A stretch of DNA of 57,877 bases, taken from positions 32,473 through 90,349 of the forward strand of contig BRYA01000034.1 in NCBI GenBank assembly GCA_030267965.1, read 5' to 3'. The notes beneath the pieces were generated by a model that had not been told where the DNA came from, made no database searches, and worked only from the letters and a program-made list of their open reading frames with translations. Source of the DNA: Triparma columacea. Its lineage: Eukaryota > Sar > Bolidophyceae > Parmales > Triparmaceae. Shown here in pieces: positions 1 to 57,877 of this stretch. The first letter of the stretch is position 1, and each line of letters opens with the position of its first letter. Position numbers and translations under genes: made by a program.

Positions 1-379
1 CCAGGGAAATCTATCAAGGAGGTGAGGAGAATGGACAAGAAGAGAATGAGCATCGCAAGGAGGAGAGAAGTGACGATATTAACGCGATATTCTACGTTCT
101 TGTGACTCGTTATGCCCTCTTCACGACTTGCTTCGCTCGTTACACAATTCTAGCCCACTAACGCAACCCCCTCTGCAACTGGAATTGCTCGTCTCAGAAG
201 TTGGAAGGGAAGAAAGACGACGAACTGCCCTCTGGGTTTCGAGGGAAGCTGAAGGCGAAGCTCCGACGCTTGTTGTCGCTTATCACCCGCACCCCCCCAA
301 AGGAAAAGTCAGAATAATGATCTGTATGAATTTTTGTTGTATGTGTCCCCCAAACTCATTGTTTAGCCCGCGCCGACTC
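1..379. other. left edge and 3' flank of LCB1, no gene assigned
   Basis: No convincing gene is seen here. Near position 21 a short open stretch is followed by GTGAGG, which could be the end of a plus-strand exon running in from the left, but it is too short to support. The rest is probably 3' untranslated or intergenic sequence of the minus-strand gene that ends at 380. Confidence 0.4.
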
Positions 380-2224
380 CTACACAAACATCCTGACCTT
401 CTCCTTGAGAATCCTTCCAGCTCCCTTGACATCCTTCTCAGTCATGACGACGTTGACAGTGATCCTTATGCCGGCCCTCACCCTCTTGTAAAGCAAATGT
501 TTCCCTATGTGGTCCCCAGTGGCCACCACGGCCAGGCCATCCTCCATGCAGGCCTCCTCGATGGCCTTGAGGATGTCCTTCTCCTCTTCGCACTCAATCT
601 CCTTCTTCAGAACGAGGAAGATGACAGGGGAGCGGTCGTCGCTGGTCCTTGTAAGCCCCTTGATGCCGTCAACCTCTTTAAGCATGACCTTCAGGTTCTT
701 TTTTAGGGTATTCATCATGCTCTTTCCCTCCCTCTCCATGATTCCCAGTCCCGCGACCGCCGCCTCGCTCACGAAAGGGCACGCGCTCGCCGAGAACACG
801 TAGCCCGCCCCACTGAGCCTCTGGTGGTCCGTGACCTCTTCGTCCCCTACCGTGACTCCCCCCACACTCCCCAGGGCGTTCTCGAGGGAGATGGTGGTTA
901 TTTCCACGGAACCTGGGAGACCGTAAAGGTCAGTGACGCCCTGTCCTCTATCACCGAGGGTTCCGAAGCTGTGATGAGGGGGGGAGGAGCAGGGGGAGAG
1001 CAAAGTGACGACCGAAAGGGGTTAGTCATAAGACACTGGAGGTGCTGGAGCGAGCCACAAAGGCGTGTCGCATTCCAACTCTTTTCGTGACTCGCTTCGC
1101 TGGCCGAGCGTCGTTTCTCGCTCCTTGCTCCACCTCACCTCAAGCTCTCGTCCACGAGCAGCCTGAACCCAAACTCTCCCTTAAGGTCCACCAACCTCGG
1201 TAGGTCGAGGACGGTCCCGTAGTTCCTGTAGATACCCTCTACGACGATGAAACGCCTTTGCTCGAGGGCATCCCTCCCGAGCTTCTTGTCCTCAGCCTTG
1301 ATCTCCTCTAGGACCCTGCGGAGATCGTCCATATCGTTGTGCTTGAAGTGCCGGACGTTGCTGCGGCTGAGGAGGGCGCCGGTAAGGAGGCCCTCGAAGC
1401 ACCCCTCATCTACCACCAGCAGGTCGCCCCTCTTGGCGAAGGCTGCGACCGTGCTGCTGCTCGTGCTGGCTCCGTCGCTGTACATGATACTCTGCTGTCC
1501 CTGCCCCATGAACTCCGCGAACCTCTCCTCCAGAGTGACGTGCGGCATAATGGTCCCGTAGAACCCCCTCGGCCCGCAACTCCCGCACCCGTAGACCTCG
1601 AGGGCCTCCCTGCTGGCCTCCTTGACCTCCCCCCTAATTGACATTCCTAGGAAGTCAAAGTTGCCGCAGTTGATGGCCTCAATCCCGTCGGAGGTGGTCA
1701 TCGTTCGCCCGGTGTAGCCGGTGAGAACTTTGCCGGACGACACGGTGCGCTCCTCCGAGGCAGACAGGGACGGCGTCAGGGAGACAGGGGTCCAGTCGGC
1801 AATTAGGGCATTCTTTTCTCTGTCTGACAGTTTTGCGTCGAACTGCAGCGAGCGGGGAAAAAGAGTTAGAATTGTCAGCAATGCAAAAATTGGTTGTGGT
1901 GTACGTCGTCTTTCTGTCACCAAGAGTATCCTCCACGCTCACCTTCCCGGGGCGTTTCTTTGTTTGGGTTAAAAAAGCCCAAATAATCATACTCAAAAGA
2001 AATGTCTCCACGACGACGTGTACGGGGTTATCACGCAACTGCGACATCCACCAAGTATGATACTGAGTAAAAACTGAGGACAAAGAAGGGGGCAGTGAAA
2101 GCCCCTCTCCAAGACGTAGACTGTTACATGCTATTGCTACATTCCGACCCCAACTAACGCCCTGCAAGTGCAGCGTCTCTAATGTGCTGGCAAAAGATTT
2201 GACGGTAAACGTGATGAAAGACAT
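380..2224 (-). CDS. LCB1: serine palmitoyltransferase subunit 1 (LCB1), three exons
   Basis: Predicted exons are 2224-1921, 1823-1139 and 968-380; the phases fit and give 525 residues, normal for LCB1. LCB1 is the non-catalytic partner of LCB2 in the ER enzyme that condenses serine with palmitoyl-CoA, the first step of sphingolipid synthesis. The protein has an N-terminal membrane segment (around VVVETFLLSMIIWAFL) and then an aminotransferase class I/II fold with the glycine-rich GCGSCGPRGFYG, the VDEG and LLVDES stretches and ISLENALGSVGG. The last is where the catalytic subunit has its PLP-binding lysine. Here that position is not Lys, as expected for LCB1. The first ATG is uncertain: the frame stays open to 2275, and 2224 is the first clear ATG. 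A 76-bp piece of the second exon is repeated in inverted orientation just upstream of the gene. Confidence 0.87.
1701..1776 (-). repeat. LCB1 exon segment with an inverted copy upstream
   Basis: These 76 bases of the second LCB1 exon (encoding around SASEERTVSSGKVLTG) recur in opposite orientation at 2320-2395. I see one mismatch in 76 positions, a G/T change near the middle. This is the in-frame, presumably original copy. Confidence 0.9.
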
Positions 2225-2319
2225 CGTGGGGAAAGTTTTTAAAGCAATTGACAGAGCAAATTGACAGGAGGCCAAAAGAGGTGAAAAGGGAAAGGACCAA
2301 ACTGTGTAACATCAAAAGA

Positions 2320-2395
2320 ACGCCGTCCCTGTCTGCCTCGGAGGAGCGCACCGTTTCGTCCGGCAAAGTTCTCACCGGCTACACCGGGCGAACGA
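2320..2395 (+). repeat. inverted copy of an LCB1 exon fragment
   Basis: This is the second arm of the inverted duplication, with the sense of the LCB1 fragment on the plus strand. It lies between the LCB1 start and the ATG of the divergent sulfatase gene at 2441, so it occupies their shared promoter or 5' UTR. It is followed by a run of C at about 2404-2418. Confidence 0.9.
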
Positions 2396-2440
2396 AACCA
2401 ACCCCCCCCCCCCCCCCCCACATACAACAAGCCTCCCCCC

Positions 2441-4014
2441 ATGGCTCCCGTCCTACCCCATATCCTTCTCTTGGTAACTGACCAATTCCGTCTCGACGCC
2501 TTCACTCCCTTGGTCACCCCCAATCTGTTCTCCCTCTCCACCTCATCTACCGTCTTCACGTCGGCATATGCCTCCACCCCCACGTGCACCCCTTCTCGCG
2601 CCGGTCTTCTGACGGGGAAATCACCCTGGGCCCACGGGATGCTTGGGTATGCTGATGACATTAGCTGCACAGAGTACCCTACAACCATGCCGCAAGTCCT
2701 GGACGACGCTGGGTACACGACCTATTGTTCGGGGAAGAATCACTTTGGGAGTCTCGGGAACGACACGTTCGTTACACAGGTGAGTTCAGCCTTTCCTTAT
2801 AAAAGTCACTAACTTTAAGCGAGTCACTACCACTAACCCGCCACACTTACCAGGGCTACCAGACTGAACAGATTTACGACGGTTTGGGTGGTGGTATCCC
2901 TGGTGACACCAACACTGACCCGGACGACTACAACATCTGGTTCGGGGAACAGATGCCCGGCGTTGACCCCAAGGCCACGTGTAATATTGGGTGGAACGAC
3001 TGGCGAGCATGCCCCTACTCCTTCGAGGAGTACCTCCACCCCACCTCCTGGACGACCGAGAGGGCCCTCGAGTACATCGACAGCCACGACTTCCAAGCCG
3101 ACCCGATGTTCCTCAAGCTGTCGTACCACCGCCCACACTCCCCCTACGACCCCCCCGCCAGGCTCTTCGACAAGCATCTGAATGGAACCGTCCCAGAGAG
3201 GCTCATAAACGAGACCAGCTGGGACGCGAAGTACTACAAACCCTCAAATTTGATGGACACGTTTGATTGGATGGGAGATCCAGGCAAAGAAGCCGCTCGT
3301 AACACCCGCGCCGGTTACCTCGCTAACGTCGAGTTCGTAGATGAGGGTGTTGGGACCGTCCTGGACAGCCTCAAGGCGAAGGGCGTGATGGACGACTTCC
3401 TTATCATCTGGGCGACGGACCACGGTGACATGAACGGCGACCATTACCTCTGGCGTAAAGGATACCCGTGGGAAGCTAGCTCGCACGTGCCCCTGGTCAT
3501 CAGGACACCTGGGGGGAGCGAAGTTAAGGAGAGCGACGCTATTGTTGAGGTTCGTGACGTCACTGCCACAATATACGACGTTGCCGGAGTTCTTGATTCC
3601 GTCCACGCAGCGGACCCTTTAATGAACGGCCAGAGCGTTCTCCCCATAATGAGAGGTGACGAGGACAAGGTCAGGGACCACCTCGACTTAGAGCACAGCC
3701 AAGTCTACAACGCTACTATTCACTGGAATGCGATCGTTGGGGACGACGAGGAAACGGGGGGGAGGTACAAGTTCATCTTCAACGCCTTTGAGGGTACTGA
3801 GCAGCTGTTCGACTTGAGGGAGGACCCGGGCGAGGCCGTGGACCTGGTCCTGTGGGGCGGAGAGGACGTGCAGGATGGGGTGTTGAAGAGGTTCAGGCAG
3901 ATTATGGTGAAGCAGTTCGAAGATGAGGGTAGGGGGGACGACTGGGTGAAGGACGGAGAGCTAATGGTGAGGAAGGGGAACGTCGTCTTTGGAGCCAATT
4001 ACCCATGCGCATAG
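2441..4014 (+). CDS. sulfatase (formylglycine-dependent), two exons
   Basis: Exons 2441-2779 and 2854-4014 join in phase (GTGAGT donor, TTACCAG acceptor) to give 499 residues. The N-terminus HILLLVTDQFRLDAF is the usual start of sulfatases, with the metal-binding Asp. CTPSR at residues 49-53 fits the C-x-P-S-R signature in which Cys is converted to formylglycine, followed by GLLTGK. SYHRPHSPYDPP and ATDHGDMNGDH supply further metal and active-site residues. The family hydrolyses sulfate esters (arylsulfatase and choline-sulfatase type); the substrate cannot be read from sequence. No clear signal peptide is seen, so a cytosolic location is possible. It is transcribed divergently from LCB1. Confidence 0.9.
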
Positions 4015-4304
4015 AGATTACATAAATACCATACGAAATTTGTCATGAAACGTTTTGTCCAACTAGGACCCCTCCCACTTTGATCCTGAGAGGGCAGAAC
4101 CAGGGGACAAAAACTTGAGACCTTTTTGGCCACCCCCCAACCCCCTTCCTCGACTCCCGTTCAGAATACTGCCCCTTCACATCCAATTTGAATGCCATAA
4201 AGACGACCTGGAAGTAAGATAAGCTTCTTCCGTCTTAAATTAGCCGCATTTCCAGCTCATTTCCAGCTCATCTCTTTTGAGCTCGAAAATTGAAGGGTTT
4301 TAAA

Positions 4305-5994
4305 ATGTCCTCCATACCATGTCGCTTCCACATTTTATCTTCTTCATCGATACTCATCCCAACATCATCAACAGCAATAACGCCAATAGTGCTGTCATCA
4401 CCTCCAAACTATTATACAGCTCTCTCGCCATCACTCCCTCCAACACCGGTTCCACCAACATCCACCAAAAACGCACTGAGCAATGACCACAAACACGTTA
4501 CAGAAGCTGTGGAGCAACACAACACATACGCACCGCTAGTTACCGCGCTGGGCTCTTTTGGTGAGAGAGAACCTTCACCCCAATCACCAAGGTGATAATC
4601 ATAATAATACTCCTTTCCCCACTAACACAACCCTTCGCTCTTCTCACGCAGCGGACAAGTCAAAATGGTCCGAAACCTTCATCAAATGCATCGCACCTCC
4701 ACCTCCACCACGCAACTCCTCAGACCTGGACTCCCCCCCCCCTGCCCCCACACCTGCCACGCTCCGAATGGTGAACCTTCCCCCGTACGTAGAGGAAATT
4801 GACGGCTGCCGGGTGCAGACCTCCGTATGTGGTAACGTTAAAATCACCTCCGTCTTATTGGCAAACAACCAAGCCAACTCCTCCTCTACCAACTACGCAA
4901 TGGTAGACATCAAGCACCCGGCGCTTGGGTTCTCTTCTGCGTCCATCCTACCCTACAACCCTTTGGAGTCTAGCTCCTCCCTACCATCTCCTTCATCAAA
5001 CGACGAGGGAGATGTATACAACGCTACATCTTTCCCTTCGCCCTCCGTCTCTCCCACCCCATCCACCACCCCTCACAGGCTCGCCCCCCTCTGCCACTTC
5101 AACCGCAGCTCCCTTATAACCACTGGCTACCCGATAGAGGACCGCGTCCTCCTCACGTCAATCAGGCACCCAGACCACGGGGAGCTCGTCCTGTGGGTGG
5201 CCGGGGAAGGCGGAATGGAGGGCGTGTGGTGGACTGGGGACGGGGAGAAGTCGGGGCTCCCCGACCTGAGGGTCGCGGTCCCTACCAGGGATATGAATTA
5301 CGTGTGCTTCTCCGAAATTATTAAAAAGGAGGAGGGCGACGGCGATGAGACGCAGGGCGTCGACGCGGTCCTGCCGGTTGAGACGGGGGGCGTCAAGGGA
5401 GAGGGGGATAGGTTCGTCTGGGCTAGGAACGAGATCGGGGGCTACAAGGCACATATCTTGAACACTCACTTCGTGGACATGGTGGGGGGGGGCAAGGAGG
5501 AAGAGCTGCAGGGTGGGGAGGGGAACGACTCATCGCCTGGCGACGACGGGGAGGAAGTCACGCAGGTTAACTCGGTAGGGAGGTTCACCCGGCTAAAGGG
5601 CGGACAGGTTACGGCGATTTTCAACGATCGCACCGTTATATCGTTAACTGCGGACGGCCAGAGGGTGTGGTGCTGCCTCCCCACAGGCAGGGAAGTCAGC
5701 ATCACGCTGGAGGGAGTTGACGGGAAGGCTGCGGAGGCGGATAGGAGGGCCATCGGAAAGTACGTTTACAAGGTCAGGGAGTTTAAGATCTGGTGCGAGC
5801 TAGACGAGGAGGGGAGGAGGGAGTATGGAGAAAGGGTCAAATGGAAAGAGCAGAGGATCTGGAACGAAGTCAAGAGCATCGAGGTTTGGAAAGGTCCAAG
5901 TGAGGCGGAGAAGGAAGGGGGAGAGAAGGACATTGGGGACGTTGAGAAGGAGCTTCGGAAGCTCGAAGCATTCCTCGGGAAGGCACCCAACTAA
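4305..5994 (+). CDS. C5orf34-like protein, two exons
   Basis: Exons 4305-4560 and 4652-5994 join in phase 1 (GTGAGA donor, CTAAC branch-like element, CACGCAG acceptor) and give 532 residues. The C-terminal third has GRFTRLKGGQVTAIFNDRT and later LTADGQRVWCCLPTG. These resemble the conserved C-terminal domain of the animal and protist C5orf34 family (DUF4520-type), whose function is unknown. The middle has a Ser/Pro-rich linker and a WVAGEGGMEGVWW stretch. The first exon is low-complexity Ser/Thr/Pro, so the true start could be further downstream. The family call is from memory of motif shape only. Confidence 0.6.
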
Positions 5995-6052
5995 CTAAAG
6001 CAACGCAGAATGTTCAAGAACAAAACTACTTGCACCTCGCGGGCGCAAAAAT

Positions 6053-8585
6053 TTACCTTCTCCTCAAAAGGCGTTCCACCCACCCCTTCCCCCACCCAAC
6101 GACCCTCTGTCTCCCCCTTCTGAACCTCCCCTCTTTCTCCACGACCGTAGCATTAATCCCCCCCTCCACCCCCCCACCCCCATCTCCACCCATGGTATCG
6201 TCCTCCTTGATCTTCTCCCCCCCCTTCCTATTCTGTATCCTAGCCAGTCTCATCTTCTCCATCTGTTCCTCCCTCTCCACCCCGTTAGCCTCCATGATGG
6301 CAACGTACCCGTCGTACGTCTTCTCGTCGATCTTCTCGAACTCCTCAACGCTCATTCCCTTACCCCCTACCTTGTCCCTGCCCATCAACACTTCCACCTC
6401 GTAGGGGGTTGAGTAGGGGGGGATGTAGACTTCATCCCCGTCGACACCGACCCCGTAAATTTCAAAGTCGAACTCCTTCTTCTCCGAGACCTCGGCGTTG
6501 AAGACAGTGTCGGTAACAGAGTCCTTGTTGGCCTTTATTTGGGCGTAAACATCCTCCAAATCTCCCCCCCCCACCTCCACCTCCTCTTCAACCTCCGCTT
6601 CAACCTCCGCTTCCCCGCCCATCTTAATCTCTGATTCCTCCATCTCAAACATCCCTTCTTTAACCCCGTCCACCTCATCCAGCCCTTCAAACCCCTTAGC
6701 ATCCTCCACCCCTTCCCTCGCCGCTCTCTCCATCGCTTCCATCCCCGCCTCCATCCCTCCCCCCCCCAGGAAATCCCTATCACTCCTCCTCTCCTCCCTG
6801 GCCTCCTTAGCCCCCTCGTATACACCTAGCTCCTTCCCTACGCTGCTGGCAATACCCTTGGAAGACCTGTAGTAAACCGGGTGCATCTCTGACATGTATC
6901 TGTTTGCGATCTGCATTTTACGTCCCTGTTTGGGGTCGAGGAATCTATCCCACCTGAATGCTTCGAAGGCGTACTCCAGTCCCTCAGGGTTAGGTAGGCC
7001 GCTTAACTTTAAGGCGAGGAGTTTACCGAGGAGGGGACTTAGTAGGACACCGTTCCTCCAGTACCCCCCAGCGACCCATACGTTCTCCCACTCCGTACCC
7101 CCGAATACAGGGGCCTTATCAGGGGTCGTGGGTCTTAGTCCTGCCCAAGTTTCAACGATCTTAAGGTCCTTGATAGCCGGTAGTAGTCTAACCGCCGCGT
7201 TGAAGCAGTGCATCATCCCCCCCACCGTTACGTCGCCGTCGTATACACCAGGCTCAACTGTTGCGCCTACGACGATACGACCGTCGGACTTGGGGACGAT
7301 GTAGGTGTCAGCGGCAAAGAGAACGCGATCGAGGAAACCTTTGGGGGCGGACACGGCGAAACTCTGACCCTTGTGAGGCTGGATCGGGATGGGGAGGAGC
7401 TAAGGGGGGGGAGGGTTGGAAGGGTATGGGTTGAGAATAATGGGTTCGGGGGGTGGGGGGGTGGGGGGGGGTATCAAAACGCTTACAAACGCCCAAACCC
7501 TTTTCGTTGTGTTCCTCTCCCCCTAATCTTACCTCTCTGATCCACGCCCCGCTCGCTACCACCACGTCCTTCCCCTTATAGACTTGTCCGTTCCCCAGCT
7601 TGCACGTCTTGTCTGTCCCAGATAGTGCAGTTACGTCACCCTTAACAAGCTCAACACCAAGGTCTACACAGGACTTTCTTAAACCCTCGAGTACAAGTCT
7701 TGCGTCGACTGATTTATCGTCCTTAAACCAGTACCCCCCCGTAACTGATGGACTTAAAGATGGCTCGAGTTCGAGGAGCTGGTCAGGCTCCATCCATACC
7801 CCGCCTTTTGGAGGTGCAAAGTTACCGACGGAATCACCGGGGAAGGAGGGGGCTATGAAACCACCGGTACTACGGAAATCACAAGGGTGACCGTGGGACT
7901 CGAGTGACTCGATGAAGGTAGGGTAGTAGGATAAAGAGGAGGTGCAAACGTCGAGGTATGGACCAGGTTGAAGACGCTCGGAGTTTGGAGCTGAGAGGAT
8001 AGGAGGGAGGAGGAGGGGGGGAGGGGGGAGAGAGGAAGAAAAACGGAGGTCAGCGTGGGGTTTGCGTGTTGTGAAAACGTGAGGGGGGGGGGAAATTAGG
8101 CCCCAAAAACCTCAAAGTCAAAAACAACACTCACCTAGCATACCAGCAGCTGCATTACTAGCGATAGAATCCTCCGTGTCTCTAGTTATTAACGTACACG
8201 ACCTGTGGCCAAGCTTCGCTAGGTGGTACGCTATAGAATAACCCGACAGTCCACCTCCTGAAGGTTTGTGTGTGGGGGAGGGAGGGGGAGGGAGGGGTTA
8301 GAGTGGTTTTGTGTACGTTTTAAGTGAAGGAGGGGGACTCCGAAGACCCAAGCGTCCCGACGAGCAGTCAAGACGACGCGTCCGCCAGCGTTTCCGTGTC
8401 CGAGGCACCGCCCAGCACGATATTAGCAACCCACTTCATCGTGTCGACTCACCCACAATGATCACATCTCTTGGTATTGCATCTAAACGCGTTGATATTG
8501 AATGTCGACTTGGAGGTTGAGGGATTTTGAAGGGTGCACCGTAAGAGACGAGGCTAAATATCAACGTGATCAGGAGGAGGACCAT
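6053..8585 (-). CDS. FAD-dependent glycine oxidase (ThiO-like), plastid candidate, four exons
   Basis: Exons 8585-8453, 8257-8135, 7990-7533 and 7378-6053 are in phase and give 679 residues. The dinucleotide-binding motif DVIIVGGGLSGYS spans the first intron. TGGF, PHKGQSF, GRIVVGATVEPG and TWAGLRPTTPDKAPVFG follow, the usual order in DAO-family glycine oxidases such as ThiO, which supplies dehydroglycine for the thiazole of thiamine. The N-terminus is a hydrophobic signal peptide followed by APF, compatible with bipartite plastid targeting, though weaker than the other examples in this window. An acidic C-terminal extension of roughly 250 residues, rich in Glu, Ala and Gly, goes well beyond the oxidase fold. 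Substrate is inferred from family. Confidence 0.82.
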
Positions 8586-8817
8586 ATCTAGATTTTGCCT
8601 ATTTTTTGCACTTTGTTCGAACTTTGGGTCAAAAGTCTAAAGTCAAAGGCAGAGGTCTGGTGTCTTCCTCCACCCTTCGCGTTGCGCCCTGATACATGTA
8701 GACAACGATTAAAAAAAATATAACCTTCACCCCCTTTTTCCTGCCTAAAAAATGCAAGCTCTCTTTGTTTCCCCCCTCTCCCCCTTTCCCCCCTTTCCCT
8801 CCCTCTAAACTTGTTGT

Positions 8818-10033
8818 TCACGTCCTCTCCTTAACGCTCAAGAATTCATCATCCCATCCCACAACAATATCATCCACCCCCCCCATTTCCCTGATCCCTC
8901 TGTTAAGTTTAAGTTCCAATATTTCCTCCACCGTCATCCCCAGTTCTTCTCCAATATCGTTCAATCCCTTAGCTTCAGCCTGTCTAACGATCGCCACTCC
9001 CTTAGCCGTAGCTCTCTGCATAGTAATATCAGCCTCAGCTTCAGCTTCCCCCACGATAACCCTAGCGTCAGCTTCTGCTTGTTTAGTGATAATATCCGTC
9101 CTACTTTCAATGATAGTAACGTTCCTCTGCATAAGCACGGTCGCTGCGTTCTGCTGCGTAACAACCTTCGTCGTTATCGCCTCCTCAAACCGAGGGGGTA
9201 TCGTAACCTGCCCCACATGCACTGACTGAACGTCAACGCCTTCTGGTTGGAGGTATGATTCGATCATTATTTTAATGGCTTGAGTAACGATTGAACGCTC
9301 CTCGAAGAACTGTGAGGTGTCGTAGTTCTTGGTGGTTTGCTTCATGGCCATCTTTATCTTCTGGTCCCATACTACCTTGTAATCGAACCTGTACTTGTCG
9401 AATATAAGTGGTATTTCCTCAGAGCGTATGCTCACTTGAACGAATATCTCCAACGTTATCTCCTGCTTGTCCTTCGTCCAGCAGTTTAGGGAGGAGCCCT
9501 TGTTGCCTGAGAACTCGAAGAGGACGAGGTTGGTGGGGTACTTGAAGAAGTAACAACCGGGACAGACGGCGTGACGACCGGAACTGTAGACAGAGTCACG
9601 GTTTAACTTCTTCGTGTTGGGGTTGTAGTACAAACCAGCCTCGGTGGGCTCAATCACGCTGTAGGAGGTGGGGGGGGGGGGGGGGGAGGGGTTTTTGTGT
9701 GTGAGTGTGTGTGTGTGTGTTGGGGGGGGAGGGGTGTAGTGTTTGGTTTGTCTGTCAACAATGAGTTCCAAGGTTCTACATATTTGGGGGTAGCTTTCTC
9801 CCTTCGCGCTTAATTCACACCCAAGAACGACCATCCCCAACACCCTCTAACATTTTCAAACTTCACTTCAAACCTCAAACCTCATCACCCCTCCCCACCC
9901 CCCCGTGTGAAACGAACCTGAAGCTAACAGCAAGTAGTGTACATGTAGTTACGAGTAGTGCTAGGAATACAAGCGCCTTGCATATTCTCGCAGACTCATC
10001 GGGACTCGGTTGACTCGGTCCAGTGTTGGCCAT
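8818..10033 (-). CDS. SPFH/band-7 domain membrane protein, two exons
   Basis: Exons 10033-9918 and 9658-8818 join to read SFSVIEPTEAGLYYN, the typical N-terminal edge of an SPFH domain, and give 318 residues. A transmembrane segment lies near residues 18-38. After it come the band-7 core and a long Ala/Glu-rich helix (EAEADITMQRATAKG) typical of stomatin, prohibitin and flotillin-like proteins, which oligomerise on membranes and organise lipid microdomains. The intron is unusually long for this window (about 260 bp) and contains a G-run and a GT repeat. An alternative reading stays open through most of that intron, but it breaks the conserved junction, so I prefer the spliced form. Confidence 0.82.
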
Positions 10034-10409
10034 CTGTTAAAGGGGTAGAACTTTGAGGGGGAGAGAATCGGTTATGAATAGGGGGGTTTGGGGGCGAATT
10101 TTAAGGGAGGGGGAAAGGAAGGGAAGGAAGATGAGAGGGAAGAGGGGAAGGGGAGGAGGAGAGAGAAGGGGGGGGTATGCGTAGGAGCGGTATGTAGGGT
10201 TGTAGTGTGTGTGTGTGGGTTTGAGTAGAGGAGTTGTGGTTTTTGGAATTGGGATGTCCGGAAGGATGGGATCGGAATGGGGAGAGGAGATTCCAATCTC
10301 AATTGTTTGCTATTTTCTTTGAATCGTCATATTATATTGCATAGTTTGTATACGAGCATTTTTTAGGAGTGTTAAGGAGTTTGGAGGAGTTTGAAGGTGT
10401 GTAGCCGCG

Positions 10410-10417
10410 TATAAAAG
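10410..10417 (+). promoter_or_regulatory. candidate TATA box
   Basis: TATAAAAG lies about 57 bases upstream of the ATG at 10474, on the same strand, with a short pyrimidine-rich stretch between. The position is right for a core promoter element. No experimental evidence. Confidence 0.45.
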
Positions 10418-10473
10418 GAAATAGAAAGGGCTCTCTTTCTTCGAGTCCCCTCCCCTCCCTCTTTATTCAACAA

Positions 10474-11624
10474 ATGAGGCTGCAAATGAGGTTAATTTGC
10501 ATACTTGGGCTATGTATGGGGTTACAGTTAACAGCAGGTACAACAACATCAACATCAACAAGCGCAATACAATCAAATATGTGGTCAGAGGATGGTATAG
10601 AGGAACAGGTGAGGACAAGAGGGCACAAGAGGGAGAGAGACAAGAGGAGGTGGTGGTTGAGGCGGCGGCGGCGGTTGAGGTAGTGGTGGTGGTGGTGGTG
10701 GAAGTCGCAGCAGGGGTCGCCGAGGGGGTCGCAGCGTTCATCTCAGGCGTTGGAGGCTCAGCAAGCGTGCAAGCGTCATCAGGAGGGATGAGGATAGTGT
10801 CAAGGTGGTAGCTGCGACGAGGAAGGACGGGGAGTGGTTAGTTTTGGTTAGCGAGAAGGGTTACTACTTTACTGACACCAACACCACCAACACACTGACA
10901 CCAATACCACAACCCCAACACCAACACAATCTCCAACACTCATCAGGTAAAATTCGCCACAATCTCCGCATCCACCCCCTACCTCTCCCCCACCTCCTCT
11001 TCCCCCCCCGGTTTCGGTGTCTACAACAACGGCACGCACACCTGTATAACCTACCACCCCTACACTTCCTCCCTCCACTTCACAGTCCTCCCTGCTCCCG
11101 AGAATGTAGCGGGTGGGGGTGGGGGGATATACGTTATATATGGGAGGAGTCAAGGACTTTTAAAGGACCTTCTTGTACAGTGCATGGAGGGAGGAGTAAG
11201 GTAAGAAGAAAGCCCCTCCCCTTTATATTTTTGTCGTTGTAATCTTACCCCCCCCCCCACCCTCCAACAATCCCCTAGTGTGGACGGTCTCTTTGTAGTA
11301 ACACCACTCCAACGTTTATCATCAGTAATATCCACCGTCCCAGGTAACGTCCCCGGATCCTCAGGTGGCGGTCGTGTCGTTGACGGCGGTGTTATACTAG
11401 CGGGTAGGGAAGGGATTTGGAACATGGGGGTTGGAGGAGAGATTGAAAAAAGAAGGGGGAGAATGGGAAAATGGGAAGGGTGGAGAATTGGGAAGGAGGG
11501 GACGATGGGAGGAATCATTGGAGGGAAATGGGGAATCTGGGAGGAAGTGGGAAAGGAAATTGGTATGATTAATAATGAAGAAGAAGGAAACGAAGAGAGA
11601 GAGGGAGGGAAGGGAGAAATATGA
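10474..11624 (+). CDS. secreted or membrane protein of unknown function, multi-exon
   Basis: The first exon (10474-10608) starts with a clear signal peptide, MRLICILGLCMGLQLTAG, and ends at a GTGAGG donor. A convincing downstream exon, 10947-11200, contains PGFGVYNNGTHTCITYHPY and ends at GTAAGA. The last exon, 11279-11624, contains DGLFVVTPLQRLSSVISTV. A middle exon in about 10760-10860 (SVKVVAATRKDGEWLVLVSE) is likely, but its borders cannot be fixed. I do not recognise a family. The C-terminus is rich in Gly, Lys and Glu and may partly be 3' UTR read-through. Confidence 0.5.
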
Positions 11625-11735
11625 AAGGGGGGATTTAAAAAAGCTAATTTTCACCTACAACGTAAAAAAAGAAATTACGAAGCAGACGCCCTGCTGTTTC
11701 AAACTTACTGTACAAAAAAAACTTCGTCTCAAAAG

Positions 11736-12580
11736 TCACCAAGGCAAAGGGATAGGTACGCTCCCTTGAATTTCGCTAGCAGCGATCCAGGCCGATATCG
11801 CAACCATGGCAGCGCGGCCATTCTGAAGCTCACTAAGACGACGGCGGTCAGTCACTTTTATGGATAAAGGATTCCAACCTAGATCACCTGTTAAACCACC
11901 AGGGGTTAATCCAGGGGCTACGCGGGCGTCGGAGACGAGCTGGAGGGGGGAGGGGGGGGGAGTGTTAGTGTTTATAAATTGAACCCCCCCCCCCCCCGCC
12001 CCCCCGCCCCCCTCATCTCTCTCTCTCTTTCTCTCACCTTGCCGTCCTTGTGGGTGAGTTCGTAGATCTCGAAGATGGCGATGAAAGCGAACATCTGAGT
12101 AAGTCCTTCCTTCGGCACATGCTTCATCGCCTCCAGCGGCGTCATAGCCGCCAGGTCCTGAAACTTCACACCCTCGGTAACAGAAAGGTACGTGTGAGGG
12201 GAAATATGATCGAGGGTTAAACCCAACTTGTGGAAGGCGAAACCGACGGTTGCGAGCATGGCGGAGCGACCGTGCTTTAGCTCGGCGGCGCGGAGGAAGG
12301 TGCCGGTGTCGGCCGACCCGTACTCCATGGTGAGCTTGTCCCAGTAGTTCTCACCGAGGAACTTTGGACCACCGAGCCAGGGGGTGGCACCGAAGCAGGG
12401 GACCTTCTGGGGACCGGAGGGGGCAGGAGGGGCCGAAGGTACTTCATCAGATTCGACGACGGGCTCGGTGGAGGCATCTTCGGACATTCTCAAATGTGAG
12501 ATAGAAGGGGTGGCAGACATAGGGACAAAAGCACTGACTGCTAGGGATTGGATTGCGATTAATAGAACAGAGAGCTTCAT
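11736..12580 (-). CDS. fucoxanthin chlorophyll a/c-type light-harvesting protein, two exons
   Basis: Exons 12580-12038 and 11939-11736 join in phase 0 and give 248 residues. The protein starts MKLSVLLIAIQSLAVSAFVPM, a signal peptide with the SAF-P type cleavage motif of ochrophyte plastid proteins. Helix 1 has ELKHGRSAMLATVGFAF and helix 3 has ELQNGRAAMVAISAW. These are the paired Glu/Arg chlorophyll-ligating motifs of the LHC superfamily. GDLGWNPL lies before helix 3, as in FCP-type proteins. It would bind chlorophyll and carotenoid in the thylakoid membrane. The intron has a long C-tract. A TTATAT sequence lies about 30 bases upstream of the ATG on the coding strand and may be a core promoter. 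Confidence 0.93.
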
Positions 12581-13168
12581 TGTGGAACTATTGTGGCACG
12601 AGGGGGATATAAGGGTCGGATGGTGTGAGTGTGTGAGATTTTCAGGGAAAAAGCTTCGACGATGTGGATTAGTTTTGCCACTGTTAGGGTTACACACCAG
12701 GAATAATACAGCACGTTCGAGATTCAAGCTGGAAGATCTATCGAAAGGACCAGATACAGGCAAAAAATCAGCGCACTCACGTCAATAAATGGATTCAAAA
12801 AAACCAAAAAAACAGGGTTGAATGTCAGATCCTGTTTCGAGTCCTTTTTTTAGTGAAGGGTAATTGAAGCAATCGACGCTATCTAACGTGTTTTATTTTT
12901 ACGATCGAATACTTCATCGTACAGCAGCGATTTAAGGACTGGTAAGTCGCGTGATAGCATACGCAAACGCACACTTCTCCTTTTTATTTCATATAGACAT
13001 CCTCAGCCGTCAAAATCACCATCGATATGGTACCAATACGGCAGCAGGAATACAAGCGACAACCCTAACCTTCGAGGCCGCGCCCTGGAGTTTCCCCCCA
13101 CTAGATCCTTTCGTCAGAAAAGCTGCTTCAGTTTTGGTTCGAGCAATTTTATGATTATCTCCTTCTCA
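12581..13168. other. divergent intergenic region
   Basis: This region lies between the light-harvesting gene and the acetyltransferase gene. The open reading frames here have no protein-like features. It presumably holds both promoters. No repeat seen. Confidence 0.5.
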
Positions 13169-14268
13169 ATGGTTTTCACGCTTTCTTCGTACCTCGCAAG
13201 GATAGGTATCCCCCAAAATACCAGTCTCAACCCCTCTGTAGACACCCTCAAGAAGATTATGAATGTGAGTGATCTCAATTCCTTTCATGTGTTCTCTGCC
13301 CCCGACGGCCTGGTCTTTCTTTCCACCCCAATAAATTCTTCACCAAACCCTCCTCCAAACTATCCTCTCACCCTCTCCCTCCCAAATCCCCCACCAATTA
13401 CCCCCATCGACTCGAAAGGCGCACATGAGGAGCATATCCTTTGAGAACATGGATGTCGTTCAGGGCAACCCCATCTCCATCTCTCCTGACGAAGTCTTTG
13501 AAAAGCTCGTCACCCGCGGTCGGGGTGGCTACTGCTTCGAGCAGAACACCCTCCTCAAGAGCGCCCTCGTCGCCCTGCAGTTCAACGAACCCGCGCCGCT
13601 GCTTTGCAGGGTCAGATGGGGAAAAGCCCCGGACCAAATCACACCCTTTACGCACATGTGCTTGTCCGTAGATCTGGGGGAGGAGGGAACGTTCCTTGCC
13701 GACGTCGGCTTCGCCGGCACTAACTCCATGGACCCCATCGACCTCTCCCCCTCCTGCCCTCCCCAAGCAAAGCCGGAGGGCGTTTTCAGAACTGTGAGCA
13801 AGTCCAACTACAGGTACCTCGAAGTGCAGGACCGCTCAGACCCTTCCCAATACCGCGCGCTCTACTGCTGGAACGACGTCACCCCCGCAGAACAACCCGA
13901 CCTCGAACAGAGCAACTGGTTCAGCTTCACGTACCCTCAGGCGAGGTTCACTAGCCAGTTTTTCGCAGCTAGGATTGCCAAGAACGAGAACGAGCGGCAC
14001 CACATCCTGAACGACGAGTATGTCGTAAGGTGAGGGCATTATGGGTTGGATGACACCTGGCAACCCCGCCCACCTATCAAACTCAACCACGAACTTCCCG
14101 CCCGCCGCTGCCCCCCCCTCCACCCGCCACAGGAACATGGCAGGAGAAGTTACCACAAAACGAAAAATTAAAGACCTCGACGACCTCCTCTCCCTCATAA
14201 CAACCAAGTTCGATCTCACCCTCCCGACCGACACAATGTCGCTAGACAAATTCCTCACCAAGTCCTAA
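13169..14268 (+). CDS. arylamine N-acetyltransferase, three exons
   Basis: Exons 13169-13264, 13419-14029 and 14133-14268 are all in phase and give 280 residues, the normal NAT length. The family transfers acetyl from acetyl-CoA to arylamines or hydrazines through a Cys-His-Asp triad. All three are visible: RGGYCFEQN (Cys about residue 71), THMCLSV and DVGFAG. The short first exon (YLARIGIP) and the last exon (GEVTTKRKI, the C-terminal strand region) match the family ends, which supports the two introns. A slightly earlier ATG at 13151 is possible. Confidence 0.9.
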
Positions 14269-14323
14269 AATAAATGTATGTACAAAAACTACTTTTCCTT
14301 TTCTTTTCATTATATACATACAA

Positions 14324-17209
14324 TTATTTATCGCCAACCCTGCTCCCGAACAGCTCAACCCCTTCCATCCCCCCAACCCCCCCATCCATTTCCAGTGCAT
14401 GCAAGTACGCCACGATCTTTCTGCTGATTGTGACCTCCTTCACTAGCCCTTCCACCTTATCCCCCGTCGTGTGCTTGCTCTTAACGCTCCACTTGCTGGT
14501 CGTCTTCTCGCTCCCCTTCCCCCCCCCCGGGCGCTTCCTGCTCCTCTCACTCACACTCACTTCCCTCCTCACGCTAGAGTCCTTCACCGACCATTCCCCC
14601 ACCCCCTCGTTGTACTTGTGGCTGCCGTAGTGGTGCCCCCTCCCTCTATCGGTCCTCATGCTTATCCAGAACTCCAGGTCCAGCAGCTGCTGCGCGCATA
14701 TCATCAGGTGCCAGTTGAACGTGCTGACGGCAGGTTCCCCCAGGACCACGACGATCGCGTGGGCCCTGTCCAGTATCCCGCTTCCCAAGCAGTACGTTCC
14801 GTGTTTTTGATCGAACTTCTCACACCACTTGACCAGCTTATCGAAGTCCTCATGGAGCTTGTTTGCCCCGGCAATGTTGAACCCGCACTTGGTCATTGAC
14901 AGGTGCTCGAGGAATGTCTCCAGGACGCGGGTGAAGGAAAGCTTGATCGCGAGCTTGCCCCCCCAGATGTCGTCGAAGGACTCGAATATGCTCTCCACCA
15001 GCTGGGTCCCGATCCCCTGGTTATCCTGGACCCTCTTACTCGAGTGTCCCAGCAGGCCGTGTCCGTGCCCCCCCTCGTTGAAGTAGTGCTTCGTTATGTG
15101 CTTCTCGCAGATGCACTGGGCGATGTAAGCGGAGAGCTCGCCGACGCTCTCCTGGGACTTGCAGGCCAGCAGCGCGATGCTGTCGCAGTTCTGCTTCAGG
15201 AGACCCATCTCGACTTCGTCTTCCCCCCCCTCCCCAGCGTTGTTCTGGCCCACCAAGTCCAAAAATGCTTGCAAGCTATTGGATATCGACTCACAGTCAC
15301 AGCCGACCATGCACATGCTCTCAATCTTGACCTTTGAGAAGCGGTGGCTCTTCAGAGCCTCGCTCTCTACGCCTGAGTACAGCTTACCATACACCTCGTT
15401 GCTCCACCTGAGGAAATCGTCGGCGACGACCAACACACACTGGATCAAAAAAGCCTCTAGTGTGCTTCTGTTGTTCCAGTGGAGCGCCGAAATCAATTTT
15501 CCCCAAATCCGAGTGACGGTCTCCAAGAATTGCGAGCAGAGAACTCCTTGCTCCGTGACTACTTCCGGGGTTCCCTTCTCTCCTTTCGACTGCCTTTTCG
15601 TGACATCGGGGCTGACCGTGTGACTCATAAACTCTGTCATGAGCTTGATAAGAAGCACCTGCTCTTCCTCCCCCTCTCCGTCTAACTGGGCAGTCTGCAT
15701 CTCGACGTAGTTCTGGTACTTTCCCAAGTAGGACTTAATACTGTCTTCGTCGATGTTCAGCAGGCATAAGCCCTCCATCCTGTCTGTGTTGGGGAAATAA
15801 ATCTTGGAACTCGAAGAGTGGTCCACCGGTTCCTTCATAGCGTTATCCGCCCAGACGTTCACCCTCGTCCGCATGGTAAGCACGAGTTCTTCCACGACTT
15901 TCTCAGCCCCAACCACGTTTCTGTCCTTGCACATGTGAACCGCAATCTCTATCGCGCTTAGCGGGCACTCCACAACTAGGGGGGATATTAGCTTGTTCGC
16001 GCTTCCCTGCAAGCCCACAAACCTCAGGGCACTCAAGGTCGCCTCAGTCCCCTTGACGCCGCTCAGTCTAATGCTGTCGGAAACCTTCCTGAAGATCATT
16101 GCGATCACGCTCATGAGCTCATTCAGCAACATCTTGAGATCCGCATCTTCACTCAACGCGTCCAAGAGCGCATCCATTCTGGCCACGGACACACATTGGT
16201 TATAGATAGAAAACATCTCACTGTTCTCCACCATTATCTCAGCCACTCTATTCACCTTCTCGACGATGTCCACCACCGCCACCTCCTTCCGCGCAAAACT
16301 GTTGCCCATAAGCCTCTTGCTCTGGGAACTTTTAAGCATCGTCAGCCTTTTCACCTCCGAATCGACCTCGTCATGGAACTCCACCGCTCTCTTGAGGTTC
16401 TTGACCACTGCCTTTTTTATGCTAAGTAGCGCCATCATTGAAATCTTCTCTTGCGTCTCCTCGTACTTCTTTTTGAGGGCCCTCTCTTGGTCGCTCACAA
16501 GAATGTCTTGCCGGTGACTGACGCTATCCTCCTTTAAGAACCTCCGCAGCTTGTCCCTAGCGAGCATGGCCACAACCTCCTTTAGGGCGTCATCAAATAT
16601 GCCTATCGTCACGTTTCCTGAGTCGAGGGCCTTCTTGACTGTCTTCACCATGCTCTGCGGGATGTTGATTTGCTGGTTGCTCCCCTGCTTGACGAACTCT
16701 TTGAACATCTCCTTCGCCTTCTTCTCCATCTCCGCCCCCTCCCCAAGCTCTTTGAACTTGGTCACCTCCACCCAAAAGTGGAAGCTCTCCTCCGCGAACT
16801 CCTTTACCAAGAACTTCTCCAGCAAGTCTCTCATCTCGGTGTCGTTCAGTACCCTCAAGACAACCTCGCTACTAATCCTCTTGGCCTCATCTCCCTGGCT
16901 CTCAAACTTCATCTTCAGTGTTATCAAATCCTGAAGGTCCTCCACGGCAATGGGTAAATTGATCATTCCGCTCAACCCCTCATTTTGGATGGACAAGCTT
17001 TTCCTCTTGGCAATGTCCCTTAACAAAACGTTAGGATCAACAGCATCCATGGAAGACTTCCTAAATGACATGTTTCGACCCTTCACCTTCGGTGAGTCGG
17101 AAGACTTGGACTCCGAAGGCTGGGCAGCAGCCCCCCCCCCCCCCGCACCCTCTTCCTCAGGAGTGCTGGCCAAACTGGCCGGAGGTTGGTCAACAGTTGA
17201 GGTCTCCAT
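14324..17209 (-). CDS. large RGS-domain protein
   Basis: A single exon of 961 codons from the ATG at 17209; the frame is open to 17416, but the upstream part looks like 5' UTR. Residues about 118-228 form an RGS-like domain (LLEKFLVKEFAEESFHFWVE, then a helical segment ending DKLRRFLKED). In animals and fungi this domain accelerates GTP hydrolysis by G-alpha. The remaining 700 residues are mostly helical with no family I can name. They include Ser-rich basic patches near the C-terminus. The N-terminus is a disordered Gly/Ala/Ser segment containing a C-tract in the DNA. It is divergent from the phosphatase-asparaginase gene about 260 bp away. Confidence 0.75.
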   Translation of the reverse strand: METSTVDQPPASLASTPEEEGAGGGGAAAQPSESKSSDSPKVKGRNMSFRKSSMDAVDPNVLLRDIAKRKSLSIQNEGLSGMINLPIAVEDLQDLITLKMKFESQGDEAKRISSEVVLRVLNDTEMRDLLEKFLVKEFAEESFHFWVEVTKFKELGEGAEMEKKAKEMFKEFVKQGSNQQINIPQSMVKTVKKALDSGNVTIGIFDDALKEVVAMLARDKLRRFLKEDSVSHRQDILVSDQERALKKKYEETQEKISMMALLSIKKAVVKNLKRAVEFHDEVDSEVKRLTMLKSSQSKRLMGNSFARKEVAVVDIVEKVNRVAEIMVENSEMFSIYNQCVSVARMDALLDALSEDADLKMLLNELMSVIAMIFRKVSDSIRLSGVKGTEATLSALRFVGLQGSANKLISPLVVECPLSAIEIAVHMCKDRNVVGAEKVVEELVLTMRTRVNVWADNAMKEPVDHSSSSKIYFPNTDRMEGLCLLNIDEDSIKSYLGKYQNYVEMQTAQLDGEGEEEQVLLIKLMTEFMSHTVSPDVTKRQSKGEKGTPEVVTEQGVLCSQFLETVTRIWGKLISALHWNNRSTLEAFLIQCVLVVADDFLRWSNEVYGKLYSGVESEALKSHRFSKVKIESMCMVGCDCESISNSLQAFLDLVGQNNAGEGGEDEVEMGLLKQNCDSIALLACKSQESVGELSAYIAQCICEKHITKHYFNEGGHGHGLLGHSSKRVQDNQGIGTQLVESIFESFDDIWGGKLAIKLSFTRVLETFLEHLSMTKCGFNIAGANKLHEDFDKLVKWCEKFDQKHGTYCLGSGILDRAHAIVVVLGEPAVSTFNWHLMICAQQLLDLEFWISMRTDRGRGHHYGSHKYNEGVGEWSVKDSSVRREVSVSERSRKRPGGGKGSEKTTSKWSVKSKHTTGDKVEGLVKEVTISRKIVAYLHALEMDGGVGGMEGVELFGSRVGDK

Positions 17210-17471
17210 CAGGGAACTTACAGCACAACCCGAGCGATAGGGGCTTGGGTCGCTGGCACACGCGGACCCCAGACGTACTACGGGTAAAATATATAGATCG
17301 TTAGCCTTCTCACTATGGACCCCTTCTGCCCTCGTTGTGAGGGGTTGAGACAAAAACACCCAAATCAAGCGGACCCAAACAAACAAAACTGTTTTGACCC
17401 CCCCACGGCTCAACACGATCTTTACGCCACATCACGCGCTCAATACACCATAGAATACTCCTAAACCAAGT

Positions 17472-18875
17472 ATGGAATACGACGACGACGATGAACGCTC
17501 CAAAGAATCCAACCTCACCCCCCGAAAAACTCTTTCCCGGGGGAAAAAGCATCGGCCCAGGCCACCCCCGAAGAACCAACCGCCGCCTCAGGAGGAGTAC
17601 AAGGGTGGGGGCGGGGCGACTTCGAGAGAAAGAGAGGTGGAGACGGGCGGGAGCCGGCCTTTGTCGTCATCGGCCAAGGGGAGGCCGCTCCCCAAGCAGC
17701 CCTTGTCGGCGAGGAATAGGTTCAACTTCGCTCCCCTCAGCAAGAGAGACAATGTTATATTCGGGGCCGAGCGCCCTGGTTACGTTAGGCCGAACCCAGA
17801 CCAACCATCCACTCCGAGGGGCCCCCTCGTTCCGGTGCCTGTGGTGGAGCAGTGGTGCAAGGAGATGAAATCGAAGGGAATAAAGAGGGTCCTGACTCTC
17901 CTTAACGACAATGAACTGAGCTTCTACTCTGAGGACCTGGTGGAAACGTATGGCAAATACTTTGCTGAGGTCATTGTCCTGCCCCAGAACAGCAGCGCAA
18001 CCTTGCACGTTGTCCTCGACGCCTTCAGGGCCGCCGAGGACAGCGATGAGCCAATCGTTGTTCACTGCTCGACGGGCCAGGGGCGCACCGGTACGATATT
18101 AGCGTTATGGCTGCACCATAGGTACAGCCTGCCTATTCCCGCCGCTGTTACTGAATGCATGGAATTTGCGAGCGGAAACGGGGCCATAAGGAAGCCCTCC
18201 ATCGAAGCTCTAATGCAACTGCTACTTGGGTCCGCCCAACGCATCCTGCCACACATCCGTAACATGCAGCCGCAGAGGGAGAACGGAAACCTCCGCGGGC
18301 AGACACCGCGCAGCCAACCGGGGCAGCAAACATCAGCAGGGAATACCCCGTCTGCGACGCCAAGGCTCGACGCTAAGCTCCACATCAGTTTTATTCAGAC
18401 CGGGGGAACCATCGATAAGGACTACCCCAAGTCAAAGGGCGGCTACGCCTTTGAAATTACCGACCCTGCAGTGGAGCGCATCATAAGGAACGTCGACTGC
18501 GCCTTTACTTTCGACATCACAACTGTCTGCAAGAAGGACAGCCAGCACATCGAAGACGAAGATAGAGAGGAGCTAGTAAAGGCCATAGAGAAGAGTGACA
18601 GCCAGAGATTCATTGTTACACACGGGAGCGACACCTTGATCGAGACGGCGAAGTACCTGGACCGAGCTGGCCTGAGCGTCGGCAAGGTGGTGATTCTCAC
18701 GGGCGCCATGAGACCAGAGCACTTTAGGAACTCTGACGCTCACTTTAACGTCGGCGTTGCGATGGGAGCAGTCAACGTGCTTTGGAGCGGGGTTTATGTA
18801 GCCATGAACGGGCGCGTCGTGGAAGCTAGCAGAGCAAAGAGGGACCAGAGGACGGGTATGTTTGCGTTAAAGTAA
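17472..18875 (+). CDS. dual-specificity phosphatase fused to a small L-asparaginase-type domain
   Basis: A single exon of 467 residues. Residues about 84-265 are a protein-tyrosine or dual-specificity phosphatase: FGAERPGY at the start and the P-loop HCSTGQGRTG with catalytic Cys199 and Arg205. Residues about 303-467 match the short single-domain bacterial asparaginase family of roughly 165 residues: QTGGTIDKDY, VTHGSDTLIETA, ILTGAMRPEHFRNSDAHFNVG and YVAMNGRV. Both nucleophile-region Thr motifs (TGGT, HGSDT) are present, so activity is plausible. The first 80 residues are disordered, basic and Pro-rich. I know of no standard protein with this order. No intron or stop lies between the domains, so the fusion is real at the DNA level. 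Confidence 0.88.
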   Translation: MEYDDDDERSKESNLTPRKTLSRGKKHRPRPPPKNQPPPQEEYKGGGGATSREREVETGGSRPLSSSAKGRPLPKQPLSARNRFNFAPLSKRDNVIFGAERPGYVRPNPDQPSTPRGPLVPVPVVEQWCKEMKSKGIKRVLTLLNDNELSFYSEDLVETYGKYFAEVIVLPQNSSATLHVVLDAFRAAEDSDEPIVVHCSTGQGRTGTILALWLHHRYSLPIPAAVTECMEFASGNGAIRKPSIEALMQLLLGSAQRILPHIRNMQPQRENGNLRGQTPRSQPGQQTSAGNTPSATPRLDAKLHISFIQTGGTIDKDYPKSKGGYAFEITDPAVERIIRNVDCAFTFDITTVCKKDSQHIEDEDREELVKAIEKSDSQRFIVTHGSDTLIETAKYLDRAGLSVGKVVILTGAMRPEHFRNSDAHFNVGVAMGAVNVLWSGVYVAMNGRVVEASRAKRDQRTGMFALK

Positions 18876-18972
18876 AATTCAGGTTGTTCTTACGGCAATA
18901 CCATTGTGACCATTCATTTCATCTTACCACCAGTAATCCATTTTGGCGTAAACATCCTCTAAAGTAAATAAT

Positions 18973-18992
18973 CCTAACCCTAACCCTAACCC
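18973..18992 (-). repeat. short interstitial telomeric repeat
   Basis: About 3.3 copies of CCTAAC (TTAGGG on the other strand) lie in the 204-bp space between two convergent genes, about 39 kb from the chromosome end. Confidence 0.85.
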
Positions 18993-19079
18993 TTCACACG
19001 CCTAACATCCTGAAAATTAAACCCCCTAAAAACGCTTTTAAAACCCGTTGTTGTGGGGTTGGCTCAGTTGTCCTAGTCC

Positions 19080-20321
19080 CTAAGGGAAGAGCTCATTCGA
19101 AATGCGGTCACCCAGTGGCATTGCAGTTTTGAGAGCATCCTCATCGGCTTTTGTAGTCCAACAAATTACGCCAACCTTGCCCGGGGCGGGGGTGAAGGGG
19201 ACCATCAAATCATACACACAATAAGCTGGGTTGTGGACTGGCAGGTGGACCTGCAAGTCGCAGTCTGTCAGCTGCATTAAGTTTCGTGCGAAGGAGGACC
19301 AATTCGTGACCATGGAGAAGCTGGCGCTGTCCAACCCTACCATCCACCTACAGAAACCAGGAAGGGGCTTTGTCGTTGGCTTGTAGGGGGTCGTCGAGAG
19401 CATCTTTCGAAGGGATGCAGGGGTACCGAAAGTAGTGTCATCCAGCGAGAGCGCACTAACATAGTTACCAGCAAAATCCTGGCCAATCCCTGAAACTTTG
19501 CCACGGCAGTCGAGACCCATCATTCCAATCCTGGACTTGGTCACCGTCATGAAGCCAGACGTCAGAACATCATTCGTCGAGACATAAGCCACGCCACCCT
19601 CCTTGGCACCGGCCGTCTTTGCAGCGGTATTCTTCTCCTCGTCGACGTAGAACCCCGAGCAAGACACCCCACGGCAACCAAGCATATTGGGCATCATGGC
19701 GAAAGTATACATCGCCATCGCTCCCGGAGAGTCGGCCCAAACGAGTTCCTTCTCGCCACACAATTTCCTCATGTTTTCTCGGAATGAGTCAACCCTTGTC
19801 GAGACCAGAGCAACAACGTCAGCCCCGGGAGTGAGCATATTGAGAACATCATAGTACGTGCGCCCATCAGCGATAACGTGCGACATACTAAACACCACTG
19901 CAAACTCATTGTCGTCCATTTCAAGAATCTTCAGGCTTGTACAAGGGCCTTTGGTCTTAAGGAGGGTATACCCGTCAGGAACATTTAGTTTGTGCGTGTA
20001 GATCTCCGTGCAGATGGTAACGTACGAACCCTTCGAAGTCAGGGGCGACTTTTGAGAAATGCAGATGTTGTCGAGGTCTCCTGAGGTTGGGACGGCCGGA
20101 AATTTCATATCTTTACCGTCAAGATGGGCGCATAGCCACGGATTGGACTCAACGACCTTACTTAACTGCGCTTTAATGATATCTAATGCTCTCTTGGAGT
20201 CACCTTTGTAAAACGAGATGGTCGTGATGCCAAGTTCTTGCATAAGACCTCCTGCTTCATCCTTAAGAAGCGCGATGGAGGCCATTTGTTTCAATTCGTC
20301 ACCAGTATCAACTTTTGCCAT
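19080..20321 (-). CDS. BAHD/condensation-like acyltransferase
   Basis: A single exon of 413 residues. HVIAD at residues 148-152 (within FSMSHVIADGRTYYDVL) is the HxxxD active site shared by CoA-dependent acyltransferases of the chloramphenicol acetyltransferase, BAHD and condensation-domain superfamily. A later DFAGNYVSA is the type of structural motif that follows in this fold. No signal peptide is seen, so a cytosolic enzyme is likely. Donor and acceptor cannot be named. Similar single-copy genes in protists are often annotated only to superfamily level. Confidence 0.72.
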   Translation of the reverse strand: MAKVDTGDELKQMASIALLKDEAGGLMQELGITTISFYKGDSKRALDIIKAQLSKVVESNPWLCAHLDGKDMKFPAVPTSGDLDNICISQKSPLTSKGSYVTICTEIYTHKLNVPDGYTLLKTKGPCTSLKILEMDDNEFAVVFSMSHVIADGRTYYDVLNMLTPGADVVALVSTRVDSFRENMRKLCGEKELVWADSPGAMAMYTFAMMPNMLGCRGVSCSGFYVDEEKNTAAKTAGAKEGGVAYVSTNDVLTSGFMTVTKSRIGMMGLDCRGKVSGIGQDFAGNYVSALSLDDTTFGTPASLRKMLSTTPYKPTTKPLPGFCRWMVGLDSASFSMVTNWSSFARNLMQLTDCDLQVHLPVHNPAYCVYDLMVPFTPAPGKVGVICWTTKADEDALKTAMPLGDRISNELFP

Positions 20322-20555
20322 GTAGCGTAACCTAACAACTGTTGAAAACCTAACTGAAAAACCTAACTATTGTGTTTTTCCGCTGTTGATAAGTTGTTCG
20401 GAAGTTGACCTGATCGGACCTGTTGAATGAGAGTTAGTTGTTGCAAAGAAAAAGGAAATTTCTCAATGCGGCGAATCCGTAGGAAAAAGGCTGCTGGAGG
20501 AAATGTCACGTCCAGCCTAGTTCCCAACCACGCCGCACCCTTTTCACACCTCAAG

Positions 20556-22751
20556 ATGTCTGACCTAACCCCGGCTTCAGACTGGGTGAGGGGGAATCCG
20601 AAGCTCAAGGAGGTCACGAAAAAGTATAGGAAGGACAAAGGGAAAGGTATCGAGTCTATTACGTTGAAGAGAGCATCGAAGAAACAGAGCGATGGCGTCA
20701 GGCAGATAGTCAAGAAACTAAGTGTAAGAGGTGGTGGGTGGGAGGGGGGGGGAGGGGGGGGGAGGGGGGGGGGCAGGATTACCGGGATCGGGAATTGGGA
20801 GGCGGCGATTGTGTGGCAGGATAACGGTAGCGGGACTGCCTTCCCTAACACTAACCCCCCCATTTCCTGTGTGTACCCGCTCCGCTAACCCTAACAGGAG
20901 GCCGCCCCCACTGACGAACCCGGGTATTGGGAGCTTAAGCTACTCCTGGAGCAGCAGAAAGATGTTTCAGCACAGATGGCTCTCGTTCAGGCGGCGAACC
21001 GCAACATGAACGTCAGGAGGGCCCAAGTAAGACAAGACCTTGACAAGAAGAGAATGAATTTGGACAAGATGAACATCTTCACGAAGCATGCCAACGAAAC
21101 TAGGACGAAAAACGAGCTGGCAGGTGAGATGAGCTGCGTGGAAGGGGCCAGAGAAACGATTTTCTCTCGCCACGGTGCCCTAACCTAACTCCCTTCACCC
21201 CCCCCCACCCCCACTCTCCGCTGCTCTCTTCATGCGCTCACCGCAGTCAAGATTCACCGAGATCACAACCTCAGAAAGGTGCTGAAGGAAGTGAAGATAG
21301 TATCACGTCGCCGCAGGGGCATCGCGCCGGGAGCTACAACGGACAAAATATTAAACTCTTTCACTCCCAAAGTTCCCCCAAAGTACAAGGTTCTTGCAGC
21401 TCTTGAAGCTTCCCAATACTCGAGGCAACTCATCGACGAAGACTCGCTCAGAGCCTACAACAAGGTGATAAAGAGGGCGGACACGGTAAAGCGAATGCAA
21501 CGAAAGGCAGGTGGCGCATTTTTGATGGAGGCTGAATTTTTGGAAGGTGACATTGACCAGCGATCAAACGACGACGAGGAATTCTCGGTGGCATCGTCTA
21601 TTGGTTTCAAGAGCGCTAGCCAGCCAAAGAGAGAAGACAAACATGCCGTGATACTGCCGCCGCTCCCCTCCCTTGAGGAACGATACGGCGTGGGAAAATC
21701 AAAGTTCAGCTCTGAGCCGGTTTGCCTCAATTACGAGGGCGTCGCCAAAAGCCTCGAGAGGCTGGAGGAACAGCTCAAGGAAGATATTTCTCAAGGAGCA
21801 GGCAAGCAAGAGGACGACATGTCGTCGAACCTCTCGATTGCATCAGTTTATACGAACCACACTGGAGTGATGAGTTTCGGTGCAAGGCAGCTGAAGAAGA
21901 GGAACCTGATTCTCTTGAAAAACATGCAAATTCCAGATCCGAGGATCAACACTAATGATACGAGGAAAAAGGCGGCAAAATCCCAAACGTCACTGGTGGA
22001 GGTTGAGAAGTTTGTCCAGTTGGAGGAGGATTATGCCAGTAACAACGAAGATGTCATGGAGGAGCTGACCAGGTGGTACCACCACAACGGACTCGGGGTA
22101 GGCCCCGAACTCAACGTCATCCCATTCACGAGGAGGGCGACGAATAATGTCTCAGGTAACGACGATTTCAGAGGTCGGATGAGGGCTGTTTGGGATTGCT
22201 GTAGTCTCCTTCCCGTTCACCTCAGGATGGACACTGAACTACTTTTTGAAGAAATCAGCAACCTGCCCAAGCATGAGAGGAACGATACTTATATGCTCGA
22301 GGAGTACTGCCGGACGTTCGAGGTCGCCATAGACAGTCTCTTCCACCTGCAGGTCATGGCACTCAAGTACGAGGTCGAGAAAGGCCTAGAGGAATTGAGA
22401 GCCTTGAAGGAAGATGGTACGAAGAGAGAAACTGCGACGAAAAATACGGAAGATGAAGACGAAAAGGTCAAGAAGGAGAGTTCCATCGCCACATGTCTAC
22501 CTTCAGAGACGATAGTCTTTCTCATGAGCTGCGATTTGTACGTGTCACCGGTTCCCAAGCTAACGCCTTGCCAGTGGATACAGTCTATAGCGAAGGCGAC
22601 CATTGACACGACGATCGGAGACTTGCATCGCATTTCGGTCCTCAGCGAACAATTGGGAAATTACAAGGTGAAGAGGTGGGCGAGTGAGGTAAGGAGGAAG
22701 TTCATCGACGAGTCCCTCTACGGCATCCCCAAGAAGCAACCGGAGGAGTAA
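20556..22751 (+). CDS. coiled-coil protein of unknown function, three exons
   Basis: Exons 20556-20723, 20898-21123 and 21247-22751 join in phase and give 632 residues. Introns start GTAAGA and GTGAGA; the first has long G-runs and ends with CTAACCCTAACAG. Exon 2 is a heptad-like helix (RQDLDKKRMNLDKMNIFTKH). The third exon begins basic (KIVSRRRRGIAP), then has an acidic or disordered part and a helical C-terminal domain. I do not recognise a family. An upstream in-frame ATG at 20427 exists, but MSDLTPASDW at 20556 looks like the better start. Confidence 0.7.
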
Positions 22752-22892
22752 GAGAGGGGAAATATCGGGAGGGTTCTCGGGGTGGAAAATAACCCCAAAT
22801 GTTGTTGTTGTATTAAGTCAATCATAAATCATTTCGTTACAGATTTTGAGTTGTTCAATGTAAGCTGCCCTAGTACAAACGCCCCTCGCCCC

Positions 22893-24939
22893 CTAGTCGA
22901 TATCCATTCCCTCGTCAACGTACTTCAAAATGTTTTTGACGAACTTGTCGACAACCCGGGTCATGTTGACAACATCAGTGCGGTCCATTTTCTCCAAATC
23001 CATCTCAGACAACTCACTCAAACGCTCCGTAAACTGGCGGGGAGGAGCGAAGCGACAATCGAAGATAAGTTTGAGTGGTTATGCAGAGGCAATGTCGTCA
23101 TCGCTGCGCTCCTCTTTGCATTAAATGTTGCCCTCCTTTTCAGTGCTTTAATTTAATTTAAGCACACGCTCACCTTCTCCAACATTTCCTGGTGGTGCTC
23201 GAACCTCTCCTTGATCCCATCCTTGTCCTCGAGGTAGTAGGCGAAAGTGTAGGTGTACTTAAGAACGCGGCGGCACTCAATAAGCTGCTCGGTTGCAGTT
23301 TTGAGGAACTGAACGTCGATCCATGAGGTGTCGGAGTTGCCGTCCTGGAGTTGAACCATGCGCTGCTCCGTCTGAGCGAGCTGTTTCTTGGCGAACTTCT
23401 GGGCCTGTCCGTGCGCGTGGAACCTTTGGTAGTAGTGCAGGTAGCGATCCAATTCACGCTTGGCCTTGGCTGCATCCGACTGGTCGTTCGGGTTGTCCCC
23501 CTCAGAAGCGAACTTGTTACACTTGTAGTAACCGCCAGTAGAGGCCCCATGCTCGTTCCAGGCTGCGAGGCAGATCCAGCAGAACTCGAACTGCGGCGCA
23601 CGAGGCAGGGAGGGGGGGTGAGAGTTGGAATAGCTGCAAGAAGGGGTTTCCATATATTACATTACGCGCAGTGCGTCGACTTCTCACCTTGCACTGCTGA
23701 CAAACCATGTGATTGCAGCCCTGGTTCTTCTCGATCCTCGTGAAACACTTGGGGCACTTCTTTGTATTGGCAAGAATCCAGTTGGCAGTCTCACTCTCGT
23801 TCTGGCACTTCTCCTCCCACTTGGCAAGGTCTGGGCAGGTGACTGGCGAGTGAGGCTCTAGACCGCAACGGATGCAGAACTCGTTACCACAGTCGCACTT
23901 AATGTTGCCAAATCCAGTCTTGGAGCTAGCCACCTTGGTGCACCCGGCTCCTGGGCACCAGCGCGCGAGCTTATTCAAATTGACGTAGGAGCGGAGCTGG
24001 TACGTCGAGAACTTGGGGAGGACATCCTTGGAAACGTCGGAGACTTCAACTTCGGTGATCACCTCGGGGCACCCCGCGGCGGGACACGTCGCGTAAATGC
24101 ACGAGGGGCCGTCTCCAACCTTACTATGGAGGAAGCCGCGCCAGCAGTCGCGGCAGAAGCTGTGCCCGCAGGACATTGCATACATCTCGTCAGACGCAAA
24201 GTCGTCGTCGCAGCAGATGTTACAGGTGTTACCGGTACCGGAGCCAGATGTGGCGCCCCCCCCCTCCCCCTGAACCTTGCTAAGGACGCCGGCCTTGGAC
24301 AGAGTGGCATTGGAGTCGTTCATGTAAGCGTTGAGGAGCGCCTCCTTGTTCCACTTGTGCATGCGCATGAGAACCGTAGCAACGGCCTCAGAGATACCCA
24401 ACATGTCCGTTATTTCACACACGAGCGAATGCATTTCCTCGCGGACCTGCTCGGCCTCCATAAGCTTCAAGCCGTCTGGATTTTTCGCGGGCGACAAGTA
24501 GTCGGAACCCGTTGGGCTGTGATCGTAGCTGCGGCGGGGGAGGGGGGGGGCAGTTGAGGGGTTGAGTAGAAGCGGGGACCAAGGGTAGAGAAATTAGGGG
24601 TGAGCGCGACCGGAAGTCGTAGGGGGACAAGCAACCTTCCGACAAACAACCTTTCCTTTCCACAACACCCAACTACTCTTCACATTCTCACCTCTTCCTT
24701 CCTGAGCCATGAGCCGGAGGGGCATTAGGGTTCGCATTAGCGTTCTTGGAGGACGGAGTCTTCACACCAACCTCCCCCCTTATGTCCATACTCTTCTTGG
24801 CGGCAGGCTTGCGATCCTCATCATCACTATCCCCCTCCTGGGGTGACTTGGCCTGCTGGGGTGAAGTCTTCATCTCGTCACCCTCATCTGAAGAGGCATC
24901 ACTGTAGTCATACACGTAATCATCTTCCGAGTCACTCAT
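22893..24939 (-). CDS. Ariadne-type RBR E3 ubiquitin ligase, four exons
   Basis: Exons 24939-24692, 24528-23688, 23590-23174 and 23033-22893 are in phase and give 548 residues, close to human ARIH1. Order: acidic N-terminus (MSDSEDDYVYDYSD), a helical UBA-like region, RING1 (CNICCDDDF...CGHSFCRDCW), in-between-RING (WCPGAGCTK...CGNEFCIRCG) and the catalytic Rcat domain (CPKCFTRIEKNQGCNHMVC, with the Cys of GCNHM accepting ubiquitin), continuing across the intron as FEFCWICL. After this comes the helical Ariadne domain (YYQRFHAHGQAQKFA), which autoinhibits the ligase until it meets a neddylated cullin. The last exon is short (141 nt) and ends ...GMDID. Confidence 0.93.
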
Positions 24940-25570
24940 TTGGAAGCCAAGAATGTGTTGGGAACTGTGATCGGTGTCAGATGGGGAGTTAAGAGGGTCT
25001 AAACGTGGTCAACAGTCAAATCTGGAGGTCCAAGAGAGTGTTAGTAGATCTACGAAAGGGAAATGGGCACGATTTATTTCGAAATTAGGGCTAAATCACC
25101 GAGATATCAGTGTGAATCAATCCCACGATGACTCCGAAAAAGACAGCGTTTTCCTGCCTTGCAAGACCAATCCGGAATTATAAATCAAACAATACACCAC
25201 TGATGGTAGGAGAGAGCGGACGAGATGAAAATCAAACTCACTGTTAATCGTAGGCTTGAAAGAGAAAGAGAATTGAGAATTTTGTGAAATTCTCTCCAAA
25301 ATCGGGACCAAAAGCAGCACTCCAAATTGTTTGTGCAAAATGCCGTGGGTGCGTGTTTGCGCTCCTTTTAGACTCATGATTCAGTAGTCCGACCCATTTT
25401 ACCGTTTGTTGCCTATGAAGAGCGTCCAGATATTGTCGAAAAGCTGGAGCAATTTGAAAAGGGCTCGTGTCTCGAAGGGGGGTGTTTTGTTTTACCTTCG
25501 TGGAATGCCTTGCTTTGCTAACCCCCCCCCTTGCTAACCCCCCCCGCCTCCCCCCCCCCCCCCATTCCAG
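24940..25570. other. divergent intergenic region, probably includes IFT43 5' exon
   Basis: This lies between the RBR ligase and IFT43. The start codon of IFT43 must be here. One candidate is an ATG followed directly by GTAGGA near 25205, which would be in phase with the exon at 25571, but I cannot confirm it. The end of the region is C-rich with CTAAC elements, as expected for the 3' part of an intron. Confidence 0.45.
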
Positions 25571-26413
25571 GAAGACGACGAGGATTCGGGTAGTGACCCT
25601 GAGATTGAGCAGAAGCGTGAGACTAGGGCTGAGAAGGAGCCAAGTCCTGAACCTAAGAAGAGGGGGAGGAGGCGCCGTGCTGGGGACGACGACGAGGAAG
25701 AGAAGGGGGGCGACGCTGGCGAGAGTACGGCGCAGCCCATTAGTAGGAAGGTCTCGGGATGGGGAGAAGACGACGGGGGGGGCTTTGTGAGGAAAGCAGT
25801 TGGAGGAGGGAGGGGGTCTGATGGCATGGACTACTCGGCAACGAAGGAGAGTGGAACGGCCGGAAAGAGGAAGGGAAGGAACAGGCACTTTGACGACGAC
25901 GGAGCCGACGACATCATGATAATTCCCGACTTGGATGAAGACATGGGGGATGATGCAGACGACATTACTCTTCAGGTGGCTGCTGCTCCGAAGAACATCA
26001 ACCGGAGGGTCGCCTCCCTCCACGAGCTCGACTCTGACCTCAAGTACTCCGTTTCGTCCGCCGAGAATGGCATCGATCTTAGCCTATTGACCACCAACCT
26101 CGTCCCTCCTGGGAAGTGCCTTGAGGTGGATGAGGTGTGGGACTTCGGCGGCCTCCTTCAGAGCGTAACCCAGGAGTTCCACAAGGAGCGTGAGCTCGAC
26201 CTCGACAATGAGGGGGCGGGCGGGGAAGGTAGCGTTGGCGGTGGCGCCTCCGGCTCCGACGGGGCAGCGGAAAGGAAGTTTGCTCAGGCGGCAGACTTGG
26301 ACGGAGGGAAGGACCTCAAGGAGGAAGACGCGAGAAAAATGGACGAGGTACTGGGTACGGGTGGCGGGGGCAAGGTCAGGAAGGAGAGCGGAAGGAGAAG
26401 GAGGAACGCGTAG
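25571..26413 (+). CDS. IFT43: intraflagellar transport protein IFT43 (5' exon not resolved)
   Basis: One main exon of 280 codons starts after a CATTCCAG acceptor. It has the IFT43 signature: DDIMIIPDLDED, ITLQVAAAP, then RRVASLHELDSDLKYS and GIDLSLLTTNLVPPGKCLE, followed by VWDFGGLLQSVTQEF. IFT43 is part of the IFT-A complex, which drives retrograde transport in cilia and flagella. The first 100 residues are acidic and basic low complexity (DSGSDPEIEQKRE). The C-terminus is Gly-rich and ends in a run of Arg. The start codon lies in an upstream exon I could not place. The stop lies inside a tandem duplication shared with the convergent neighbour. Confidence 0.85.
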   Translation, partial: EDDEDSGSDPEIEQKRETRAEKEPSPEPKKRGRRRRAGDDDEEEKGGDAGESTAQPISRKVSGWGEDDGGGFVRKAVGGGRGSDGMDYSATKESGTAGKRKGRNRHFDDDGADDIMIIPDLDEDMGDDADDITLQVAAAPKNINRRVASLHELDSDLKYSVSSAENGIDLSLLTTNLVPPGKCLEVDEVWDFGGLLQSVTQEFHKERELDLDNEGAGGEGSVGGGASGSDGAAERKFAQAADLDGGKDLKEEDARKMDEVLGTGGGGKVRKESGRRRRNA

Positions 26414-26551
26414 TGAATTCATAATGCATTTGAAAAAGGAACAGAGAGTGTCGATTTTTAGTGCCACATTAATTCGTGCGTAGTGAATTCATTGTGCATT
26501 TGAAAAAGAAACAGAGAGTGTCGGTCGGTTTTTAGTGCCACTTTAATTCGT
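26408..26551. repeat. tandem duplication covering the convergent gene ends
   Basis: Copy 1 is 26408-26477 (70 nt) and copy 2 is 26478-26551 (74 nt). They are nearly identical (GCGTAGTGAATTCAT... to ...TTAATTCGT), apart from a 4-nt insertion and a few substitutions. The first copy holds the IFT43 stop codon and the second holds the stop codon of the minus-strand gene. Confidence 0.9.
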
Positions 26552-28731
26552 AGCCTCGACCTCCATTAGGTTCTCTTTCTCCCCCCCCAGGCTCTTCCTC
26601 TTCTTGCTTTCCGACTTCCTCTTAATAATTCCGCACGCCACGAGCACGCACCGAGAACCCTTGTCCTCCTCCCTGCAGAGAACCTCACGCACAGGGTCTA
26701 CCTTCCCAAAGTAAGAGACCAGATCACTTGGGACGCAGGGAATTGCGGAAGCAGTCAGGGGGTTGTTGGATATGTTAACGATAACCTCTTGCTCGTCGTC
26801 GCCTCTCTCGTTGAGAAGGGACCCCACGCCGGTTAGGATGTTCCCGTTCTGCGAGTCAGGTGAGGACGAGAAGCGGGAGGTGATGCAGTTCTTGTTCGCG
26901 AATAACTTCGTGAGAGAAGGACAAGTCTCGAACAGACCGTGGACGTCCAAAGCGACGAGTTTGTTGGAGGAAATGGACAGGCAGGAGAGGGAAGGTAGGT
27001 TCTTGAACTCGGACGTATGGGGTAGTTTGTCAATTTTATTGTTTCGAAGGGAAAGTATGGAAAGGTTGGGCATCGGAGGAAGCTCATCGGGCAACGAAAC
27101 TATGACGTTAGAATCGAGGTTCAGCAGGGTGAGGCTAGACAGGGACTTGAGGTCGTCCAAGAGGAGCCCGGAGATGCTGTTGCCGGACAGACGGAGCTCC
27201 TTCAAATTGTTCAAGTTGCAAATTGGTTGAGGAATCGACGGGTAAGTCAGCAAGCAGTCGTCAGCGGAGAAAGCCGTCAAACCCTCTAGCAGGGCGAGGT
27301 CGCTGGGAATCTTAGAGATGGGGTTGCAACCGACAACGAGCTCCTTCAAGGCGCTGGCCTCCAACTTTCCAACACCAGACAGATTGTCAATCTCACAGTC
27401 GTAAACGCTTAGATATTCGAGCGCCTTCAGCTTATTCAAATGACCATCAGGCCCAATGAGAGCGTAAAGGGAACCACCTCCCTTCTTCTTCGATGCCACC
27501 AAAGCCGCTCTTTCCTTGTCGTTCGGGGCAGTGGATGAATTGACCCCACCGCTGCGAGCCTTGAACTCAGCAGGTCGCCTCGCCAACTTAAGCTCGACAA
27601 CTTCATCACCAGCTAATTGCTCGGGGATTTTACGCGTATCTCGGACGAGAAACCTGCAAATAGTAGCGGGGGGAGGCGGGGGGAAAGGGGATGAGGGGGA
27701 TTAGAGGGATTAGGGCAGAAACGAAAGTGACGAGACGCTTTTGTGGCGATAAATGGTGGCGCGAGGTATGTTAGAAGGGTGGGAAGCCCTTACATCTATA
27801 TTTGTTTGGCAAAGAGGGAAATGAAAAATGAAAGAAAATTGACAAATTTCTTGAGAATGAAAATCGTCACGCTACTTCTTACTTGTCCTTTGGGATTTCT
27901 TGCAACGCCGCGTTGACATTCGTCTTGTCCTTGCTTTCACTTGCTGGCTTCGCAACGCACTCAATTGTCTTACCCTCTGCCAGCTCTCTTTCCTCCAAAA
28001 CCGAACGAATGATGCTTGCGACGTCGGCCCTCAGTATGTCCCTAGCACCATCGACGTCCCCTTCAGCGCCAACGATGACTTTAATCTCCTGCCCCGCCTC
28101 TCGTCCCTTGGCGCGGCTGTCGGTGGAGGTTCCGAAGCCCCCTCCCACCAGTCCTCCAGGGCGAACGATGGTGTAAGGAAGCCCGGAGGCGCGGAGGGCC
28201 TCCTCAGATTTCCACTTCCAATCCATAAGCTTTCTCTTGATGTTGTTTAGAATCATGCGAACCGGGTGCCAGCCATTGACAGGATTGACAAAACGACTCG
28301 TGACCAGAACAATGTGAGGGGGAGTCTTCTGCTTCTTGCTGATTTCGATAAGGTTGACAACACCCTGATAGTCGACGTCTTTCGGGCCATTCCAGTACCC
28401 CGCGGCAGACGATGCTGAGCAGGCAAAGACGATTGCTTGGGCATCTTCAAAGTCGAGGGTTGCGGGATCAGTCACATCTCCAGCAACAACCTTTACCTTG
28501 GTGAATGCTTCAAACTTGGTTGCGTGTAATTCAGACTTAGGGTTGGGAAAATTGGGGTCAGCGAGGAAGGGGTTAGTAAAGGTAATGTGTCAAGTCAGCA
28601 TCGATAGTTGCTTTATGTCATGAAAATAAATTACTCACCCTAACCACAGCCTTCACGTTCGATTTCTCAGAAAGACACTTCACAACCTCGTATCCCAGTG
28701 TGCCCCCAGCTCCTAGTACATAAGTAGACAT
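26543..28731 (-). CDS. NmrA-like SDR joined to a leucine-rich repeat protein (predicted fusion)
   Basis: Exons 28731-28639, 28535-27883 and 27653-26543 are in phase and give 618 residues. Residues 1-250 are an atypical short-chain dehydrogenase: MSTYVLGAGGTLGYEV (NAD(P) motif), VVAGDVTD, IVFACSASS, VTSRFV and PYTIVRPGGLVGGG. Residues from about 280 are leucine-rich repeats (LRLSGNSI, LNLDSNVI, LSLRNNKI), ending in a basic nuclear-signal-like tail. The frame of the SDR part also meets a TAA at 27879-27881, but that TAA overlaps a good GTAAG donor whose phase 2 matches the phase-2 acceptor of the LRR exon. The LRR part has no ATG of its own upstream. Two separate genes remain possible if the intron is not used. 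Confidence 0.68.
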
Positions 28732-28851
28732 CCTTTTTTCTTGCTATTTGTTCTTTTGTTGATTTTGACGAAGGTGGTGCCTGCGAAGCCCTTCCTTCTC
28801 ACCTGGAAGTCACTCTGATTCTCCTGATATCAGAGAGCTCCAAACTTACAG

Positions 28852-30056
28852 ATGGCGGCAAAAACTACAAAGAGGCCTCGGAAATCAAAGGCTCCCAAGA
28901 GTTCCGCCCATTCATCACCTCCGAAGAGCACCCCTGTCAAAGAAATCCCCCCTCCCCCTCCTGTAACAGTCGAAGAGGAAAAGGATTGGGAAATAATCAA
29001 CACCGATGACGATGAGCTGAAAGGCTATGTTGATATCGACCGCCCCCCTGCTGGATGCCCTCCCATCCCTCCCGGTCCGTCACTCTTTACTGTCCTGAGT
29101 TGGATTGACACCCCCTACACCCCCTCTCATCTTCAGCCTGGCTATGTCAAGCCCTCCTCGGCCCCAGAACCTGAGGATGACGGGTGGCCCCCAGAGACGG
29201 AGTACCAATCTGCTTTTAAGTGGAGGAAAAATGAGGACAGCGGCCTGACTGTAAAGGAAGGTAAGAATGTGCATGGAGACCCAAGCTCGGGGGGGGATGA
29301 GACGTAAATTGAGGAAGAAACTAGCGCAACGTAAAAATACAAGCTGCAGCTCAAATCCGCCTTGGTGCCTCGACCAGGACTGTGGGGTTGGTTGGCTGCA
29401 CTGGCCTTAATTGCCGTATATTACTTAGCGATAGCTGTTGTTGCCCCTCATTATCACGCCGTGTCTGACACCGTTAAAAAAAAAAAGCCTTTACAGCTCT
29501 CAAGGTGACCCCATCTAAGCCGAAGGTGAACAAGAAAAAGAGGCCTTCGCCTTCCTCCGCTCCGGCCGCTCCTCCGCCCCCCCCAGCTGCAGCTCCCTCT
29601 CCGCCTCCTGCTGTCACCCCAGCCGCCTCTTCTCCCGCCCCCGTCCCTGCCCCCTCGGCTTCTACTCCTACCCCTACTCCTGCTCCTGCCCCCACGTCCA
29701 CCGGAGCCTGGGATCCTAATGGCATCGAGCTCTCTAAGAACCTCATGAGGGAGCTCGGTACCTTCGCCGTTCCCCCGGAAATGGTCAAGCAGATCCTGTC
29801 CTGTTTTTACATCCTTGTCTGCGGATGGACCAAGAAATCCATGCCGGACTGGAAGGTCTGCAAGGCCCTCTGCAAGAACACAAAGTGGGGACGCATGTTG
29901 AAGGCGAACGTTCAGGGCAATCTCACCAAGAGGAACCTCGCAAGGATTGCCAAGGTTATCAAGGGGATCACACTGGATGACGCCAGAAGAGTGTCCATCG
30001 CAGCAGCAACCATCCTAGAGTACCTGCAGCAGGCCGTTGAACACGGGGGGAAGTAA
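28852..30056 (+). CDS. Pro-rich protein with a dynein heavy-chain stalk-like helical domain, two exons
   Basis: Exons 28852-29260 and 29497-30056 join in phase 1 (GTAAGA donor; CTGAC then TTTACAG) and give 322 residues. Residues about 140-220 are a Pro/Ala/Ser linker. Residues about 230-320 (PPEMVKQILSCFYILVCGW, MPDWKVCKALCKN, ARIAKVIKGITLDDARRVS) resemble the stalk and microtubule-binding region of axonemal dynein heavy chains. There, PPxxVK begins the stalk and a DWW-x-K-type segment follows. No motor is present. An association with axonemal microtubules is an inference. A hydrophobic stretch is open within the intron. Confidence 0.62.
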
Positions 30057-30181
30057 CATCCTCACGGAAGATGGTTTCCTACACCACTATCTCCCCATGC
30101 GCCTTTGCGAGCGTCGTTTCGGTTAGATAATAAAATCGTTTTGTTTCTTTAACAAATGTATCATCACCCCCACTTTATTAA

Positions 30182-33100
30182 TTATCCGCTCAGCAGTTCG
30201 TTCATCGCCTGCTCCAAATCATTATTGTGATGCTCTAGCGCAACTCTGACCGCGGCCTGTGAAAACCCCATCGGCGTTAGCTGTGAGACCTTGCTTTCAT
30301 CAGCCTTAACTCTCGTTATATTACCCCCTCCTCCTCCTCCTCCTCCCATTTGCGCAACAACAGAGTCGAAGCTGGGAGGCGGTGGTCCAGGAGGAGGTAG
30401 AACAGCCCCTCCCCCACCGATTGAGGGAGGCTCGTAACTGCTGCTTCTCTGGTCCCTGAAAACAGGTGGTGGTGGTGAACCCGTGGGTAAAGGGGGTCCG
30501 TCACCTGAGCCTGAGTACGCGGAGGAAGCCATGAGGTGGGTGGAGGGATTGGAGGATGAGGTCGAGGGTGGTGGGGGTACGGCCGCGGGGTACTGGTTCA
30601 TGGTTAGTGGTTGATTGAGTCCCGTTTTCGGTGTCTCTGAGGTTCCAGTCCCGTTCCACCAGTTGCTTATCATCGACGTCACCCCCGCGTCTGCTGCAGG
30701 TGGGGGCGTCGTCTCCTTCTCCTCCCCCATAATCTGTTCAGCCAGCCTCGAGTTCTCAGCCTCCTGTTCGTCGCTTGCCATAAGAGACGCTGCGAACGCG
30801 GCGTCAGCCCTCTCCTGTTCTTCCCTCTCCCTCCTAGCGTCGTCGACCGTGCACTCCTCAGCTAGAGCCTTGGCTAGGGCAGCGTCGCTCTCCTCTTGGG
30901 AGACCGTACGCTGACGGTGCTGGATATCGTTGAGGTAGTCGTCCTGCCACATCTCCATCATGAGTTTCTGGTCGGTAGCCGTGTTGCTGAGGTGGACGAG
31001 ACGCTGGACTATGCTGTCGTAGAAGTTACCCCCCTCAACGAGCTGGGAATGGAGGGACGTGAAGGTCTCGACTGCGGACTCGACCTTCGAAACGAACGCC
31101 TCGCGGAGCTGGGTCGTGGCGTCGGACTTACGAGAGCTCTGGAACTTGCTGTTCTCATCGAAGATCTTCTTGAGGACCGACTGCTGGGAATCTATGTTGC
31201 TCTGAATGTCAATCTGGACCTCGTCAAACTGCTGCAGCCCCTCATTAGCAACCCTGTCGTAGTCCGCCGAGGTGGGGGGAGGGTTTGTCGGGACAGCTGA
31301 GAGTGCCGTCGAAATGTTATAACTAGAGGTGGCGTCTTGAAAGTGCTTCAGCGCCGCTGCCCTGACGCCGATGAGGTTCGTGAGGTCCATCAATGCCACC
31401 TGTAGCTGTGTTGTGTTGGTTTTATCAGCTGCGGCGGAGGTGGGGTCCTTGGAAGGCATTTCCGCGTCTAGCATCGCCTTGGTCTTGTCGAGAAGCTGAA
31501 AGCTCGCCTTGGTACCATCGCTCTGCAGGTTCTTCGCGATTACTTGATCGCTGGGACGGACGGGGGGGAAGGGGCAACGTTAGTTACGGAGTTGCATCAC
31601 CTTGTGCTGCCTTCCACACCCCAAAATAGTCTACTCTTTAACTCTGCGCGCTCCGCGCGTCTACTCTTTAACTCTGCGCGCTCCGCGCGTCTACTCTTTA
31701 ACTCTGCGCTACAGCCCCGCGCGTCTACTCTTTAAACTCTGCGCTACAGCCCCTTGCGTCTCACCTGGCCTTTGCGTTATCGAGAAGGTGTTGATAATGT
31801 TCAATCTGTCTCCTCATCTCCTTCTGCTGCTCCTCCACCGTGACGCTCGTCTCGTAGTTGTTGTTGCTCTTCTTGAATCTCGCGTCTGATTCCCTCTGCG
31901 ATTCAAGCGTCGTTATTGTGCTTGTTATTAAAGCCCTGCATCGACTGGCTGTATCGGAGACGGAGGAACTCAAGGACGACAGAGTCACGCGAGGCTGCAT
32001 GGACTGAGCTTTGGAAACTCTCTCCCATACCGCGGTCGGTAGCCCGTCGCCTGCTAGGTAAGCCTCTAGGGATTGTGGGAGGTTTATCCTGGCTAGCGAC
32101 GCCCTTGCTGACTTGTCAGCGTTCGATATTGACTCGGAGGCGCGGTTTATATTATCGGTTATCGTTTTGTTGTATCTGTCCATTGCCCCTCTTGCCACCT
32201 TGGGGAGGAGGCCCGGGAAGAGGGGGGGGGTAGTGGGGGGGAGGTCCGTGAGGGTGGGGGGGAGGGGGAGGGCCTTCACGAGAGTGGCGCCCTTGATCGG
32301 GGAGAGGGTGCTCGTCTTAGGGACAGGCTCAAGGTACACGGTCTGATTGTCCTTAGTCGCCTGGTGTGTGTGTGGGGTGTGTGTGTGGAAAGGGGTGGGT
32401 GGTGTGTTGTTAGTGGTTGAAATACGAGCGTGAGACGAGTGGATGAGACTCACCTCCTCCTTCCTCTCCTTCACAGTGTTCACCAGCGTTTCAATGGAGG
32501 ACGTGTTATGGTTGGCCTTCTTCCCGAAAATGACCGCCTGCTCTCCGAAGTTCTCCGCAATGGTGAGCCTTGCAATCTCAGCTCCGTAGCCGTTACCTGT
32601 TGCGGACGCGACCTGCTGGAGGTTTACGGACTCCCAGTAGTTGGCGGCGGCGTTGAAGAGGAGGGACTGGGACTGGAGATTCTCGGACCACGAGGGGGCC
32701 AGCTTACGCGACAGTGACTAAGAGAGGGGTGGGGGGGGGGGAGAAGGGATTCTCGTCAGGATCTCATATTGTGTTTGGGACGGCGGGTAGAAGGCGACTT
32801 GTTCTCTCCCCCCCCCTCCCTCTCACCTTGCTCTTGCACTTGGTGAGCGCCGCTGAATAGAAGTCCGCCGTGGCTTGCGCAATCTTGCTAAGGACGCTTG
32901 GTTTAACCCCCTTCGCAGGGTCCGCCTTCTTGCTCCCCAGCGCCTTCTCGTAGACGCACGCCTGAGCCTGGGCGAGAGTGAGGTCCTTGCACATGCTGAG
33001 ACCCTCGGTGGACAAGTCACAGGTAGCACCAGCAAGACCTCCGGAGGTTAGGGTGAGGATCTCCTGGTACATACCAGCTAAGGGAAGAGCGGAGGGAGGA

Positions 33101-33821
33101 GCAGAGGAGTTAGAAGGTGCAGCTTCACTGAAGCTCATGTACCGTTTGCATTAATGCCACAACCAGGTAATACTACGAGCGTGTCAACTTCACAGCATCG
33201 CTCACTTCCTCCTCCTCCTCACCTGAAACTTGAAAGGCATGGCACGCCCTCTTAAGTCCCGCCTCCGTCGTTCTCTCTTCAATCGCCGCGGCATAGCTCT
33301 CGCACGACGCCGCATTGAACAATACGGCCAGCCTCTCGAACCGTAGGTTGGACCTGGACGCCTTGGTACCCTTCTCAAAGGCGCAACCCCACTTCAGGGA
33401 CAGCTTGTAGGTACCGGAGGCGCTGTCGACGACGGGGAAACCGGAGGACTCGGCGGACAGGAGACACGCGTGGTATGTGTGGAGGTCGGAGCGGTAGGAG
33501 GAGGAGGTTATGGAGGGGGGGGTGGAAGGAACTGCGAGGGATCTGTACCTTTTCAATGTCTGGAGCGATTCTGTGAGAGCGGGGTTTGTTTGCAGTATGT
33601 TTTTATCATCATTATCTCTACACAACCACCTTTGATAACGTTGAAGAGAGGAGGAGGGGTGAGAAGTTTGGGTCTTGGCCTCCTCGGAGTCTCAAAGAAC
33701 AAGGGGGGGCATTTGGAGATTTTGAAGCATTCCGAGATTTTGAAGGTAACACAACTTACTCTTCTAAGGCTGATGTTATATCTGTTGATGTATGTGTTTC
33801 TTTGAGTGGTATTGCAAACAT
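30182..33821 (-). CDS. ALIX/BRO1-domain protein with UIM-like and UBA motifs, seven exons
   Basis: Exons 33821-33760, 33690-33630, 33559-33223, 33077-32827, 32717-32454, 32360-31765 and 31550-30182 chain in phase to 979 residues. The N-terminus MFAIPLKETH and the helical repeat (TLKRYRSLAV, LKWGCAFEKG, RFERLAVLFNAA, LTLAQAQACVYEKAL, NYWESVNLQ, YLEPVPKTSTLSPIKGATLVK) are the BRO1 domain, which binds ESCRT-III. It is followed by a V-domain-like coiled coil (NLPQSLEAYLAG onward). Residues about 743-785 have two UIM-like motifs (EESDAALAKALAEE; ADAAFAASLMASDE), then a Pro/Gly-rich linker and a C-terminal UBA (LTPMGFSQAAVRVALEHHN...). It probably links ubiquitinated cargo to ESCRT at endosomes. 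The short first exons are the least certain. Confidence 0.86.
31629..31757. repeat. intronic tandem repeat, about 30-bp unit
   Basis: Four units starting GTCTACTCTTTAACTCTGCG lie inside the intron between the last two exons of the BRO1 gene. Units 1 and 2 are 30 bp and identical. Units 3 and 4 are 34-35 bp and contain CTACAGCCCC instead of CGCTCCGCG. Confidence 0.9.
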
Positions 33822-34181
33822 CTTCAGAAAAAGAGAAATGGAAATGGAGTCCCAATAGACCGAACCAGATGAGATTGTGTTTGAGGTTATGGGGGAGGTT
33901 TAGATATTGACGTTTAAGTTTTAAATTTCGCGCAGCGGTATTGTTATACGTATGAGACGGAATAATCGAAAAAATATATAAAATGACGTCCATTTTCGTA
34001 TAGAAACTGAGCTTAATAATTATATTTATCAGCAAAACGGCTTTTTTAACGGCTATTTTTACGCTCCTTACCATTTCAGCGTTGTTGTTAGGACAGCTGT
34101 ATGCAAGAATTCAAGTTACGAGCCGTTTTACTTACTGTTTTGCTCCCCTCTTAGGAATCCTGATTCCCCAAATATCCAAAT
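33822..34181. other. AT-rich divergent intergenic region
   Basis: About 360 bases, clearly more AT-rich than the surroundings, lie between the BRO1 gene and the mitochondrial uS9 gene. Likely a shared promoter region. The open frames here look non-coding. No repeats seen. Confidence 0.5.
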
Positions 34182-34748
34182 ATGCTCCATTCCATCCATC
34201 GTACAACATCTCATCTCACCATTCGGCGTACATCAATCATAACATCGAGACCATTAAGCACAGTTGTTGAAAGTTCCTCAACAAACCAATCATCCTCTTC
34301 TCACAGCAGCTCCGAGTCCACACAGGAATCCCTAGATTCCATGGATATAAAGGGTAGAATATACTCCACCGGCCGCAGGAAGACCTCAGCGGCGCGTGTT
34401 TGGATCACGCCCAAGGATTTTTCAATCAGGACCCCCATAATCATAAATAAACAGCCTCTCCACGAGTGGTGCACACGAGGCTCAGACAGGGAGGAGCTCC
34501 TCCGCCCCTTCGTCGCCACTTCAACCCTCGGTATGTACCAAGTATGGGCAACCGTTAAGGGAGGTGGAACAACCGGGCAGGTCGGGGCCATCAGACATGG
34601 CTTGAGCAGAGCGTTGGAGAAACATAAGCCGGAATTAAGGAAGGAACTCAAACCTGAGGGACTGCTTACGAGAGACCCGAGGATGGTGGAGAGGAAGAAA
34701 CCGGGTAGGGCCAAGGCGAGGAAGAGCTTCCAGTGGGTCAAGAGATAG
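34182..34748 (+). CDS. mitochondrial ribosomal protein uS9 (S9)
   Basis: A single exon of 188 residues. The first 50 residues are rich in Ser, Thr and Arg without acidic residues (MLHSIHRTTSHLTIRRTS), a mitochondrial presequence. After it is a full bacterial-type S9: GRIYSTGRRKTSAARVW, VWATVKGGGTTGQVGAIRHG, LLTRDPRMVERKKPGRAKARK and the C-terminal SFQWVKR, whose basic tail reaches the decoding site in known ribosomes. A plastid destination is less likely because no signal peptide with an F-motif is seen. Confidence 0.93.
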   Translation: MLHSIHRTTSHLTIRRTSIITSRPLSTVVESSSTNQSSSSHSSSESTQESLDSMDIKGRIYSTGRRKTSAARVWITPKDFSIRTPIIINKQPLHEWCTRGSDREELLRPFVATSTLGMYQVWATVKGGGTTGQVGAIRHGLSRALEKHKPELRKELKPEGLLTRDPRMVERKKPGRAKARKSFQWVKR

Positions 34749-34875
34749 GAGGGGAGAGAGAACACATTAGAAAATACCATCGTAGCAAATGGGCACAAAT
34801 GTAGCACAAAAAGTACAGTTTCAAACGTTACCCCCTCGCCCCCACTCCCTCCCCTTCCCCCCTTTTATTTCCAAA

Positions 34876-37144
34876 TCACCTCCTTCTCCTCCTGCTCTGT
34901 TGTGTCCCCGTACTAAGGTACTCTTCCATCGTCCCTCCCCCCCCCCCCCCAAAAAGTCTCTCTGCCTCCTCTTGTCTTTTCTCGATCTCTCTTTGCGTGT
35001 TCATCAGAACAAGTTCCCTCTCACTCTCCTTCGGTAGCACAGCCCTCATCAACGTAACCTTCTCGTACCTGCTGCATATTTTATTCTTCCTAAACCTCCT
35101 ATAGTCCGGTCCATTATACCCTCTCTTCTTAGTTTTCTTCTTCCCCTTACCTTCCCTCGCTTTCCTGCTTTCCTCCATCGTCCTAACAACGAGTACGGAC
35201 GCTGGTACAACCTCTGTAATCGGTGCCATATCATCAGCCAGTGCCCCCAGGGGTCGCTTGTAGTCCGCGCGTGAAGGGGGGGCTATCTTTAACCAACCGC
35301 CTGCTTTACCGACCAGATCGGACAGCTTGGACTTGGGCTCGGGGAGGGGGGTGGGAGGGGGGTCGCCGTCATCCTCTTCTTCCTCCTCTTCTTCCCTATC
35401 ATCATTCCCACCCTCGTTGTCAAAGACGGTCTCCATGTGCGGCGTGTCTTTCTTACCCCCCCTTTTCACCTTCTTCTTCGATATCATCGGCGATGGTTCC
35501 ATCGTCCCCTCCTTCTTCCTCTTCTTCCCCACCTCCGTCGTCTTCGTCGCCGGAGAATTCGGTGAGAACGGTTGTGGGGGTGGAGGTGGCACCAACTCCA
35601 ATCCCTCGTCGTCCGTGGCATCGGAGTCGGAGTTCTCCCCTCCACCGCCTGCCCCCTTTGTCCCCGCGTTCTTCCCCGAGCCCCCTACGGCGTCTTTAAG
35701 CCCCTCCTCGGAGCTTGAGCCCGGGGAATCGTTCAGGTACTGGCTCTGGCTGAGGATGGGTGCCTTTGCGCCCTTCTTCCTATTCTTCGCTACCTTCCTC
35801 CCTGCCCAGATGGTCTTCGTCAGGTCCTTGTCTTCGCTATCGTTCTGCAGGCCCTCGAGTGTACTCACGCTGTTCGCGAGCTGGGTCTGCCCAGTGACGG
35901 GAATGCCGAACGTCTCAATGAGGTGGTTTCTCCTCTTCGTTATTTCAGCGTCCACTTCCTTCCCCCCTCGTGGCTCAAGAAGCACGACGGAGTTTTTCTT
36001 CACTCCGGGGGACAGGTTGGCGACGATGAGCGTCTTCAGCCAAGCTCCCTTGTCCTCAAAGAACTCCTTGTCACTCATCTCGTAGCACCGCTTGACCTTC
36101 CCCCCCCCCGCGATGGCCAACTCCTCGAGTTCCTCCTTCATGAGGGAGAGGAGGTAAACGTTCTCCAAGGTGTTGTTCCTTGGCAGGCTCTGGTCGACTC
36201 TGTCCAGCTTCAGGGTCCCGCTGGGCTCGTAGTCGAACTCATCGGGGATAGGGTCAGAACCGCGGGTTCGAGCCATTAGGGCTTCGACCCACTTGGTGGT
36301 GATGACGGGCCGAGAGGTAGCCCAAGCCATGATATTCTTTCCAGTGTTCTTTCTGGCGTCGGTCACCAGGTGGGTCGATGACTGGGGTGGGGGGCGGGGG
36401 TGGCGGTGGTGGCGGGGGTGGTGAGAGGTTGGTGTGTGTACAGTAGTTAGCCCTTCGTTGCGTCATTGTCCCTCCTACTCTTACCCTGCAGCTCCAGGTA
36501 CGCCCACAAATCGCGCCGATCGTGTCGGCCTTCTTGGGATCCTCGAGAAGGGACTTGTCAGATACTGCACTGAAACAAAGCACGAGAGGGATCCGGGTGA
36601 TCCTCAATTTGGAGTTTTGGGCCCCAACTTGGACGATGCCACTCCCCATGGCGCCGAGCTTGAGGATGGTGGGAGTTTCGTTGGGCAGCCTGTGCTTCTC
36701 CTCTCCTACGAATGTCCCGAACTTGGAACCAAGGTCAGTGATCGTAATAACGACGTCCGGATTGATGTTGTCTAGCTGAAAAGATGGGAGTGGGGTGGTG
36801 CCATCGTGATTCTGGGTCTGCGTCGGTGTCATGGACGGGTTCACTGACTGGGAGAAGTATGACAACATGGGCTTGGAGCTAGCCTGGGTAGATGGCAGGT
36901 TCGACGCCTGGAACTGGCTCGAGTGTTCCGCCGAAAGGCAGTACTCCCTCCCACTTGCCTTGAGCTCCGAAAGACGCGCTACGGCGACCTCACAGTGAGA
37001 ACGAGAGCAACTCTTATCGTTGCTGAACACAACATCAAGAGAATCACCCTTCCTCCCGCACTTCAGCTTCTCAGTCCCCAACGTAAGGTGGAAAACAGCA
37101 CCAACTTGATTGTCATCGCCATTTTCAAGATCTATACGGAACAT
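34876..37144 (-). CDS. NBS1: Nibrin/NBS1, MRN complex subunit, two exons
   Basis: Exons 37144-36485 and 36381-34876 join in phase 0 and give 721 residues, close to human nibrin (754). The N-terminus is an FHA domain (LKCGRKGDSLDVVFSNDKSCSRSHCEVAV, with the RSH core). After it comes a BRCT domain that spans the intron (THLVTDARKNTGKNIMAWATS, ITTKWVEALM). A long acidic, Lys-rich disordered region follows. GPDYRRFRKN near the C-terminus matches the MRE11-binding NFKxFxK-type motif. The last residues (EEYL...RRRRR) resemble the acidic-aromatic ATM/Tel1-binding end. A C-tract in the coding DNA near 34937-34950 gives a Gly run and is a possible sequencing-error site. Role: double-strand-break sensing with MRE11 and RAD50. 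Confidence 0.88.
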
Positions 37145-37427
37145 GGGGTCTGGGGCTAAGATGTTTTGGTCGGAGGGAGCGTGGGTTTTTTGTGTGGTAT
37201 TTTTGGTACGTGTGGTGAGTTGGAGAGGAGGTGGTGTGAACCTGAGGCTACTGTTTGGTCACTTCGGTCACGAGAACAAGGACAAGCCGTTGTATATGCA
37301 ACGGGATGGCGGATGAAGGGGATAATTTTTGGGGATTTGCTGGGGGGACTGACACCTTGGTGGCAAACTAAGAAGCGTCGCGAGATGACGGAGTTTTGGC
37401 AATTAAAACATTTCGTTACTCCTAAAC

Positions 37428-39683
37428 TTAGCCCTTGACCTCAATCCCCCCCCCCTGGTCGACCACAACACCTTCGACGCCTGCCCTCTTCCTCACATTC
37501 ATCTTTAAGCCCTGCCTCGTATGTATCGTTGCTCCGGTTCTCATGCCGACCGGGTGGCTCAGGTTCTTAGGGTGCTCGTCGTACCCCACCTCCCCCTTGC
37601 CCAACCTCTCAGGAAAGTCAAACTCGAACCTTCGGAGAACCATTGCTAAGGTCACGCAAGACTCAAGGTAGGCGAACTGCGGACGAGAGCGGCGAGCGAA
37701 GCGGCGGCGATACGAAGCGAGGGTTGCGTTAGTGAATAAATCAAGGCACCTTCCTCCCTCAAGTATTCCCATGCTCTCACCTCATCCCCCACGCACTTCC
37801 TCGACCCCCCCCCAAACGGCAGGTACGCAAAGTCAGCGGCCGTCTCCGTCGGATACAGCCTCCCCTCCCATTTCTTCGGGTCGAACCCCGCCCACCCCTC
37901 AACCTTGGGGTTCTGGAAGGGCCTCGTGAACCGTTCGGGATCGAACTTGTCGGGCTCCTCCCAGAAATCTGGGGAGCGGTGGATGTTGTACACGCTAAGG
38001 AAAAAGTCCATCCCTCTCTTGACCCTTGCACCCTCAACATTCCCCTCCCTCCCCCTAGGCAGAACGTCGTCAGTCCTGCACCTCCTAATTAGCAGCGGCG
38101 GCTCCGGGTACATCCTAAGAATCTCGGCAATCACCAGCCTCAAGAACTTCATCTTCATGCAGTCCTCCATCGTCGGCATGCGGTCTCCAACGACTTCATC
38201 GATCTCTGCCGTCACCTTGGCCATCATTTCGGGGTTCCTCGTGAGTTCGAAGAGCCCCCAAGTGAGGACGGCGGCTGTAGTCTCGTGCCCGGCTATCAGC
38301 ATGGTCATGAGGTCGTCGCGGAGCTGCTTGTTGTCGATATCCGCGCCCCTCATGTCCACAAGGAACCTCAGGAGGCTCGGGTCCTTGACCTCGGCGTAGT
38401 TCCTAGCCTCGAGCTCAGCGATGTCCTCAACCTGCCTACTACCCTTGGCCAGGTTGATGAGATCAGTAAGCACATCGTCAAGGATCTTCAAATCACTGTT
38501 AAATTTCCTGTGAAAAGGGAAGCGAGTCGCGGAGGGGGGGGGGGNNNNNNNNNNNNNNNNNNNNNNNNNNNNNNNTGGTTGGTACGTACGACGAGAGCAT
38601 TCAACAGTGCTCTTTCACTTCTTGCCCTCCATTCTCACCTCAACCTAGGTACGACCTGGTTGGCCAGTGGTATGTCCCAGTACGGTGCCGGTGTCATGCT
38701 GCGGTGCTCCGCTTCAAGGAGGGCCGAGTAAACCGCCTTGATGACTGGGGACTCGGTGGTCACGGATCCAAAGTCGTAGTTGAATACGGACTTCCCTATT
38801 ATGTCGAGCGCGACGGAGCAGAACTTCTCCTAAAAGACACGAGATAAGTATTGGCGAGTCGGCAATATAGGGTTAGCAAACGGAGATCAAATGCTATTTT
38901 CATCAGGTGAGCAGCGGTTCGCTTCGCTCTTCCATCTCTTCTCACCTCCATGTCGATCTCAGTGTTCGACTCTGCAGCAGCGGAGAGGGACTTTATCAGC
39001 GGGACGTTGCAGTAACCGAACAGGCCGACCATATGATTCAGCCAGGCTTTATGGAAGCCTGGGACGATCTGCTTGCGTCTGACCTTCCATGTCTCCGGGT
39101 CCGCCGGGATTAAACCCTTCCCCATTATTGGTTCCAGGATCTCCGCTAGCAATCCCTTATCGTACTTGTCGTTGTTCTCCTTGAGTATGTGCTTCGCTTG
39201 AACGGGGTCTGATATCACTAGGAACGACTTAGGGCCGAAGCAAAGCTTGTATGGGGAACCATTGTCATCAAAGTAACGCTGGAGGCCGATGAACATCGTC
39301 CCCGAGGCTATATCGTCGAGGGCGCCTTCGGCCATAGGACAGAGGTCGTAGGAGGGGTAGTCGCCGTATATTTGCTCAATGTTGGACTTGAAGATTAAGG
39401 CCGAGTCTGAAAATTGGGGGGGGCTACCTTGGGGGGTGGGCTGCAGGAAGGGGAGGGACCAGATGTACTTCCAGTAAAACGGTAGTCCAGAGGTCGAGGA
39501 GGACGAATCAGTTTCCTGGGCAGGAAGGGCTGTGGGAGATGGGAGAGATGATGTCGGGGAAGAACGACGGGGGGGTGGGGAAATGTGACTGATTGATGGT
39601 AATGGACGATGAAAAGCATGAGATGTGGATAGTATGTTACATAGTGTTAGGAATAGTATGGTATTTTTCGCGGATTGCATCAC
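37428..39683 (-). CDS. CYP97-type cytochrome P450 (carotenoid hydroxylase candidate), four exons
   Basis: Exons 39683-38946, 38829-38639, 38507-37781 and 37676-37428 are in phase and give 634 residues. The N-terminus is a signal peptide ending SHAFHRP, the plastid F-motif of ochrophytes. P450 landmarks: [15 protein letters not shown] (I-helix AGxxT), EILRMYPEP (ExxR) and [11 protein letters not shown] (heme-binding Cys). The long insert [24 protein letters not shown] before the heme loop and the downstream [17 protein letters not shown] are typical of CYP97, which hydroxylates carotenoid rings in plastids. The substrate is inferred from subfamily. An assembly gap of 31 N lies in the intron between the second and third coding exons and does not break the protein. 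Confidence 0.9.
38545..38575. other. assembly gap (31 N)
   Basis: A run of 31 N immediately follows a G-run of about 12 in a P450 intron. The true length of the gap is unknown. Confidence 0.98.
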
Positions 39684-39737
39684 GAGAGAATTGAAAAGGA
39701 ATTGGAAACCCTTCTATTTCTCAAGTCACTCAAAAAA

Positions 39738-41006
39738 ATGAACTCCCTACTACTCTTATTGGTATTAATATGTCTCGTGTCCGTTTCGGGACAGTTCGGA
39801 GTCGGAAGAAAGAAGGATAAAGTGAGTTTCTAACAAATAGGAAAAACCACAAGAGAAAGGCGACATCGCGGTTCATGGAAGGCCATTTAAAACGAGAAGG
39901 AAGGAAATAGAAGGACAAACGAGGGGGACTTCGAGCTATTAACTATATTTTGCGCGAGAAATACTACACAACTGAACGAACGTCTAGCTAATTTCATCAG
40001 TGATGTTGTTGTTGTTCCGAGTTCCACCCAGCACCCCATCACATTCATTCATTCCCCCCCACTTACTTCGACACCCCCCCCACTAATCCCGAAACCCCCC
40101 CCCCAACTAACTCCAACCCCTCCCCCCCCCCTTTTCTCCCAGCAAAAGTCAGCGTTCGAGCAAGCCCAGGAGCGTGCGGCCTCTAGTGCCCCCAAGAAGC
40201 GTCGTGGTCCTCCCTCCAAGTCTAGCGGCGGTGTCCCCAGTGACGCCGAGCTCGATGCTATGCTCGATTCTCTCTCCCCCTCTGACCGGAAGATGATGGA
40301 GGGCATGATGTCAGGTCTGGGTGACATGGACATGGGCGCAGCAATGAAGGAAATGGAGACGGCGATGGAACAGCTGGCAAACATGGACCCAGACGAGCTC
40401 ACCAAGGCCATGGAGGACGTCATGAACAGCCCGGAGATCAAGGCTATGATGGAGGACCCGGGGACGATGCTTGAGCAGATGAGGGGGAGCGGTCTAATCC
40501 CTGACGAGCAGGTGAGGAGCGAGGAAGGAGGGGGGTAGTGCCGGATGAACGGTGGTAATGTACACAAAAATAACCATAACTAAACTTCCTCTTCACCCCA
40601 GATCGATGAGTACATGAAGAACCCCGAGAAGTACGCCGCGGAAATGGAAGCCATGACCTCCGAGATGATGAAGATCTTCTCCGACCCCACCGCCATGCAG
40701 GATATGATGGAAATGATGACCGGGGTAGGGGAGATCCTCTCTGACCCTGCCAAGCTCGAGGAAGCCCTCGAGGACATTGTGAAGGAGCTGGAGCAGTGGG
40801 AGACCGACCTAAGCAACGACGAGAAGGTAGAGGCGGCCAGGCTGCAGCTCCTTAACGACCCTGACTTGACTGAGAACCCGGCGCTCAGGGAGGTCTTCGG
40901 GACCAAGGAGATGAAGGAAATTATAGGGAGCAAGGAGAAGTGGAGGAAGACCGTCCAGGAGGGCAAGGACAAGCTCAGGATGGGGGGAGGGGGCGGAGAG
41001 CTCTGA
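39738..41006 (+). CDS. secretory-pathway protein with STI1-like Met-rich repeats, three exons
   Basis: Exons 39738-39821, 40143-40511 and 40602-41006 join in phase 0 and give 285 residues. The first exon is a signal peptide (MNSLLLLLVLICLVSVSGQ). Exons 2 and 3 are Met/Glu-rich helices with Asp-Pro turns (NSPEIKAMMEDPGTMLEQM, NPEKYAAEMEAMTSEMMKIFSDP, LLNDPDLTENPALREVF). These resemble the DP/STI1 repeats of Hop, HIP and ubiquilin, which hold hydrophobic clients. The signal peptide would put it in the ER or, if a weak F-motif (GQFGVGRRK) is used, the plastid. No TPR partner domain is present. Specific function not known. Confidence 0.75.
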
Positions 41007-41108
41007 GGCGGCTAGGTGGAGAGTAGAAAGGGTGCAGGGAGAGGGGGAGACTGTAAGGAATGATAGGACGCCAACGAATCTATCTTTTTTATTACCCCCC
41101 CACATGTT

Positions 41109-43470
41109 TTAATCAACGTTCATCTTAAGCCATTTCTCGCTCTCCCTAAAGAACTCCTTGAACTCCTCGTCCCCCCCCCTCGTGCTCTTCACGTGTCCCA
41201 CCCCCAGGTACAGGCTAACAAACTGTCCCACCATCGGGAACCTCTCCACCCCGTACCCGTCCCCCCCTTTCCCTAACCCTCCACCAGTAACGAGGTTGTA
41301 GTGATCCCCAGACGAAGACCTGGAAGACCAGGAGGCACCGTCCTCGACGGTGCAAACGACGCCGCAGGCCTTCACAGCCTCCTCGATCTCCCCCCCCTCC
41401 TCTAGGCTTACCATAACCTGGTCCCTAGCGTTGGTTGCTGCAAAGACGACGAGCTTGGCTGCGATATCGTCTACCGTCGAACCACTCTCTGCCCTGATAA
41501 CAGTTACCCTACCGTCAAGGGGTGGACGTTGTAGACCCCAAAGAGCCGTGCGTGCCCCGTAGCCATCCTTTGGCCCCACGGAGTCACGGAGGTAGGAAAG
41601 GACCTCCACGCAGTACCCCTTAACCACGGGCGAACTTATCCTATCGTCCAGGGCTTGGAGTCCGAACTGAGCAAGGCCGGTATTGGAGCCTACCTCGGCT
41701 AGGTAACCCTCGTCGTACCCCGCGTTATACGCAGCTGTAGGCGTCGGCACGACTACTGGGAACTTAGTGTACTCCTGCAGTTCCGACCTAACAGGGAACT
41801 CCCCGAATATCTCCCCCTCCTGTGGTCTTGCCTGGCAGGTTAGGGCTGGGTTTTCTGAGGTTCCCACGGTGTAAACGACCTGGCCTGTGCGCTCGAAGAG
41901 GTATCTGCCTAGGGCCATGTCCTCGTTAACGGCTAGTGATATAGGCTGGTTCCTAACGAGCCATGATGCCAGGTCATTTGCGGATTCAGACCCTGCCTTA
42001 AGCGGCTCAGAGGGGCTGGTTACATCAACGAACACTTTCCTCCAGTACTCCTCTACCCCGTCTTCAGGGAGGGATGTGCTGACCTTGTAGTGGGCGTTGA
42101 GGCCATCTACCTTGGTGTAACCCGCGGGGGTGGGCTCAACGGGGGAGTCTGCAAATATACCAGCGAACTCTCCGGCGCGGAGACTGTCCTGTGGAGTAGT
42201 AACGACGGGTGCTCCTGTGAAGAGGCTCTCAACTTCCTCGTCGCTGTCCGCCTTTACGACAGCGTGGCGGAGGGCGGTGCACTGTCCTGAGTTCTCGATC
42301 ATGGCCGAGAACCTTATGGCCTCCTTTACCTGGGGGGTAAGGGTGGGGGCTACGAGGGTGTTGGGCCCTCCGGTTGAGGACAGGGTGTTGGGGTGACCGG
42401 ACTTGACGGACTTGGCCAAATCACGAGAGCATGTAATGTGCATGGGACAGGTGGGGGGGGAGGAGGCGAACACCCTCTTTATCTCAGGGAGGTCCGCTGA
42501 CAGGTACGTAACCATTCCGGAGTCCACCCCGTGCTTTGCCATGAGGGAGCGGAGAAGGACGGCCCAGCGGTACATGTGCTGGGTGGTGTTTGAGCGGGAG
42601 AGGACTACGCAGGGGACGCCTACCTCGAGGTTGCGGATGGTCTTGCGGAAGAGGTCGAGGAAGTTGGAGAAGTTTGAGACGCAACCGACAAAGGCGGGAG
42701 AACGGTCAATGATGATCTTGCCAGAGGACTCGTCCTCGAGGAGGAGGTCGTTCATCCTATAGGTGGAGGGGGGGGGAGGTGGGGGGGGAGAGATTGGAGA
42801 TGGATTTGAGATGTTGTCAAGACGGCGTCAAAAGCAGCAGGTAGCTTTCTCCCTCTCACCTCCTCTCCACAGGGTTAGCCTCAATGGATTCCTCAATCTC
42901 TGTGACACCGTCTTGCTTCCTGAAGTCCATGGCCTGGTTCCCGATGAGGAGGCCTGGGTAGTCTTTTAAGAGCTCGTCCTCTACTGCCCGGATGGCTTGG
43001 CGGTAGTCCTTGGCTGGGGGATTGTAGGTGTTGATGTGATTGATAACCTCATCAACCTCTGAGGAGGTGGCGTGGATAATCTTTCCATTGACCTGTGGTG
43101 TGTGTGTGTGTGTGTGTGTGTAAGTTTTGAAGGTTTTTCAGAAAGGATTCCAATTTGATGCTTCGTTGATGCAAATGTGTCAGCATTGTTTTAGTGATTT
43201 TCTCACATTATTAAAAGCATCCAATGTATCTATGGGATTGTGTAGATTGGATGAGAGTTCCTTATCACCCAAGAGTGTCCGTATGGGGTTTGTATGCCAT
43301 GAATCCTGAGAAAATGAGTCTAAATAACTAAGTGTCGATTCTGCCAAGGTTGTGGGAACAGGAGGATAATTACCAAAGCAGGATACATATGAAGGTGAAG
43401 CGAAGTTATAGCTACGTTTTGAACAATATATCACTGTGCGAACTGCGGAAGATTGACGGAATAGTAACAT
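41109..43470 (-). CDS. divergent mitochondrial aldehyde dehydrogenase-superfamily protein, three exons
   Basis: Exons 43470-43207, 43092-42860 and 42756-41109 are in phase and give 714 residues, longer than usual ALDHs. The N-terminus MLLFRQSSAVRTVIYCSKRSYNF is a mitochondrial presequence. The catalytic loop SAMIENSGQCTALRH carries Cys (about residue 325), and GEIFGEFPV is the conserved EIFGP-like cofactor motif. The place of the general-base Glu (ETGG or ELGG) reads SSTGGPN, so this Glu seems lost. About 200 residues after the core have no obvious family match. It may be an enzyme with altered chemistry or a structural paralogue. The first intron carries a TG microsatellite. Confidence 0.75.
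43097..43122. repeat. TG dinucleotide microsatellite
   Basis: About 12 TG units lie in the first intron of the aldehyde dehydrogenase-like gene, next to its 3' splice site. On the gene's coding strand this is CA, so it sits in the polypyrimidine region. Confidence 0.9.
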
Positions 43471-43799
43471 TGGGGGAGAGAAAGAGATTGTGGCAGAGCT
43501 GAAAACATTTTTGGGAAAGAATTGGGCATCAGGGCAAGAAAGCTGTATTATAACCTGAATTATAGGCTTTAGAACTCTTACGACCGACCTAACTCTTTAC
43601 AATATAAACAGCAATACTACTACCTACATCATATCCAAACATATTGTAGTTTTAGCTCAAATTTGGTCCCCAACAAAACTACATCGCCCAAAGCCCTAAC
43701 TTTCAATCTTCTTCCTCCTCTCCATCTAAGCATTCACGCTATACCCTAGTTCGAGCGCTGTCAGGACTTATCTTTCATCCTTCCCAAATCCTTCCCAAA
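43471..43799. other. divergent intergenic region
   Basis: About 330 AT-rich bases between the aldehyde dehydrogenase-like gene and the LRR gene. No gene or repeat is seen; it likely holds both promoters. Confidence 0.5.
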
Positions 43800-44717
43800 A
43801 TGCCCAAATCAGCAGTATACTCTGGCGAGAGCTTCTTGAATGATCGTGAACTCACAGAGGTGACTTTTGCAAAGGGAGTGACGACGATTGGCGATGACGC
43901 CTTCGCCGGATGCACCTCCCTCACGGCCATCACCATCCTGGACGGAGTGACGGAGATTGGCGAACGCGCCTTCTTCAGATGCTCCTCCCTCACGGCCATC
44001 ACCATCCCGGACGGAGTGACGAAGATTGGCGAACACACCTTCAGGGAATGCTCCTCCCTCGCAGCCATCACAATTCCGGACGGAGTGACTACAATTGGCC
44101 CCCTCGCCTTCTGTAGATGCTCCTCCCTCACAACCATCACCATCCCAGACTCAGTGACGACGATAAGCGATGGCACCTTCTACGAATGCTCCTCCCTCGC
44201 AGCCATCACAATCCCGGACGGAGTGAAGACTATTGGCCAATTCGCCTTCTGCGGATGCTCCTCCCTCACGGCTATCACAATCCCGGACGGAGTGACGACG
44301 ATTAGCGATGGCGCCTTCTATGAGTGCTCCTCCCTCGCATCCATCACCATCCCGGACGGAGTGACGTCGATTGGCTATGAAGCCTTCAGAGATTGCTCTG
44401 CCCTGACGAGACTCAGTTTATCTCCTGCCGTCTCCATCGGTGAAGACTGCTTCCTCAACTGCACTGCCCTAATCTCTGCCGCTGCCGATCAAAATATGCC
44501 GACTGTCAAGGACCTCCTCCATTCTCGGTGGCACCGCATACGTGATCGCGTCACCGTTCTGTCCTGCCTCAAGGCACTCTTGGAGGACCAGCCCAGGAGA
44601 TCGGATAGGCTGAAGCGGAAGCGCCTTGACGGAGATGAAGTGGTCGCGCTTCAGGGAACTGCGGCATTCAAGAGGCTCCCGAAGGTTATGTGGAGAGTTA
44701 TTCTGGAATTTCTGTAA
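43800..44717 (+). CDS. BspA-type leucine-rich repeat protein
   Basis: A single exon of 305 residues. Residues about 10-225 are eight or nine LRR_5 repeats of 23 residues with consensus CSSLTAITIPDGVTTIGDxAF. Repeats are highly similar at the DNA level (69-bp period), with ACGGAGTGACGA recurring, so they look recently expanded. The C-terminus (HRIRDRVTVLSCLKALLED, then a basic RRSDRLKRKR, then KRLPKVMWRVILEFL) resembles the short tail seen in stramenopile members of this family. There is no signal peptide, so the protein is probably intracellular, unlike bacterial BspA. Function unknown; a binding scaffold is typical. Confidence 0.88.
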   Translation: MPKSAVYSGESFLNDRELTEVTFAKGVTTIGDDAFAGCTSLTAITILDGVTEIGERAFFRCSSLTAITIPDGVTKIGEHTFRECSSLAAITIPDGVTTIGPLAFCRCSSLTTITIPDSVTTISDGTFYECSSLAAITIPDGVKTIGQFAFCGCSSLTAITIPDGVTTISDGAFYECSSLASITIPDGVTSIGYEAFRDCSALTRLSLSPAVSIGEDCFLNCTALISAAADQNMPTVKDLLHSRWHRIRDRVTVLSCLKALLEDQPRRSDRLKRKRLDGDEVVALQGTAAFKRLPKVMWRVILEFL

Positions 44718-44844
44718 CTCTAAAGTCACCGTTTCACGGCAAAAGGGTCCCGAAATGTTTTAACGAACAACGTTTGAACATTGAACAGTTTACAATGATA
44801 CATAATTCACCCAATTTTGGAAAAAAGTCTAACAAAAAAACAAG

Positions 44845-46179
44845 ATGATCTTCTGCAGCAGAATTGCCTTTATCGTCATAATAATCACTTTAACCACCAC
44901 GCAATTATCTTCTCCTCTATCTCTACATTCGTATTCAAAAGCGAAATATGACGTTAGACAACAATACTCAGCAATCCCTGCTCTCTCGCACCATATTACC
45001 GACTCATCTTCTAGTCAATCTCCCTCCTCTCTCTCTTCAGCCTCCCCTCTCTCTTCAGCCTCCCGTCTCTCTTCAGCTTCCCCCCTCCCACGTAGGCGTC
45101 TGCTGACATACATTTCAACCCTCTCCCTCCTTCCCCTCCTCCCCTCCCCCTCCCTCGCATCCCCCCTATGCTCCGACTCCGTAACCGCCTTAAGCCTGGG
45201 ATCCAGGTCGGTCTACCTTATGGGTAGCGCGCACATAAGCGCGGAGAGCGCGGCCCTCGCGAGGGAGCTCGTTATTAGGTGCAAGCCTGATAGTGTTTTT
45301 GTAGAACTCGACAGGAAGAGAGTGGGGGGAGGAGGGGGGAAGGTGGGGGGGGGAGGGGAGGGAGGGAGGGAGGGGGGAAACAAGGAAGGTAAATTTGAAG
45401 TGGAAGGGAGTAATGTAAAGGTCGTAGAGTCGCAACCTGCGTTGACCGCCTATGGGTCGATGGGGGAAGAACGACGGAAGATAAGCAAGAACCCTCTGGC
45501 AGCCCTGAAGAGTCTGACTGTGAAGGTGGCGGGGGCGGGTCTCGGGAGGCTTATCGGGGGAATGTACAGGCAGCTCGACTCCGCAGGTTTCTCCTCCGGC
45601 GAAGAGTTCAGGGTCGCCATCGAGGAGGGGGTAAGGGAAGGCGCGAACATAGTACTCGGGGATAGGGACGTAGACGTGACGCTTAATAGACTAGCCCAGG
45701 CAGTGGGGAAGGTGAGAAAAAAGGTCGACAGGGGACTTAAAATACGGATTGGGAACGACGAAGGAAGGCACCTTACCCAAAGCACCATCCCTCCCACTCC
45801 CCCCCCCCCCCCCTTCCAGACTGACCTCACCAAAGTTGATCTTGACAGCCTCGATGGACCCCTTGGTGGGTCAGGTTTCGACATGTCTTTAACAGAGAAT
45901 GCCGACGGAACGTTGAACAAGGAGGCAATCTCAAGCATGGTAGAGGCAATGAAGAATCGTTCAAATGTAAAGCTCCTAATGGCCAAGCTAAAGTCCGAGG
46001 CCCCTTACATCTACGAGGCCATGGTGGGGGAGAGGGACAAGTTCATGGCTGAGGGGATAGACGGGGAGGCGGGGTCGGTGATGGTGGCGGTGGTAGGAAT
46101 CGCTCATATGGACGGCATAGAGAGGGAACTTAAGGACAAGGGATGGAAGGAGGAGGGGAGATGCGCGCCCTTGGAATGA
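44845..46179 (+). CDS. TraB/PrgY-like protein, two exons
   Basis: I read exons 44845-45711 and 45820-46179, 408 residues. The intron (GTGAGA ... CTTCCAG, 108 bp) is a multiple of three and has no stop, so an unspliced version would also be open. It encodes an odd stretch of Pro, which supports removal. Conserved TraB motifs: YLMGSAHISAESA, LGDRDVDVTLNR, VGERDKFMAEG and VAVVGIAHMDGIE. The family includes bacterial pheromone-shutdown proteins and mitochondrial or chloroplast outer-membrane proteins. The N-terminus has a signal-like segment and then a second hydrophobic stretch (LTYISTLSLLPLLPSPSLASP). A plastid location is possible but not shown. Confidence 0.82.
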   Translation: MIFCSRIAFIVIIITLTTTQLSSPLSLHSYSKAKYDVRQQYSAIPALSHHITDSSSSQSPSSLSSASPLSSASRLSSASPLPRRRLLTYISTLSLLPLLPSPSLASPLCSDSVTALSLGSRSVYLMGSAHISAESAALARELVIRCKPDSVFVELDRKRVGGGGGKVGGGGEGGREGGNKEGKFEVEGSNVKVVESQPALTAYGSMGEERRKISKNPLAALKSLTVKVAGAGLGRLIGGMYRQLDSAGFSSGEEFRVAIEEGVREGANIVLGDRDVDVTLNRLAQAVGKVRKKVDRGLKIRIGNDEGRHLTQSTIPPTPPPPPFQTDLTKVDLDSLDGPLGGSGFDMSLTENADGTLNKEAISSMVEAMKNRSNVKLLMAKLKSEAPYIYEAMVGERDKFMAEGIDGEAGSVMVAVVGIAHMDGIERELKDKGWKEEGRCAPLE

Positions 46180-46921
46180 AAGAGAGGAAGGGCAGCGCCC
46201 GGGGTCGGAGGGGTGTGTGTGTGTGTGTGGGGGGGGGGGGGCGCAGACAGTTTTTGAGGACGAGAACGGGGCGAACGTGTGGGCACAGGTGGACGTGGTA
46301 GATGAAGTAGCTGAAGACCGACGCGGGGGGGGGGGGGAGGAAGCAAAACAACTATGCGGTTCAAATCTAATATGCTGATAAATTCTCTGCAAATCAACAA
46401 CCTCCTTTTCCCTTGCCACAACCCCCTCAATTCCAACATTGATTAGTGTGTGGATCCCTATACTGTTAATCAAATAGACTATATATCGAGGGATTGTGCC
46501 CGAGAAACGTAAGTGTAGCTTCGGGAGCACTCAAACTGTGGGCGTACAACGGCCAAAGTGAAATACAAATCAACATTGCCGAGAACTGTTTTTTGAGACC
46601 CTTGAAGGAGTGGGGCTACAAGACGAGTGCTGGGCAGGTAGGTTGGAGGGGAGGATCATTGGAAGAATATAGGCGCCGGGGGGGCGGAGGAGGCGTAAAT
46701 TAACAGAAAATGGAAACAAAATACCCTGAGGAGATAGGCAGCGATCGAATCTTGTGTGTGAGGGTTTGGATTCTAAGAAGGGCCTAAATGCCGGCTTGAG
46801 TGATCGAGGGCAACATCTATCTCAAACATGGGACGAGACAAGCAGTCTTCTTACTCTCACCATACGTACCCATGCCCCCACAGATTCTAAATCCCCCGCG
46901 CGAGAGTTGAGCTAACTGCAC
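46180..46921. other. intergenic region with GT microsatellite
   Basis: About 740 bases between the TraB-like gene and the giant gene. A GT repeat followed by a G-run lies near 46213-46242, and another G-run near 46325. The small open frames look non-coding. The promoter of the giant gene is probably here. Confidence 0.55.
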
Positions 46922-49900
46922 ATGGACACGGAAAGTGAATCCCGAGGAGGGAGAGAAGAGCGTGTGACGGAGACCCATATACTTCAGCTTGACGCCCCGA
47001 TGTCCGATAACTGCCATTCAGAACCCGATCTTGGCCATGAGAGGCAAGTTACTCCGTCTTTGTCAATTGAAAGACCCCATGGGGACGCTGGACGAGGTGA
47101 GTTCGTATCAGGGGGTTGTAGGGGTGGCGCTATTTGATATTCTACAGGGAAGAAGGACGATATGTCGGATCACGCGTGGAAATCTTTTCACTTTGACTAA
47201 CGAACGCCATAATCGCCATTACCGCAGACTCTGAACATGGTCATGAAGACGTCGGAGGAGGTGAGTTGTGCGTCGAGAGGCGGAAAAGAAAAATACATTT
47301 TAATACTCTAGGGGAGAGCAGGAGAGTCGGGGGAGGGCGCGTTGAAACTTTGTAGTTTTTTCTCACCGCCTGTGTGCGGAACGCACGGAGCCGTTTGCGG
47401 AGGGCCTGGCCCTTGGCGTCGAGCTCGACGGGCGGCGGCCGCGGCGCATGTGCGCACGCGCCGGTCTGCGGTGACCGTATGAGATCCATCTCCAGCGACC
47501 GCGTGGGTTCCGTCTGCGGCGACCGCATGGGATCCGTCTCCAGCGACCGCGTGGGTTCCGTCTGCGGCGACACCATGGGGCGCTTCTGCGGCGACCGCAT
47601 GGGGCGCTTCTGCGGGGACCGCATGTGTTCCGTCTCCGGCGACCACGTGGGGCGCTTGATATGCTACACGGAATCGAGGGGCACGCGTTGAAACCTCTTC
47701 ATGTTGACTAACATAACAAACACCATAATCCCCATTACCGCAGACTCCAAAAACAGCCACAAGGACGCGGGACGAGGTGAGTTGTGCGTTGAGAGCCGGA
47801 AGAGAGAAATACATTTTAATACTCTAGGGGAGAGCAGGAGAGTCGGGGGAGGGCGCGTTGAAACTTTGTAGTTTTTTCTCACCGCCTGTGTGCGGAACGC
47901 GCGGAGCCGTTCGCGGAGGGCCTGGCCCTTGGCGTCGAGCTTGACGGGCGGTGGCTGCGGCGCACGCGCGCACGCGCCGGTCTGTGGCGACCGCATGGGA
48001 TCCATCTCCTGCGACCGCTTGCCTTTTTTTACTCTTTTTCACCAAAAATTCCCCCAAAACCACCCCCAGAAATTTCTGGCCATCCTCATCTTCAACCTGG
48101 ATTTGAAAAGTTCAACGCCGAAATTTTGGACGATCCCTTAAACGGTGGAATAGCCAACGAGAGCAATCTAAGCGCTATACCGCCTGCTGTCGGGCGCGCG
48201 ACTCCCGGCCGCACGCCAGTCGGCCTTGCGACTGTCAGCCACGTCACTGCCGCTCAGTCCATGACATTAGTTCCTGACAACACCGTCAGCACCATCAGGA
48301 ACAAAAATCCCCCGCAGTCCCTCTCTAGCCCCAATCATACACCCTCCGCAATACATGGCCCCATAGATATCGATTATGCAGCTCATGGTCTCGAGCAAGG
48401 CAAACTTGTGAAGCTTCTTGAGGAGAGAGGAGCTGTTGAAGGCCTCATTGACAACTCTACTGGTGTCGATGTGAAGATTATGGAGCTCGCTGGTGTCTTC
48501 CATGACCAGCGCGACAAGATCATTGACTTTTTCCTCACCGATTGTGAGCAGGGCAAGTTCCGAAGGAAGACCCTCCAGGAGCATGACGAAGAGGAAGGAG
48601 TCATTCACAGACTCGTCTACTGGCAGCACTACGGCAGCCGGAATAAGTTCATCGAATTTCTCCTCGACATCAAAGTCGTATCTCCTGACAAATCGACGAA
48701 CATTATTGAGTTGGCACCCCTTGATGAGGACGACCTTACTGATGAGGCAACTGCAATGCTTGTCAAAATTCTAGCGTCAATAAAGACCAAGACTGTCAAG
48801 CGAGGTGTCATTAAGGGAGAGCTCAGCTTCACTGACTTCGAGTTTGGACAAACCGCAGTCACCATGTTGGGAACTCTTAAGGCAGAGGAGAGAGCATCAG
48901 AGACGAAATCAGAAGTTGATGTTCGCACAGTCAAAGGCTTTAAATCTGCCAAGTTTACAAACGTTGGAAGGATAATAAGCAACATCAGCAGGGTCAAGAA
49001 AGTAGCTTACAAGGATGTATTTGTTTCATGGAAGGGAATTCTAGATGAAGTCATGAAGAAGTTCAGACAGCCTGCAGTCATTGACGAGCGGAGGAAAAGA
49101 CTCTTTGTGGAGGAGATCATGCCAAGGGCACCACCTCTGACAATAGAGGAGGATGCAATGTTGGAGAGGGTTGGGAGGCTAGAGAAGGAACTTCACTCCA
49201 AGGGGAAGAGAGTCAAGGGGACATTGAAGGAAGGGGTGGACAAGTTCTTGTGGAGAAAGGGGGACAATGTGTGGGGAGCCTTTGGGGTCACTGTGGACAA
49301 GTCAGCAGAGGGTATGCTGGCTGAGCTAAGTTTAGGCGAGACTTACACTTATGCAAGAAAGCATCTGAAGGAGAATGGCAATCTGCCTAGGGTTTTTAGA
49401 CAGAACGTTGATGGAACTAGAAGTCACCATCAACACCAAGGAATTCACTTACCTAACCCAGCAAAAGACCGTCTCTTTGAATCCTGGTTCTCTTGGAAGG
49501 AAGTCAAACTTGAGAATGGGCGGACTTCATACATGTTAGCTTTTGTGCCACTGACAGAGTACCCTGGAGGAGGCTTCAAGGACCTCAGTAAGGAAGGATT
49601 TGTGCTAGCAGAGACTACAGGTGTCTACTTCTTCAATGAGATTGCCCCAAATGTCTGTAGAGTCACACGCGTTCAAACATTTAATCTGAAATTCACTGGC
49701 CTTCTTCCAAAGGCAGTGATGGACAAAGCAATTGACTACCTTGCAAAGAATGAGCTTGTTGAGGCCAACAGGTTGCAGGAGAAGTTCAGAAGGAACGGGA
49801 AGGAGGTTGATGCTGAGGTCAGGGGGATTCTGGTGGAGAGGATGAGGGAGGGTGTTGAGTTGGAGGAGGACCAGAAGAAGGTGTTTGGGGAGTTGGAGGA

Positions 49901-52900
49901 GCTCTTTGGTGGGGAGGAGGAAGAAGGGTGGGGGCCTCTTGAGTCACCTTATGAGGGAGTGAAGATGGAGATCAAGTACAATCAACAGAAGAAGGGTGAG
50001 AGGAGCATTGCACTCGGGAGAGCTTACGGAAATGCAGACTGTACAGCAGAGGAGGCAGCAGCATGGTACTTTGAGTACTGTGGCAGGGAGAGGAACACTC
50101 TTGGTTTCCAGGCTGGCGATCTTGCCCGGCTTGAAGTAAGAAAGGGAGTGCAAAGGAGAAACGAGAAGCTGATTGCATCAGTTAAGAAGTTTCCTTTGCT
50201 GCTCAATAACAGAGAATTTGTCTTTAGAAATCTGTGGAAAAAGAACAAAAACGACAGTATCTCTGTTGGCTCTTGGCCAAGCGACGATGAGATTGATTAC
50301 GGTGGAGAAATTAAAAATGTAGTCAGAGCAGAAGGCCAAGGACTGCTTATAGCTACCAACATCAGCAAAGATGGAGGGATAGGGCAGTGTAAGCTTGACT
50401 TTAAACAGCACTTGGATGCAGGCGGTTTCATCCCCCTAAAACTCGTCGAGAAAAAATTTCCAAAGCAACTGCAAATCTTACACGAGATCAAAAAAGCTTT
50501 TAATAAAGATGAGGAGGTTGATAAGGCTGCGCTAGAGAATCTTGCAAACATCATGAGAAATGAGCAGCAAAATTATACTAAGGAGGAGGAGGAGGCAATC
50601 AGGAAGGGGAAGAAGTTTTATGAGAAATGCAAGGAGGATGAGAACTTTGATGAACTGAAGATTCCTGATGAGAGGGTCAAGATGAAGCTAGTTCATGTTG
50701 ACGGGGAAAGCAGTGGGACTGGTTTTGCCACTACTGTGGTTGATGCTAGTGTGGAGGAGTGTGCTGCACACGAGTACATTCTGGACTCAAGAGCATTTAA
50801 AAAGAGGGCAAAGGAGAAAGGCATAACTGACTATCACATCAACCATTTAAGTGAGCACTCATATAACTACATCACAACGAGAGAACTAGGAATTCCTGGG
50901 TTTTCTCCTCGTGATGGAAGGAGTAAAATTACCTGGTTCAAGCAAGATGATGGCAAAGTTATCATTGATGTTGCAGACACAGAGGAGCTCCATAAAGACT
51001 TTCCAGTGAAGGCTAGGAATGTGTTAGTGAAGGCACACACAGTTTATATATTTGAGCCACTGGACCCTATTGGAGATGTGTCACAAACATTAGTCACTTT
51101 CACAACAAAGGTAGACCTTGGTGGTGTATTCTTCTCCTCCATCATGAACAAGCTCGCTCCAACTTTTCTTTCTGGAGTCTCTAAATTGAGGAAGAAGTTT
51201 GACAAGAGCAAAGAGATTGGAACCTTCAATAGACAGCAGATCATTGCAAAGTTTGAGGAGATTGCAATTGAGGGAGCACCAGGCATTGAAAGTCATTTTG
51301 ACGAAATTGAGGGAGCCCAAGAGATCAGTAGTGGGTTGACTGGGCAGGCATTGATAAAGGCAGAGAAGGGAATGGGATGGGGGAAGACTTCAATTACTGT
51401 GAGAGCTTCCAATAAGGAAGTTGCAGCATTCTTCTGGGGCCTTAAAAGCCAAGTTGACTCCCAGTTTGAGCTGCACAGAGTCAATAACAAGACACTTGTA
51501 GCCACATTCAAACACGAAGGGCGATTCACAGCTGTAAGGTTCTCGGAGGCTGACCACATGAGGACAGATCTTGAACTGATGACTAGACAAATTGGTCTAG
51601 GAAAGGCTGCCAGCAAAGAGAGTGTAATTGAGCATCTGGGCACTGCAACTGATGCTGCTTACTTCTTTGATAGCCTTCTGAAGAGTGCAGAAGCAGGGGA
51701 AGAGGATGGAAGGAGGTTTGGAGAGCAGCTGATGGAGAGAGTTAAGAGAAAGAATATTGGGGACAGTAAGGTAGAGGTTGTGAGGGAATTTATTGCTGCC
51801 AATAGGACACTGAGAGAGATTACAGAGCAGCATGGTTTCATGAGAACTATGCTGTATGCTGTGATTATGAACAAATTTAAAAGGAGAGCGACAAATGAGG
51901 GAGAAGTTAAGAGTGAGGAGGAAGCCAGGGGGTGGGAGATTGGGAGTGCAATGACAGCAGTCATGTTGACCACAGCAACTGCTGCTCATGCTGTTGATGA
52001 ATGGGCACATCAATTCACTGAAGTGCAGGAGGTTATGAGTGAACAAGTGTGGTTAAGGCCCATGCTTGAGGAGATTGTCATGAAATTATTTATGAAGTCT
52101 AACTTAGGCTTAAAGGCAAGGGTCACTGTTGGTGCTGTCACAAGCATTGTCGATTTGCTGACTGATATATATGTGACGTATAAGTTTGGAAGTGATAGGC
52201 AATGGGGGTACTTTAAGGCATCTTTGGCAAGTTTGGCAGCATCAATTGGGATTCAAATGCTTTGTGTGTGGTTTCAGAACAAGGAGTTGGGGATGTTAAG
52301 AGTGCTAAGGGAGTGGTTTCCTATTTTGATCGGATTTAAGCCTGCTGTTGATGCATACAGGGTTGCAACTGGGGCAAAACAAGAGGTTGGGACTGCACTT
52401 GACCCAATGTACGAGATGACATTTATGAAAGGGACTGAGATGTTCGCAGAAGCTATACCTGGAGTGATAATTCAACTTATGGCCATAGCAACAAGTGACA
52501 AAGAGGTTGGAACTTCAGCATGGCTCTCAGTTGCAGTGTCAGCTATTACAACAGGCTTTGCCTCGGCAACAATTAGTTATGACTGGGACACAGACCCTGG
52601 TTTGAGACAATCAGCACCAAACTTCTATGGGTATATACCTGCAAAAGCAAGCAAGAGAACAGTAGTATTTGTGTCCATGTTGCTGTTGTCAGCAGGAATG
52701 CTTGTAATAAGGTGTACAACAATAGTTCTTCTTGGGTTAATGGGAGGAAATTGGGCGTTTCTCTACATTGGCGCTGACCTTGGTCTGTACTTGTTGGTTA
52801 AGATATTGAGGGGAGACTTCTGGTACTGGTTTCCATCAGGGGGTAATTTGGAGATTGTGAGTAGCATTTTTGGCAGAGTGATTATAAAGATCATTACAGA

Positions 52901-55900
52901 CTTTACTTCAATTATGCACTTTAGACATCATAATGAAGTTGGGGGACTGTACTGGTTGTTTGGTCTTGTGTTGACTATGGGAAGCTTACCAGTGTCAATA
53001 TTTGTAACTTCACCTTATATTGGTGAGAAGCCAATTGAAATAGCATCATCAATTGTGAAGTCTTTCATACCAATAACCACTCTATGCTTTGCTTTCTTCT
53101 TGTTGAACATTGAAAGTAAGTACTTGCACACCTTCTGGAGCACAAAAAGATCTAAGGATATGTCTATGGCATACTTCCTTGAAGGGGAAAGTGATAAAAT
53201 GAAGTTTGACACTCTGAAGCTTTCAAGGCATCACTGGGTCTCTATTGAAGAAGAAATTAAGAAGTGGGTTGGCTTAAACTGGGCTAAATGGGAAGAGGAG
53301 AAACCAGAGTGGTTTACTGATGTGACGAAAGCTTTGGTGCCTGTAGATTTTATTCCAGCAGATGGAGATGCTAGAAGGCGAGAAAGTGTAAGGAGAGCAA
53401 GTGTTGATGCTGAAGCTGAGGGTGGTCTAGCAGGTGCTTTGAGTGCAAGTATTAGGAGAGCAAGTGTTGGCTTTGACAACGGAGGCGCACTGATTGCTTC
53501 ACATGCTGGTAATGATACTACACAAGAATATACAGGTTTAGATCCTAGCCAAATAGGAAAGTTGTTGGGTGAGCAACTATTGGTTGCATTAAGTTTTAGG
53601 AAGAAGGGAATGACAAAGGAGGAAGCTTTAAGGTCATTTATTGGGAAGAACTACGTTCTGAGACAGGCTACAGAGAAGTATGCATTTGTCACACCAATGA
53701 TTGGCGCAGTTGTCAAGAACAAGCTGTGCAAGTTGAGGAAGGTAGAGGGTAAGGCTGTACAGCTGGGGGAGAAGGAAGGAAAGGAGATCGGAGAGTCTCT
53801 AGCTAGGAGTTTAGCAATCAATACTCAGCCAGTTGCTGCAGTTGATGCCTTCATATTAAATTTCCCTGCTCTGCAGGAGCTTGATGAGGAGTATGGATGG
53901 TTCAGACCTATGTTGGAGACAATTAGCTACAGGCTTTTGGAGGAAGTTCCTTGGGGGTTGAAGGCAAGGGTGACTGTTGGGGCTATCACAAGTATGGCTG
54001 ATTTGCTGACTGATGTGTATGTGACATACATGTTTTGGAGTGATAAGAAGGATGGGTACTTTAAGGCATCTTTGGCAAGTTTGGCAGTCTCATTTGGGAT
54101 TCAAATGCTTTTTGTTTGGGGACAAAACAGGAAGTTGGGGATGAAGAGGGTGCTTAGGGAATGGTTTCCAATTTTGGTTGGGTTTAAGCCTGCAGTTGAT
54201 GCTTATAGGGTTGCAAGGGGAGAAAAGCAAGAGATTGGGGCTGCAGGTGACCCAATGCTTGAGATGACATGCATGAAAATTATTGAGATGTTTGCTGAGG
54301 CAATTCCTGGTGTAATCATCCAAATAATGGCAATAGCAACAAGTGACAAAGATGATGTTGGAACTTCAGCATGGCTTTCAGTTGCAGTGTCAGCAATTAC
54401 CACAGGCTTTGCCTCTGCAACAATTAGTTATGACTATGACACAGACCCTGCTAAGAGAGAACACACACCAGACTTTTATGGGTACATACCAGCAAATGCA
54501 AGCAAGAGAACAGTAGTATTTGTGTCAATGCTGCTATTCACTTCAGGAATGCTTCTAATAAGGTGTACAACAATAGTTCTTCTTGGGTTGATTGGGGGTA
54601 GTTGGGCCTTTCTCTACATTGGAGCTGACCTAGGTCTGTACATTTTGGTTAAGATACTGAGGGAAGACTTCTGGTACTGGATGCCTTTTGGGGGTAACGT
54701 AGAAGTTTTGAGTAGTATTGTTTTCAGAGTGATGGCAAAGATCATTTTAGACTTCACTTCAATGGTGCAGGCTAGAAATCCAAACGAAGTTGGGGGAGCT
54801 TACTGGTTGTTTGGTCTTTTGTTGACAATGTCGAGCCTACCAATCTCAATATATGTAGCTTCACCTTTTGTTGACAAGAGTGCAATTAATATAGCATCAT
54901 TGATTATGAAGTATATCATACCAATAACTGCCCTATGTTTTGCTGTCTTCTTTTTGAACATTGAGAAGAAATACTTGTACACTTTTTGGAGCATACAAAG
55001 AGGGAAGGACAAGACAATGGCATATTTCCTTGAAGGGAAAAGTGATGCAATAATGTTTTCAGTCTTTAAAAGGTCAAAACATCATTGGGTTTCAATTGAA
55101 GGAGAAATGAAGGAGTGGATTTGGTTGAACTGGGCAAAGTGGGAAGAGGAGAAACCAGACTGGTTTACTGATCACTTGAAAGCTAAAGTGCCAGTAGAGT
55201 TCATTCCAGCAGATGGAGATGCTATAGAAGATGGGAAAAAAATGGGCAAGCAGCTAATGCAAAGGTTGAAGGAGAAGAAACAAGGGAAGAGTAAGATTGA
55301 CGTTGTAAAGGAATTCATCACAAGCAACCAAGCACTGAAAGTGCTTGTAGAGCAAAACAATTTTGTCGGAACAATGTTGTGCGCTGTGGTGAGGAACAAG
55401 CTGAAAAGGGATGCTGCAAAGGAGGGCTTGAATGAGAATGAGGAGGAAGCCAAGGGGTGGAAGATCGGGAGTGAGCTAACAAAGACCATGTCAGTTACAA
55501 CCTCTGTTGAGGAAGCAATAAGTTTATGGGCCGAGAAGCACTCTGAAGTGCAAGAAGTCATGAGAGAGCATGGCTGGCTAAGACAAATGCTCAAGGTTGT
55601 TGTTAAGGATTTATACTTCAAGACAAACTTTGGCTTGAAAGCACGGGTTATGGCAGGTGCAGTGCTGAGCATGACTGATGTGCTGACTGATGTGTATGTG
55701 ACGTACATGTTTAGGAGAGGTAAGAAGTATGGGTACTTTAAGGCATCTTTGGCAAGTTTGGTAGCGTCAATTGGGATTCAAATGTTGGCTGTTTGGGCAA
55801 ATAACAAAAATTTGGGAATGAAAAAGGTGTTGAGGGAATGGTTTCCTGTTTTGGTTGGGTTTAAACCTGCTGTAGATGCTTACAGGATTGCGAAGGGAGG

Positions 55901-57092
55901 AAAACAAAAGTTAGGGACAGCTGTTGACCCAATGGTAGAGAATACATATATAAAAGGGTCTGAGATGTTCGCAGAAGCTATACCTGGAGTGATAATTCAA
56001 CTTATGGCCATAGCAACAAGTGACAAAGAGGTTGGAAATTCAGCATGGCTTTCAGTTGCAGTGTCAGCATTTACAACAGGCTTTGCCTCTGCAAGTATCA
56101 GTTATGATTGGGACACAGACCCTAGTAAGAGAGAAGGAATGCCATACTTTTATGGGTATATACCAGCAAATGCAAGCAAGAGAACAGTAGTATTTGTTTC
56201 CATGTTGCTATTCACTGCAGGAATGCTTCTAATAAGGTGTACAACCATAGTTCTTCTTGGGTTGATGGGAGGTAAATGGGTCTTTTTCTACATTGGAGCC
56301 GACCTTGGCCTGTACATTTTGGTTAAGATATTGAGAGGAGACTTCTGGTACTGGTTCCCAACCGGGGGTAACTTAGAGATCGTGACGAGTATTGTAATGA
56401 GAGTGATGGTAAAGATCATTGTAGACTTTACTTCAATAGCGCAGTTTAGACATTCCAATGAAGTTGGAGGAGCATATTGGTTGTTTGGTCTTGTGTTGTC
56501 AATGGTAAGTCTACCAGTGTCAGTATATATAAATCTATTTTCTGCTTATGTAGATGGCAATCCAATTGATATTGCATTGTTTATAGTGAAGTATATCATA
56601 CCAATAACTACCATTTGCCTTGGTGTTTTCTTTTTTAACATTGAGAGGAAGTACTTGCACACATTCTGGAGTACACAGAGGTCAAAGGACTTTAATATGG
56701 CATATTTCCTTGAAGGAGAAAGTGATGCTAATAAGATTGTAGTCTTTGGAAGCTCAAGGCATCATTGGGTCTCAATTGAAGGAGAGTTAAGAAAATGGAT
56801 TGTGGCGAACTGGGCTAAATGGGAAGAGGAGCAGCCAGATTGGTTTACTGATGTAAGGAAAGCTACAGTACCTGTAGAATTTATTCCACAAGATGGAGAT
56901 GCTAGAAGGAAAGAGAGTGTTAGGAGAGCAAGTGTTGATGCTGAAGCTGAGGGTGGTCTAGCAGGTGCTTTTAGAGCAAGTGTTAGGAGAGCAAGTGTTG
57001 GAGGTGCTACTGGTGGAGATACTATAGAGGCAGGGGGTGGGAAGGCTGAAGTAAGCAGTGTAGTGCTGATGGAAGATGATGATGGCAAGTGA
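46922..57092 (+). CDS. giant protein: START-like lipid-binding domains plus three 8-helix XK-like membrane modules
   Basis: Predicted exons 46922-47096, 47228-47260, 47744-47776 and 48070-57092 are all in phase 1 and give about 3,087 residues. The large last exon alone is open for about 3,000 codons. Residues about 470-645, 713-875 and 951-1121 look like START-type domains (for example ETTGVYFFNEIAPNVCRVTR), with a fourth partial one near 1175. Three repeated modules follow at about 1290-1890, 1900-2470 and 2470-3060. Each has about eight hydrophobic helices with shared motifs: GLKARVTVGA, LTDxYVTY, GYFKASLASL, EMFAEAIPGVIIQ, SKRTVVFVSM and FWYWFP. The EAIPGVIIQ and LTDxYVTY regions recall XK-related scramblases, but only loosely. 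Modules one and three end with RRASVDAEAEGGLAGA, likely kinase sites. It is more AT-rich than the window's other genes. Function inferred: lipid binding or transfer at a membrane. Confidence 0.72.
47190..48018 (+). repeat. duplicated intron-exon cassette at the 5' end of the giant gene
   Basis: Two blocks of about 310 bp, near 47190-47500 and 47703-48018, share an intron end (TTGACTAAC...CCATTACCGCAG), a 33-nt mini-exon, the GTGAGTTGTGCG donor and a long near-identical intron start (including AAATACATTTTAATACTC). The mini-exons differ (DSEHGHEDVGG versus DSKNSHKDAGR), while the introns differ less. Confidence 0.82.
47465..47657. repeat. 24-bp tandem repeat within an intron
   Basis: About eight units of TCTGCGGCGACCGCATGGGATCCG-type sequence. 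The unit is a multiple of three, so both strands have long open frames (CGDRMGSV on the plus strand). By my exon model it lies in the intron between the two mini-exons of the giant gene. A single related unit is present in the next intron. Confidence 0.85.
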
Positions 57093-57809
57093 CTAATAGG
57101 GCAGCAACATTTGTAGGATGAAACGATTTTATTTGGTTTATTGTGACTATTTTGAAAGTGTTTTAAGTGTAGTAGATGTATTGTGGTAGTGTTAAAGTAA
57201 TTTGTGAGTATTGAGGAAGTGTAGTGGGAGTGTATGGAGTTTTTGAGAGTTGTGAAAGTGTTATAGTGGTTTGTGAGTATAAAGGAAGTGTAGTAGATGT
57301 TTATGGGATAAATAAAAAGAAGGTGAGTGTGGTTATGGAGAGGAGAGGGTGGAATTGAGGGGAAAGAGTTGTGGAGAGGAGAGTATAAGGTTTAGTGGTG
57401 TAAGTGTGTGTAGGTAAATGTTAATAGAGTTTGAAAGAATTAAAGGAAAAGTTATAGCGGTTTGTTAGTATAGTGGAAGTGTAGAGAAGTGTATGGGGAT
57501 AAATAAAAAGAAAGGAGAGTGTGTTTGTAAAGAGAAGAAAGAGGCGTTGAGGGGTGAGAGTAGTGGTTTATGAGTATAATGGAAGTGTAGTAGATGTGTA
57601 TTGGGATGAATAAAGGAGTGTGAGTGTAGTTGGGGAGAGGAGAGAGAAAAAGAAAGGGGTGAGAGTAGAAGAGTGGAGGATATATTGTAGAATGGTGTGT
57701 GTGTGAGAATGGTATATGGAAATATGTGTGTGTGTGGGAATAAATGTGTAAGTTTGTAGTGGTTTGTAGTGATTTGAGTGATTTTAAGTGGATTGGTAGA
57801 AGTTTTCTG
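57093..57809 (+). repeat. C-poor subtelomeric degenerate repeats
   Basis: This stretch is almost free of C on the plus strand, rich in G, T and A. Degenerate units of about 100-200 bp recur, with GTGGTTTGTGAGTAT, GGAAGTGTAGTAGATGT and GGGATAAATAAA seen at about 57155-57310, 57455-57510 and 57560-57615. No gene is seen. The first part may be the 3' UTR of the giant gene. Confidence 0.8.
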
Positions 57810-57877
57810 TTAGGGTTAGGGTTAGGGTTAGGGTTAGGGTTAGGGTTAGGGTTAGGGTTAGGGTTAGGGTTAGGGTT
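57810..57877 (+). repeat. telomere, (TTAGGG)n
   Basis: Eleven perfect TTAGGG units run to the end of the window. The G-rich strand runs toward the end, so this is a true right-hand chromosome end and the sequence stops inside the telomere. Confidence 0.98.

What the first reader, a model, noticed from the sequence alone, without database searches (positions are those of the whole stretch)
46922..57092. Giant subtelomeric START plus triple XK-like membrane protein
One gene encodes about 3,087 residues with several START-like domains followed by three copies of an approximately 8-helix module (about 24 helices in total). I know of no described protein with START domains joined to repeated XK-like scramblase-type modules. 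START domains bind lipids and XK-family proteins scramble phospholipids, so this could be a one-chain lipid transfer and scrambling device at a membrane. The long open frame, recurring motifs and in-phase exons are seen directly; the domain names are inferred.
Basis: partly seen in the sequence, partly recalled or inferred. Interest (0 to 1): 0.86.

Follow-up and report, generated by a model that had tools for sequence, protein, structure and literature searches.

The report
Chromosome-end family of START–XK giant proteins
The gene encodes a giant membrane protein that joins lipid-binding domains to three scramblase-like membrane modules, and it is one of hundreds of related, reshuffled copies near chromosome ends in what appears to be an alga, a layout best known from the variable surface genes of parasites.

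Summary
Window 46922-57092 holds a 4-exon gene for 3,087 residues ending 717 bp before a TTAGGG telomere array. Its membrane part is three XK-like modules (PF09815 over the cut-off). START domains D2 and D3 are supported by profile comparison and, for D3, a low-confidence model; D1 is only probable. START and XK share one frame in 7 other copies.

It belongs to a family: 286 places on 266 contigs were listed, estimates 290-401. Of 181 long-frame places with known distance, 180 lie within 10 kb of a contig end and read towards it; 13 of 16 listed telomeric ends carry a member or fragment. START domains behave as separately exchanged cassettes; pN/pS is below 1; linkers carry RRxS motifs.

The host looks like a Triparma-type parmalean (inferred). 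START enrichment there is in print (PMC10328945); my searches found no report of the XK fusion or telomeric location. Lipid transfer plus scrambling is my best guess, untested.

The parts
46922..47096 (+). exon 1 (58 residues, ends in phase 1, GT donor)
   Evidence: frame and splice-site reading only; not confirmed in other copies
47228..47260 (+). exon 2, 11 residues, phase 1 on both sides
   Evidence: lies in a stretch also found upstream of other copies (blastn)
47464..47651 (+). 24/48-bp minisatellite in the intron between exons 2 and 3
47744..47776 (+). exon 3, 11 residues, similar in form to exon 2
48070..57092 (+). exon 4, main coding exon (open frame 47862-57092)
48390..49148 (+). N-terminal soluble region, no Pfam match; conserved in the family
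   Evidence: 150 contig/strand places among the matches; 389 first-look candidates; no Pfam row
49224..49781 (+). D1, probable START-like domain
   Evidence: weak: 58% to D2, 2.4% to the START reference by hhalign
49935..50507 (+). D2, START domain, hypervariable cassette
   Evidence: hhalign 89% to START reference, 98% to D3; by coordinates the PF01852 match of copy C166 falls here; discrete types
50649..51221 (+). D3, START domain, variable cassette
51225..51728 (+). D4, soluble region, unassigned
   Evidence: no START similarity found by hhalign (0.09%)
51759..53339 (+). XK module 1
   Evidence: PF09815 E 0.0048 on its own, below the cut-off (16.4 bits); 15 of 15 aligned modules match at E<=1; limits
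53340..53612 (+). linker with three RRxS motifs (residues 1839, 1844, 1865 of P0001)
53613..55190 (+). XK module 2 (holds the best PF09815 stretch, residues 2038-2364)
55284..56870 (+). XK module 3
56871..57092 (+). C-terminal tail with two RRxS motifs (3021, 3042) and stop
57809..57877 (+). TTAGGG telomere array, end of contig C34

Best explanation
The gene is a member of a family of several hundred genes, most of them near contig ends and read towards the end, many with a telomere there. The family encodes giant START-XK membrane proteins: an N-terminal region, two to three START domains, an unassigned region D4, and one to three XK-like membrane modules followed by RRxS-bearing linkers or tails. 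Shown: the location, direction, domain order, purifying selection in intact copies, and near-independence of many neighbouring segments, which I read as ectopic recombination between chromosome ends. Inferred: each START cassette binds a particular lipid or hydrophobic ligand on the cytosolic side; the XK modules let lipid equilibrate across the membrane, or couple ligand binding to that; phosphorylation of the linkers switches the modules; exchange of cassettes between chromosome ends keeps a varied repertoire of lipid specificities.
Confidence: 0.5

Rival explanations
1. A telomere-encoded recognition or surface-variation repertoire. The START cassettes are variable binding faces and the XK modules mainly a membrane anchor or signalling unit; chromosome-end recombination makes new combinations, as in parasite surface gene families, here serving self/non-self recognition, mating or defence against viruses or grazers.
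For: Telomeric place and uniform direction; discrete D2 types, 7 at 70% identity in 18 rows, and 10 D1-D2 combinations (D3 did not divide these 18 rows at that threshold); the nearest paralogue switches along the window gene; framework identity 0.81-0.89 against 0.56-0.70 in cassettes.
Against: pN/pS below 1 in all 22 windows; START domains are usually cytosolic (general knowledge), and no topology or signal-peptide analysis was done; no expression data.
Confidence: 0.3
2. Passive passenger: an ordinary START-XK lipid protein that was caught in subtelomeric duplication and spread to the ends by ectopic exchange, with copy number and mosaicism as by-products and no selected repertoire.
For: Ectopic exchange homogenises subtelomeres in many eukaryotes (general knowledge); framework blocks are more alike than cassettes; a share of copies is in short frames (29 of 150 places under 900 residues, hand count), two listed matches hold a stop (C527, C556), and two rows of mine had stops in the START part (L053, L034).
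Against: The frames listed are 1,002-3,216 residues with no stop inside the match; pN/pS is below 1 in the 18 copies tested; D2 keeps discrete divergent types.
Confidence: 0.15
3. Assembly effect: a dispersed repeat that breaks the assembly and therefore appears at contig ends.
For: The assembly has 789 contigs; only 6 of 20 sampled family-bearing ends finish in TTAGGG arrays, one reads N; a few of the contigs are only 10-18 kb long, where nearness to an end means little.
Against: All 101 minus-strand long-frame places lie within 7.2 kb of the contig start and 79 of 80 plus-strand ones of known distance within 10 kb of the contig end, i.e. one orientation only; a broken dispersed repeat should show both. 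13 of 16 listed telomeric ends carry a member or fragment; the window copy is complete and followed by a telomere.
Confidence: 0.05

Closest known systems
XK-related proteins (PF09815; XK, XKR8/CED-8)
   Same: Pfam profile match over the curated cut-off, polytopic module
   Different: Three modules in tandem in one chain here (one to three in the family), fused to START domains, with an extra N-terminal segment and RRxS linkers; fold and scrambling not shown
START lipid-transfer domains (PF01852; CERT, STARD10, StarD13)
   Same: Profile match of D2 and D3, fold match of a D3 model
   Different: Tandem, mosaic, fused to XK modules; ligand unknown
START-domain expansion in Parmales (PMC10328945; section 7 and passages seen)
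   Same: Probably the same lineage; START among the most enriched domains, up to 141 genes in Tetraparma gracilis, some multi-domain
   Different: Main text has no word beginning with telomer, subtelomer, XK-related or scramblase; supplementary tables could not be read
Subtelomeric variable families (VSG of trypanosomes, var of Plasmodium; recalled, related papers seen only as a listing)
   Same: Gene next to the telomere, many copies, exchange among copies
   Different: Lipid-binding domains and scramblase-type modules, in what looks like a free-living alga; no evidence of exclusive expression

Membership tests
XK-related (PF09815) | Profile match above Pfam's curated cut-off | tested here: met
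   whole protein 34 bits vs 24.8; module 1 alone is below it, 16.4 bits; all but two of 120 genome matches over the cut-off alone or with neighbours; 15 of 15 modules at E<=1, best 7.8e-8
XK-related (PF09815) | XKR8/9 fold | tested here: inconclusive
   model pLDDT 37, no Foldseek match at E<=0.001
XK-related (PF09815) | Phospholipid scrambling activity | not testable with these tools
   needs a bench assay
START (PF01852) | Profile match above cut-off in the window copy | tested here: not met
   no START row for P0001 or its START region
START (PF01852) | Profile match above cut-off in family members | tested here: met
   C602, C166, C620 in frames of 2,417-3,414 residues that also hold XK; C106 and C611 with neighbours; C248 and C366 below it
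START (PF01852) | Helix-grip fold | tested here: met
Subtelomeric variable multigene family | Copies concentrated next to telomeres | tested here: met
   180 of 181 long-frame places of known distance within 10 kb of a contig end, directed to it; 13 of 16 listed telomeric ends; most family-bearing contig ends sampled do not themselves show telomere repeats (6 of 20 do)
Subtelomeric variable multigene family | Recombination among copies | tested here: met
   segment distances near-independent, nearest paralogue switches
Subtelomeric variable multigene family | Exclusive or switched expression | not testable with these tools
   no transcript data

The most novel reading that the evidence does not exclude
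In what looks like a free-living alga most chromosome ends carry a copy of a combinatorial gene repertoire, about 300-400 giant START-XK proteins, whose lipid-binding domains are shuffled as cassettes by telomere-proximal recombination. That is a telomere-based variation system built on lipid recognition rather than on surface antigens.
Probability: 0.3. Interest if true: 0.95.

Novelty: new variant of a known kind. Interest (0 to 1): 0.8.

Why it matters
Telomere-linked variable gene families are known mainly from parasites and fungi (general knowledge). Here one seems to fill very roughly 5-10% of the genome of what looks like a marine photosynthetic microbe (inference: 290-400 copies of about 7-9 kb in 37.85 Mb; less if many copies are truncated), with lipid-binding and scramblase-type parts. 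It would make testable whether lipid transfer and scrambling can be joined in one chain, and why a free-living cell keeps a recombining repertoire at its chromosome ends. It may also explain part of the START expansion already reported in Parmales.

Tried and rejected
Protein database search for relatives outside this genome could not be made, so the distribution in other stramenopiles is unknown. Scans of viral contigs with the module and START alignments found no confirmed relative (42 and 63 pattern matches). PDB sequence searches with P0001, A2 and A1 gave no useful hit (none, one at E 0.48, none). The XK module model failed. An assembly artefact was considered and judged unlikely (see rivals). 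Conservation of exon 1 could not be shown. Rows left out: L053 (stop), L034 (stop) and L041 were left out of the START alignment, and L054 and L055 added. In one search seven places with frames under 900 residues were set aside from the 192; two places (C528 and C133, plus strand) were dropped as separate genes, while places in short frames were kept. In one search 13 of 20 sequences were usable. The module tree used modules with more than 380 profile positions and no support values were looked at.

Full report
Observation. The frame 47862-57092 is open for 3,076 codons. The stop codon is 717 bp from a TTAGGG array that ends contig C34. The coding exon has GC 0.441 against 0.535 in window 1-46900.

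Family. Searches of the window's own genome (37.85 Mb, 789 contigs) with the START region, module 1, PF09815, the N-terminal region and module 2 list 286 distinct contig/strand places on 266 contigs, short frames included. Lists are capped; capture-recapture between lists gives 394, 401 and 290, and the N-terminal query had 389 first-look candidates. The lists are not independent random samples, so these are rough. By hand count 29 of the 150 places are in frames under 900 residues, so part of the copies is truncated or interrupted. Frame lengths (histogram) and module counts in copies read far enough indicate one to three modules per gene. In a tree of 65 modules, first and second modules fall in different parts, with a third group holding one module each of three three-module genes, so the tandem duplication is probably older than most of the spread.

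Place. Of 185 places with frames of at least 900 residues, the distance to the contig end is known for 181 (101 minus, 80 plus). 180 are within 10 kb, and the gene reads towards that end; the exception is C207 at 20 kb. A few of the contigs are only 10-18 kb long. The 125 minus-strand entries all start within 10.4 kb of the contig start. One search listed 16 telomere-bearing ends among its first 100 places; 13 carry a member or fragment (C2, C12, C48 and, as a fragment, C53; C22, C29, C34, C36, C52, C55 and the right end of C70; C62; C27). C68 had none in the 6 kb read, only a sub-threshold START match farther in; C20 and the left end of C70 were not read. Of 20 sampled family-bearing ends, 6 finish in telomere repeats, 13 in other sequence and one reads N. 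Twenty contigs have places on both strands; for 11 of them the contig length is known and the plus-strand place is near the far end. C70 has telomere arrays at both ends over 75,484 bp, so at least one chromosome is very small.

Variation. In 18 full START regions chosen for likeness to the window copy, distances inside D2 correlate at 0.83-0.95 and between the first two parts of D1 at 0.76, while correlations between D1, D2 and D3 lie between -0.12 and 0.13. Less clean in the same table: the last part of D1 is unlinked to the rest of D1 and goes with D4 at 0.34, the stretch after D2 goes with D2 at 0.50-0.57, and D3a/D3b reach 0.48. A second set, chosen by module 1 instead (13 of 20 sequences usable), gives 0.83 within D3 (p 0.0005) and values not above chance at the adjacent pairs D3/D4, inside D4, D4/M1, inside M1, M1/M2 and M2a/M2b; M2b/M2c is linked (0.36, p 0.007). 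D2 identities are bimodal: 30-60% (mostly 40-50%) or 70-100%; at 70% identity the 18 rows hold 4 D1 types, 7 D2 types and one D3 type, in 10 combinations. The nearest paralogue changes along the window gene. The ratio of mean pN to mean pS is 0.16-0.60 in 22 of 22 windows, so these intact copies are maintained. I saw no sign of positive selection.

Linkers. After complete modules, 34 of 35 stretches hold RRx[S/T]; one of the 35 (L029) is the window's own linker read a second time, and the one without is the window's 32-residue second linker. RRxS as a protein kinase A consensus is recalled knowledge.

Host. The genome has two silicon-transporter blocks side by side on C443, one gene or two neighbours. 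PMC10328945 (passages and section 7 seen) says many parmalean SIT genes hold two SIT domains through duplications in the Triparma lineage, lists genome sizes of 31.0-43.6 Mb and GC of 49.8-52.4% in seven of eight genomes, and names START among the most enriched domains. I infer a Triparma-like parmalean; the record is unnamed. PMC7427184 (whole text seen) gives one such genome, 902 scaffolds and N50 83 kb.

What is in print. No held paper has both 'XK-related' and 'START domain' or both 'Bolidophyceae' and 'telomer'; 'subtelomeric' with 'XK-related' gives two clinical papers (listing only), and 'XK-related', 'scramblase' and 'protist' two papers (listing only). on subtelomeric families were seen as listings only. 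Preprints and most subscription journals are not in the library, and supplements could not be read.

Mechanism. Shown: order of parts, place, direction, selection in intact copies, segment independence. Inferred: START pockets bind lipids, XK modules scramble, linkers are phosphorylated, exchange happens between chromosome ends. I put about 0.5 on lipid transfer with scrambling as the basic activity and 0.3 on a recognition repertoire as the reason for the variety; the two can both be true.

Noticed in passing
G000 contig C70; contigs with members at both ends, e.g. C34 (the window's contig, 90,349 bp): C70 has telomere arrays at both ends over 75,484 bp and 20 contigs have members on both strands, so the genome seems to include very small chromosomes; N50 values of 63-83 kb in five of eight published Parmales assemblies may reflect this.
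   Followed up: partly
47464-47651 and the repeated stretches around 47280-47440 and 47780-47960: A 24/48-bp minisatellite between exons 2 and 3 and a duplicated intron-plus-11-residue-exon unit, parts of which also lie upstream of other copies.
   Followed up: partly
L053 (contig C2:1-6000): A divergent one-module member, about 36-50% identical to the window copy in its longer matches, with an in-frame stop in the START part.
   Followed up: partly
43875-44387: 69-bp tandem repeats inside an open frame that looks like a BspA-type leucine-rich repeat protein (name recalled), near the giant gene.
   Followed up: no
48070-57092: The gene has lower GC (0.441) than window 1-46900 (0.535) and a GC skew of 0.26 on its coding strand.
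   Followed up: no
L061 (contig C379): A gene with several START matches followed by hydrophobic segments, a possible relative of the fusion's START part.
   Followed up: no
G000 contig C443:12133-15086: Two silicon-transporter blocks side by side, used here to infer the host lineage.
   Followed up: partly
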